Source: Hetaerina americana (taxonomy: Eukaryota; Arthropoda; Insecta; Odonata; Calopterygidae). From it: a stretch of 64,000 nt of DNA. This document shows positions 1-64,000 of the stretch, in pieces (position 1 is the first letter of the stretch; every line of letters begins with the position of its first letter). The notes beneath the pieces were generated by a model. The model ran no database searches and had not been told where the DNA came from. It saw only the letters and a program-made list of their open reading frames with translations. The stretch lies in the NCBI GenBank assembly GCA_022747635.1, contig JAKTNV010000005.1:39769738-39833737 (forward strand), read 5' to 3'. The position numbers and the translations under genes are program-made.

Positions 1-1456
1 ATTTAACATGACCCTAAAATGGGCTTTTAGTTGTAAGAAACGGTCCCCTCGAGATTTGCCCACACGATTTTGAAAGGGGAGTGAGAGGTCCGGCAAAGCG
101 TTGCATCCTAGAGGAAGGTTGTAACTAAAGTGCGGCGATATGGAAAAATGTCTTAATTTTACGAGATAAACTTAGCAAAATCCAAGGAAACAAATTAGTT
201 TACTCTTAGGAACTCGAACCGCCATGAAAGGAAAGATAATTAACGTTTGACTATGCCATAAAAAATGTTTTCAATCGTAGCTAGTAAATGGAATGTGTGC
301 AGTAAAACTAGGATCAAGATACGTTAACGAGTAACTGGAAATAACGTTCACGAGTGGCCTGAAAGTCTTAAAATATCATAGGGACAAATATTAAGGCCAA
401 CTGAAAATACCATCCTCAGAAGTGGGTTTGGTTTTTATGGTCTCTGTCGGATGTATTAAGAGCGACGTTTCAACGCAATGACAATGAAACTCTCAAGGCT
501 CGAGCTCCGGGAGAAGCAGAAAAGGAAGACTCTTGTTTCGAAATGATGTGAGGAGGCAAGATGACGTGCCAGAGGGGTACATAGCGGAATAAGGATATGG
601 GTAGCAGAGGGGATTGAATAGAAAAGAGAGGAGGAGGAAGGCTTCGGGAAGTGAAGAGGAATAAACAAGAGTCTCTTCTAAGAGGGGATGATGGGGAGGA
701 CCCGAATTTGGCGGAAAGCTCAGAAAATTGAGCGCACAGGGAGGGAAAGTCCTCTCCTACTCTTCCGCATTACATACGGTAGAACGCTGCGCCTAAGACG
801 GGATTTTCATGCATTTTTGATTGACTCTTCCCTTCTTCCTTTCCATTGGCTGATGTTTGAGGCCGAAACTTCATAGAATTACATTTGAGGAGGAAAAATA
901 TATACTTTAGCTTTTCACAGAGGAATAAATGAATATTTAACGAGTGGTTTCGTTCAGATGATGCCGAATATGCTACATTGTGGCCAAACTAGTCGTAATA
1001 AATTCATTTATTCCTGCTTGTAAGGCTTCAGCATCTTATGTTTTTCCTTGACAATTGAATACAGTTCTAATTCAGGACTGTCTTGGCCCGTCTCTCCACT
1101 GATATTTCCCCTTGGCTAAACCCTTCACCTCTTGCGCAACTCGCAAGAATTGAAAAATCATTATTCTCCTTATGGCAGAGTTTTAGGAAAAGAAGTAACC
1201 AAAATGCAGATTGATTATAAATGAGACATTATGAAACAAAAAGATTTCAAATCTAGGTGTCATCATAAGCTCACAAAATACCTAAAAGAAACATGATATC
1301 GCGAGCAATGATGTGAAACAATATCATAGGAATTTTATTTATTAATTAAGGAGTTGAATGAAAGAAAAGAAGTCGACCCTACAAAATTCTATAGACAATT
1401 AAGTTTAAAATATATGCTTTAAATTCCCAGAAGCTTTCTTTTTATTACTTTTGTAG
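1..1456. other. AT-rich non-coding DNA, no feature recognised
   Basis: Short open frames here (for example near 456-668 and 688-876) have no domain, no repeat identity and no splice context that I recognise. Nothing beyond unique AT-rich sequence is supported. Confidence 0.5.
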
Positions 1457-1720
1457 GGGCGAGGTAGTCCAGTGGGCAGAGTGGTTGGCTACTGACCTAA
1501 TGGACCGGGTTTGATTCCGGGTAACGCCTCTTGGTTAGCTTCAGTCAACTGTGTAATTTTTGGTATCTTTCTGGGAAACTATAGGTAGTATAGGGAAAGA
1601 AAACTGGCCCCCGCACCCTGGTGTGTGAATTTCACAAGCCTTTGTGCTTAATACACTAGGTGAGTACTATCCTCACCTATCAAGGCAACCTTCAGGTTGA
1701 CTAATAAGGTTTCTTGTTTA
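1457..1720 (+). repeat. tRNA-derived SINE, copy A
   Basis: The head carries an RNA polymerase III A box (TAGTCCAGTGG) followed at tRNA-like spacing by a B box (GGTTTGATTCC, one C-to-T change from the consensus). The tRNA-like head is followed by a roughly 190-bp body that I find again, inverted, at 32516-32784; shared blocks include TGTGTGAATTTCACA and CTATAGG/CCATAACCGG around a GGGAAAG stretch. The 3' end has a small hairpin, CAACC-TTCA-GGTTG, followed by a GACTAATAA tail. Two copies sharing head, body and tail make this a SINE family rather than a decayed tRNA gene. It encodes no protein and would depend on the reverse transcriptase of a partner LINE. Confidence 0.8.
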
Positions 1721-1729
1721 ATTCTATGA

Positions 1730-3360
1730 TGCTTCTCCTGATTTCATTTGCTTCTGCCTTTGGAATCGCGAGGCAAGTTTACGATTCACTCCTCTGAGAA
1801 ATTGATACATTGAGGAAATGTTCTTTCTCTGACAAACTTTCACTGGACAACACAACTGAATGAATTTTTCTTCCAAAACAAAATTACATTAGGAGCAGAG
1901 TATGAATATTTGATGTCCAAGATACGAGATGGATTTATGCCAAATGTAAAAAAACGATCAACTTTTACATTAAAGAGGGTAATCGGATAGGCTGAAAATA
2001 ATAGAAAACACTTAAATGCCCTGAAAAACCTTTAATGTGATTCGACCGATTTTTTGAATTTCTCATTTCATTACACATCATACCAAAAAGCTCTGGATAA
2101 TGAATTATTTAGAAACATCATTTGTGTTATTTGTAGCCTTAAGTAACAACTGAATGTACAGATAAACATTCAGGTAGACAGATATAAGTCAAAATATAAT
2201 GTCCAAGAGTCCTTAAGATTATTGGCATGTGATTTAGCTTTCAACGGTATCCAAAATATATAACTGAAACACCGAAGTTGAGACAGGATGAGCTGACTAA
2301 ATGTTTTTTCTAAAGCAAATACTACCCGTCTTTATTTATTGGATATCAATTTTTAAACGCTACTTGGAATCCAGCCGATTTTCGGTAGTAAAATATTTGC
2401 CGATTTGCGAAAAAATAACACTTCCAAGAGCAGATCTATGTAATTTGCGGCAAGTGAGGGAGTTATTAATTCATATAGTATGCAATTTACCTCAGGCAAT
2501 AAAAAAGTCGACGATGGCTATGCGTCACAAGACTTGACAGATGGTTATCAACTTTCACTCCGAAATTGGACCAAAAACTGAATCCACTCAGGGAAGTTGA
2601 ATCTCTTTTTTTTTCAAAACGAGGTGAAACGCTCGAGATTTATTGGAGGGAAAGGAGAAAAAAAGGACCTTGATTGAAGAAAAATATCCCGCACGTCACG
2701 AAACGTGCGATCATCCTACGTCTCGTGCCTACTTGTGCGTGCCAAGCAACGTGTTCCGAGACTCCTTTTCATTTTTCATCCCAATTAAGGCTGATGCCTC
2801 GCTAAGCAAAGAGAAAAGCTTAGCATTTAAAGATCATGAGGAAAATAAAAATGAATCTGGAAACAAAATGAGAACACGAGAGAAGTGTGTCAAATTAAAA
2901 ATAAGGGATAAAGTTAAAGAAAAAAATGTTGCAAACGCGCCTTCATTAGCGCAATCAGATAATAACAGTGGGAAAGGCAGGGAGGGACATGCTTCTAGAG
3001 AATCGGGAATTATTCTCCAATTACGTCAACGGAATACTAGAGCAACTAGGGTCTTTTCAAGGAAGGGTCAGGAGGCTAAATTAGGAAATGAACAATTTAT
3101 TTACGAGAATACAAAGTTAATTAGGCAAACGAAATAACTATAGGTATCACTCATCATTTTTAACAGACATAATATTCACATCTTTCGTTTCCATTAAAAT
3201 GTATTGAAAATATTATTCCAGCAAAGAAAAAAAAATCCTCGATGAAATCAGTAAAATAAGGTAATTAAGAAAAAAATTATTGGAGGTTTATATTCCAAAA
3301 ATCGCTGGTCAAAGTAAAAGATATCTGACAAAGAAACTATTAAATGAATGAAGAATAACT
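1730..3360. other. Unique AT-rich DNA
   Basis: No gene is supported. A 164-codon open frame at 2643-3137 (non-ATG start) has lysine/serine-rich composition, no recognisable domain and no splice signals I trust; I treat it as chance. Confidence 0.4.
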
Positions 3361-3523
3361 TTGCAATTTCCACAGGAATGTTTTATTTTTTACGATTAAT
3401 GTTTCGTTACAATGCAGCACCATCATTGATGACGCATTGCAACGAAACCATGGCCGTGCAAAAAATCAGGGTCGTGCAAAAAACCATGGTCGTGAAAAAT
3501 AAAAAGTCCAGCGGAAATTGCAA
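3361..3523. repeat. Nested inverted-repeat element with internal tandem units
   Basis: The ends are inverted copies of each other (GCAATTTCC at 3363, GGAAATTGC near 3513-3521), with a second matching block (TTTTATTTTTTACGA against TCGTGAAAAATAAAA). Inside lies a strong hairpin, GTTTCGTTACAATGC against GCATTGCAACGAAAC, with one mismatch. The right half also holds about three imperfect 19-20 bp tandem units built on CATGG(C/T)CGTGCAAAAAA. Size and structure fit a small foldback or MITE-like non-autonomous element. I see no clear target-site duplication and no second copy here. Confidence 0.55.
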
Positions 3524-3529
3524 GTAACG

Positions 3530-4540
3530 CCTGAGATTGTGTATTGTATAAAGAAACTAACATTATAAATAACTGAAATTATTGAACAAATAAAATGATA
3601 AGAATAAGGAATTTACAAGTTTGATGGTGCTTTAAACTATTATTAATGGATGGACTTAAACTAACTAGATGGAATTAAACTATTTCCATCGCAACTCTCA
3701 GTAATATATTGGCACATTGACACACAGTATACATCGTCCGCGCAATAAACACGGTATTGAAAATGTGACGTTAAATCAGACTGCTTAGTGCACAAGGGCA
3801 CCCATAAAGTCACAAGCATAATGTCAAAGCATTTCATATCAAAGCATGGAGTAATGGATTCGGGAAGGAATTTTTCCGTCACCAGTTTCCTCTTCGTCAA
3901 TTTAATTAGTGCGACTGCAATTAAGCCTTAATTACTTATAAATCAAAAGTACAGGATCTTATCCTTAGAAATTGGCGCCACCAAGTTCACTTATAATGTT
4001 GCACCCGTGCCCAGAATGTTAGTGCATGCATAATTACAATAATTGGCATATCCTTAACGGTAAAGAGTACGAGCAGCTCTGTTAACTAAACTGCTCTCAT
4101 AAAAACCTATTAAATGTACAAATTTATTGAGCTAAGTTAAAGTAGAGATAGTGAGAAAGATACCGAATCCCAATTCTATCCGATACTGCTGATCAATCGA
4201 AAATATAAAATTGGTAAGTCAAAGCCGTCATGTATGTACTTAGGTACGCAAGAATACATGAACAGGCGTGGAGCAAAGTAATGATATGCACTCATGGCAC
4301 TCAAACTAACAAAATCGAAAATATGTTCGTAATATCATCTCTACTGATTGGATATCAGATCGCAATTCAGGTTATATTTTGACTTACAACTTTAGTCCTT
4401 TCTCCAACAGAATTTCCGATTTCCATGGTTGGCGTTACTCCCAGGAACTTGAGGATGGGACACTTAGCAACAACAAACAAAATATAACACGAAACGCCCT
4501 ACATTTTATATTTATATTAATATATTATATGAATAAATTA
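3530..4540. other. Unique DNA, no feature recognised
   Basis: AT-rich sequence with scattered stops. An open frame on the - strand at 3661-3900 has no recognisable domain. Confidence 0.4.
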
Positions 4541-4541
4541 T

Positions 4542-4735
4542 AGATAACAGGAGGAACGCTTTTAAACACAGAAAATACAGAAAAGAGGGCACCCCATGAG
4601 CGTTCTCTATCGTTTCGGCGATCACGTCAACATCATCAGACTTGTCTTCATCTGAAGAAGGCGAAACGCTAGCCAACCCCCATTCGTCTCCTCATATGTG
4701 ATCTGTACTAAAACGTATCTTCCTGTTATAAATGG
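4542..4735 (-). mobile_element. Short inverted-repeat element with decayed hammerhead-like cores (Penelope-like relic)
   Basis: The ends are imperfect inverted repeats: GATAACAGGAGGAACGCTTTT on the left and AAAACGTATCTTCCTGTTAT on the right. On the - strand the interior reads CTTCAGATGAAGAC, then CTGATGATG, then CGAAACG. These are hammerhead-ribozyme core blocks (CUGAUGA and GAAA). The 14-mer CTTCAGATGAAGAC also occurs at the hammerhead-like repeat near 24332. The + strand shows CTGAAGA...GCGAAACGC, another core-like pair. The helix between the blocks pairs poorly, so the ribozyme looks decayed. AT-rich and TATA/CATA microsatellite sequence lies on both sides. Hammerhead motifs are known from Penelope-like retroelements; membership is inferred. 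Confidence 0.45.
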
Positions 4736-4743
4736 TGCGCGCG

Positions 4744-4804
4744 TGTATATATATATACACACATACATAAATAGTACATATATACATACATACATAAATA
4801 GTGT
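4744..4804. repeat. TA/CATA-type microsatellite
   Basis: Alternating TATA, CACATACA and TACATA units run directly downstream of the inverted-repeat element. Confidence 0.8.
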
Positions 4805-4914
4805 ACACTTGTTCATAATTTGTCATGAGGAAATTACACCCAACAGCTTAAACATATTCTCAGAGTACTTTTTTGGAATGAAGGAAAGGCATAGGATCCA
4901 CAAATAGGGGAAAA

Positions 4915-5045
4915 CTCAATGTTGGTGAGACAGAGGTGAGGTCATCAATCCGAAACATGTTCCGTGGTTCGATTCCCGGTATGGATCCATTATTTTTAGC
5001 CGAAAATCTGCAACCTCCCCCACCAACCCTGTTTTTCATCATATG
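4915..5045 (+). repeat. Possible tRNA-derived SINE fragment
   Basis: A near-perfect polymerase III B box with its T-arm context (GTGGTTCGATTCCCGG, near 4963-4979) is present. The expected A box upstream is poor (TGGTGAGACAGAGG). I see no second copy in the window, so this is a weak call; a chance B box cannot be excluded. Confidence 0.3.
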
Positions 5046-5049
5046 CATC

Positions 5050-8000
5050 CTAATCTATTCCACCATTCCCACTAAATGCCTCGAGAGCGTATGCATAAAA
5101 AAGCACACGTAAAAAAATACACGAACGTACACATATTAACCATTCCGTCTGTCAGCGACGGAGATTATGTTTCTCGTCTTCCTTCTCTCATGAATTTTTG
5201 TTCATTCTTTTTTCTTCGCCGCTGCAGTCGCGGGGCGCTTCGCCGCGTTCAGCGCTATCACCTTTAGTGTGGCCGAAAGAGGAGAAGGGGGTTTCGAGGA
5301 GAGAGAGAGACTGAGAAATAAATACGGAGTCATGAGATCTTTCCGCAGACACCGATGAAAACTGCGCAGCAGTCATAACGCGCGCTGGATGGGGTGGGCG
5401 GGGGGAAGGGGTGAGTGGTAGTGGTGGGAGAGGGAGGGAAACCGAGGGGCGTCGGGAGGGGAAGGAAGAGTTGGAGAATGTCACAATTATCGGAATACAA
5501 CGGCTTTTTTCCGGCATATTTTGAGGTCGTTTCTCCGTCGCTAGATTCAAATGCGCCTTTATCTATAAGGGCGCTTATTCCTGCGTTCTTTTCACGTTCT
5601 TCTGCTAGATCAAGTAATAACAGTCTGTTCAAGAGCTTCCGTTCGTTTGGCATTTTTTTCTCTAGTGGGGAGACGGCGGGGAAGAAAAGCAGGGTTTCCT
5701 GATATAAGATAAGGACTAAAGGCGCAATAAAAGCACTAAAGACGTGATAAACGTTTGTCCACTTTTACGGGGTCGCTGTGGATGTAACGTTACTTGTTTC
5801 CCTAAAGAAAAAACAGCAAAGAGCTAGTGACAGTAAAATTTTGTCTCCATCAAAATATATTAAAGAAGCACTCGGGGAGTGTCTACGATGAAACTAGTTG
5901 TCTACAGTGATCATTAGACAAGAAATGTAGGAGATGCTGGCTGGGATTTGGGTGAAATATATCCCACTTTATGGGTTCGAGATAATATATAATAAGAGAA
6001 TAAGATTGAAATGAAGCATTTCATAACGGAAATATTCCCAAGAATACGATCTAAATGTCTTTGCCGAGATAAAAAACCAATGAATAAACTATGGTAAATC
6101 CAAATAATTTTTAAAATTAAAAATTAACTTTAATACTCGATGTCACTACGCGTAATTGAATTCATGCATGCTCACCAAATCACCATCGGACGTTAATGGG
6201 TGGACCCAGGATATAATCTGGTACTTACCTGAAAAATAAAAGAACATAATTAATACGAAATACAATATTAAGTTCTTAAGAGCAATTTAAAAAAGTTATT
6301 ATCTAAATTATGTTAATTAAAATAAATTGTCGCCTGCAATTAAAAATATTAAAAATTAAAATGTTTTTCTTCATCGTCATTATTTGAGATCATTATTAAT
6401 ATTTTCCGAAAATGCCAATTCAAGATGAGACACCGATTTTGTATCCTATATTGAAGGCAACCCGCTCAACTAGCCTGAACAAGCGTGTAAAATACGTTCC
6501 CATTCTACCCTTGCCTGTAAGTTACACCATACATAGAACGGGGGTGGCGTACCTATGACAGGCGTGCACAAAGAGAGAGGGTGCTTAGGGACGTTCCACG
6601 GTGACCACTCGAAGAGTTGACGCGCGATCTTAGAGTATACTCTTATTACGTACATAAACGTTAGCACTCAATCGTCCAAAGGTTCACCATCCCAGGCATA
6701 GGATACGCTAACCATTTTATCAGTGCTAGCAGTGGTAACTAAGGAAATCTTTTCCATCTGTACTTTCCCTGATTATCATTCAGAACAAACATACAAGAGA
6801 ATGAAACAATTAAAAAAATAGATTTATTTTCACAATGTTTTTTAATGCATCTAGTCTTCATTACCTGGCACCATTTACGACTATGCAATTATTTTGGATA
6901 AATTATTTCCTTGACTCTTCCTGTTATCAAATGCGAGGAGGGCATTCAGGACCGACCACTTATAGGGAAATTCATATTTCAGGAACGACTTCAGCATTAT
7001 TCATTCGGGATAAACGGTAAAACAACGTGGCACATCTTTTCAATTTAAAAATAAAGTTAATGAATGTGAAAAACGAGCCAAAGAGAAGTGATTGAAAATA
7101 TGACATATTTTTATAAGGGAACATTTATTCGGAAAACTGTTGCTGTTTTCTCTCCACGACTTCCCCAGAGAATAATTTAAAATACTGTGTTCTTTTGAAA
7201 TGAGTTCCCAATAAAGCTAAAAAATCAAACGAGCCATATGCATCATGAGTTGAACAGTGATCACAAATGAAATGTTTTACAAAAAAATAGATACTTCAAG
7301 TTCAATTAAACGCTTGTCAAATAATTTTCGCAATAAAATCAAAATACGGTGACTTCTCGAATGAAAAATATCTCTGCTACATTGAAGGATAGTAATATTT
7401 TTTACGGGGTTGAAGGTCATGAACTACGGGTACACAAAAAAAGCAAAACTTAACGAATAAGAATTAGTTATGGGGTCGATGAGGGAGTGGGTAGATGCCT
7501 GGGTATATAAAAGGGATATGAAAAAATTACTAAGAGTAAAGGGAAAAATATAAGAAAAACTCAGCGCTAAAAATGATCGCATTGATTAATGATAAGATAT
7601 TCTAACTCGCTATGATCATTAGCAATGATAATTCTGAAATTTTGATAGGTTTCATTGACATTATATAGAGACAGGGATAAATGGCAACATTAATAGCAAA
7701 AGTGCTATGAGTAGCTTAATCATCTGAAAACGCAACAGGAACTGAAACCAGAAATGGAAATGAAATAAGCAAATGTTACGAATCTCATAATCTCCAAATA
7801 TATCATGGAGCTAAGTACGCCAAGTTTGATAAATATGATAAATTTGAGAAGTCGGATTTGGTAATCAGAGATTGAGTCTAAATCGGTCTCATAATATATC
7901 TGAACAAAGTATTAACAAAGTACTCGAAAAAACATAACTCAATTTCGAAAGGAGACAACGTGGGGGCATATTATCTCATGAGCCCATACGAATTTTCCTG

Positions 8001-11000
8001 CCTATTATTTCCTTAAAGCGCGGAAAAATGCATTGTACAGGAGTAACGCATAAATCAAAAATATGATCGTTCAAAAAAATGGAAACAACGAAGAATATAC
8101 TAATGAAGAGCTGAATAATTTTTCACAGTTGTAGTGGACATTTCTTTATGAGATCTGAATCATATTTAAAACTAATGAAAGTCGGATATGCACGGTTTCT
8201 GACTTTTAGCATACCCGTTGTAAAACTTCAGGGTCGCTTTTACTTCACTGAGCAAGCTCATAACTCTTCTGGAGGGACTACCTCGATGATCAGCATTACG
8301 CTGCCCGCGGCCCATCGGTATGAGTTAGATGTGTTGACACATCAGGATGCGAGAGCAATTTTCAAACATTTAATTAACATTTCAAGTGTACCCATTTTCA
8401 AATAACAATACTTGATGGAATTCATGCTAATCCTCCAATTAAAATATGTATGCATAAAAGAGAGAGAAAATGAAAATCGATTTCGAATTTAGTACCGCTA
8501 CGTTTAGCCATTAAATTTCCCTCTGCTCGAAATTTCAGCACTTTCCACAATACCGTAATGGCGCTAAGATTTCTTAGCAAAAGTTTGAAAATTTTTAAAT
8601 GAAAAAGATTTTCCATTAAATCCTCATCGATTAACTGTAAGTGGAATTTGTAACATTACGATTATGAGGGTAAAGATAAGATGAAGAATTATTTATCATC
8701 CTTTTTGAATGTCTTTCGAAATAAACCTTTGAAGGAGTATATATAATATTTCGTCACCCATGGAGATGTCTCTAAATGATCGCAGGAAGAGAGTCAAAAT
8801 TCGACTGCTGTTCATGAAAGCCTATGAAAGTCCTGTTCTCAATGGAATGCAAACCACATAGCACAGGCCTTCTCCCAAGGCCACCGTGGAGTACCGTAAA
8901 TATATCTAGCTAAAAAGTCTCAAAGTTACTGCGAGTTAATCAACGAATCATGCGATGTGTGCAAAACATCATGCATGCCAAAACTTTAAATAAGCATTCG
9001 AATATCATTCTCTTCGAGAAGCACTCATGAAAAAAATTTATTCCTCCCAACTACGATCGATATCATCTGAATGTTTGACACGAAGCCAATTTGAATCGAT
9101 TCCAGAAAGTCAGCAACATGAAGCAGAACATGTAAACAAGCGTCGAACGGCATCGGCGTCCCTATTATCAACAGCCCGATCTACCCGATGACGAAAAGTT
9201 CCCGCAATTCTATTTAAAGAGAATTGTAATGTAGATGCCAGGCACCTTGCGCATAATCAATGGCACCACCTCCACCGTAAGTAACGGCTAAAACAGATCC
9301 CGATCGTAAGAGATGGAACTGGACCAGTGACAATCCCTGTGCGAATTAGCTGGTCGGGGGCCACACTCTTTTTCTTACGAGAACCGGGATTAAGCCATGG
9401 ACAGACACGAAAGCCGTAAATCCATGCCAAACAAGAGGAGGAAGACGTTATCTTCAGTGGGTTTTAGTAGAGATGTCCCTGAAAGAGATACTATCTTCGA
9501 AGGAAAGAATTAATGCTGGAGAGATAGGCTCTTCACCAACAACTCTGACAATGAAATTAAAAAAACAATACCTTAAATTGGTGTTTAATGCTTGGCAGCA
9601 AATGCATAACTTTTCACCACTCTTCGCCGATTTACTATTTTAGATTTATTAATGTAACCACCAGCGGAAATAACAACTCCGAATGTGTAATTACGTATTA
9701 TGCCTATGTGCATCACGAGTAAGATACAACCTGATCTAGTGTAAATAGTCACACAACCACGGGGGATATATCCATTGAACTATTACCAATTTCTGAAAGC
9801 GATTGATTTATATGGCGTGTGAATAGGTGAGTTGAACTTCAGGGAAAGCATGCACAACACTCCTTGCATGAGAGCATGATGTAGATACCTTCCCAAACAG
9901 CTAATCAGTCTAGGTGATACATCCGTTTTAATGTGCAATAAAAACTGTGATGACCGCTATTTTTGCTTTAAATTTATCGCATTCTTATAGTACCTTATTT
10001 CTTTCTAAGCAAAAAGATCAAGGTCTAGCCTAGTGGTAAGAAGGAGAGGAAGAGAATTTTTTGGGAAAATTTCACCTTCCCTATTGTTTCACCCACGAAC
10101 GCTAATCATCCCTGTCCATTGCTTCTGGATCCGTAAATGCCTTCAAAAATTGCATTATCGGTTTTTTAAATTGCAGGAATACGAGGTGGATGAGTTTCTC
10201 TTCATGCTGAAAAATGTCAATTACAAAAGAAGTGTCAACAGCAGTTTTCCACCTTGCTGATATACCTTTACGAAACCCAAAGTAATGAGCTTGCATCAGA
10301 ATATCCATGGAATGTAATGTAATTACACTATTCGTCAGCCAGCTAAAAGAGACTCCTTAATAACCATCTATCATGAAGTGCAGTGTTTCCGTAGATGGTA
10401 ACGTTTCCGTCTGCGTAACATCATGGAAACTGTTTGAATACAAGACGCTCCGAGTCGTTTAATTCTGCAAATGTCTACTTCATCAAACCTTTTTTTTTTA
10501 ACTGGCGTCCATACAATTAGAAAAAATAATAAAAGAACTTTACCCTATCATAAACCATGACAGATTTGACGTCAGGCTTTCTTCTTAAGTGCCCATTCGT
10601 GTCTTTCAGACGACTTGTGAGCGTAAGCGACATTCTCAAATCAACAAAGCCCTTATCGTGCACATCCCCTCCTCTTTCTTCCCCTCAATCCACTTGCAAC
10701 CGCCCACTATGCAAATTCTGCCTTATCCTTCACCCAAAAATCACTTCATAAGCTCCAAATCCTAATAACAAACTTATCTACACCACGTGCATAACGCCTT
10801 CCCTGCAATTCCACCCGGGCTTCTAATTGGGCGAATACGTCACCTCTCTCTATAATCGTATTAATAACTATCGTCGTCCCGCCATATATCCTACTTTCTC
10901 CAAATAAATATTCCATACAAAAACTTTGGTTAGAGTAGGCTCCAGTCACCAGAAAATCGAATTGCACTACTTCCAAATTTATAACCCAGGACTGATCCAG

Positions 11001-11865
11001 GGGTACACTCTTACTTCCGATATTCCAAAGTAATATCCATCGCTCTATCCAGACCCTTCCAAGCTCCGTTAAACCGATTCATTCCCATATACTTCTTGGA
11101 GAGGAAAGGAAGGAAAAATCTCCCTTGGGGTGATGTACTGGAAAGCGGTGAGGTAGAACATTCATGGATATCCAACTTGGAAAGGTATTTTTTTCAAGAG
11201 GCTTTTTCCCTACGTGTATTATTATTTTTCGCTACGGTCCTAGAGAATGGAGGCAGGATTTGCAAGAGGCGTAGGATTGCAGGCGGAGGATTTGCAGTAG
11301 GTGCTCCTGGCTCGAAGGGGAAAATAGCATAAAAAGAGAGGCGTCTTCCCAATTCGTGAGGGAAAATAATCCAGCGACGTGAGAATTTTAGATGGTGCCC
11401 TACTGTAATTATTTCGCTCGTTAAAGGCAATATGGGTACAAAACCAACTTCAATAATAGATAGCCAAAGTGAACAATAAACCAGGAACAACATACACGGA
11501 CCATGGGAATGAAAATATCAAATTTACTAGTTACTCCCAGCGTATTTGGATCACAAGACAGCTCAGATAGTATCAGTGCTACAATTATATTTAAAGTATC
11601 TATTCGAAAAATAAGAGTGTTAGTTGGGAGTAAGTTGAGAGTTCTAAAATCATATTTATTTGGAGTAGTCTCCCGAGTAAGGACATGTTTATAATCGGTG
11701 TTAGTACTACACATAACTAAAATCCTAAGTCCTAAATTATATTATACCTGAAACCCAATTGTAACTACAAAAATTGTTCATAGTCATTCTCTAGGTCTGC
11801 ATACTTTCTTACTATTTTCATTCAATCTAAAATGCCCATAATTTTATCTCAACCTCCCTCCAATG
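5050..11865. other. Long unique region without a supportable gene
   Basis: The region is mostly AT-rich. A short purine-rich and GC-rich patch lies at about 5270-5480 (GAGAGAGAGA and GGGAGGG runs) and gives overlapping chance frames on both strands. No tRNA, transposase, reverse transcriptase or conserved exon was recognised in any frame. A match to the A box consensus at about 10026 (TAGCCTAGTGG) has no B box downstream. Confidence 0.45.
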
Positions 11866-11942
11866 GACTACAACACAGCCGTGGTGGCAGGGCTTCAGCG
11901 TTCGGATTATTCCAAGAGATATGATGACATGAGTAATGATAA

Positions 11943-12422
11943 TTGCTCCTGGTAGGGTCACCCATGCCAGATAGGTCGAAGATTAGAAGTCAGACGAAAG
12001 GTAGTCCACGCAGCATCTGTTCCTCAGCGTTCCTCAGCAGCTACAAAGGCGTCTGGCCATTCAGTGATGGTGTCACGTTAAAAAAATTAATGAGGAAGGC
12101 AACGGAAAACCAACTCAATTATCATTCCCAAGAACGAGAGAATTTAGAGAATATGAGTCCTGGCAACTGCGGAACTCGGCCCAATCGGCCGTGTATCGTG
12201 CCCGGCAGCGGGAGAGGCAAGGCTTCCGCGGTCACCCCACGAAAACCTTCCAGGGGAAAACCGACAGCAGCAGGACAGAAGACGCAGGAGAAGAAGACCA
12301 AAGTAGTTAGAATAGGAACGTGGAATGTTAGGACAATGCTGAGGACAGGAAAATTAGTGAATATTAAGCAAGGGATGGAAAGGGGAAATATAGATATTTT
12401 AGGTTTATGCGAGGTGAGATGA
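11943..12422 (+). pseudogene. RTE ORF1 fused in frame to the start of ORF2 (endonuclease)
   Basis: This open frame begins at a TTG codon; the family ATG (MPDRSK...) lies a few codons later at 11964. The first part matches the small ORF1 protein of the intact copy ([20 protein letters not shown]). It then runs without a stop into the ORF2 N-terminal region (SPGNCGTRPNRPCIVPGSG) and the first endonuclease motif, IGTWNVRT. In the intact element these are two overlapping frames. Here a net deletion at the junction joins them. The frame ends where the family tryptophan after CEVR has become TGA. Downstream endonuclease and RT pieces survive only in broken frames (for example 13452-13688, matching IQERWKEYIEELY...LRPTKLDIEK). 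It is non-functional. Confidence 0.85.
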
Positions 12423-14050
12423 AAGGATCGCAGGGATTACTGGAGTGACAGTAATAGAATAATATACAGCGGCGGGGACGAGTACCAGCGATGGGTTACC
12501 ATAATATTGAATAGAAAGTTAGGATGAAGCATAGTAAACATAGAAGAAGCTACGGATAAAATATTACTAGTCGAGACATAAGCAGAACCGACGAACTTGG
12601 TCATTGTTTAGGTATACATGCCACCGAGCAACCATACGGAGGAACAAGTCGATAGGGTATAAGATCAGTAAGAGGACATAATCGTAAGTCTTTCTGCAGG
12701 GAAACATTTGATAGAGATGGGAGATTTGACAGTGATAGATGCCTACATGCGACGGTAGGCAAAGGAAAAGATGGTGATGAGGTGAGGGACTGCGGTTTAG
12801 GTACGAGGAATGATCATGGGGAGAAAGCAAGTGAGTTCTTTAGGAGACAGGGGTTAGTCAACACCAACACTTGGTTTAGGCACCACAAAAGGCGTAGGTA
12901 TACATGGAAACTCAGGAAAGGACTCAGAAAAGTGTCAGTAAGATTATATTATGGTTAGGCACAGGTTTAGCGTAATCAATGCCCTGGAGTGGATGCGGGA
13001 TATGACCACAATTTAGTTGCTATGAAGTGTAGCGTCCATTTCAAAAAGGTAAGGCAGGAGCGACGGGTTAGGAAATGGAATGTAGAAGCATTTACTGGAT
13101 TGACAAAGGAGTATCAGTGAGCTGTAGAGCAAATCATGGATGAGGGAAAAGAGGTGAGTACTATCGAGGAAAAATGGAAATATAACAAAAAGGGGATATA
13201 GAAAGCCGCAAAATAAACTATAGGTACTGTTAATGGGAACAGGACAAGAAAGCCATGGATCACCGACGGGATGATTAGAAAAGGGAATGAGAAAAGGAAA
13301 TGGAAGAATGTAAACACAGAGTTAGGCAGAAGGAAGTACGCAAGAAGTAAGCCTGATGGAAGACGCAGTGCGAGGATATGCAGAGTTTGCAGGGGATGGG
13401 CGAAAATGATGCGCTAATCAAGAAAGTTTAATCTCTATACGGAAGTAAGAAGTGAAAAGTTTCCTAACAATTAGAGATAAGTCGGGTAAGATAATATTTG
13501 AAACAGGAAAGATCCAAGAGAGATGGAAGGAATATATAGAAGAACTGTATGGTAGAGAACTTAGACCAACAAAGTTGGACATAGAAAAGGCACATGACGT
13601 AGAGGAAGATAGCGTACGCCCAGGCACACTCGACGATGAGAGAGAAAGGGCATTCAGGGAGATGATATTAAATAAGGCCAAGGAGTAGACAATATTCCTG
13701 CGGAACTAATGAAAGGCTTAGGAAAATGTCGGAGGAAGAGTCTAGGCTGATTCGTAGTATCTATGAGGAAGGAATCTGGCCGGAAGACTTAGTGAGATCA
13801 GTTTTAGTTCCTATCCCGAAAAAGGTAAAGGCTACATCATGTGAGGACTACAGGACGATAAGTTTGATATCCCATGCAGCTTAAGTTGTTCTCAGGATCA
13901 TTAACAAAAGGATACTGAGTAGGGCAAATGATTACTTAGGGGATGAGCATTTTGGGTTTAGGAAGGGGAGAGGCACGAGCGATGCCTTTGCAGTAATGAG
14001 ATCGCTAATTGAAAGGAATATAGAACACTATCAGGACGTATTTGCCTGAA
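12423..14050 (+). pseudogene. Decayed remainder of RTE ORF2 (endonuclease, linker, start of RT)
   Basis: Frame-broken matches to the intact ORF2 can be followed in order: the YMPPSNH block of the endonuclease, the FRHHKRRRYTW block, the linker with KIQERWKEYIEELY, then SIYEEGIWPED and the DYRTISLIS block of the reverse transcriptase. Similarity ends inside the sequence encoding EVFA, before the FVDFEKAFD catalytic block. Stops and indels are scattered throughout. No functional product is expected. Confidence 0.85.
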
Positions 14051-14059
14051 ACGTGGTAA

Positions 14060-17000
14060 ATGAAGATGATGGTCATTTGACGGCATGAAAGCTACCATCA
14101 CCGCTGTAATTAACTACGCCTATGCCCGGGGATAATTTTTTTGGAAGCATGCTTTTCAGTGAAAATGTTCGCGTAGTTAACATTTTTATATAGTTTCCTC
14201 TTTTGCTCAAAATTACCTCGCCAACCGTGGTTTATTTATGGCTATCTATTATACCTTACATTTAAAGATGCCATATTAATGCATATATAAAGTGGTAAAT
14301 CCATTTAATTGGAATAAATTCATTGAAGAAGGGAAATGGAATTAAATATTACACGAAATTTAGGTGAGAAAAAAATAAAATGAGAAAAAGATAGTTTGAA
14401 AGAACTACACAATATCAAGAAAACATTCATAAAAGGAGAGTTTGCGAAACTCAAAGAAAGTTTAAAGGTAAGTAAAAAATCCATTGCGGAGGTAAAAATT
14501 TAGCGCGCTGAAGAGGAAGGGGTGTGAGACCTACCAAATATCTCCTTTATTAGCGAATAAGTGATTCGCGCATTTATTTTCCTCGTGGACTACGCTGCTG
14601 CAATACATTTTCGGTGAATTTATTTTTTTAGCTAACCTCCGGCCAGCTGAAGGAACTTATGCATACAACACCATTTGGGACCATGGCCCTAAACACCACC
14701 AACACATGTCCGCCAAAGGGATCGGGTAAAATACTCTCCTCCACGCTCGCGTCCCCGTAAAAGAAATCCTGGCGCTCATGCCCTCAACCACCAAAGAATA
14801 TTCCCCGCATCACCCTCAAATCTACGTACTCATCAACGGCACTCGACCCGATACGGAAAAGAAGGGAATAGCCAGGAAAAATTTTCCCTTACTGTATCTC
14901 TCTTTTTCTCTCCCTCTCTCTCTCTACCCTCTCTTTTTTCACTCTCACCACACGCATACACACGGCCTCTGAAAAATAAACTCCATCGGCATCGTCCGCT
15001 ATCCGACTCTTCAAGTCCATCTCACTTCGCACCTTACTTAAGCACTGCAACATCACTACCCTTCCCGCCTCTCCGTCCTCTCTCCCAAACTACGAATTCC
15101 TCTACCTCTTCCCACTCTCACACATCCCTTCCTCTCTAACCCCCCCCAACCTCAACCCCCCTACCTCTCACCTGCACCCGGCACCCAACCGAGAGGCGGC
15201 GGCTTTTTTTCCCCACTGGCGTTACCGCTCCTTCGCGAGGGGGGACGGGAGGTCCCGGGAGATGCGCGTGAGAGACGCTCCGCGGGACTCTGGAGAGTCG
15301 AGTGCGGGAGGGCAAAATTTGCATGGAAATTGCTGCGAGTGTTCGGGAGAAGAGAGGAATGAAGCCCATGGTGAGGGGAGTAAGGGGGGGGCAGGGGTCG
15401 GAGTGGGAGTGCTGGCGGTGAGTTCGGGGGGTGGGGGGATGAATCGAGCAGTCGGGAGTTGGCCGGGAAGATTTGAGATGAAGGGTTGGCGGAAGGCTGA
15501 AAGAGCTGGGATCCTCCGAGAAGGGGTGGCGATGCATCGATGCATGTTATAGAATCGATACGCTCACCAATCATCTTTCCATCGATACCCAACGCGCTTA
15601 AGGGACTCAATTCACCAGCTGGTAATGGACACACTCAGGAGATGTTTATTTTGCCATCACTATAAGGCATCGCACGTGATGCGATAAGGATGTGAAAGAA
15701 AAAAATATTAGTTCAAGCCATATATTCATGCAATGGCCATAAAATATTTCAATATAAGCTTTCTCTGATAAATATTTTTGAAAATTTGCTTACTCTTTAA
15801 CCTCACAGGCCTTATGGCCGGTAGTATTATTCTTTGGGGATTTTCATTTCCCGGTGAGTTTCGCAGAGAATTTTAGGAAAACCCTTACAACTCTTTTTTT
15901 GTTCATCACAATGATATTATAAGGTCATTTTTTCGTTAGCGATTTTATGAAGGGCATTGAGATGTTTCATTTCATTTATTATTGTTGATGGATTGTCGAT
16001 ATCAGTCATAATCGCTTTATTGAGCATAATTCTCTGCTATTAATTCATTCGGTAGAGGTTTTGGTACGATACTCGGATATTAATGATTTTCTTGAAATTA
16101 CTATTGTCATAACATGCAATTAACTTCGAGGTTTTTCTCAGTGTTTGAGGAAGAACTTGCATGCCTTTTTTTGGTCTAGTCTACCCAAGATGATCTACTG
16201 TCTACTAACGAAACGTACAACGTGAAACTCCACAATGAATAGTCGAAACTAATATTGGCCAATAAAGGGACGATCTTTACGCATTTACAGCATAACAGCT
16301 GAAAAAGAATTCGCAAATTTCTGGTTCATATACATCCCCGCGGGAAAAGTACGCATTGCGTTGAAAATATGAATCATTTTGACGGTATTTCAGCGTAGGT
16401 TTGTTTGCCGCTGTTTCAAAAACTTGAACATAGCACCCTCCTATGGATCCAGGCATGGAAGGCTACTCAATTGGTTAGGAGTTGAAACAGGATGATGGAG
16501 ACGGAAAAGCTGATAGAATGAAAGGGGTAAGCGGAAGGGTCGAAATATCGAGTGAAAACGGAGGAAGAAGCAGAAGCCGGGAAGGATAAACAGACGCATT
16601 TAATGAGAAACTGGGATAAATGATTCCCATTTGCTTCTCTCCCGAAACAACACGGGAAGTTGGGAGGAAATTTACAGGGGCGATGCATATATATGGGAGA
16701 TCTTACATGATCGTCAAATAGATTCCTCATCTTAGGGCCTCTCTCTTTGCATAATTCTGCCACGCAATAAGAAAACAGAAGGAACATCCTATTTCTATCT
16801 ACAACCGTCGATGAATGCAAGGGAAAATGAAAAAGAAAAAAATATCGGATTCAAGACATCTCAATCTTCATTGCTATGAAAACATGTTTTATTTTACTCA
16901 GTTCCTTTCAAAAATGAATTTTGTTACCTCCTCGGTTAGATCGTACGACTGAAATTCCTCAAGAGTAAACGCGAATACGACGTTCGCATGCAAACTGATA

Positions 17001-20000
17001 CATGCCTACATTAAAAAAAAATATTAATGCATGAAGATGGAATAAAACGTAAGATAAAAAGACGAAGGAACTTTGTGCGTTGAACTCGCTCAATAACGTG
17101 AAATTCTCTCATAATATTCCACCAACGATTTTCAAAACTTAACATCAACTTCAGAATACTTAGGTACTACCTCGAGGGTGGTAACCCACGCATAAATATG
17201 ACGTTGAAGTCGTATTGATCGGACCGAGCGACAGTGCGGTCCCCGACGATGCTAGGAAAATGGTAGGATAAAGCGCATGACTATGGATGAAGGGCTGAAA
17301 CATGGCTTCACAAACACTCCTGAATGTGCTTGTGTGTGAGTTTATAGCTCTAGAGAGACAATATGGGGGAAGATAGACGGGGATAAAGAGAGAGAGAGTA
17401 AGTGGATGACTTCACCAACGAAATAGGATCATGGAGGGCCTAGACGTCTAGGAGCTCAGGGAGAATTTCTTTGGTGGTCGGGACTGCGACGGATGGATAG
17501 GAAACTCAATAGGGAATTCCTGGAATCCCTTCACTTGATAATGCGTATCACCTCAGAACGCATGAGTGAAGTAATCCGATAAGAACACGTCAAGAGCAAA
17601 CTCTCCTGCTGAGATGACACTATCCAGAAATGATGTAAAACACGACACAAGCCTTCGAGCTGAACTAAGTGGGTCGTTCTTTATGTACACAAATGGAAAC
17701 AGTCACCTTCAATTAAATGTGCAGAGAATGTTATAAACATTAAAAATCATAGGAAATCAAAGCAATGGGTGAAATATGGTATCAAGAGTTGACAAGAGTT
17801 GAAGAAGTTTACCTTAGGCACAATCAAGTTATTAAATAGGATAAAATCCCGTTCAACCATGGGCATTGGCTATTTCCTCTTATAATTTCTATTCGCTTCC
17901 TCCATATGATTTCACCAATTCCAGTTCACTACTGCGGGTATATAAACTGCCCCATAAACCGTGTGACGAAGATCATTGTTCACGAACTGAAAATTTAAAT
18001 GTAAACATGAATTCCTTAAGTTAAAGATTAAATATTTTCACTCAATGTAGTGTTTATGGGTAACCTACAAGATTTGAGTAAATAGCTCTGAATCCTTGGG
18101 ACTATGTACACATGTCTATGTCATCCTATGTACATAGGTGCGAGTGGCCAAAGACTACTCGTGCAAGGAGAAATAAAACGGACAAAGAAAGGTGCAAATT
18201 GGTTGGCAAGGAAAAGAGATAAATAAGATGAATATAAGATGAAAGGAGGCAGAGCCTCGCTATGAGGTTCTAACGCATTCTTCAAGCTGAATGTAAGAAG
18301 TATGGCGATAGACCGACAGTGGCGGGGTAAGACAGCCTTTGAACAGCCTATGATGGAGAGTCTCGTTTGAACAAGAATGGCGATAGGATTGTTACAATGA
18401 CTATTCGGAGTAAAATGTAGAAAGTTAATACTGGCTATGAGTATGTATTCAAGTTTTTGACGACCTCTTTGGTTTAGACGTTCAAAATGAGGACTTACAA
18501 TACAAAGCACGTAGATTTAGGATTACGGAGAAAATAATGATTTTTTGAAACAAGGAAATCCTATTATTTCTAGGTTTAATATTTCCTGCTCTTCGTTCTC
18601 TCAGTGGATAAATGAAATTATGTGAAAAAAGAAAATACGCGAAAGAAAAATAATTGTTTTTTAGTCACACAGTGGTTTTGAATTAGGTTTATCAACTAAC
18701 GAATATCGATTTCACGTCAATTTATATTACTTATTCAAAAGTATCAATTACGGTAAGATGTTTCCGGCGAAGGGTGTGAAGGAAATCTCGCTGCATGCGC
18801 ATCAGCCTGGAGAATCAAGTTAGGGTCAGGAGAATAACCGAACATTCGTCATAAAATAAAGAGATAAGAAGCCAGTGTAAAGGCACTGATTCTAGATGTC
18901 TTCGCAAGATAAAAAAGGTACGCCGGCTCCCGCGAAAGAGAAACGCCTTAAGGAACACCAAAGCACACACGCGCACTCGAACGCGTAAATAATACCTCCC
19001 CATCCAACTATTTAAAGGGATGTCGTCATATTTATATCTTCATCCACTGGAGAAAAACTTGTGATGATGAGCAAAAAACATACTCTGGTTTCGGGTCGTC
19101 CGGGTGGGAAAAAATAATTAGAAAAAAAAACAAAATGTATGAGTGGGATTTAGACCGCCGAGACTTAAGGAGGTTAAGGAGTCTCAGATATTAAGACAAA
19201 CAAATAAAATAAAGAGAAAGAGACGTCAAACGGAGTAGTGGAACGGACGAGGAGTAAACAGTGCACTTCCGAAAGAACGTATATTCATACACATATTTTC
19301 TCACACACAAAAGAACTTAAAATACTACACCCACTCACATAAAAACAGAAAAGGGTATCTTTATGTAAGTGAAGACCTTCGATATTCTCCTCCGATGATA
19401 CAACTTGCGCGGCCAATAAATATGTCGCGAATTTACGATCGGGGGCGTGATCTTTTCGGACCGGAACTTGGCCCCGCTGAGGGAGACAAAAGTCGGGGAT
19501 AGATAGACAGCGCTCGTAGGGATGCGGAAAGGGGCGATGGGAAGGGAATGGTGGGAGGTTCTCATCTGGCGCCGTGCCACGAATTCTAAAGGATAGGAAA
19601 GAGGAGGAAATAAAAATAACAGAGCTAATATCTTGACTATTTTTTTTCCATAAAAAAGGAAAGAGAGAAGAGAACCCAAGAAAAAATAATTCCGAAATGG
19701 TCCGCTCCGGCCCATTTTCCATACTTTCACCTCTTCGTCGCGTCACTCACGTCCCTTCTTCCCCCTCCCATCTCCCTCAAACGGGTGGTGGTGTGAACAG
19801 CTTCAGGTGGAGAGTTTTCGCACGAGACGAGAATTGTTGGAGAGAAAGAGAGAGAAGCAAAAAGAATCACGGTGTAAGATGTCCCGTCTCCCTTTAAAAG
19901 GCAAAAAATATTACGAAAAAGGGGGATACGGAGGATTTTGAAACTTACGAGTAAGTGAGAAATCCACTTTGCCTTGGTCTGTGTTTTTCCGCCCGTTTTC

Positions 20001-22530
20001 CTTCCAAACTGATCAACAAACAAAAAATAAAATAAAACGTCGCCCACTTCTCCACGTCCAAGACGACCTCCCGAAGAAGTTCTCGTTTCCAGGAAGCATT
20101 TGGCGTCTTAAAAGATTGGAGAGTGGAGAGGGGGGCTTAGATTCAACTAATCTTCCCAAATTGGCCTACTTTTGAGACTTTTCAAGTGCTAAACTTTCTG
20201 TAAAAAAACACTCATTCTTTTGGAACCAGGATGTTTGTTGCGAAAACCGTGACAACCAAAGCGTGCATCACCATCTCCGAGAGAGTCACGCCGATAAGTA
20301 ACGTTTTGCTCTTACTTTTTCTTTGGAGGATAATTCTAACAGATCGCCATCAAATCGGAGTCCTTCATATTAAAAATACACAATTTTTTTTTATTTAAAA
20401 AACCTAAAAACAACAATTCGGTTAAATTTTAATGGTTTCGATTCGACGGTGAAAAGAGCAACTGAGAAGTCCACGTGAAGGCTACTTGTCTTACCAAACT
20501 GAAGTCAACTGCAGTGAATACATTTGAATATTCCCGTCAATGCGAATGACGCACGTCGCAAAACTACTCCCGCCGATTTGAGCGCCTTGGTGTGCATACA
20601 TTATCCTTCTGTTAGAACCATCTGCTTGGCGAGGTATCAATTTAAGTGACTTGCTCATTCGCGGGGACTCGCTGATTCCGGGATATTCGCTTCCGAGTAC
20701 TGCGCAGCTCTGGAAGGGAACGCCGGGAGTTCGAGCTCGTCCGTGTTGATGCGTGCGCGAAGCTAAACGCTACGCGACCAAAACGAACATCGAACGCATA
20801 AGTCGCGGAATCTCGGGTCGGATCCAAGGGAAACTTCCCGACGGATATCTACCGTTTCTCCCCTTCTTTTGTCATCCTCATATTTGACATATGAGTGGAT
20901 GGACACTTGGCGATCAAGCAATGACTACAGAGAAGTTTTGACGTCCTAGTAGTGCAAGCTGCGGGAACGGCATAACAGGAGGAGTGTATAGAGACTTCAA
21001 AATCCGTACTCGCGGTGATGGGTGGTGGAGACCGATCTGAGGGATTATCTCGACGTCCGACCAAACGGCACACGACGACAGGATGAGGGTGGACGGGGGT
21101 CGGGAGGTGATGACCTAGAGAGGGTGGGTGAGGAGGGGCCGGTTAGCGCGACGCAACACTCGATGATCCAGCGATTCGGAGAAGCGATTTCCGCGGCCCG
21201 GGTGGAGTAAGAGGACGCCGCCGAGTGTGATCGGAACGGGAATTATTATCCCCACAAAATAGAACCTGGTGACGGTCGTCTGAAATACGCTCGGGCACAG
21301 ATTAGGCCAGTCGTGAGAATAACTAACTGATCGTGCGTAGTCGGGCGTATTTGCTCGTATGGAGCTCTCATCCACACGGCCCCGGAACACAGATGGATCC
21401 CGCAGCAAGCGCTCGTGTGGTAGGGTTAGGTCAACGACCACGAATGGAATTAAAATTCTTTAATATGCCAATTTTTTTCCTCTTTCGCACCAGGGCTGTT
21501 CTGTATCTTTCTGGCTATGCCGCTGTTGTTTGAGATTTGGTCTATTTCCAAGATGCCGCCGTTGAAATCACACAAATGATTCCTTCGCTATAGGTTTGAT
21601 CTAGTGTAGATTATTTTAGATTCATTAAAAGTGTGATCTACACTAATTGACTGGGTGCGTCGAAGCCCTGTATGCAAACTATTTCGGTGCGCGTTCTCCG
21701 CTGCCAGTCAAATAGCAAGGTGGAAATGACGTCTGCAGAAAATAAGTAAAGAGGTGTGCGCTGCTTTTGTAATGAGGACACATGTACAGTAAATGACCAA
21801 TTCTCAACTTCGCTAAAATATTTGCCTATTCCTTATGAAAAATATTATACTTTATTTTTCAAACTTTTTCCATCTTTTCCATTTCTTATTTTGAATATTG
21901 TAATTATTTAAAATCTTTTCTTTTTAAGATTGTTATTTCATTCTATTTTTATGTAAACTTCATTTTCTTCCTCTTCCACTCCACCAATCTACGTATACAG
22001 TTTTGCTATTTTATTTTTAATATTTTTCATCGAAATTTGATTTTTTCTGAATTATAACACAATGATTTAACACTGGCGGGGTTTCCATTCCACATTTTGT
22101 AGCAAATTATTCTGCGCTTTTGTGTTATTTCAAAGTAATGTTTCGAGTTAAGATAATGATATGACCTGAGTGCGCGTCTTGCAACATCTCCAATAAGGAA
22201 ATTCACCCCATGGGCTCAAATGCTGCTACTCGAATGACTCTGTATCAACGTATCTCGTAATCACTCCTTCAACTCTTGGTTCATAAAAGGTTTTATTTTG
22301 GAAATCAGTAAAAGTATTTATTTTCCTTACGCCCTTTCCCAGTCGTACGACTAATGCATGAGAAAAATACGGTGTTTCCTAACTTGAGTCATCCGCGTAC
22401 ATACTGACGTCTTTTTACGACAACCCTGCTAATATGTAAACGGGCAAACCTGTTCGCGTACGTTCCTTTCACAATGAAGACTTGCATGGCTCTAGACCAA
22501 TATAATAACCACGTATTTTGATATGGTGAT
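14060..22530. other. Unique region with two CpG/GC-rich patches, no supportable gene
   Basis: A C/T-rich stretch at about 14880-15180 passes into a G-rich, CpG-containing patch at about 15180-15500. A second CpG-rich patch lies at about 20520-21430. Both are much richer in GC than the surroundings and could mark promoters or first exons, but I see no supportable TATA box, start codon context with a conserved protein, or splice-bounded exon. Open frames here (15136-15634, 19285-19746, 21115-21441) are proline/serine/arginine-rich chance frames overlapping on several frames at once. A small inverted repeat with GTTAACTACGC-type arms lies near 14108-14180, and 10-bp inverted arms (TAGTGTAGAT/ATCTACACTA) near 21604-21646. 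Confidence 0.4.
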
Positions 22531-22539
22531 CAATAGCAA

Positions 22540-22604
22540 CCCGATTTTCGTCATTCACCTGGATATCTCTGGAGCATCATCAGCAGTTGACGATCCGAAA
22601 ATCG
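22540..22604 (-). repeat. Inverted repeat with hammerhead-like core blocks (weak)
   Basis: The arms are CCGATTTTCGTCA (22541-22553) and TGACGATCCGAAAATCG (22588-22604). On the - strand CTGATGA (22583-22577) is followed 27 bases later by GAAA (22549-22546), the two constant blocks of a hammerhead. The interval holds CTCC and CCAGG segments but does not form a convincing helix II. It may be a decayed member of the hammerhead repeats seen elsewhere here, or chance. Confidence 0.25.
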
Positions 22605-22609
22605 TTTGA

Positions 22610-24205
22610 TGCACTCTCGAATCTGTCCCCTTCGCAAAAGAAAATACTTAATTTTTTCTAAAAATCAATGTATTTTAAGTCCCAATCACCTGCCGCACAT
22701 ATTCAGTCAGTTTATCCAATCATCAATCAGTCTTCCACTAAGAGCATGATTATTGTGAAATTCTGAGTGCAATCCGAAATTGTTGTAATCATAATCGATG
22801 TAAAACATTTACATAATTTCTCTGAAATCTCTTAAACGTAAAATATTCCATTGCATCATATGCCTATTTATGTCGATTGTCAATTCTTTTTGCAGTACGA
22901 GGAACAAAAATTTGTAATACTCGCTTTAATTAACGTTCTGCATAAAATTTCATGTCAGTGGAGGTTTTACGATGGATTAAAAATATTTTGTTTTCAAAAC
23001 ATTTAAACATTTCTTTTTACATTAATGCATGTACATGCTAATTTAATTATCAAAACTCCACATTAACCATGATGGTGTAGATAAACTCTGTAGCACTAAA
23101 GATAATTAAATTCAGTAGAAGCAACTTCGTTCATTTTAATTAGTAATGAGCAGTAGTAGTAGTAAAAGTTCTGAGTTGGCTATAAATATTTAACATTATT
23201 TATTAATACGCGGACCATCCTTGGTCGCGGCAAGAGGATATTGATAGAAATTTTGCTAGCATTTCCCCTGTATACACATGGTAGTAAATGACTCAAAATA
23301 TTTCGTCTATGAAATTATTTACAGAGCGATAAGTCTTATACTCAGCCCATCAATAAATATGACTTGAAGATACAGTTCATAATCAGACTTAAAAAAACTT
23401 TAATTTCGAAATTTAGTTTTATTATTTGCAATACGGCAGACAAATTGTCACTGCTTTAACAATAGAGATTTGAGGCCATTTGGAGAGAGTTTGGGAAATG
23501 GGAAAAAATACATATTGTTAATAATTTCAAGATGAAACGTTGAAATTCGTAGTCCAGCGACTAAGCTAAGCCATCCAGATCTCATTTAATATAATACAGA
23601 TAGTAAAAAAGGATTGGCTCCTGAAAGTTAGTACATGGAAAGGAGAACGGAACTAGTAACTCTGGAAGGGCCAATCATGGTTAGTCAATAAAAAATCATT
23701 TCATTGCTTAAAAATGCAAAGAAGTATTCAGGGAAATAGTTACATAGGCCTCATGCACATATTTAATTTTCGCAACCATTTTTATGATTACAAATAAAGA
23801 TTATTTGTGCTTATTATTAAGAGAAATTTTGTTTGACAGTTGACAAAGAAACCCAATTAAACGAGCTTTGGAAAATGAACACATCCAATCACCAAGACAT
23901 TTTTATAGGCCTATATAAAATTTAACGGAAGTGAATCATTGAAAAGCGATTGGGTAATCAGTTTGGAGGACTGCGATTCATTCCCTGAGGATTGAAAAAG
24001 GTATTCAAATGGAATCGACGTAAATATTATAGAATAAACGTTTTTTCTCATTGTTTTATCCAGTACGCATACGCATAAGGTATATTTGGTTAGAACTACA
24101 ACTAGAAGAGTACTATTCCTTCAAAGGAAGAAGAAAATAGATCCGTTTTTTAAACAAAAAATACAGATAATATTATTTTAAGTAATCTACCAGTTATGTA
24201 GGTTT
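22610..24205. other. AT-rich unique DNA
   Basis: No open frame, RNA gene or repeat that I can support; AT content is high throughout. Confidence 0.5.

Positions 24206-24207
<2 letters not shown>

Positions 24208-24245
<38 letters not shown>
24208..24245. repeat. (AT)n microsatellite
   Basis: About 19 uninterrupted dinucleotide units directly upstream of the hammerhead-like repeat. Confidence 0.98.
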
Positions 24246-24247
<2 letters not shown>

Positions 24248-24250
24248 ATG

Positions 24251-24463
24251 TATAGTACAATACACAATATAGAAACACAAAAAAGAAGAAGAACTGCTGC
24301 TGAGACTGCTGAGCAGTCATTAATTCTATATCTTCAGATGAAGACGGATTGTTTCCGTCGAAATATCAAGAAATAACGTGTGAGGGTTCTTCTTTTTTTG
24401 TGTTTCCATATTGTGTATTACTGTGTATTGTACTATTCGGCACTTCCGTGTTACGTCTACGAA

Positions 24464-24466
<3 letters not shown>
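24251..24466 (+). mobile_element. Hammerhead-bearing short repeat (Penelope-like), copy at 24.3 kb
   Basis: Inverted arms of about 44 bp surround the centre: 24251-24294 on the left and 24386-24436 on the right, the right arm carrying a short ATTACTGTGT-type duplication. The right half from 24329 to 24466 is clearly homologous to 42805-42948. The last 30 bp, ending in CGGCACTTCCGTGTTACGTC, extend beyond the inverted arm. A hammerhead-like core lies at 24331-24371. (AT)n tracts sit on both sides. Structure and motif fit short non-autonomous relatives of Penelope-like retroelements, whose termini are known to carry hammerheads. No reverse transcriptase is present. Confidence 0.55.
24331..24371 (+). 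ncRNA. Hammerhead-ribozyme-like motif (one core base changed)
   Basis: The order of parts is stem I 5' strand TCTT, core CAGATGA (consensus CUGAUGA, position 4 changed), a 6-bp stem II (GACGGA against TCCGTC), GAAA, a minimal self-complementary stem III (ATAT, reading the last A of GAAA), cleavage-site C, then stem I 3' strand AAGA. The layout fits a type I hammerhead with a stem III too short to be stable alone, as described for Penelope-like elements. The changed core base should abolish or greatly reduce cleavage. Confidence 0.5.
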
Positions 24467-24527
<61 letters not shown>

Positions 24528-24653
24528 ATGTATGTATATATATATGTATATATATACATATATATGTACATATATATATATGTACATATATACATACATA
24601 CATATATATGTATATGTACATATATACATACATACATATATACTATATATATA

Positions 24654-24720
<67 letters not shown>
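24467..24720. repeat. Compound (AT)n / TATG / TACATA microsatellite
   Basis: Pure AT from 24467 to 24524, a variant middle part with TGTATA and ACATACAT units to about 24658, then pure AT to 24720. It joins the hammerhead repeat on the left to an RTE tail on the right. Open frames of repeated Ile-Tyr here are artefacts of the repeat. Confidence 0.98.
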
Positions 24721-24725
<5 letters not shown>

Positions 24726-24985
24726 GGATGGAGGGAGTATTGACCGGCATTGGCATGTTGAAGACTGTGATAGAGGGGAGAATGTTGGGCAAACGAGGAA
24801 AGGGAAGGAACAGGATAGGGATGTTGGACGGGATGAAGGGAGGAAGAAGGTACTCAGAGATGAAGAGGGACCTGATGTAGATGTTTTGCTAGGAGTCACA
24901 AAATATTTATTTATTTATTTAGGAGCTGTGTCCATCCAAAAACCTACCTTAACCGGTAGATTGCCGTATAATTATAATAATATAT
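24721..24985 (+). mobile_element. 5'-truncated RTE tail (end of ORF2 plus 3' UTR)
   Basis: The sequence encodes the last ~52 residues of the family ORF2 ([16 protein letters not shown], then [20 protein letters not shown], then [13 protein letters not shown] end with RR for RK), ending in TAG. The 3' untranslated part ends in the family stem-loop CTACC-TTAACC-GGTAG, followed by an AT-rich TATAATTATAATAATATATA tail instead of the A-run of the longer copies. Truncation at the 5' side, directly against (AT)n, is the usual outcome of incomplete target-primed reverse transcription. It cannot make a functional protein. Confidence 0.9.
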
Positions 24986-25040
24986 ACATACACACATTCA
25001 AACGCGAAATACCGCCAAACGGCGAACAAATACTCATTTA

Positions 25041-25130
25041 TATATAAATAGATATAAGGAAAAGGGATAGGAACACATATAAAGGACGATATGTATTCCT
25101 ATCCCTTTTCCTTATATCTATTTCTATATA
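25041..25130. repeat. Near-perfect hairpin with ~40-bp arms
   Basis: Left arm 25041-25080 and right arm 25089-25130 are inverted copies built around AAGGAAAAGGGATAGGAA and its complement. They differ by one substitution and one inserted base, with an 8-base loop. The transcript would fold into one long stem. No open frame lies inside. The arms are too similar to be old; a palindromic element end or a recent inverted duplication would explain them. Confidence 0.9.
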
Positions 25131-26941
25131 TGAAAGAGTATATATCGTATATATATTTTTTTATACATACATATAAAGAACGCCAATGTGAAGCATAAAA
25201 ATGTAAGATAAAGGTAACTTTTATTTATAAAAATCGAAATCTGGAATGCCTCCGGTGGTGAGAGTTCCTAAGGGACGATCTTTCCCTGAGGGCTGTCGGC
25301 AGGTTTAAATTTTAAACGGATCTCTTGGGTGCAAACGGAGAACCAGAAGTGGGGTACTCAAATATTTGTGGTTTCTCGGAGGGTTTGTGGACGAAAAAAG
25401 AAAATAAAACCATTCTATTTCACTTGGACTCTCTCTGCCATATTACACGAATCGCCCAATGCGAAAAAACGACAACTCTACCAATTCAAATGTGTATAAT
25501 TTGACCATTAGTAAACATAACTATCGTTTTATTACCACAAGCACTAAAAATATTTTCTTCTAGATACTCATGTCATAAGAGCATCATTCCAATATGCAAA
25601 ACAATTTGTATTGTTGCAAATCATATATTTCATAATCATATACAGGTATAATGTTATCGCTTCATACGTAGCGCGTGGGTATCCAGTATTCATGATCAGT
25701 TAAATTAAAGGTACAGTCTATAATTTCTCGGAAATATCTGATATCCAGAATTATACAGGGATTCGATTCAGCTGGATATATCAAGTCCCTGCATGTGAAC
25801 CTTAATTCAAAAAGGTATTCGAGATCGTTCAAAAACCAAAATTTAAATAGGTAGAAAACCTAGAATGAAATAAATGAACCATATTGAGAAATAATAAAGT
25901 TAAATTTTCCAGAGCGAATCATTTTGCTCGACGAATTTTAAAAACCTATGTATTTACTAGGTAAAATACAATAACGATGTGTAATTTGATTTCTTCATTG
26001 AGAATGAAATATAAATATTTTTCATGCTCATTTCTTATGTAACTAATAATCATGTATGCATGCCTTGGTTCTTACTAAAGATAATGCAGCAAACTTTCTT
26101 CAGATATATAGCGATTAAATCAATCGTATATAGACCGTTCGTATCCTAGAGTGGGAATCCTGCACGGCTCTTGAGTATGCTGTGGGAGGTAATTTTGAAT
26201 CCTAATAAAATATTTGATCCTTCAAATCATAAGTATTTTCGGCACGAATCACGCTAATGGATTGGGGAAGTTGAAGAAATGCCTATTATTAACCACTGAA
26301 ATTATCCTCATTCAGTCGTACCTTACATTGTATCCTTTCTTAGCCGTTCTCGTGGGCGGGAATACCCCGAAGCGACGGCGCATAACATTTTACTCTTGTT
26401 ATCTCATCTCCTCAAACGTATTGCAATGTATTGCATTTTGAACTGGTAGATGACTGATGAGCAAACATGGGATGCAACTGGTTTCCGACTTCACAATGTG
26501 CACTGGATACAATGGAATTTTCGTTTTTCGGCGAAATGCTCGTAGGTATAGGTCGATTCTGGAGCGGATATACGAGTGATTCCTTTGACTACACCAACAA
26601 TTTTCATTCGGTACAAAATGCCATGTACGTTTTATTCAACATTTAAACGACCACTAATTCTACGCCACACCTCATCTTTAAATGAACTGAAATAAACTGA
26701 CTTTGACTGTTTAAACCAACCCTGCAAATGTGAGATCGGGATTGAATCTCCTCTCATCTAAATGACGGGTGATTAGTATACGTATGTTTACAGATTTCAA
26801 AGAAATCACCGACAATATTATTCAATTTTTGGATAATTAAATGTCGATTGCAAAATTCTTTTAGAAAACTTAAGCAGTGACAATTAAGTGTGGCAATTCA
26901 CGCTGAAATCTGATCATGTATTCATTATCTGTTCATGAAAC

Positions 26942-26993
<52 letters not shown>

Positions 26994-29900
26994 TCACAAA
27001 AACACTCGCTGTTTACTGAGAATCACTCTAAAGGTAGTGACACACACCGCCATTAATTTATTTATTTTGCATGTTCGGTGTCATTTTAGGAGTACTGATT
27101 CAGTCATTCGAAACTTGTTCGTTTCAACAGCCGGTTTTACGTCCCTTCAACATATTAACGGTAGGTATTACAAAAGAAACATTCACGATATGCAGGCAGT
27201 ATAAGTGGAATCAATCGCAGCGTTGGAGACGAACTTGGGAGGGCCTTCACCTCCCATTCACGCTAAGGAGGAGGCAACCAAGGCGTCAACATGCTGCTCT
27301 CTACGCTATCCCACGATCGGTTGGGTGCTGAGCTCGACGTGGTAATGTTTCATTAACTAAAGCTGATGAGATCGCAATCTCGGCGATGAGTCGGAATCTC
27401 TGAACCGCTAAAGGGAAAGGAAGGCCGGAACCTTTTTTCTCAAGCGGAGGAGTGAAATGAACTAGTGAAGAACGGGAGAGGGAGAGAGAAAAACAACAAA
27501 GTTTTCTCACAACCAACGCGAAATTTTCACGACGCAGCTACCGTGAACGATATTTTGTGTAATGAATTCCTATTATAAACCACCATTAGTCCCCATAAAT
27601 CGATATTAAAACTTCAGGCAGTAAAAATGTTCGCGTAGTACCTAATATTAATGGTTATTTCTCGAGTGATATTCAAATGAAAAATAAATGCAATTCTCCC
27701 ACGTTAGAGATATCGTGAGAACCCGGTTTCTCCTCATAGTTTCTTCTCTCATTCTCCTCATATTGTTTTATCTAAAATCAAGACACCAAGCAAGAAATTA
27801 ATTTATTAACTCGATTCGCCATAAATTATTCGGGGTTATAATATTTTATGGTAGGAAATTATCATCTGACACCTTGAATGTGGTCTTTTGATACCACCTA
27901 CACAGATTTCTCAATTATTCACACGTTGCGTTCAGAGCTGTTTTATTAATACATAAGAGACTTAAATTTTCCCACCTCTTGTCATGATTTCGTCAATTTG
28001 GGCTCCTTGGATTCTAAATGGTGGTTGTTAGAAGAAAGGATAAGGTCAACGACACAATGTGAGAGGGTTGAAGACGACATTTTGTGGAATTCCATTCACG
28101 ATTATAGAAAAGTATCACAATGAACACAATTCGCTTTCACACAGAAAATATATTTATTCTCCAACTAGTGATATTCGACTGTAGCATCTTCCCGAATCAG
28201 GAGACTAACTATTTCCATATATTACAGAAGATGCTACCATGAAGTGAAAATTTATTAAAACATACGTGATATACATATAATACACGTGCGCTTTATGTGG
28301 AACCCAAAGTCTGTATCTTGTGTTACTCTCATATCATCATCAACAACACCATGAAAAATAACTGTTTTCATCAACCGTTGATGCCATTTTCAAGGACATT
28401 GGTCAATAAATAGAATTAAAATTTACCGTCACTTGGAAAAGACGAATAAAAACGTTTGAAAAAAGGAAAACCTCAGGTTCTCAAAGGTTGCGTTTCTGCT
28501 TCCGCCGATTCTGTCTTTTTTCCAAATGCCCATATACGTTCCTGGGATTAACAATGAGCCGCCTATGGACAGCAGGTTAAACTATGGTATCCCAACGGAA
28601 CTCGACGAGGTTTGCTGGCATCATACTTACTTTCAGTGTACTTCAGTGAACGCTCCCCAAAATAATTACAGCACATTTTCAGTAATGCAGTTTCTCCATA
28701 GTTATTCCATTCCATTTCAGCTTCAATAATCATATAAGTCTTAATCATCTAAGTATTATTACATATATGTCTAATTTCGTTTGTTTTTCTCTATTATAGC
28801 ATTATTATTTGGATATACTTGATACACACAGTATGTGCGACTTATTCATTGGTGGAATAAGGCTTAGACCTTCACTTTTTCAATGAAGAATTCAGGCTAA
28901 ATCATACACTGTTGCGCGCGGCGGGAATCTCTAATTTCTTGGCCCAAAATGTAAAACTTACAAAAATTATAGCATCCAATTTAAGAAAAAAATGAGAACG
29001 TTGTTATTGAGAATCAAATCATCTAATTTAACACGTCGGTCACCTAGCACGAAGGAAGGGCAAAATTAATTGACCTTTTTCTCAGCTTAGTTACTCGACT
29101 CGACTTATTATCCGACAACGCATAAGTACATTCAACATTTTTAGATAATTTTCTCTATTCTAAAATTCGACTAATGCGATGCAATATACGGTGATTATTT
29201 TCTGGCATATCAATAATATATTTTCCTTTTCTTCAATTGACAGTTATATTGAATGTCTCTCATTTTTGTTACTTTCGTTAAATAAAATTATAAATTAACT
29301 TTAAGCAGTAATACCTCCTTTAAAAATCCTAAGAGTAGTGCTTATATTAACAGAGAATAAGGGGAGATATATATTATGTGATTGACATGAAGCTCTTGAA
29401 TTCCCCGTTACAGGTTTATTTTTCAATTGTTTATAATTAGACCTATGCACAGAATCATAACTCCCTCAGACCAACGGAAGGTAGATAAAATTATTACATT
29501 TTCTTAGTTCCTCATTTTGCAAAGTTACAAATATCGATATACACAAGGCATTCAGTATAACTTGAGTCTTGTAGTAAATTAGCGACTAGATTTCACGGAA
29601 ATTATCTAAATTTCTTGGAATTCACAAAAACTGAGAAAATTCCCAATTCGTTTTATATTAGATCCCAATATATTTTACTCAAATACTAAACCTTCCGTTG
29701 AAGACAGCCTAATTACCGTGCGGGATTTTGAGGAGAAGGGATGTTAATTTCACCTTGATTGCAAATCCGCTTATCTCCCATTCCTATGTTCATCTAGTCA
29801 CATCCTGTAAGCCTTTTGTCCGCCCTTAATTCCCACCCTTACTTTCTCTGGGTTCTTAAAATACATTCCACCCGGGTCTCCGTGTCTCTATCTCACCCTC

Positions 29901-30925
29901 CGACAAAGGGCAAGCAATCGCGCTCCACTTATCGCTAGCTTCCAAAGAAAATTTTGCATCTTCTCTTATCGAAACGTCTGAGGGCAGTGCCCCCTTCATT
30001 AAGCCTGTAGACTGTAGCTACGGCTGCACATGATCAAATTCGAGGATAAGAGGGTGACTTAATTCCGAGCATCGCAAAACTGCTGATGCGTCCTAATGCC
30101 AATTTACGAGTAAATGGCTGGTATCGCAAACGCCCTAATCGCACTCGCATCAGGTAAGCGACGGGGATGTGCGGTTTGACGAAATTTATCTACCATGGAG
30201 TTCAGCTCTCTATTTGCTATAATTTAATCCATTTCAATGAACAATTCTTGAGTTAACGATATTGCTTAATGTAATCAATCAATTCTCAAATCCTCAATTA
30301 TACCGCGGTTTGATACATGAATTGGAATACCATAATTCTCCGCATAAGAAATCATTACTCCATTGATCCCATTATATTACCAGGGAGCTGAAGGAAACCA
30401 GCGTTTCACTATTAAGATTTATGAAATGACACGTTATTCTGAAGCGTTCCTAAAGGTATTGGCGATTCTATAAGAAATATTGAACATTAAACTACGGGTC
30501 TGTTGCGATCGCTAAGTGTTAAAGGGAGGATGAACGTTAAAAACTCATCAGTAAAGAAGGGATTCCCCTCAGATTTTTCAGATAGCTTAGTGTACAATTA
30601 CAGTTTGGGGTCCCAATAGTTCCATCGGTGTCAGCAGAAGCTCGTAAATACATACCTAAATACTTAGTTTTTCTAGTTTCCTTCGCGATCAAAACGAGCC
30701 CTATTCCAGTGTCTCTCCTTTAGCTCTTACTTAGGTACTCCACATGACTCTTATTTAGCCCGGAACCTAATATTTACAATCTTAGCCGGCCTTCTTTAAA
30801 TTCTCACCTGTAATTGTATTACAGCTCTCTCCGAGACGGTTGTAAATAATTACAGCATTCCTTTAAAATTACGAGAAATGTCCCATGTAGTTAGACTAAG
30901 CAAAGAAATGTCGCGCCGTTAAGTC
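25131..30925. other. Unique region, no supportable gene
   Basis: Mostly AT-rich. Apart from the CA repeat listed separately I recognise nothing. The 67-codon frame at 28526-28729 and the 86-codon frame at 27071-27331 have no family motif. A 16-mer AAAATGTTCGCGTAGT at about 27624-27639 also occurs at about 14162-14177. Confidence 0.45.
26940..26991 (+). repeat. (CA)n microsatellite
   Basis: About 25 CA units with one interruption (AAAC). Ends in ACATATTCAC. Confidence 0.97.
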
Positions 30926-30976
30926 GGTCATCCATCCAAAACCTACATCAAAATGTAGACTGCCAAATAATAATAG
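30926..30976 (+). repeat. RTE-like 3' tail fragment
   Basis: The sequence CATCCATCCAAAACCTAC followed by a hairpin and AGACTGCCAAATAATAATA closely follows the 3' end of the RTE fragment at 24930-24985. The hairpin arms are CTACA/TGTAG where the others have CTACC/GGTAG. Only about 50 bp are recognisable, so it is either a very short truncated insertion or an old relative. Confidence 0.5.
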
Positions 30977-30979
30977 TCG

Positions 30980-32510
30980 TCTGCTTAATGCATCCAATAG
31001 TTTTCATCATAAATGCGTTCCTCACGAAAGGCTGGAGGTAAGAGCGACTACTCACCATCACTACTTGACGTTTTCCGTCGAGTTACCCGTACTGAGTTAA
31101 CGGCTTTATCGTTAGGCCATCGACACATCGCAATGTCGCACAGCCCTAGGCTGGTCACGAGTTGCGTATTTGTGTGCGTGGGCTAGTGGATGTGTGCATG
31201 CCTCCCTCTTCTTCCCCCCCTCTTTATCTCTCGGGGGAGGACTTGGGTTGAAAGAGCTGGTAGAGTCTGAGGCTGCGGGGAAGAGGGGGAGTTTTCACTG
31301 GGAGGTGAATGAAGGGCCTGGCCTCATTTCCTTCCCGTGCACTCCATTAAAATTCTCATCTCGTCGCGGTTAAAAAAGCCCCTCCCACTCCTCCTTCCCC
31401 TCGTCATTGGAAACGACGATTAAAGAGGTTCCCCTTTCCTCACCCCCGTTTCAAAGGGTTAGGTGCACGGATGCGGGGGAATTCTGGAGACGGGGGGTGG
31501 GCGGGGAGGTGGGGGTCGAGAAGGTGCAGGGGTGAAGTGTACGGGGTATGAGAGGAGGATGTCTCGGGGGCTGGCTGGGTCTGGATATAGACATAGGAAG
31601 GGATTGAAATTACCTAGATTTTTTTAAAAAGAGAAATCTCTCTCTCTCTCTCTTTTCCAACCCCAACTCCTTAAGCAGCTGATTGTAGATTAGGCATTAT
31701 TGGCTGGGAGGAATTAAGACGTGGGGAGGGAGGGGTTGGGGTATGGAAGGGAAGCGCCTTAAGTCGGCACGTCCGAAAGTACATTTTTTCCCACCGGTAG
31801 TCCGGAGCATTCGTTTTTCTTGTGTTTTAATACGACAGAATATTTTTTTCTGACATTATTTTCCACCGTGTCTCTCACGGATATGTAGACCTTAATGTTG
31901 CCAACTTCGAATAATTCTTGACTATATTGTGGCAGCAATGACCCCAATCCACGTAATTTGATCAAAATAAAGACCGATAGAGACGGCATGAATTTTATTA
32001 TGGAATATAACACATATGAAAAATAAAATTTTCAAGAAATATGATACATACGCTTGCATGTGTGGCTTCAGGAAATATGCAGGTCAGTTACAAGCTTGTT
32101 TCTCCTATAAAATATAAATGGATTCCCTTTTCATTTCCTCAAAAGTTATTTAAATTAAATAAACATTACTCCTATGTTTTGAGTTGTCAAAAGCGACGAA
32201 TTTGAGTCATATATTATCATTTTCTTTCAAATAAATTCCAAATTCCACGAATTTAGACAGCATTAAACGAATATACAAAATGCTAAAATGTTGAGGTACA
32301 CATTAAATAATGGTGCGGGAATTGGAGGAAGATAGAAAATTAATTGTTAAATCCCATACGTATTCCAGCTAATCATTCATCTCCACACAAAACACATTTA
32401 CAATGTATGTACATATGTCTCGTATGTATATATATTCTGTGGGTGCCTCTTTAATTTGTGTTTCCAAGTTTTATATTTCACCCCGGCGCTTGTGACTGAC
32501 CTTATATATA
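30980..32510. other. Unique region with a G-rich patch
   Basis: A G-rich patch at about 31220-31560 includes several GGGG runs, and a (CT)n run lies near 31636-31655. Open frames such as 31170-31373 and 31759-32013 show no recognisable domain. Confidence 0.4.
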
Positions 32511-32515
32511 TAAAA

Positions 32516-32883
<368 letters not shown>

Positions 32884-32981
32884 TTTAAGGTTATCTGCCG
32901 GTTAAGGTAGGTTTTTCGATGGACACAACTACCAAACAAATATTTTGTGACTACTAACAAAACACAACCCTAAATTCTACT

Positions 32982-35950
32982 CTACACCAGGTCCCTCTTC
33001 ATCTCTGAGTACTTTCTTCCTACCTTCATCCCGTCCAACATCCCTATCCTGTTCCTTCCCTTTCCTCTTTTGCCCAACATTCTACCCTCTATCACAGTCT
33101 TCAACATCCCACTCCCGGTCAACACCCCCTTCATCCACTTTTCCTGCCTCCATAGGATTGCTCCCAACAAACCCCTCTCTTCGCCCACCATACCAAGTAC
33201 TTCCTCATTTGTTTTCTTCTCTGTCCATTTCACCTTCTCCATTCTTCTCCACACCCACATTTCAAAAGCCTTCAGTCTACGTCTATCCTCCTGCTTCAAT
33301 GACCACGTTTCCGCGCCGTACATAGCTACGCTCCATATCAAAGTTTTTACGAGTCTTTTCTTAACATCCTTACTCAAAGTCCCCGTCATCAACTCCCTCC
33401 TCCTCGTGAAAGCCTCTTTGCCTAGCGCAATTCTTCTCCTTACGTCCCTACTACTTTGACCGTGTTGGTCCAAATACTACCGAGATACGTAAACTGTTCT
33501 ACCTGCTCTATTTTTTGCACTCCTATTTTAATGTTAAGCTTGCCATTTTTCTTTCTAGAAAATCGCATAACCTTTGTTTTATTAATGTTGATTCTCATCC
33601 CATACCTGTCGCACTGAATTTCCAATTCACTCAGCAATGCTTGCAGCCCCTTGGCTGACTGACAAACTAAAGCTTGGTCATCAGCAAACCTAACTGATTT
33701 TACGAATTCCCCGCCCACTTTCATTCCTACCTCTAGTTCTTCCCATGCCTCTTTGATCATTTCCTCTGCATACAGGTTGAACAGCAACGGTGATAATGGG
33801 CAACCCTGCCTTACACCCTTCCTAACACTGCCCATCCTGATTCCCCGTTTCCCACCCGCACCTGAGCAGTCTGAGACATGTACAGGTTGCGGATTAGCCT
33901 CCTTTCCCTCCAATCTATTCCTATTTTCTGCAATATACTCATTAGTTTTTCCCAATTCACCCTATCAAACGCTTTTTCGAAATCTACGAAAAGGGCAAAT
34001 ACCTCCTGGTTGTGTTCTATATTCCTCTCGATTAATAACCTCATTACTGCAATGGCATCACGCGTACCTCTCCCCTTCCTAAACCCAAACTGATCATCCC
34101 CTAAGTAATCATTTGCCCTACTCTCTATCCGTTTGTTTATGATCCTGAGAACAACTTTAGCTGCGTGGGATATCAAACTAATTGTCCTATAGTCCTCACA
34201 TGGCGTGGCCTTTACCTTTTTCGGAATCGGAACTAAACTGCTCTCACAAAGTCTTCCGGCCAGATTCCCTCCTCATAAATGCTACGGATCAGCCCATATA
34301 GCCTCTTCCTCCCACATTTTCCTAAGCATTTTAAAAGTTCCACGGGAATGTTATCTACCCCCACGGCCATATTTAGTTTCATCTCCCTTAATGCCCTTTT
34401 TATCTCATTGTCTAGTATGCCTGGACCTAAGCTGTCTTCCTCTACGTCATTTTCTTTTTCAATGTCTGTGTTGGTCTGAGTTCTTTACTATACAGTTCTT
34501 CTATATACTCCTTCCATCTCTCTTGGATCTTTCCTGCGTCAACTATTACCTTACCCGCCTTATCTCTAACTGTTAGCATAGCTCTTCCTTTCTTACTTCC
34601 CGATAACGATTTAACTTTGCTGTACAGCGCACCGATTTCGCCCTTCCTCTGGAGACTTTCCATATCCTCGCACTGCGTCTTCCACCATGCTTCCTTTGCT
34701 TTATTTGTTGCCCGCCTCAATTTATTGTTCAATTCTTTGTACTTCATTTTGCCTAATTCTGTATTTATATTCTTCCATTTTCGCCGCTCATCCATTTTTG
34801 TAATCATCTCATCCGTGATCCATGGTTTACGAGTCCTTTTAGAGTTAACGGTTCCAATAGTGTCTTTTGCGGCTTTAGACAACCCTTTTTTGATCATTTC
34901 CCATTCTTCTTCGATAGTAATAAGCCCTTTACCATCCTCCATTATTTTCTCTACCGCCTGTTTGTATTCCTTCCTTTTCAACCCATTTAATGCTTCTACA
35001 TTCCATTTTCTAACTCGCCGCCCCTGCCTTATCTTTTTGAAACGGACGCTACATTTCATAACAACTAAATTGTGGTCTGAGTCCGCATCCGCTCCCGGAA
35101 AGCTGTGGGAATTTATCACACTATTCCTAAACCTGTGTCTAACCAGGATATAATCTAGCCGATATCTTCCTGTGTCACCTGGCATTTTCCATGTATACCT
35201 GCGTCTTTTGTGGTGTCTAAACCAAGTGTTGGTGATGACTAACCCCTGTCTCCTGCAGAACTCAACTGCTTTCTCCCCGCGGTCATTCCTCGTGCCTAAA
35301 CCGTAGTCGCCCACCTCATCACCATCTCTTCCTTCGCCTACCGTCGCATTCATATCCCCCATCACTATCAAATGTTTCCCTGCTGGAACACACGCGATCA
35401 TGTCCTCTAACTGATCGTATATCTTATCGACCTCTTCTTCCTTATGGTTGCTCGGTGGCATGTATACCTGAATAATAACTAAGTTCGTCGGTTCTGCTTT
35501 TATCTCCACTAGTAGTATTCTATCCGTTACCTGCTCTATGTTGACTACGCTTCTTCCTACCTCTTCATTTAATACTATGGCAACCCCTCGTTGGCTCTCG
35601 TCCCCACCGCTGTATATTATTCTATACTTATCACTCCAGTAATCCCCGCTATCTTTCCATCTCACCTCGCATAGACCTAAAATATCTATATTTCCCCTTT
35701 CCATCTCTCGCTTAACATTCTCCAATTTCCCTGTCCTCATCATTGTCCTAACATTCCACGTTCCTATTCTAACTAATTTTGCCTTCTTCTCCTGCGTCTT
35801 CTGTCCTGCTGCTGCTGGTTTTCCCTTGCAAGGGTTTCGTGGGATGACGACCGCGGAAGCCTTGCCTCCCCCGCTGCCGGGCACGACACACGGCCGATTG
35901 GGCCGAGCCCCGTGGTTGCCAGGACTCAAATGATCTCTATTGTCCATCAT
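32982..35950 (-). pseudogene. RTE ORF2 (endonuclease + reverse transcriptase), broken by four frameshifts
   Basis: The first 502 codons (35950-34442, starting ATGATG) are open and contain the complete endonuclease with TWNVRT, CEVRW, GDMNATVG and SDHNLVV motifs. Compared with the intact copy, small deletions near 34478, 34236, 33830 and 33475 split the rest into frames ending at 34442 and then 34176-33811, 33955-33440 and 33473-32982. These still encode the FVDFEKAFD block, GCPLSPLLFNLY, FADD, and the C-terminal WSLKQEDRRR region. Few other changes are seen, so the copy is recent. The endonuclease part could in principle still be made; a full reverse transcriptase could not. Confidence 0.93.
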
Positions 35951-36134
35951 ATTTTTCTAGGGAATGATAATTGAGGTGGTTTCCCGTTGCCTTCCTCAAT
36001 AGTGTTTTTAACGTGACACCATCACTTACTGGCCGCCCCACTGGGGTCAGACGCCATTGCAGCCGCCTCACTGAGGAACAGACGCTGCGTGGACTACCTT
36101 TCGTCTGGCTCCTAACCTTCGACCTATCTGGCAT
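35937..36134 (-). CDS. RTE small ORF1 (65 codons), second copy
   Basis: The frame starts at the ATG at 36134 ([10 protein letters not shown]) and ends at TAG at 35937. It is basic, Arg/Ser-rich and nearly identical to the ORF1 of the intact element, differing near its end (HSLEKYDGQ for HSQEQCDGQ). It overlaps the ORF2 start by 14 bases. RTE elements are known to carry a very short first frame of unclear function. Whether it is translated as a protein or serves as a leader for re-initiation on ORF2 cannot be told from sequence. Confidence 0.55.
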
Positions 36135-36237
36135 GGGTGACCCTACCAGGAGCAATAATTATTACTCCCGCCAGCACAGCTCTAGGGGTCATCGGAACGC
36201 ACAAGCCCTTCCAGCACGTCAAGGTTGTAGTCCGGGG

Positions 36238-36241
<4 letters not shown>

Positions 36242-36321
<80 letters not shown>

Positions 36322-36354
36322 GTATGTATATATGTATGTATATATATATATATG
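36242..36354. repeat. (AT)n / TATG microsatellite at the RTE 5' junction
   Basis: Pure AT to about 36309, then TATG units and TATATG to about 36354. Confidence 0.97.
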
Positions 36355-36369
36355 TTTGTACATGTTGTT

Positions 36370-38379
36370 TATATCTAGTTTTAGTTGTTTATTTATAGTT
36401 TTAGTGGGGATGGTTGGACCTAAAAACGAAAACTTAGCCATTATTATTGCTAAGATTGAAAGATAGATCAGGTGACAAAATGGAAATACGCTCATATCGA
36501 GGAAGTAGCGGCGACATTTCCCAACACTAAAAATTATGAGGAAATGCTGGAAAGAAAAGGGCAACTACTATTTGCTCCCTAATATTTAGCGTAAAACGTG
36601 TCGCTGAAAAACTAGCTGAGTAAATCAAATTAGAGTATCATTATTTGAGATACACAAGGAGTTCTTCTGCGCTTTGCAAGCAGGGATACTAGAGAAAAAG
36701 AGCCTCCCTCATCCAATACGGTAAATGGAAAATATGAACATTTCTACTAATATTATTAGTAGATTTAGGTATAAATTTATTATACGAAGCCAATTTCAAT
36801 ATCTGAAGGACTGGTAATACTCTGTCAATACATTTGATGATCTTGAAAGTCAATTCCAGCTAACCAGAAAATCATGGATTTGAATTATACAGCTGCTTGG
36901 CTAATAAGTAGCAATTTCGTTGTCACGTAAATAATACACTGTACAATAGTAATGCAGGGTAATTGTTCTCAATGGGAGTGTTTAGAAAAAATCTCATCTT
37001 GAAATATAATGGGAATCAATTGAACATCTCGACGTTATGGAAAGAGACACCATAGGATCCTTGCGACCAGGGTCAATCAAAAACCAATGAGTTAACGAGA
37101 AATAACTTCATCAAAAGTCTACCAAGTGGATCCCCAGCCGAAAATCCTTCAGATGGGATTAAAGGGATGGGCTCGAAGATGGAAAATGAGGAATCCCCTC
37201 AGGGAGACAATCGAATGTTCCAGTGATGTCTGCGGATGTCTTTAATCGGAGGAAGGCGGCCGAGGTCTTTTTTAAAGATTGCAGCCACAGCGGTGTTGCA
37301 GTAGACCAGAAATCGGGGTCAAACAGGCGGAGGGAAAGAAACTTAAATGAGACCCGGGGGAATATATATATTTATATATACGCACACACACAGTAAATGC
37401 GACGGAGGTATCCTTAGTAGGAAGAAGCAGCATGCCGAAGCGTTAGGAGTCCTGAGGGAGGGAGCGGAGTAGGGATAACGGTGAGGGGAGGGGGAGAGGG
37501 GATGACGGCGGGGAAAGACGAGATCCCACGCTTGGTTGCGGGGTCATCTGAACACTTCTGACCTGAAGCCAAGACGACGTGGATCCCACCACCGCTACCA
37601 CTTACCCTCCCGGCTCTAACCCTCGACGCGTCCCCTCCCCGTTTTCCCTCCACTCTGACCTCCCGCCCCACGCACATGTCTCGCTTCTCTCTCTCTCTTT
37701 CTCCTCCAGCTTTCTCCTCAGCTTAACCTCCACTCCCATTCTCAACTACAAACGAATGTGACAGCCCATATTTGGGTTTAACTTTTTGTACATAAAAAGA
37801 GAACATAACGTAACAAAATCCCAATCCTAAGCTGGCGCTGCAAGGAGCTGCGAACGAGCACTACGAACAGACGAAAAGGTTTTTTTATTCATTGCATTGG
37901 AAATTGAATTATCTTTCTTAAATGCTCTCCTAGAGAATTATTTAAGATAAAATGAGTTTAAAAGTATTTTATATTTTGTTAGGCATGACTCAGTCAGGAG
38001 TTCAGTCATAAGAGGTATCTCCAGAAGCCAACCCTAGACGGTTGACTACAGCTAATAATAAAGAAAAATCTCCAGGAAAAACTCTGTTGTGCTGCTGAAG
38101 CGAGTATAACGAGGGTTTTTCCTGGGCAAGCCTTTAGTACACCACATTTCATGAGGAAATGTATGGTTTTCCTGTGCATGAAAATCCTAAGATAAATGAT
38201 TTCTGCTCTTTAGAAGGAGATAAAGTGTAAGCGAACACATCATAGATGGATTTTACCTAACATTAGCAATAATTCTTTGGGTAGTATACTGTTTGAGTTA
38301 GGTTTAGGTTGAACTTATACCTACATTTTTCTTCAGTCCGCATCTATTTTCAAGACATGACCCGAAGCAGCACAACATA
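36370..38379. other. Unique region with GC-rich patch near 37420-37740
   Basis: The patch contains GGGAGGGG runs, then CTCC/CTCTCT runs, giving chance frames on both strands (37414-37677, 37579-37761). No gene is supported. Confidence 0.4.
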
Positions 38380-38878
38380 CGGTCTGTCCCTAAAGTAGTA
38401 TGACTTATTTTTTCCCGGATACAGGGACGGCGGTTTCTCTATCTGTATTCATTGAGGGAAGTCTCGGAAAGCCAAGATGCCGGTGGCAGTTGCCTCCCAG
38501 CCTTTGCAGAATGTGATTCTTTCCTTTGCGAAACCTCTATAACGTGACCTCGTTACCCCCTGTCATGAACCGGTTATTGGAACATCGCTTCGCCATTAAA
38601 TTTTGCGTGAAACTAAGCAAAACCTGAAAAGATACCAATGATATGCTCAAGCCAGCTTATGGTTATAACGCCATGGGTAGATCGGGTATATTTAAGTAGC
38701 ACAAGTTGTATTGGGAGGGTAGAGAAGATTTTAAAGACGCCGAACGTTCAAAACGCCCTTTGACCTCAAGAAGTGACTAAAATCTTGGAAGAGTGAAGGT
38801 TTTGTTGGACAGGGATCACAGATGAAGTGTTCCCATGAATGAAATTTGAATCCCTAAAAGTGATTTTGGGACAGACCT
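38380..38878 (+). mobile_element. Mariner relic, internally deleted, N-terminal transposase part kept
   Basis: The ends are inverted: GGTCTGTCCC at 38381 and GGGACAGACC ending at 38877, with TA just outside the left end. The interior carries a decayed transposase N-terminus. About 500 bp against ~1.3 kb for a complete mariner shows that the central and C-terminal parts with the catalytic aspartates are gone. No transposase can be made. Confidence 0.85.
38565..38825 (+). pseudogene. Mariner transposase N-terminal fragment (HTH domain)
   Basis: Reading from the ATG at 38565 gives a helix-turn-helix region characteristic of mariner transposases: RFAIKFCVKLSK, then a stop, DTNDMLKPAYGYNAMGRSGI, FK, a stop, HKLYWEGREDFKDAERSKRP, LTSRSD and LGRVKVLLDRDHR. 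The pattern of the family (IKFCVKLGKS, ML.QAYG..A.SR..VF.WHKRF.EGRE...D..R.GRP) is plain. In-frame stops replace at least three conserved positions, including the tryptophan before HK. In an active mariner this domain binds the terminal inverted repeats. Confidence 0.88.
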
Positions 38879-38879
38879 C

Positions 38880-40440
38880 GCGTAAATATTGTTAAGGTGA
38901 CAGAAAAAGCGGAATACTCGAACAAATTAATCGAAATCTAAATAAAAACAGTAATATGCTCGAGTTCAAACAATCGAAGTCATCCGAATCGACCCAGCAG
39001 CAGACAGACATAACCAATCTCACTAGATATAACATGGATTTGATTTTATAGATTTATCCAATCTCAACTGATTCCAATGGCTGTCATATAAATAAATCCT
39101 TAGAATTTGATCTTTTGGATTGATCATTCCTAATCATATTTCAGTTAAAACGTATTGTTATGAAACGTTCGTCCGCAGTCAGTGTTTTAATGTCCATCCA
39201 CTAGGCTATCTTGCCGGCGTCCAGCGCCGTGAAGTGAGTCCCTTTCATCGAAAGCAGATGAGGATGTAGCCGACACTCTCGCCGCGGCACCGTCACCCGA
39301 TTCCCAAACTCTCTGTTTTCCCCTGCGTGGAATCTCTTTCTCCGGCCAGTCGCAAATTATTTACGAGCTTTCACCTGTCGCAATGCTGCAAACGAGCGGC
39401 ACCCACCCACCCACACGCCTTACTGTAGGGACAAACCTTCCTTCTATCCGAAGCGGCACGGATATAATGTCTCCTGCGCGAGAAGTCATCGAAAATTGAG
39501 GTCATTCGCACCCTGAAGGTTAAGTTCCGTGCTTGGGGTGAGTAATAGAGGGAGGGAAATATGACGAAGGGGAGGACTGGGGGTGGTGTTTACTCTCTCT
39601 TCCACGGTGGAACAATCTGAGAAGATGAAATCATAGTCCGAAAATATGGGAAAAAATAGAAATTTTGGTCGCTCCATTCGGAAATAAAAACCTCCATTTA
39701 AAAACCGATTTAGAATGGTCAATTAAGGTAATGAGTTTACGGTAGAAATCGTAAATGAGTATTATGCGTAAATATTAAAGTTTTAATCCGAGGATAAAAA
39801 TTCGCCCATCGCAAGAGTACTTCTGAATATTGTTTACTTTGAAAAATACAAATTCGTCATAAACTTTAATTTTATAATAATTGTTTGCGCTCTAAGTGAA
39901 GCAGAGAGGGTTGAAGTAAGGAAGCTATTTTAAAAGTCATGACTGCGTTACGACAAAATCGTCTCATTAACACTGCGAAGGGATTCATTATTATATTTAA
40001 CAAAATATGATATTTGTAGAATAGCAACAAAGCCGATTTCACCATAGAAGTTCAATGTCAATAAGTGCCTGTTCACGAGGTAAACTATACAATGACTATG
40101 GACCAAATAGCAAAAATAAGAAATAACTCGTTTCCTCTTTGATGCTTCTTGAACGATTAATCGTCAGTAAGATTATTTCCAATGCCCCGAGCGCCAACCG
40201 GGGTCTTTGGTGAACGGGGATTCAATAAAATTTAATTTTTTGGGCTCCTCAGTTTTTTTCTAAATTTGAGAAAAACACCTCAATGCTTAAGAGCCCTTCT
40301 TAGGCTTGGTCTGATGCCTGAACCATACTCCTTCGGCGATTCCATTTTGTGATATCGACTGAGATAAATCACAGTCATACCATTGCCAATGTTCAAACTT
40401 CAGATAAAATGTGTCGGGTGTTAAAATTTAGAGCGGGTAT
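38880..40440. other. Unique region between two mariner relics
   Basis: A GC-richer patch lies at about 39200-39430. No gene recognised; the open frame at 39486-39722 on the - strand has no domain. Confidence 0.4.
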
Positions 40441-40441
40441 A

Positions 40442-40826
40442 CAGGGTCCGTACAATAAGTATCGGGACTGGTTCAAAAAATCAAAATGTATTGCAGTTAT
40501 CATTACAATTACTTAATAATCTTCAAAATACATTCCTCAATCATCGATACACTTAGTTCGGCGCGTCTACCACTCGCCAAAAGCCCGCTGGAAATCGGTT
40601 TCCGGAATACTGTTGGGAACCTTTGTCGTCGCCGCTTGAACCGCCTCGATGGAGTCGAACCGATATCCTTTGAGCTCCTTTTGAGCTATCCTTTGAGGTA
40701 ATAACGTTGTGGAGAAAATCTTCATCTTCCTAGACGCAGTCCAAAATTTGGGCCCGGTCGGACCCCCATCCATCGCTCCGTTGAGGCTACCGCGAAACAG
40801 TCACGATACTTATTGTACGGACCTAG
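40442..40826 (-). mobile_element. Mariner relic, internally deleted, with intact terminal inverted repeats
   Basis: Terminal inverted repeats of about 29 bp match at nearly every base; the shared core is GGTCCGTACAATAAGTATCG. TA dinucleotides lie directly outside both ends (40440-40441 and 40827-40828), the expected mariner target duplication. The 385-bp length means most of the transposase is deleted. The TIR sequence differs from the relic at 38380, so this is a second mariner family. Confidence 0.92.
40520..40773 (-). pseudogene. Mariner transposase C-terminal fragment
   Basis: The - strand frame ends with LKGYRFDSIEAVQAATTK, then IPETDFQRAFGEW, then a stop (TAG) in place of the usual glutamine, continuing TRRTKCID in the same frame. 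This is the mariner C-terminal signature (L.G.RF.SIE.IQ.A.TK.L..IPE.DFQ..F..W..R..KCI). The catalytic D,D34D region upstream is deleted, so no active enzyme is possible. Confidence 0.85.
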
Positions 40827-40829
40827 TAT

Positions 40830-42360
40830 GTCTAATACGAAACTCTGAACACGCAATCAGGAAAATCCGAATTTTTTTTATATTCTTTGGATGTTGAAAT
40901 GCGATGTTCATAATCGAGAATCCTATTCTGTGATACGCTCACTCTAATGAAGTTTCCTGCTGATGAAAGACGGTCTTTGTACATGAATGAATTGCTCCAC
41001 GGATCAACTCAAGAAATAAAACCCCTTACATGAAATGGACCGCAGACGTTTTAAAACATTCATGCGTAAAACGTGCTTTGCCTAAAGCCGAGTCCTTGAT
41101 AATGTTTACTCGGATCTGGGGGCATAACTTAATGGAAGCGGTGACGAAAAGAGCTAGTGGCGGCGCAGATTGCGCAGTGGGGAGACGCGACTCGGATTCA
41201 ACGGAGTGGGAGAAGTGAAGGGGCCAGGGTAGATAGGGAAAGGAATCATTTATAGCCTTTTAAGATGGCTGATGGAAAGGAAGTGGGCGTGAAGTCGTCA
41301 GCAGTCACGCCTTCTATTCCATCCCAAACCCCACCCCATCCCAAAACGCCACCTCTAAACCGCTTTCGACCTCCAAGAATTCGCTCCATCCACAGGTGAC
41401 AAGAAACAAGAAGACTCCGAAAGAACCCTCCCATGGGATTCTCGAGCCCTCGTTTTATGAACTTACCTTACTCCTCCAGGTACTCCATGTTTTCCGAGCC
41501 TTAGGAAGCTCAGTCCCATCTCACTCGCACACCGGACCACTGAGAACCACATCGCTCTCACTCCATTAGCGACACCAGTTCCCCCTCCTTTAAGCCAAAT
41601 AAGCACGAGCTTAATAGGAGCTTTCCGATTTATAGTTTTATAAATTTTTGGGACGTTTTACGAGTTATTGATGACGTTAAATTGAATTTATCTCTAAGAA
41701 GGCTGTTCAGTAAGATGTTCATAATTTTATTTTCACCTGCTACGTTGGGTAAACTTTTATTTTTGCGTAATATTAATAGCTTAATGCCTAATTTAAATGT
41801 GGTACGAGTTTCATTCATATGACTTCAGTAATATATCAGCTGCAGGTATTGTCATTTAAAGGATTTCCACCTCGTCCATGCCTCTTCTGAATATTAAAAA
41901 AAAAATATTTCCACGTGTTTCTTCACATCGGGGAATTGAGAAGAGCAATTGGGGTTAGGTCTGGGGCATTGGTTGGACGAGGAACACACTTGAAAATGAT
42001 TATCTTGATAGGATCGCGATTTTGCGAAACCCAACCCGAAGAAGCTCGCCTCTGGTGCAAGTCTTCTGTTCCCAACGTGTGTGTGGTCCCCAAAGAGAAT
42101 GTTCAGTATTTCTTACTGTGAACTGGGCAAGCACAACGGAAGGGTTGTGCTAATATAAAATTTTCGATATACTATAAAATGTGGGAATTCTGTTTGAAGT
42201 ATTCCAGTTTCATGTCATGGAAAATCCCTTTCGAAGAACCGCCGAGTCAGGAAAAATAAAAAAATGAAGAATGTCGTACAAAACATTTGATAACATTCAA
42301 CAGAGTACATCTTTATTTTGAAAAAGTGATGTTAGATTATAATAATTATACATTATATGT
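40830..42360. other. Unique region, no supportable gene
   Basis: Short open frames (41030-41218, 41246-41434, 41915-42121) have no recognised domain or splice context. Confidence 0.4.
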
Positions 42361-42412
42361 ATAAATATATACATTTATATATATATATATATATTTATAT
42401 ATACTATATAAT
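42361..42412. repeat. Interrupted (AT)n microsatellite
   Basis: TATATATA tract with TTTATAT and ACTATATA interruptions. Confidence 0.9.
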
Positions 42413-42758
42413 ACATACAAAACATACAAAAAAGAAAACTCACGCGTATGCCTAATTTTCGGTGGCGCTGCCGCTTTTCCCAAAGGAGAAAAGGAACGGA
42501 CAGTAGCAGAAGTCAGTTCCTTCTCTCCCTTGAGAAAGGTTAAAGGTTTGCTTTTTATGTATTTCTGTGTTTTTGTTTTTGTTCACCATGTACGTCTAAT
42601 AGTGCCGCATATATCGGACAACAGAGAACCTCGAAGCATGATGAAGAAGACGAGTATCAGAGTGAGCCGAAGACGTCTCGTGTCAGATGTTGTCGAAAAC
42701 TTATATATTGACGGATGGTCAAGGGGTCAGTATCAAATTTTGAACTTCGACATATCGA

Positions 42759-42761
<3 letters not shown>

Positions 42762-42807
<46 letters not shown>
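42762..42807. repeat. (AT)n microsatellite
   Basis: About 23 AT units ending directly at the hammerhead-like motif. Confidence 0.98.
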
Positions 42808-42809
<2 letters not shown>

Positions 42810-42850
42810 TCCGATGAAGACGGAGCAGAATTCCGTCCAAATGATCAAGA
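42807..42850 (+). ncRNA. Hammerhead-ribozyme-like motif (two core bases changed)
   Basis: Parts in order: TCTT, core CCGATGA, a 6-bp stem II (GACGGA against TCCGTC) with loop GCAGAAT, CAAA in place of GAAA, short stem III (AT-G-AT), C, then AAGA pairing with TCTT. The helices match those at 24331-24371 although the stem II loop differs completely. Both core changes should abolish cleavage. It is a relic. Confidence 0.45.
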
Positions 42851-42946
42851 AATAACGTGTGAGTGATCCTTTTTTTGTGTTTCTATATTGTTTGTTGCTC
42901 TCTAATTTACTATTCGCCACTTCCGGGTTACGTCAACGAAATCATC

Positions 42947-51750
<8,804 letters not shown>

Positions 51751-51751
51751 A

Positions 51752-51985
51752 TGCAACAATTTCAGAGTGTAAAAATCATTTTCCTTGACCGGGATTCGAA
51801 CCCGGATCCTCCAATGCCCGATTGAGTGATTTAGCCAGTTAAGCTATCGAAGCGTCCTCCTAAAAATTTCAGAGTTTAGGAGGACGCCGCGATAGCTTCA
51901 CTGGCTAAATCACTCAATCGGGCATTGGAGGACCTGGGTTCCAATCCTGGTCAAGGCGAATGATTTTTACACTGAAATTGTTGCA
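51752..51985. repeat. Palindrome of two head-to-head tRNA-like promoter units
   Basis: Left arm 51752-51864 and right arm 51875-51985 are inverted copies with a 10-base centre. The - strand of the left arm carries a polymerase III A box (TAGCTTAACTGG) and a perfect B box (GGTTCGAATCC). The + strand of the right arm carries matching blocks, the A box changed (TAGCTTCACTGG) and the B box with one change (GGTTCCAATCC). The unit resembles a tRNA in A-box and T-arm regions, but the 5' bases GGAGGAC do not pair with the 3' bases, so no normal acceptor stem forms. Transcription from each promoter would run outward. It looks like a SINE head duplicated in inverted orientation or a foldback element derived from one. 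Confidence 0.75.
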
Positions 51986-51989
51986 AGAG

Positions 51990-54900
51990 ATGAACCTTCC
52001 GGCCGAGGAGAGGGACTTCACTCTGTACACTCAGGATTCTCCTCGGTAATAGGGATCAAATCAGAAACTTTTGTGCATGGGAAGAAGACACGACAGACAA
52101 TTTGAGCGTTGGTGCGATCAGCGCATGCGCTTCCCACGCCAAGGACTCAGGCTCGACGACCTCAACAGACGGAATCCACTGTAATGCAGGCGTCCCAATT
52201 GATTTCATTTTTCGTGTAGGTGTGTAGATTCAGTCAACATTGGTTCGATTTAGGCAACATAGGTGCACTGAACCTTTCGTCGGGTGCGACGCCAAACTGT
52301 ACAACGTTACTTACTTAAAACCAATGGGCTGATTCTGACGCTGGGTTTCTGTACCAACCGACACACTTTTTTCTCATTTTTCAGCTATTTTAATGCACAA
52401 TCCAACAAGTACAAGTAAACTTTCATAATTTGTGAGCATTACATATACTGTCTACACATTAAATCGGAATGTACGTTGTGCATACCTTCCTCATTTTTAC
52501 TTGTAATGAAGAACTCAAGAATAGGAACTTTCAGATTTATTTGCAGCAAAATGATAAGCACATGCGAGAGACGATGGAAATGATTACCTCAATCGTATCC
52601 CAGATAATGCATTCAGAACAAAGTTCACGCGTCGATTGACCAAAATTTCGAGTAAAAATAGCAGCCACGGGTTTCGGGCCTAGGAGCAAATTAGCAGTCT
52701 CACCCCCCCCCCCCCCCAGGCCAACGCACGTCAAGTATAAGGCGCGTTGACCTACTGACCCGCGACGTGGAATGTTTCGTATCTAATTGAAACAAATGAA
52801 ACGGAAAGATTACCCCAATAACAATGGGAGCCCCTCAACTTACAGGAAAGACCATAGGAGACGACATCGGATGACATCCCCACCATGGAAACGCTCGCGC
52901 CGTTTAATGGGAGACCGTGGGTAGGGGTGCGCGGGTTCGACTCCATTGGAGGGACACTCAGATACACTCGGTTGGGGCGGGTAGAGAAAGACCTAGGCTG
53001 TGACAGGGAGGGGGGCGGCGGAGGAGGAAGACAGGGAGCCGACCACGCTTATCAGATATCGACCAAGGAGAAAACCACAAGTCCCTCTTGCCAGCCGAAG
53101 GGGGTGCGGAAGGCGGGGGGAGGAAGAGGGGGGGGAGACGAAAAGATGCCCGAAGGAGGAGGGGAAGCGCGGTACCCCGCGGAAAATGGAAATGGTCCGC
53201 AGGTGGAGAAGAGTGAGCGAGCGGGTGGGTGGAGAGGGAAAAGGTCGAGAAATAAAGACCCCACTGCGGAGGCTGAGTTTCGGGGGAGGGAGAGAGGAAG
53301 GAGAGTTGGTGGGGTGAGGAATGAGAGGATGAAGCGGGGTGCGAAGGAGCACGGGGGTGGGTGGGGTCAGGTAGAGTAGAAGGGGGATGGAGGTTGGAGG
53401 GGAGGGTTTGAGCTCCGTAAAAGGAGAGGATTAATTGATTCCTCGTTTTCCTCAGTTCTCCTCAAAAGCCCTTTGCCCCCGGGGACATGAATGCCTGTCG
53501 GTGACAGGGGTATGTGTTGAAGGTCTCCCTCCCTTTCTCTCTCTCGCTCTCTCCATCTCCCCACGGTCCTTCCCTTCACCGTCTGCGAGAGCGCGTGTAC
53601 GCCCGCGCTCTTTCTCATAATGGCAAGCTTGGTGGGGATGGGGAGAGAGACAGAGATGAAATTTATTTTCTATATATTAATTTTTAAGGAAGAGAGAAAA
53701 ATTGATTAGGGGGTACAGATGAAGGAGGACTGAAACGGCGCTTATTCTAGTGTGGACCACGTTTTCAAAAATTAAAGCACGGGAAAAGTGTAAAAGGAAA
53801 CGCCACCGGGGTAAATAGTTACTCATTTATTCCAACAGAGATGAGGATATTAATATTAAATGTGTGCATACATATGTTTATGTATGTATGAGTGTGTGTG
53901 TATATAGTATATATAAATGCATGTGTGTGTGCATATATATAATTATATGTATATGAGTGTGTGTGTGTGATTAACTTCCAGGAAATATCCCACCCTTCGC
54001 AATAACCCATGTGGAACAAATAAAGATGTTAACAGCAGATGATGAATTTTGGCAAACAGATTGAGATAATATTTGACTTTGGGGAACTAAAAAACAATTT
54101 AACACAATATTTTTTTCATGAATATGACCATTGATTTGGAGTATTTTGTATACATTTCGTAACATTAGTGACATACGGCCTCAGGATATTCACATCATTA
54201 GAACGGCATAAGAGATAATTGCAATTATATGTATGTAATGCGGTAAGGTTTCATGTAACCCAGTCTATAATTATCACCGCTTAAATTTAAACAATAGAAC
54301 AATTTCACTAGTTATAGTGCTCTAAGTTAGCGCCAATTTGTGCAACAAAAATGTTTGGAAAACAATATTGGAGTACAGATATAGGGTAATGGAATATTGC
54401 TTGATGATGAAGAATCATCAAGCAATGATGAAGCTTGATGATGAAGAATCATTCTTTCCCCGAACAATCAGAAATCATAATAGTAAGAAACCGAAGTCAC
54501 TTTAGAAATATTAAAAACGTTGAATTTACAAGTCGGAACAAAATTAAACACTATAGAGATGTTAGGTATACTTTCAGGTGCATGCGTATGTTAGTTGGTA
54601 GTTTGAGTGTTTGCATGTGTGTGGGGTGTAAGTGTTCATGCATGAATGTATGCCATGTTTTTTTTTGGTATATGATTTTGTGATTATTGCATGCGGTTTT
54701 TTTTTCTTTTTCCTTTCTAAATTACGGGTGGTGTCCTAACACCCCCCGCCACACGCCCTTGCGGCGGCTTGCGGGGTATTGAGTAGATGTAGATGAATCG
54801 ATTCGAGGTAAGGTATAAATATATAGTAATTATTTGTTTCTTCTCTTTTCAATAAAAATGATATGTACATGATAATATAAAAATAGATATTTCTTGTCAG

Positions 54901-57535
54901 GGGTTTCATTTCTAATCTTTTTCTTTTTGAATTTTTATTTCTGAATATTTATTCTACAAATATGATCTCCAACTCGAGCAATGAATTGAGCCATAAATAG
55001 AGCAGCACTGCATGATTCTAACATGACGTTTATGGATACATTAGCGCTGTCATGGCTTAATTAGGCTAATAGCCTATCGTGACTAAACAACATCCACGGC
55101 ATTAAAAAAATAAGTGCAACTCGACAATTATCCAACCTTTCCATATGCATAGCAGCCATATTAGAAAAAAATATCAAAGGAAATACTCCAGAGAGGGAAT
55201 ATAAAACCGCACCTTGCCCTAGTATTATATTTTAAAAACAATGCCATGATGACAGGTTAAAAAAAGCATGCCACAATAAAAATGTATGCGTTGTTCTTTG
55301 TTAATATTGCTTTTCTTATCCCACGAAACAGTCCACTTGTATTGCACCAGATCGAATTCTTTTACCACTTTAGAACCGCTCACTTCTCCAGAGGTCTACC
55401 GCGTATTAAATATTCGCCCTCGATCACTCGTCGCTCACCTTCCATGGTGACCCGTTGAATGAGAAACTGGAATTTTGCAAAAGAAGTCTTTAAAAGGGTA
55501 ATTTATTAAGATAATGAAAATATTATTCACGTTTAAATGTAATTAGAGATGTACAAAGGTGTATGATATACGCTTATTCACCAAGGAATCCTTTTATTTC
55601 GTTAAATCCTTTAAGCCCATCCAAATAGTCACAAAACGACACGATGTTGATTTTTATCTAGAGTAATTTGGGAATGTGTGATTGATAATTAAAAAAATTT
55701 ACGTTCCGTTGATATCAATTAAAGACAACCCAGAACATTCCTCCGGAGATTTATAGACCAATGTTGAACAACAATTAGTTGAAGAAAAGACCCCATTATG
55801 TTTCTAAGATTTGGGATGACCCCGGGTATTTATTCTTTACGATCAGTCACCTTCTGCCATTCCCATTAGAGCGAATTACAACTTTAAAATCTGCCACTCA
55901 TCACGAATGCTTATTATCCAGTTCATTTTCAAGAGGGTATTCCGCATGTCAATTAATATCGCACAACACACGGACGGGCGACTCATTCGAGGGAGTTAAC
56001 CCGGTAAAATCCTCCCTGCCTTCAACAAAAGTGGCGGATAGGTGACTTCGGACAGGGAATGTGAGGTACGAGGCAGACCGAGGGCGGCGCCAGGAGCGTT
56101 GTGCGGGGGTGGAAGCGAAGGGGAGAGGGGAGCGAATGCACGGAGCGACACTAGTGGTGGTCGGGATGAAGAAGTGGAGCAAGGACGCGTGCCTGCCTGC
56201 CTGCTCTCCTCATTTTATCTGTGCGCATTGTTTACTCACCGGCCCCAAACCTCTTCTCCCCTATCGCCGCCCACTCTCCCCGCAAACCCCCACACCGAGA
56301 CCTCACCCTTTCCGTCGCCCTCGCGAAACCCCGTTGAACTATTGCCTCTCCAATACACCAACTGCCAGAGGGGATGACGGAAAAAGAGAGGAGGGACAAG
56401 CCACGGTTGAGACGACGAGCGCGACATGGGATGTGTACGCACATCTAGGCGCTATTGGTTTAAGTACGTATGTTGTATAAGCGGACTTGCTCAAGCAATC
56501 ACTCACCATATCGAAAAACAATGAGCTGCACCGCGGTGGAAAGATGGTATTAAGAAGCGATGGAATCCTCCACAGCATCGAACTCTCGAATTTTGCCAAC
56601 GGGCGATATTAAGTAAAAGTACTGTCGTTTTGTCACAATCTACTCAAAGGAGGACAAATATAAATAGTTTTCCTTAGGTGAGCAGATTATATTTAAAGAA
56701 GACGTTGAAGCGGCAAAATTGCATCATGAAGGCGCAAAGAAGATGCCCCACGAAATGCTATGAATATCAGAACTTTTAGCAAAAAAGATGAAATGATTCG
56801 GCTAATATTGGGAGTACCCAGAATCAATTTTCAAAAAGAGTGTTCATGTCATCTGGTTGCTGTAATTAAAAAACGAGGCTCATGAAGCATTGAAAAACGT
56901 TTATTAATTCTCAAATTAGTTTCAAAATAATTGAAGAGAGAAAAAATGACTAGACTGAAAAAATCTTAATCCTCTCCTGATTTGAAAAATAACCTCTGTA
57001 AAGCATCTGTGCCATATTACTTCGTTTAATCAGATATGTAAACATTTACAATTTTTCATGGTAAAAATTATGCAAATCGCAATCTAATCGAGAAAAAGTC
57101 ACCATTAATGTAATTTAGAACAAATGAAATCTTTTTTGAAATTTAAATGTGTTTTGCCACACTATCGTAAATTAATTCCTTTTGAAATTCATTACAGCGA
57201 AAATAATAAATGTAGAAAAAACGCCAGAAGATCCTCCGAGGAAATATGAATGTAAATATGTGCATTACGTGCATGCAAAAATGTAAAATATCAAAAATAC
57301 AAGGCTACCTCCTCTCAGTAATAACATTAAAGAAATTAGCGAATAAATCAACACGCAAGAAACTCTATAGTATTTCATAGTCGGCGGCGTATTATAAGAT
57401 TTTTCATGCACACCGGACACACGGTACATAGATTCCTTAAGCATGAACATTTTCAAATGAATAGCAACTTATTATAGGCATTTAGTTTTCTCTCATAAAA
57501 ATTGGAAGGTGAAGGAATAATCACACTTTGGTTGA
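51990..57535. other. Unique region with purine-rich and CpG-rich patches, no supportable gene
   Basis: A C-run of about 15 lies at 52705-52719. The + strand is almost all A and G over long parts of 52980-53400 and becomes CT-rich at about 53520-53590; a TG/CA-type microsatellite lies at 53870-53970. A CpG-rich patch lies at about 56040-56440. Frames of 100-164 codons in these patches (52885-53379, 56042-56480) are Gly/Arg/Glu- or Pro-rich and overlap on both strands, which is expected from composition alone. Confidence 0.4.
54396..54452. repeat. Short perfect hairpin plus direct repeat
   Basis: ATTGCTTGATGAT (54396-54408) and ATCATCAAGCAAT (54414-54426) are perfect inverted copies around GAAGA. 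A 20-base unit starting GCTTGATGATGAAG occurs at 54399 and again, exactly, at 54433. Confidence 0.9.
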
Positions 57536-57536
57536 A

Positions 57537-57738
57537 TAATTAAATGAAGAATACAATGTATCTTTCCACTGTCTTTTATTCACGTACAAACAGTTTCAAC
57601 GCTCAAGCGTCATCATCAGGTTCCTTCTGATAGTACTACCTACTACTATTAGTACCTGATGATGACGCTTGAGCGTTGAAACTGGTTGTACGTGAATAAA
57701 ATAGAGTGGAAAGATACATTGTATTCTTCATTTAATTA
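57537..57738 (+). mobile_element. Palindromic element with outward-facing hammerhead motifs (Penelope-like, non-autonomous)
   Basis: The 202-bp element is an almost complete palindrome. The left end TAATTAAATGAAGAATAC matches the right end GTATTCTTCATTTAATTA exactly, and the two arms match through 57613 and from 57655 with few differences around a ~40-base centre rich in TAC/TACTA. Each arm contains a hammerhead core, one per strand. The + strand core is complete (57647-57698); the - strand core keeps CTGATGA, stem II and GAAA but has weaker stem I and III. No protein is encoded. Hammerheads of this form are known in Penelope-like retroelements; a palindromic unit of this kind could come from joined inverted termini. 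Confidence 0.65.
57647..57698 (+). ncRNA. Type I hammerhead ribozyme candidate with intact core
   Basis: Reading 5' to 3': TATT-A-GTAC (stem I, 57647-57655), core CTGATGA (57656-57662), stem II GACGC/GCGTT with loop TTGA (57664-57677, one G-U pair), GAAA (57678-57681), a two-base-pair stem III (A-C against G-T), cleavage-position T at 57687, then GTAC (57688-57691) pairing with the first GTAC, an internal loop GTG, and AATA (57695-57698) pairing with TATT. All constant core positions are present. Very short stem III is typical of Penelope-type hammerheads, which tend to act as dimers. Predicted cleavage is after 57687. Activity has not been shown. Confidence 0.65.
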
Positions 57739-57739
57739 A

Positions 57740-58552
57740 AATGAATTTCCACAAAGTTGAGCCGGAAAGAATTGAATATTTTGGTTGAATAGTTATGTTT
57801 GTGAGGGAGGTTAGGGGGATGACATTACGTAAGAAATTTTCCTCGTCTTTGAATCTATATGACTAAACATTCTCCGATTAAATCAATTAGTACGCATAAA
57901 ATCGTTCTTTGAAAAGCAAGCGTCCCGACAAACAAAGGTAGCTTGCCTCCTACTGAGCACAAATTGGGCAGAGCAGCATGATGAAATTTTTTAATAATAA
58001 ATATAACATTCCTTTATCAATATTTTTCTGACTTCTAAGAAACTAGGAAAACAGATGAATAATGGTGATATGCCATGTGCTGATGGATACTAAAAAAATG
58101 ATTAATGCAATCATTATTGCGTATTTCAAAATTGCAAACTGTAGATGAACTACATATATCATTTGACGAGAGTGTTTCTAAGGAAGAGTAAGAGAAAATT
58201 AAATTACTTGGAAATTATATTTCTCAAAAAAAAACAGCAAGACTCAAAAGATTACGGCTTTGTGGCAACGCTTTGGTTAGTATACCTAATTTCATAGAGT
58301 TCGTGTGGTTTAGCCTTTATTCAATTTTTTTTTATTTCTATACACACGTAGGGTCATAATTTTAGTTCGCCAATCTTTATTTGCCCGCACACTGTCATTA
58401 TTATCCTAGCAGTAATATTTACCTACCTAAACATAGTATTTCCGATACCTGTTACAATCACGGGGGCTATAGGTTTGGTCAATTACTCATTGTGTCAGGG
58501 ATTGTACAGTTATTACGAATATTATTGCTGGATGCATTCTCTAGGTGATCGG
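57740..58552. other. AT-rich unique DNA
   Basis: No gene, RNA or repeat that I can support. Confidence 0.5.
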
Positions 58553-58890
58553 GTTGGTGCGGTGACTAGTGTAATGGCTTCCCGTCCCGAGGGTTTCTGG
58601 GTTCGAATCCCGGTGGAGGAAGGTTTTTTTCAGAGGTAACCCAATTCCTACTTGGAGTGCTACGTGGAGAGGACTTCAATTGAAATGCGCCGTCCATCGA
58701 AAGGTACGCTAAACTGTGTGATTTCTTGGCGCCTTTCGCTAAGAGCAAACTAATATCGACGCCAGGTTTCTCTCCCTCTTTCGCGTTCCCTGAACATTTT
58801 ACCTCAACCAAAGTATCCCCCTATCCCTAATAGCCTCCTGGTGTAATGACCTCAGCTGCCAGTCGTCTCTTGTATAATAACCACCACTCT
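58553..58890 (+). repeat. tRNA-derived SINE-like element, different family
   Basis: The head has a perfect polymerase III A box (TAGTGTAATGG, 58567-58577) and B box (GGTTCGAATCC, 58600-58610) 22 bases apart, and a good T arm (CTGGG-TTCGAAT-CCCGG). The anticodon arm and acceptor stem do not form properly, so it is not a working tRNA gene. The head continues into a ~250-bp body ending around TTGTATAATAACCACCA, a plausible SINE tail. There is no second copy in this window, so the 3' boundary is a guess. Confidence 0.6.
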
Positions 58891-58899
58891 TACCACGCC

Positions 58900-59907
58900 C
58901 CTCTCTACATTTGTTACAACATCTAATTACCTAACCACATTCACCACACCTGTAGTATTAAATAGAATTATTTGGAGAAGTCAAATTATCAGTGAAGATT
59001 TCCTTCACATTACTTATTTCGCATTAAAAGAGATGAAGAGATATACAAATATACCACTTCACATAGCCAGAGCACCAGCGATATCTGTGCCAAAATAATT
59101 ATTTCAGTATATTTAAGTTGTATGAAAAATACCACAGCACCATCCAAGAAGAGGCTTCAACTCCGCCGACTCGATACAAAGACTGAAAATATATTCTCGG
59201 TTCACTCAAAATTTGTAACAGTTTGTGCCATAGTCTATTATATCAGATTCACCGGTAGGGCGCTGCGCTTAACGAACAGCTTCGACTACCTCTCCCGCCA
59301 TTCACAAAGTTTACCACAGTGCCCGTCAGTAAATAAACAAAAAATATTCGACCCATAATTGACATATGAATATACGTGTATATCCGTCTATAAACTAAAA
59401 ATGTATTTTTAGACGAATAGGCACTTATCATTGAAGACAGTTTCGTGTCGCCTATCACATTTGTGTTTACCAATACAAAAAATGAGCCTAAAAAATATGG
59501 CTTCATCGATTGTCGTCAAGCACAGTGACTTGGTCCAAAATTTGATTTAATTTAAAGCTTAAGTGGAGGCCAGTAGATACCCTTAACATTTCTGCACTGG
59601 GAAACAATGAAGTTCACCGTATGGCTACTTACGTGTTATAAAAAATTGCGATTAAGGTACAACTTGTACACTAAGCTGTATCAAACTATATCATTTAAGT
59701 TTACCACTATCTACTATGGCCGATGAATTGTATTGATTACCTTAGTTTGCACTTCACAGTAAGGCATTTACCCTTCCCGTATAGTATCTTGTCCGTAAGA
59801 CTAGCTATATATTCACGGACTTAATTTTTTGCATATTTTTCCCTAAATACCACAGAGATTGTAGAATAATAACCAAGGAATTATTTCGTATCACATATCA
59901 ATGGTAA

Positions 59908-59910
<3 letters not shown>
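58900..59910. other. AT-rich unique DNA
   Basis: No supportable feature. Open frames at 59122-59358 and 59249-59506 have no recognised domain. Confidence 0.45.

Positions 59911-59948
<38 letters not shown>
59911..59948. repeat. (AT)n microsatellite at the RTE 3' junction
   Basis: About 19 AT units directly next to the A-tail of the intact element. Confidence 0.98.
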
Positions 59949-59965
<17 letters not shown>

Positions 59966-60061
59966 AAGTAATCTACCGGTTAAGGTAGGTTTTTGGACTG
60001 ACATAACTACCAAACAAATATTTTATTACTCCTAACAAAACACAAAATCAATCATCCTACT

Positions 60062-63034
60062 CTATATCAGGTCCCTCTTCATCTCTGAGTACTTCCTTCC
60101 TCCCTTCATCCCGTCCAACAACCCTATCCTGTTCCTTCCCTTTCCTCTTTTGCCCAACATTCTACCCTCTATCACAGTCTTCAACATCCCACTGCCGGTC
60201 AACACCCCCTTCATCCACTTTTCCTGCCTCCATAGGATTGCTCCCAACAAACCCCTCTCTTCGCCCACCATACCAAGTACTTCCTCATTTGTTTTCTTCT
60301 CTGTCCATTTCACCTTCTCCATTCTTCTCCACACCCACATTTCAAAAGCCTCCAATCTACGTCTATCCTCCTGCTTCAATGACCACGTTTCCGCTCCGTA
60401 CATAGCTACGCTCCATATCAAAGTTTTTACGAGTCTTTTCTTAACATCCTTACTCAAAGTCCCTGTCATCAACTCCCTCCTCCTTGTGAAAGCCTCTTTG
60501 CCTAGCGCAATTCTTCTCCTTACGTCCCTACTACTTTGACCGTGTTGGTCCAAAACACTACCGAGATACGTAAACTGTTCTACCTGCTCTAGCTTTTGCC
60601 CTCCTATTTTAATGTTAAGCTTGGCCTTTTTCTTTCTAGAAAATCGCATAACCTTTGTTTTATTAATATTGATTCTCATCCCATACCTGTCGCACTGAAT
60701 ATCCAATTCACTAAGCAATGCTTGCAGCCCCTTGGCTGACTGACAAACTAAAGCTTGGTCATCAGCAAACCTAACTGATTTTACGAATTCCCCGCCCACT
60801 TTCATTCCTACCTCGAGTTCTTCCCATGCCTCTTTGATCATTTCTTCTGCGTACAGGTTGAACAGCAACGGTGATAATGGGCAACCCTGCCTTACACCCC
60901 TTCCTAACACTGCCCATCCTGACTCCCCGTTTCCCACCCTCACCTGAGCAGTCTGAGACATGTACAGGTTGCGGATTAGCCTCCTTTCCCTCCAATCTAT
61001 TCCTATTTTCTGCAATATACTCATTAGTTTTTCCCAATTTACTCTATCAAACGCTTTTTCGAAATCTACGAAACAGGCAAATACCTCCTGGTTGTGTTCT
61101 ATATTCCTCTCGATTAATAATCTCATTACTGCAATGGCATCACGCGTACCTCTCCCCTTCCTAAACCCAAACTGATCATCCCCTAAGTAATCATTTGCCC
61201 TACTCTCTATCCTTTTGTTTATGATCCTGAGAACAACCTTAGCTGCGTGGGATATCAAACTAATTGTCCTATAGTCCTCACATGACGTGGCCTTTACCTT
61301 TTTCGGAATAGGAACTAAAACTGATCTCACAAAGTCTTCCGGCCAGATTCCCTCCTCATAAATACTACGGATCAGCCCATATAGCCTCTTCCTCCCACAT
61401 TTTCCCAAGCATTTCAAAAGTTCCACGGGAATGTTATCTACCCCCACGGCCTTATTTAGTTTCATCTCCCTTAATGCCCTTTCTATCTCATTGTCTAGTA
61501 TGCCTGGACCTAAGCTATCTTCCTCTACGTCATGTTCCTTTTCAATGTCTAACTTTGTTGGTCTAAGCTCTTTACTATACAGGTCTTCTACATATTCCTT
61601 CCATCTCTCTTGGATCTTTCCTGCGTCAACTATTACCTTACCGGCCTTATCTCTAACTGCTATCGTTGATCTCCCTTTCTTACTTCCCGATAAAGATTTA
61701 ACTATGCTGTAAAGCGCACCGATTTCCCCCTTCCTCTGCAGACTTTCCATATTCTCGCACTGCGTCTTCCACCATGCTTCCTTTGCTTTATTTGTTACCC
61801 GCCTCAATTTATTGTTCAATTCTTTGTACTTCATTTTGCCTAATTCTGTATTTATATTCTTCCATTTTCGCCGCTCATCCATTTTTGTAATCCTCTCATC
61901 CGTGATCCATGGTTTACGAGTCCTTTTAGCGTTAACGGTTCCAATAGTGTCTTTTGCCGCTTTAGACAACCCTTTTTTGATACATTCCCATTTTTCTTCA
62001 ATAGTACTTAGCTCTTTACCGTCCTCCATGATTTTCTCTACCGCCTGTTTGTATTCCTTTCTTTTCAACCCATTTAATGCTTCTACATTCCATTTTCTAA
62101 CTCGCCGCCCCTGCCTTATCTTTTTAAAACGTACGCTACATTTCATAACAACTAAATTGTGGTCTGAGTCCGCATCCGCTCCCGGGAAGCTGTGGGAATT
62201 TATCACACTGTTCCTAAACCTGTGTCTAACCAGGATATAATCTAGCTGATATCTTCCCGAGTCACCTGGCATTTTCCATGTATACCTGCGTCTTTTGTGG
62301 TGTCTGAACCAAGTGTTGGTGATAACTAACCCCTGTCTCCTGCAGAACTCAACTGCTTTCTCCCCGCGGTCATTCCTCGTGCCTAAACCGTAGTCCCCCA
62401 CCTCATCACCATCTCTTCCTTCGCCTACTGTCGCATTCCAATCCCCCATCACTATCAAATGTTTCCCTGCAGGAACACATGCAATCATGTCCTCTAACTG
62501 ATCGTATATCCTATCGACCTCTTCTTCCTTATGGTTGCTCGGTGGCATGTATACCTGGATAATAACTAAGTTCGTCGGTTCTGCTTTTATCTCCACTATT
62601 AGTATTCTATCCGTTACCTGCTCTATGTTGACTACGCTTCTTCCTACCTCTTCATTTAATACTATGGCGACCCCTCGTTGGCTCTCGTCCCCACCGCTGT
62701 ATATTATTCTATACTTATCACTCCAGTAATCCCCGCTATCTTTCCATCTCACCTCGCATAGACCTAAAATATCTATATTTCCCCTTTCCATCTCTCGCTT
62801 AACATTCTCCAATTTCCCCGTCCTCATCATTGTCCTAACATTCCACGTTCCTATTCTAACTAATTTGGTCTTCTTCTCCTGCGTCTTCTGTCCTGCTGCT
62901 GCTGGTTTTCCCTTGCAAGGGTTTCGTGGGATGACGACCGCGGAAGCCTTGCCTCCCCCGCTGCCGGGCACGACACACGGCCGATTGGGCCGAGCCCCGT
63001 GGTTGCCAGGACTCAAAATATCTCTATTGTCCAT
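60062..63034 (-). CDS. RTE ORF2 polyprotein: apurinic-like endonuclease and reverse transcriptase
   Basis: The 990-residue protein nicks target DNA and reverse-transcribes the element RNA from the nick. I start it at the ATG at 63034, which overlaps the end of ORF1; the codon before it is GTG. Residues ~58-300 form the endonuclease: GTWNVRT (N65), CEVRW (E94), MGDWNATVG (D198, N200), RYQLDYILV and SDHNLVV (D291, H292). A basic linker follows. The reverse transcriptase at ~520-830 has DYRTISLIS, FVDFEKAFDRVNW (catalytic D657), GVRQGCPLSPLLFNLY, FADD (756-759, catalytic pair) and NKTKVM, then FTYLGS. The C-terminus holds MYGAETWSLKQEDRRR and WVWRRM, typical of RTE/BovB proteins. No stop or missing catalytic residue is seen, so the protein could be functional. 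Confidence 0.95.
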   Translation of the reverse strand: MDNRDILSPGNHGARPNRPCVVPGSGGGKASAVVIPRNPCKGKPAAAGQKTQEKKTKLVRIGTWNVRTMMRTGKLENVKREMERGNIDILGLCEVRWKDSGDYWSDKYRIIYSGGDESQRGVAIVLNEEVGRSVVNIEQVTDRILIVEIKAEPTNLVIIQVYMPPSNHKEEEVDRIYDQLEDMIACVPAGKHLIVMGDWNATVGEGRDGDEVGDYGLGTRNDRGEKAVEFCRRQGLVITNTWFRHHKRRRYTWKMPGDSGRYQLDYILVRHRFRNSVINSHSFPGADADSDHNLVVMKCSVRFKKIRQGRRVRKWNVEALNGLKRKEYKQAVEKIMEDGKELSTIEEKWECIKKGLSKAAKDTIGTVNAKRTRKPWITDERITKMDERRKWKNINTELGKMKYKELNNKLRRVTNKAKEAWWKTQCENMESLQRKGEIGALYSIVKSLSGSKKGRSTIAVRDKAGKVIVDAGKIQERWKEYVEDLYSKELRPTKLDIEKEHDVEEDSLGPGILDNEIERALREMKLNKAVGVDNIPVELLKCLGKCGRKRLYGLIRSIYEEGIWPEDFVRSVLVPIPKKVKATSCEDYRTISLISHAAKVVLRIINKRIESRANDYLGDDQFGFRKGRGTRDAIAVMRLLIERNIEHNQEVFACFVDFEKAFDRVNWEKLMSILQKIGIDWRERRLIRNLYMSQTAQVRVGNGESGWAVLGRGVRQGCPLSPLLFNLYAEEMIKEAWEELEVGMKVGGEFVKSVRFADDQALVCQSAKGLQALLSELDIQCDRYGMRININKTKVMRFSRKKKAKLNIKIGGQKLEQVEQFTYLGSVLDQHGQSSRDVRRRIALGKEAFTRRRELMTGTLSKDVKKRLVKTLIWSVAMYGAETWSLKQEDRRRLEAFEMWVWRRMEKVKWTEKKTNEEVLGMVGEERGLLGAILWRQEKWMKGVLTGSGMLKTVIEGRMLGKRGKGRNRIGLLDGMKGGRKYSEMKRDLI

Positions 63035-63221
63035 CACATTGTTCTTGGGAATGATAATTGAGGTGGTTTCCCGTTGCCTTCCTCAATAGTGTTTTTAACG
63101 TGACACCATCACTTACTGGCCGCCCCACTGGGGTCAGACGCCATTGCAGCCGCCTCACTGAGGAACAGACGCTGCGTGGACTACCTTTCGTCTGGCTCCT
63201 AACCTTCGACCTATCTGGCAT
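63024..63221 (-). CDS. RTE small ORF1 (65 codons)
   Basis: The frame starts at the ATG at 63221 ([10 protein letters not shown]) and ends with TAG at 63024, 11 bases into ORF2. It is basic (Arg/Lys) with [14 protein letters not shown] and no recognised domain. A very similar frame exists in the copy at 35937-36134 and, fused to ORF2, in the old copy at 11943. Its retention suggests a product or a role in ORF2 re-initiation. Short overlapping first frames are known in RTE elements. An in-frame TTG further upstream could lengthen it by seven codons, but ATG is the more likely start. Confidence 0.55.
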
Positions 63222-63324
63222 GGGTGACCCTACCAGGAGCAATTTTTATTACTCCCGCCAGTACAGCTCTAGGGGTCATCGGAACGCACAAGCCCTTCCA
63301 CCACGTCAAGGTTGTAGTCCGGGG

Positions 63325-64000
<676 letters not shown>

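Follow-up and report, generated by a model that had tools for sequence, protein, structure and literature searches.

A palindromic, hammerhead-bearing insertion in Hetaerina americana and its relation to Penelope-like elements

A palindrome of about 200 bp on contig JAKTNV010000005.1 of Hetaerina americana (assembly GCA_022747635.1) carries the core of a hammerhead ribozyme in one arm and the same core, inverted, in the other, with no reverse transcriptase (RT) of its own. What kind of element is this, how could such a palindrome be made, and what is the place of the hammerhead in it? The palindrome lies in a stretch of 64,000 nucleotides (positions 39,769,738 to 39,833,737 of the contig), which is called the window here and whose own numbering is used throughout. 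Such palindromes bear on the origin of the inverted pseudo-LTRs (pLTRs) and one-sided tails of Penelope-like elements (PLEs) and on the role of PLE hammerheads, subjects treated in the available sections of PMC3846280, PMC7761336 and PMC11167929. With many short insertions from a single family, the sequence itself can speak to both subjects, as the arm ends may point to the 5' end of the RNA, the duplication to the stagger of the cut, the rule of one tail to a different priming of the two ends, while the centre may be a record of how cDNAs were joined. Having many copies in one genome, we may gain clues to how PLEs insert.

Extent of the element, its copies and its relatives

The inverted arms (57537-57621 and 57654-57738) are 85 nt each, 96% complementary and 32 nt apart, as an earlier note on this DNA had described, and the whole palindrome folds as RNA into a hairpin (MFE -138.7 kcal/mol, z -28.9). 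The limits given in that note, 57537 to 57738, hold for the palindrome but not for the element, to which the tail at 57739-57779 and the target-site duplications also belong: a direct repeat of 16 nt with one mismatch (12 exact) brackets the palindrome plus the 41-nt tail, not the palindrome alone. The full element is 57539-57779 (about 240 bp) and consists of an inverted arm, a copy-specific centre, a direct arm and a non-palindromic tail (Table 1), with the outer TAATTA of the left arm overlapping the left duplication. An open reading frame with RT and GIY-YIG is not present in the window copy, where 241 bp is too short for one and no listed frame overlaps.

Table 1. Parts of the palindromic element and its flanks, in window positions.
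Feature	Position	Strand	Remarks
Left target-site duplication, TTTGGTTGAATA	57527..57538		12 bp exact, 15/16 if extended; control of own against mismatched flanks
Left arm, inverted pLTR fragment without tail	57539..57621	-	Homologous to PLE pLTR
Left-arm hammerhead core	57584..57623	-	Helices I and III imperfect in the window copy; 13.8 bits (model R1)
Copy-specific centre, presumed joint of two cDNAs	57622..57653		
Right-arm hammerhead motif	57652..57691	+	Stem I GTAC/GTAC, core, extra U, stem II, GAAA, stem III, U17
Right arm, direct pLTR fragment	57654..57738	+	Homology to PLE-2 3' pLTR and L199 arms
Tail outside the palindrome	57739..57779	+	ATG at 57741 reads MNFHKVEPERIEY, like PLE ORF starts
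Right target-site duplication	57780..57791		12 bp

A search of the insect's own genome (1.63 Gb, 1580 contigs), with a query that included the tail, gave 1667 first-look candidates, of which 40 were scored and all of these fetched (L097-L136). Matches on both strands, extending into the tail that the query itself contained, were obtained for all 40, and this genome-wide look for the same palindromic layout found palindrome and tail kept in every copy fetched. Since L111 is nearly identical to L110, it was left out, so that 39 copies with 78 arms were counted. In 28 of the 39 copies the two flanks share an exact direct repeat of 9 bp or longer, which in 18 of these copies is 12 bp; of 1895 mismatched pairs of flanks, taken as a control, 9 share a repeat of this length. 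The exact repeats of the other 11 copies are shorter than 9 bp, several of these having a longer repeat with one mismatch (28 loci compared). Exact matches to the 27-mer of the core number 683 in the own genome, and there is none to the reversed control. Among 100 of the 683 sites that were listed, neighbours within 1.3 kb are arranged (-,+) in 16 cases, (+,-) in none and on the same strand in one. The gaps of these 16 listed (-,+) pairs range from 4 to 1203 nt, two of them being 4 nt, as annealing between two GTAC tetramers would leave.

A profile search of the genome with GIY-YIG (PF01541) gave 136 matches among the 150 scored of 3696 candidates, many of them lying in (-,+) neighbours and in frames some hundreds of residues long, and twelve loci were examined at length (L167-L178). 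The family PLE-1 has open frames that code for RVT_1 and GIY-YIG and reach 851 aa, occurs in tandem and head-to-head copies, and has in its pLTRs hammerhead cores with the same extra U as the window copy; RVT_1 and GIY-YIG were found in the ORFs of both PLE-1 and PLE-2 (three tested). PLE-1 matches the window arm over the core only, while positions 57648-57779, i.e., arm and tail, align end to end with the 3' pLTR of PLE-2 at five loci (in L173-L177) with 69-72% identity. Much closer arms, up to 99% identical to the window arm, came from an arm-only search of the genome (40 scored of 825 candidates). One of the loci, L199, has a pair of arms 2 kb apart, to both of which the right arm of the window is 97.7% identical, and between them RT/EN coding sequence that is decayed, in two pieces, and 40-51% identical to PLE-1 and PLE-2. 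Other longer head-to-head copies also have RT/GIY-YIG coding between arms of the same kind, and the tail, read as MNFHKVEPERIEY, resembles the PLE ORF starts MLCKFHKVTPETTNF and MDIKYFHEVKPETIEY.

Termini homologous to pLTRs, a tail running into the first codons of the ORF and a short target-site duplication are thus all found, and the sequence identifies the window element as an insertion without ORF that belongs to one of the host's own PLE families and is made of two head-to-head pLTR fragments and a one-sided tail. It is filed here as a PLE-derived insertion and not as a complete PLE, because no RT/GIY-YIG ORF lies inside, although relatives with homologous arms have it. The hint of the earlier note at Penelope-like retroelements is confirmed by arms that match the 3' pLTR of RT/GIY-YIG-coding PLEs, but its description of a free-standing unit with no reverse transcriptase mistook the kind of element, which is the shortest form of head-to-head PLE insertions. 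Separately, the PLE-1 copies L167-L169, L172 and L178 are very alike, the arms of single insertions being 99.4-100% identical, and this near-identity suggests recent activity.

The hammerhead core in the window, across copies and in covariance searches

On the + strand, CTGATGA stands at 57656-57662, GAAA begins at 57678 and U17 is at 57687, with a cut predicted after this position; the helices are a stem II of 5 bp, a stem III of 2 bp and a stem I of GTAC/GTAC. Of the complete core claimed before, the constant blocks and stems II and III stand as described, but the extra U between A9 and stem II, the G-U closing pair of stem II and the loop of 2 nt on stem III are departures from that description. 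The right arm fits the pattern CUGANGA ... GAAA with three helices, in a minimal form with a 2-bp helix III, and to this extent the earlier note was right to read a ribozyme here. Within the window, zero-mismatch cores with such a stem occur only in the two arms. By chance, such a core was seen 0 times in 30 simulated windows of order-2 Markov sequence, and 0.18 times per window when the rule was relaxed (5 bp, GC content left free) and the sequence was of order 1. Stems I and III no worse than those of the + strand core are found in 3.3% of random flanks. The core blocks are present in the left arm too (- strand), where the helix test gave no valid arrangement of stems I and III, so the left arm is not an equivalent ribozyme; the proposal that RNA of either strand could hold a ribozyme keeps its basis in a core in both arms, but all three helices are present on the + strand only.

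When two short right-arm RNAs were folded alone, they were no more stable than shuffles and their MFE structure was not a hammerhead. With the complementary arm, the core forms a predicted duplex of -66 kcal/mol, and in this folding model the core in the RNA of the finished palindrome is buried in a long hairpin; self-cleavage of a full-length transcript of either strand is unlikely, because the antisense arm sits on the same RNA. A start of the arms at the ribozyme cleavage site was considered and rejected, as the ribozyme lies entirely inside the arms, which start some 36 nt upstream of the cut.

A loss of the core from other copies, which the earlier note had named as evidence against its proposal, is not what is seen: both core blocks are kept in 60 of the 78 arms, and all tested hammerhead features in 44 of 78 (in both arms of 15 copies, one arm of 14 and neither arm of 10). 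Between family A, PLE-1, PLE-2 and PLE-3, a few families compared without statistical control, stem I varies at pair 3 (TA/CG) and pair 4 (GC/TA, with an unpaired CT in PLE-1), and stem II at pair 2 (AT/CG) and pair 5 (CG/TA/AT), changes of letter that would be in keeping with the helices. For helix III and its loop, the sequence met most often in the family is ACTAGT, which is self-complementary and would suit a dimeric hammerhead. Minimal PLE hammerheads were reportedly described by Cervera and de la Pena in 2014 and by Luense et al. in 2017. Dimeric cleavage of PLE hammerheads is cited in the available part of PMC7761336.

Covariance models add little. With Rfam at gathering and E-value thresholds no hammerhead was found on the window element, the result that the earlier note had set against its own proposal; it says little, because viral contigs with hammerhead candidates are also missed by these models. 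With Rfam 15, nothing came above threshold in ten viral contigs that have candidates with the same extra U, no hammerhead family was found in L038 in a scan up to E 10, and the sole hits in L024, RAGATH-1 (32 bits) and type III (16 bits), fell below their cut-offs. We also built a model (R1) from 15 of 18 viral extra-U hammerheads first aligned, leaving out L056 and L085 (misaligned at the 3' side) and L026 (a near-duplicate). The right arm scores 21.6 bits with R1 and the left arm 13.8, but this score alone proves little, because another site in the window reaches 21.7 bits and sites from viruses and bacteria, chosen beforehand for having the core pattern, score as high as 20-22 bits; the best site without such preselection has 16.7 bits in 618,360 bases. 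Of the core-pattern scans, two gave 0 stretches and the others 6 bacterial and 90 viral ones, and a scan with an arm-end pattern gave 0 stretches. Compared with those 96 loci, the window arm matches the core alone (28 nt in L006), and no relative of the element is among them.

The viral sequences with a U between CUGAUGA and stem II form a hammerhead-like class in their own right (L010, L011, L015, L016, L023, L024, L038, L039, L050, L051, L061, L082, L084, L089 and L091), with 97.6% of cells paired and a covariation of 0.561 against 0.164 when shuffled. Six of these 15 contigs are among the ten in which Rfam 15 found nothing above threshold.

Arms, centres and tails, and the possible origin of the palindrome

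Non-consensus letters are mirrored between the two arms of a copy: 70 such letters were counted, where shuffles gave 15.4 +/- 5.0 and none of 2000 came as high. The consensus of the left arms equals that of the right arms at all of 87 positions, so the two arms seem to have been made from one source at each insertion. Against this, divergence within a copy, 7.0%, is not much lower than the 10.5-10.6% between copies, and the nearest-neighbour arm is the mate in only 15 of 78 cases. The centres mostly differ from copy to copy; at least 10 nt are in common in 41 of 666 copy pairs, a sharing that stems partly from upstream PLE sequence inside the centres, and a 7-mer of the ribozyme region lies inside the centre in 17 of 39 copies, compared with 8.6% of shuffles. 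Mirrored arms together with copy-specific centres fit two newly made cDNAs that were joined end to end.

The inner arm ends were placed by comparing the 78 arms with the PLE-A upstream sequence. In 38 arms the end lies exactly 4 nt before the core, in 58 it lies within 6 nt of it, and none lies beyond 27 nt. By an extension score, 20 of 78 arms run at least 7 nt upstream of the core, and 14 at least 9 nt, so not every cDNA stops at one point. At a distance of 29-40 nt upstream of the core, a TATA begins in 6 of 9 sites of family A (the remaining three of the nine do not have the upstream sequence), 29 of 30 of PLE-1, 14 of 14 of PLE-2 and the single site of PLE-3, which amount to 8, 8, 6 and 1 distinct 60-mers, i.e., few independent cases; its first T stands at -34/-32, -33, -40/-37/-35 and -34, respectively. 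From the TATA spacing and the arm ends, we infer an mRNA start at or near the 5' edge of the ribozyme, about 30 nt below the TATA, and the ribozyme would then be a 5' leader of the PLE mRNA.

Fifteen head-to-head insertions of PLE-1 were looked at, four of which were not evaluable since one end lay outside the stretch or was of another family. All 11 others have exactly one tail (tail identity 1.00), and their duplications are 12 bp exact in nine cases and 13 and 15 in the other two. The arm-only search gave five distinct family-A loci of which both ends are visible (L199, L200, L201, L203 and L206), when L202, a twin of L201, and L204 and L205, with one end only, are set aside, and each of the five also has exactly one tail. 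The exact flank repeats here are 14 in L201, 10 in L206, 8 in L200 and 7 in L203, the flank of L199 being too short. Sixteen one-tail cases out of 16 would be very unlikely if the start sites were chosen freely, and the two ends therefore seem to be coordinated.

For the element as a whole, the explanation that we consider probable is a PLE insertion in which strong-stop cDNAs were made from both sides of the target and joined head-to-head. The identity of the element is given by sequence, and its mechanism is put together as follows. Transcription of the PLE mRNA would be driven by the TATA and begin right where the hammerhead has its 5' edge, and the PLE protein would cut both target strands with a stagger of 12 nt; cleavage and extension of both target strands by a PLE protein, and a tail that is the stretch between two RT start sites, are described in the available text of PMC11167929. 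From each target end, reverse transcription would be primed internally on the RNA, at the ORF start or close to it, one end using the start site after the tail and the other the site before it. If priming took place at the 5'-proximal copy of this region, a cDNA of about 87 nt (no tail) or 128 nt (tail) would reach the 5' end of the RNA, i.e., a strong stop. The two cDNAs would be joined at their 3' ends, perhaps often via the self-complementary GTAC of stem I, with filler. The hammerhead would be carried along as the first 40 nt of the mRNA and, once the palindrome is complete, would be locked in the hairpin. More tentatively, and with somewhat more doubt than belief, we propose for the copies in general that they are frozen strong-stop products, with ends primed from different start sites and joined via the stem-I tetramer, that the hammerhead stands at the mRNA start of the PLE families seen in this genome as a 5'-leader element, and that the copies spread as by-products of failed full-length insertion.

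A non-autonomous, SINE-like family, in which the palindrome or one arm is transcribed from master loci and mobilised in trans by PLE proteins, would account for the many copies of similar size, for variants that L117, L129 and L131 have in common in both arms, and for the copy pairs that share at least 10 nt of their centres (41 of 666). We regard it as unlikely, because most centres are copy-specific and the arms are mirrored, so that the palindrome itself is seemingly not what is copied, and because the longer PLE copy L199 bears the same arms, so that a separate family is not needed. Self-priming, in which one cDNA folds back and copies itself into an inverted arm, has been proposed, on an antisense template, for palindromes of rotifer PLEs in the available part of PMC3846280. 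An arm copied back in this manner should bear the tail as well, but the tail is one-ended in 11 of 11 PLE-1 and 5 of 5 family-A loci, and arms of one insertion are often unequal in length; even with near-perfect inverted arms, short centres and the ribozyme-region 7-mer in 17 of 39 centres (8.6% of shuffles), snap-back appears quite improbable.

It is hardly credible that the element is a foldback or MITE-type DNA transposon that resembles a hammerhead by chance, since the right duplication lies 41 nt beyond the end of the palindrome, past the tail, the arms and tail are PLE sequence, and the core is common to RT/EN-coding PLEs; long terminal inverted repeats, small size and many copies are what such a transposon would share with it. 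As for a functional pair of opposed ribozymes, one per strand and selected as such, 15 of 39 copies do keep all tested features in both arms, but 14 keep them in one arm (in the window copy, the right arm only) and 10 in neither, and RNA from either strand has the complementary arm on it as well, with which the core would form the duplex of -66 kcal/mol, for which reasons we give this idea next to no credence.

Comparison with known systems and further features of the window

Among the closest known counterparts of the element are the rotifer Pen families, PLEs with inverted pLTRs. According to the available sections of PMC3846280, these have an inverted pLTR beside a direct one in head-to-head arrangement with palindromes at the inverted junction, an optional 31-bp tail on one inverted pLTR that runs into the ORF start, a short target-site duplication and a putative TATA box in the pLTR, all of which are alike here. 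The same sections describe an ORF or captured host DNA between the pLTRs, whereas here there are two pLTR fragments only, and duplications of 8-10 bp as against 12 bp here; inner ends at the ribozyme are a feature of the present copies, unlike the rotifer families as described there. Solo pLTRs are mentioned for rotifer Pen in these sections, and short palindromes of two pLTR fragments are not (PMC3846280).

The Poseidon PLE of Anolis (PAc), an in vitro system, is alike in that its hammerhead lies where pLTR and ORF meet, RT is initiated internally within the beginning of the ORF, both target strands are cut and extended, the tail is the stretch between two RT start sites and the targets are AT-rich, as far as the available text of PMC11167929 goes. 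Its main RT start is 111-118 bp into the ORF, whereas here the tail stops 39 nt past the A of the ATG, and within the same text no joined palindromic product is described and no strand difference is reported (PMC11167929).

Metazoan non-LTR retrozymes, in the available part of PMC7229834, are likewise small and non-coding, have hammerheads of type I and are suggested to use PLE or LINE machinery, but they are short tandem repeats with canonical hammerheads and circular RNA, while the present element is an inverted pair with a minimal hammerhead. A metazoan retrozyme was rejected for this element, as there are no tandem direct repeats with a canonical type I hammerhead but an inverted pair instead. 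Minimal hammerheads with a short helix III are dispersed by the thousands in animal genomes and in PLE pseudo-LTRs, and are suggested to cleave as dimers, in the available sections of PMC7761336, which say nothing of a palindromic layout or of its boundaries. Among the titles and beginnings of abstracts listed by an open library on palindromic, inverted and non-autonomous PLEs and on priming, none describes strong-stop palindromes; the parts are known, and the combination and its mechanistic reading seem new.

The window holds two more inverted repeats. One, at 24259-24419, has arms of about 35 nt, is flanked by AT microsatellites and gave no match among the loci compared; in its loop lies a hammerhead-like core, CAGATGA-a-GACGGA..TCCGTC-GAAA, in which U4 is changed to A and which is the site with 21.7 bits in model R1. 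The other, at 51738-51998, has arms of about 125 nt that look tRNA-like by eye. ARAGORN called no tRNA in it, and neither a hammerhead core in it nor a direct repeat at its flanks was found; similar palindromes are present in L131, L138 and L168. Finally, a retroelement with endonuclease and RVT_1 is present in two copies, 60062-63082 and 33440-35956, both on the - strand and with AT repeats nearby, one of which is an open frame of 1006 aa.
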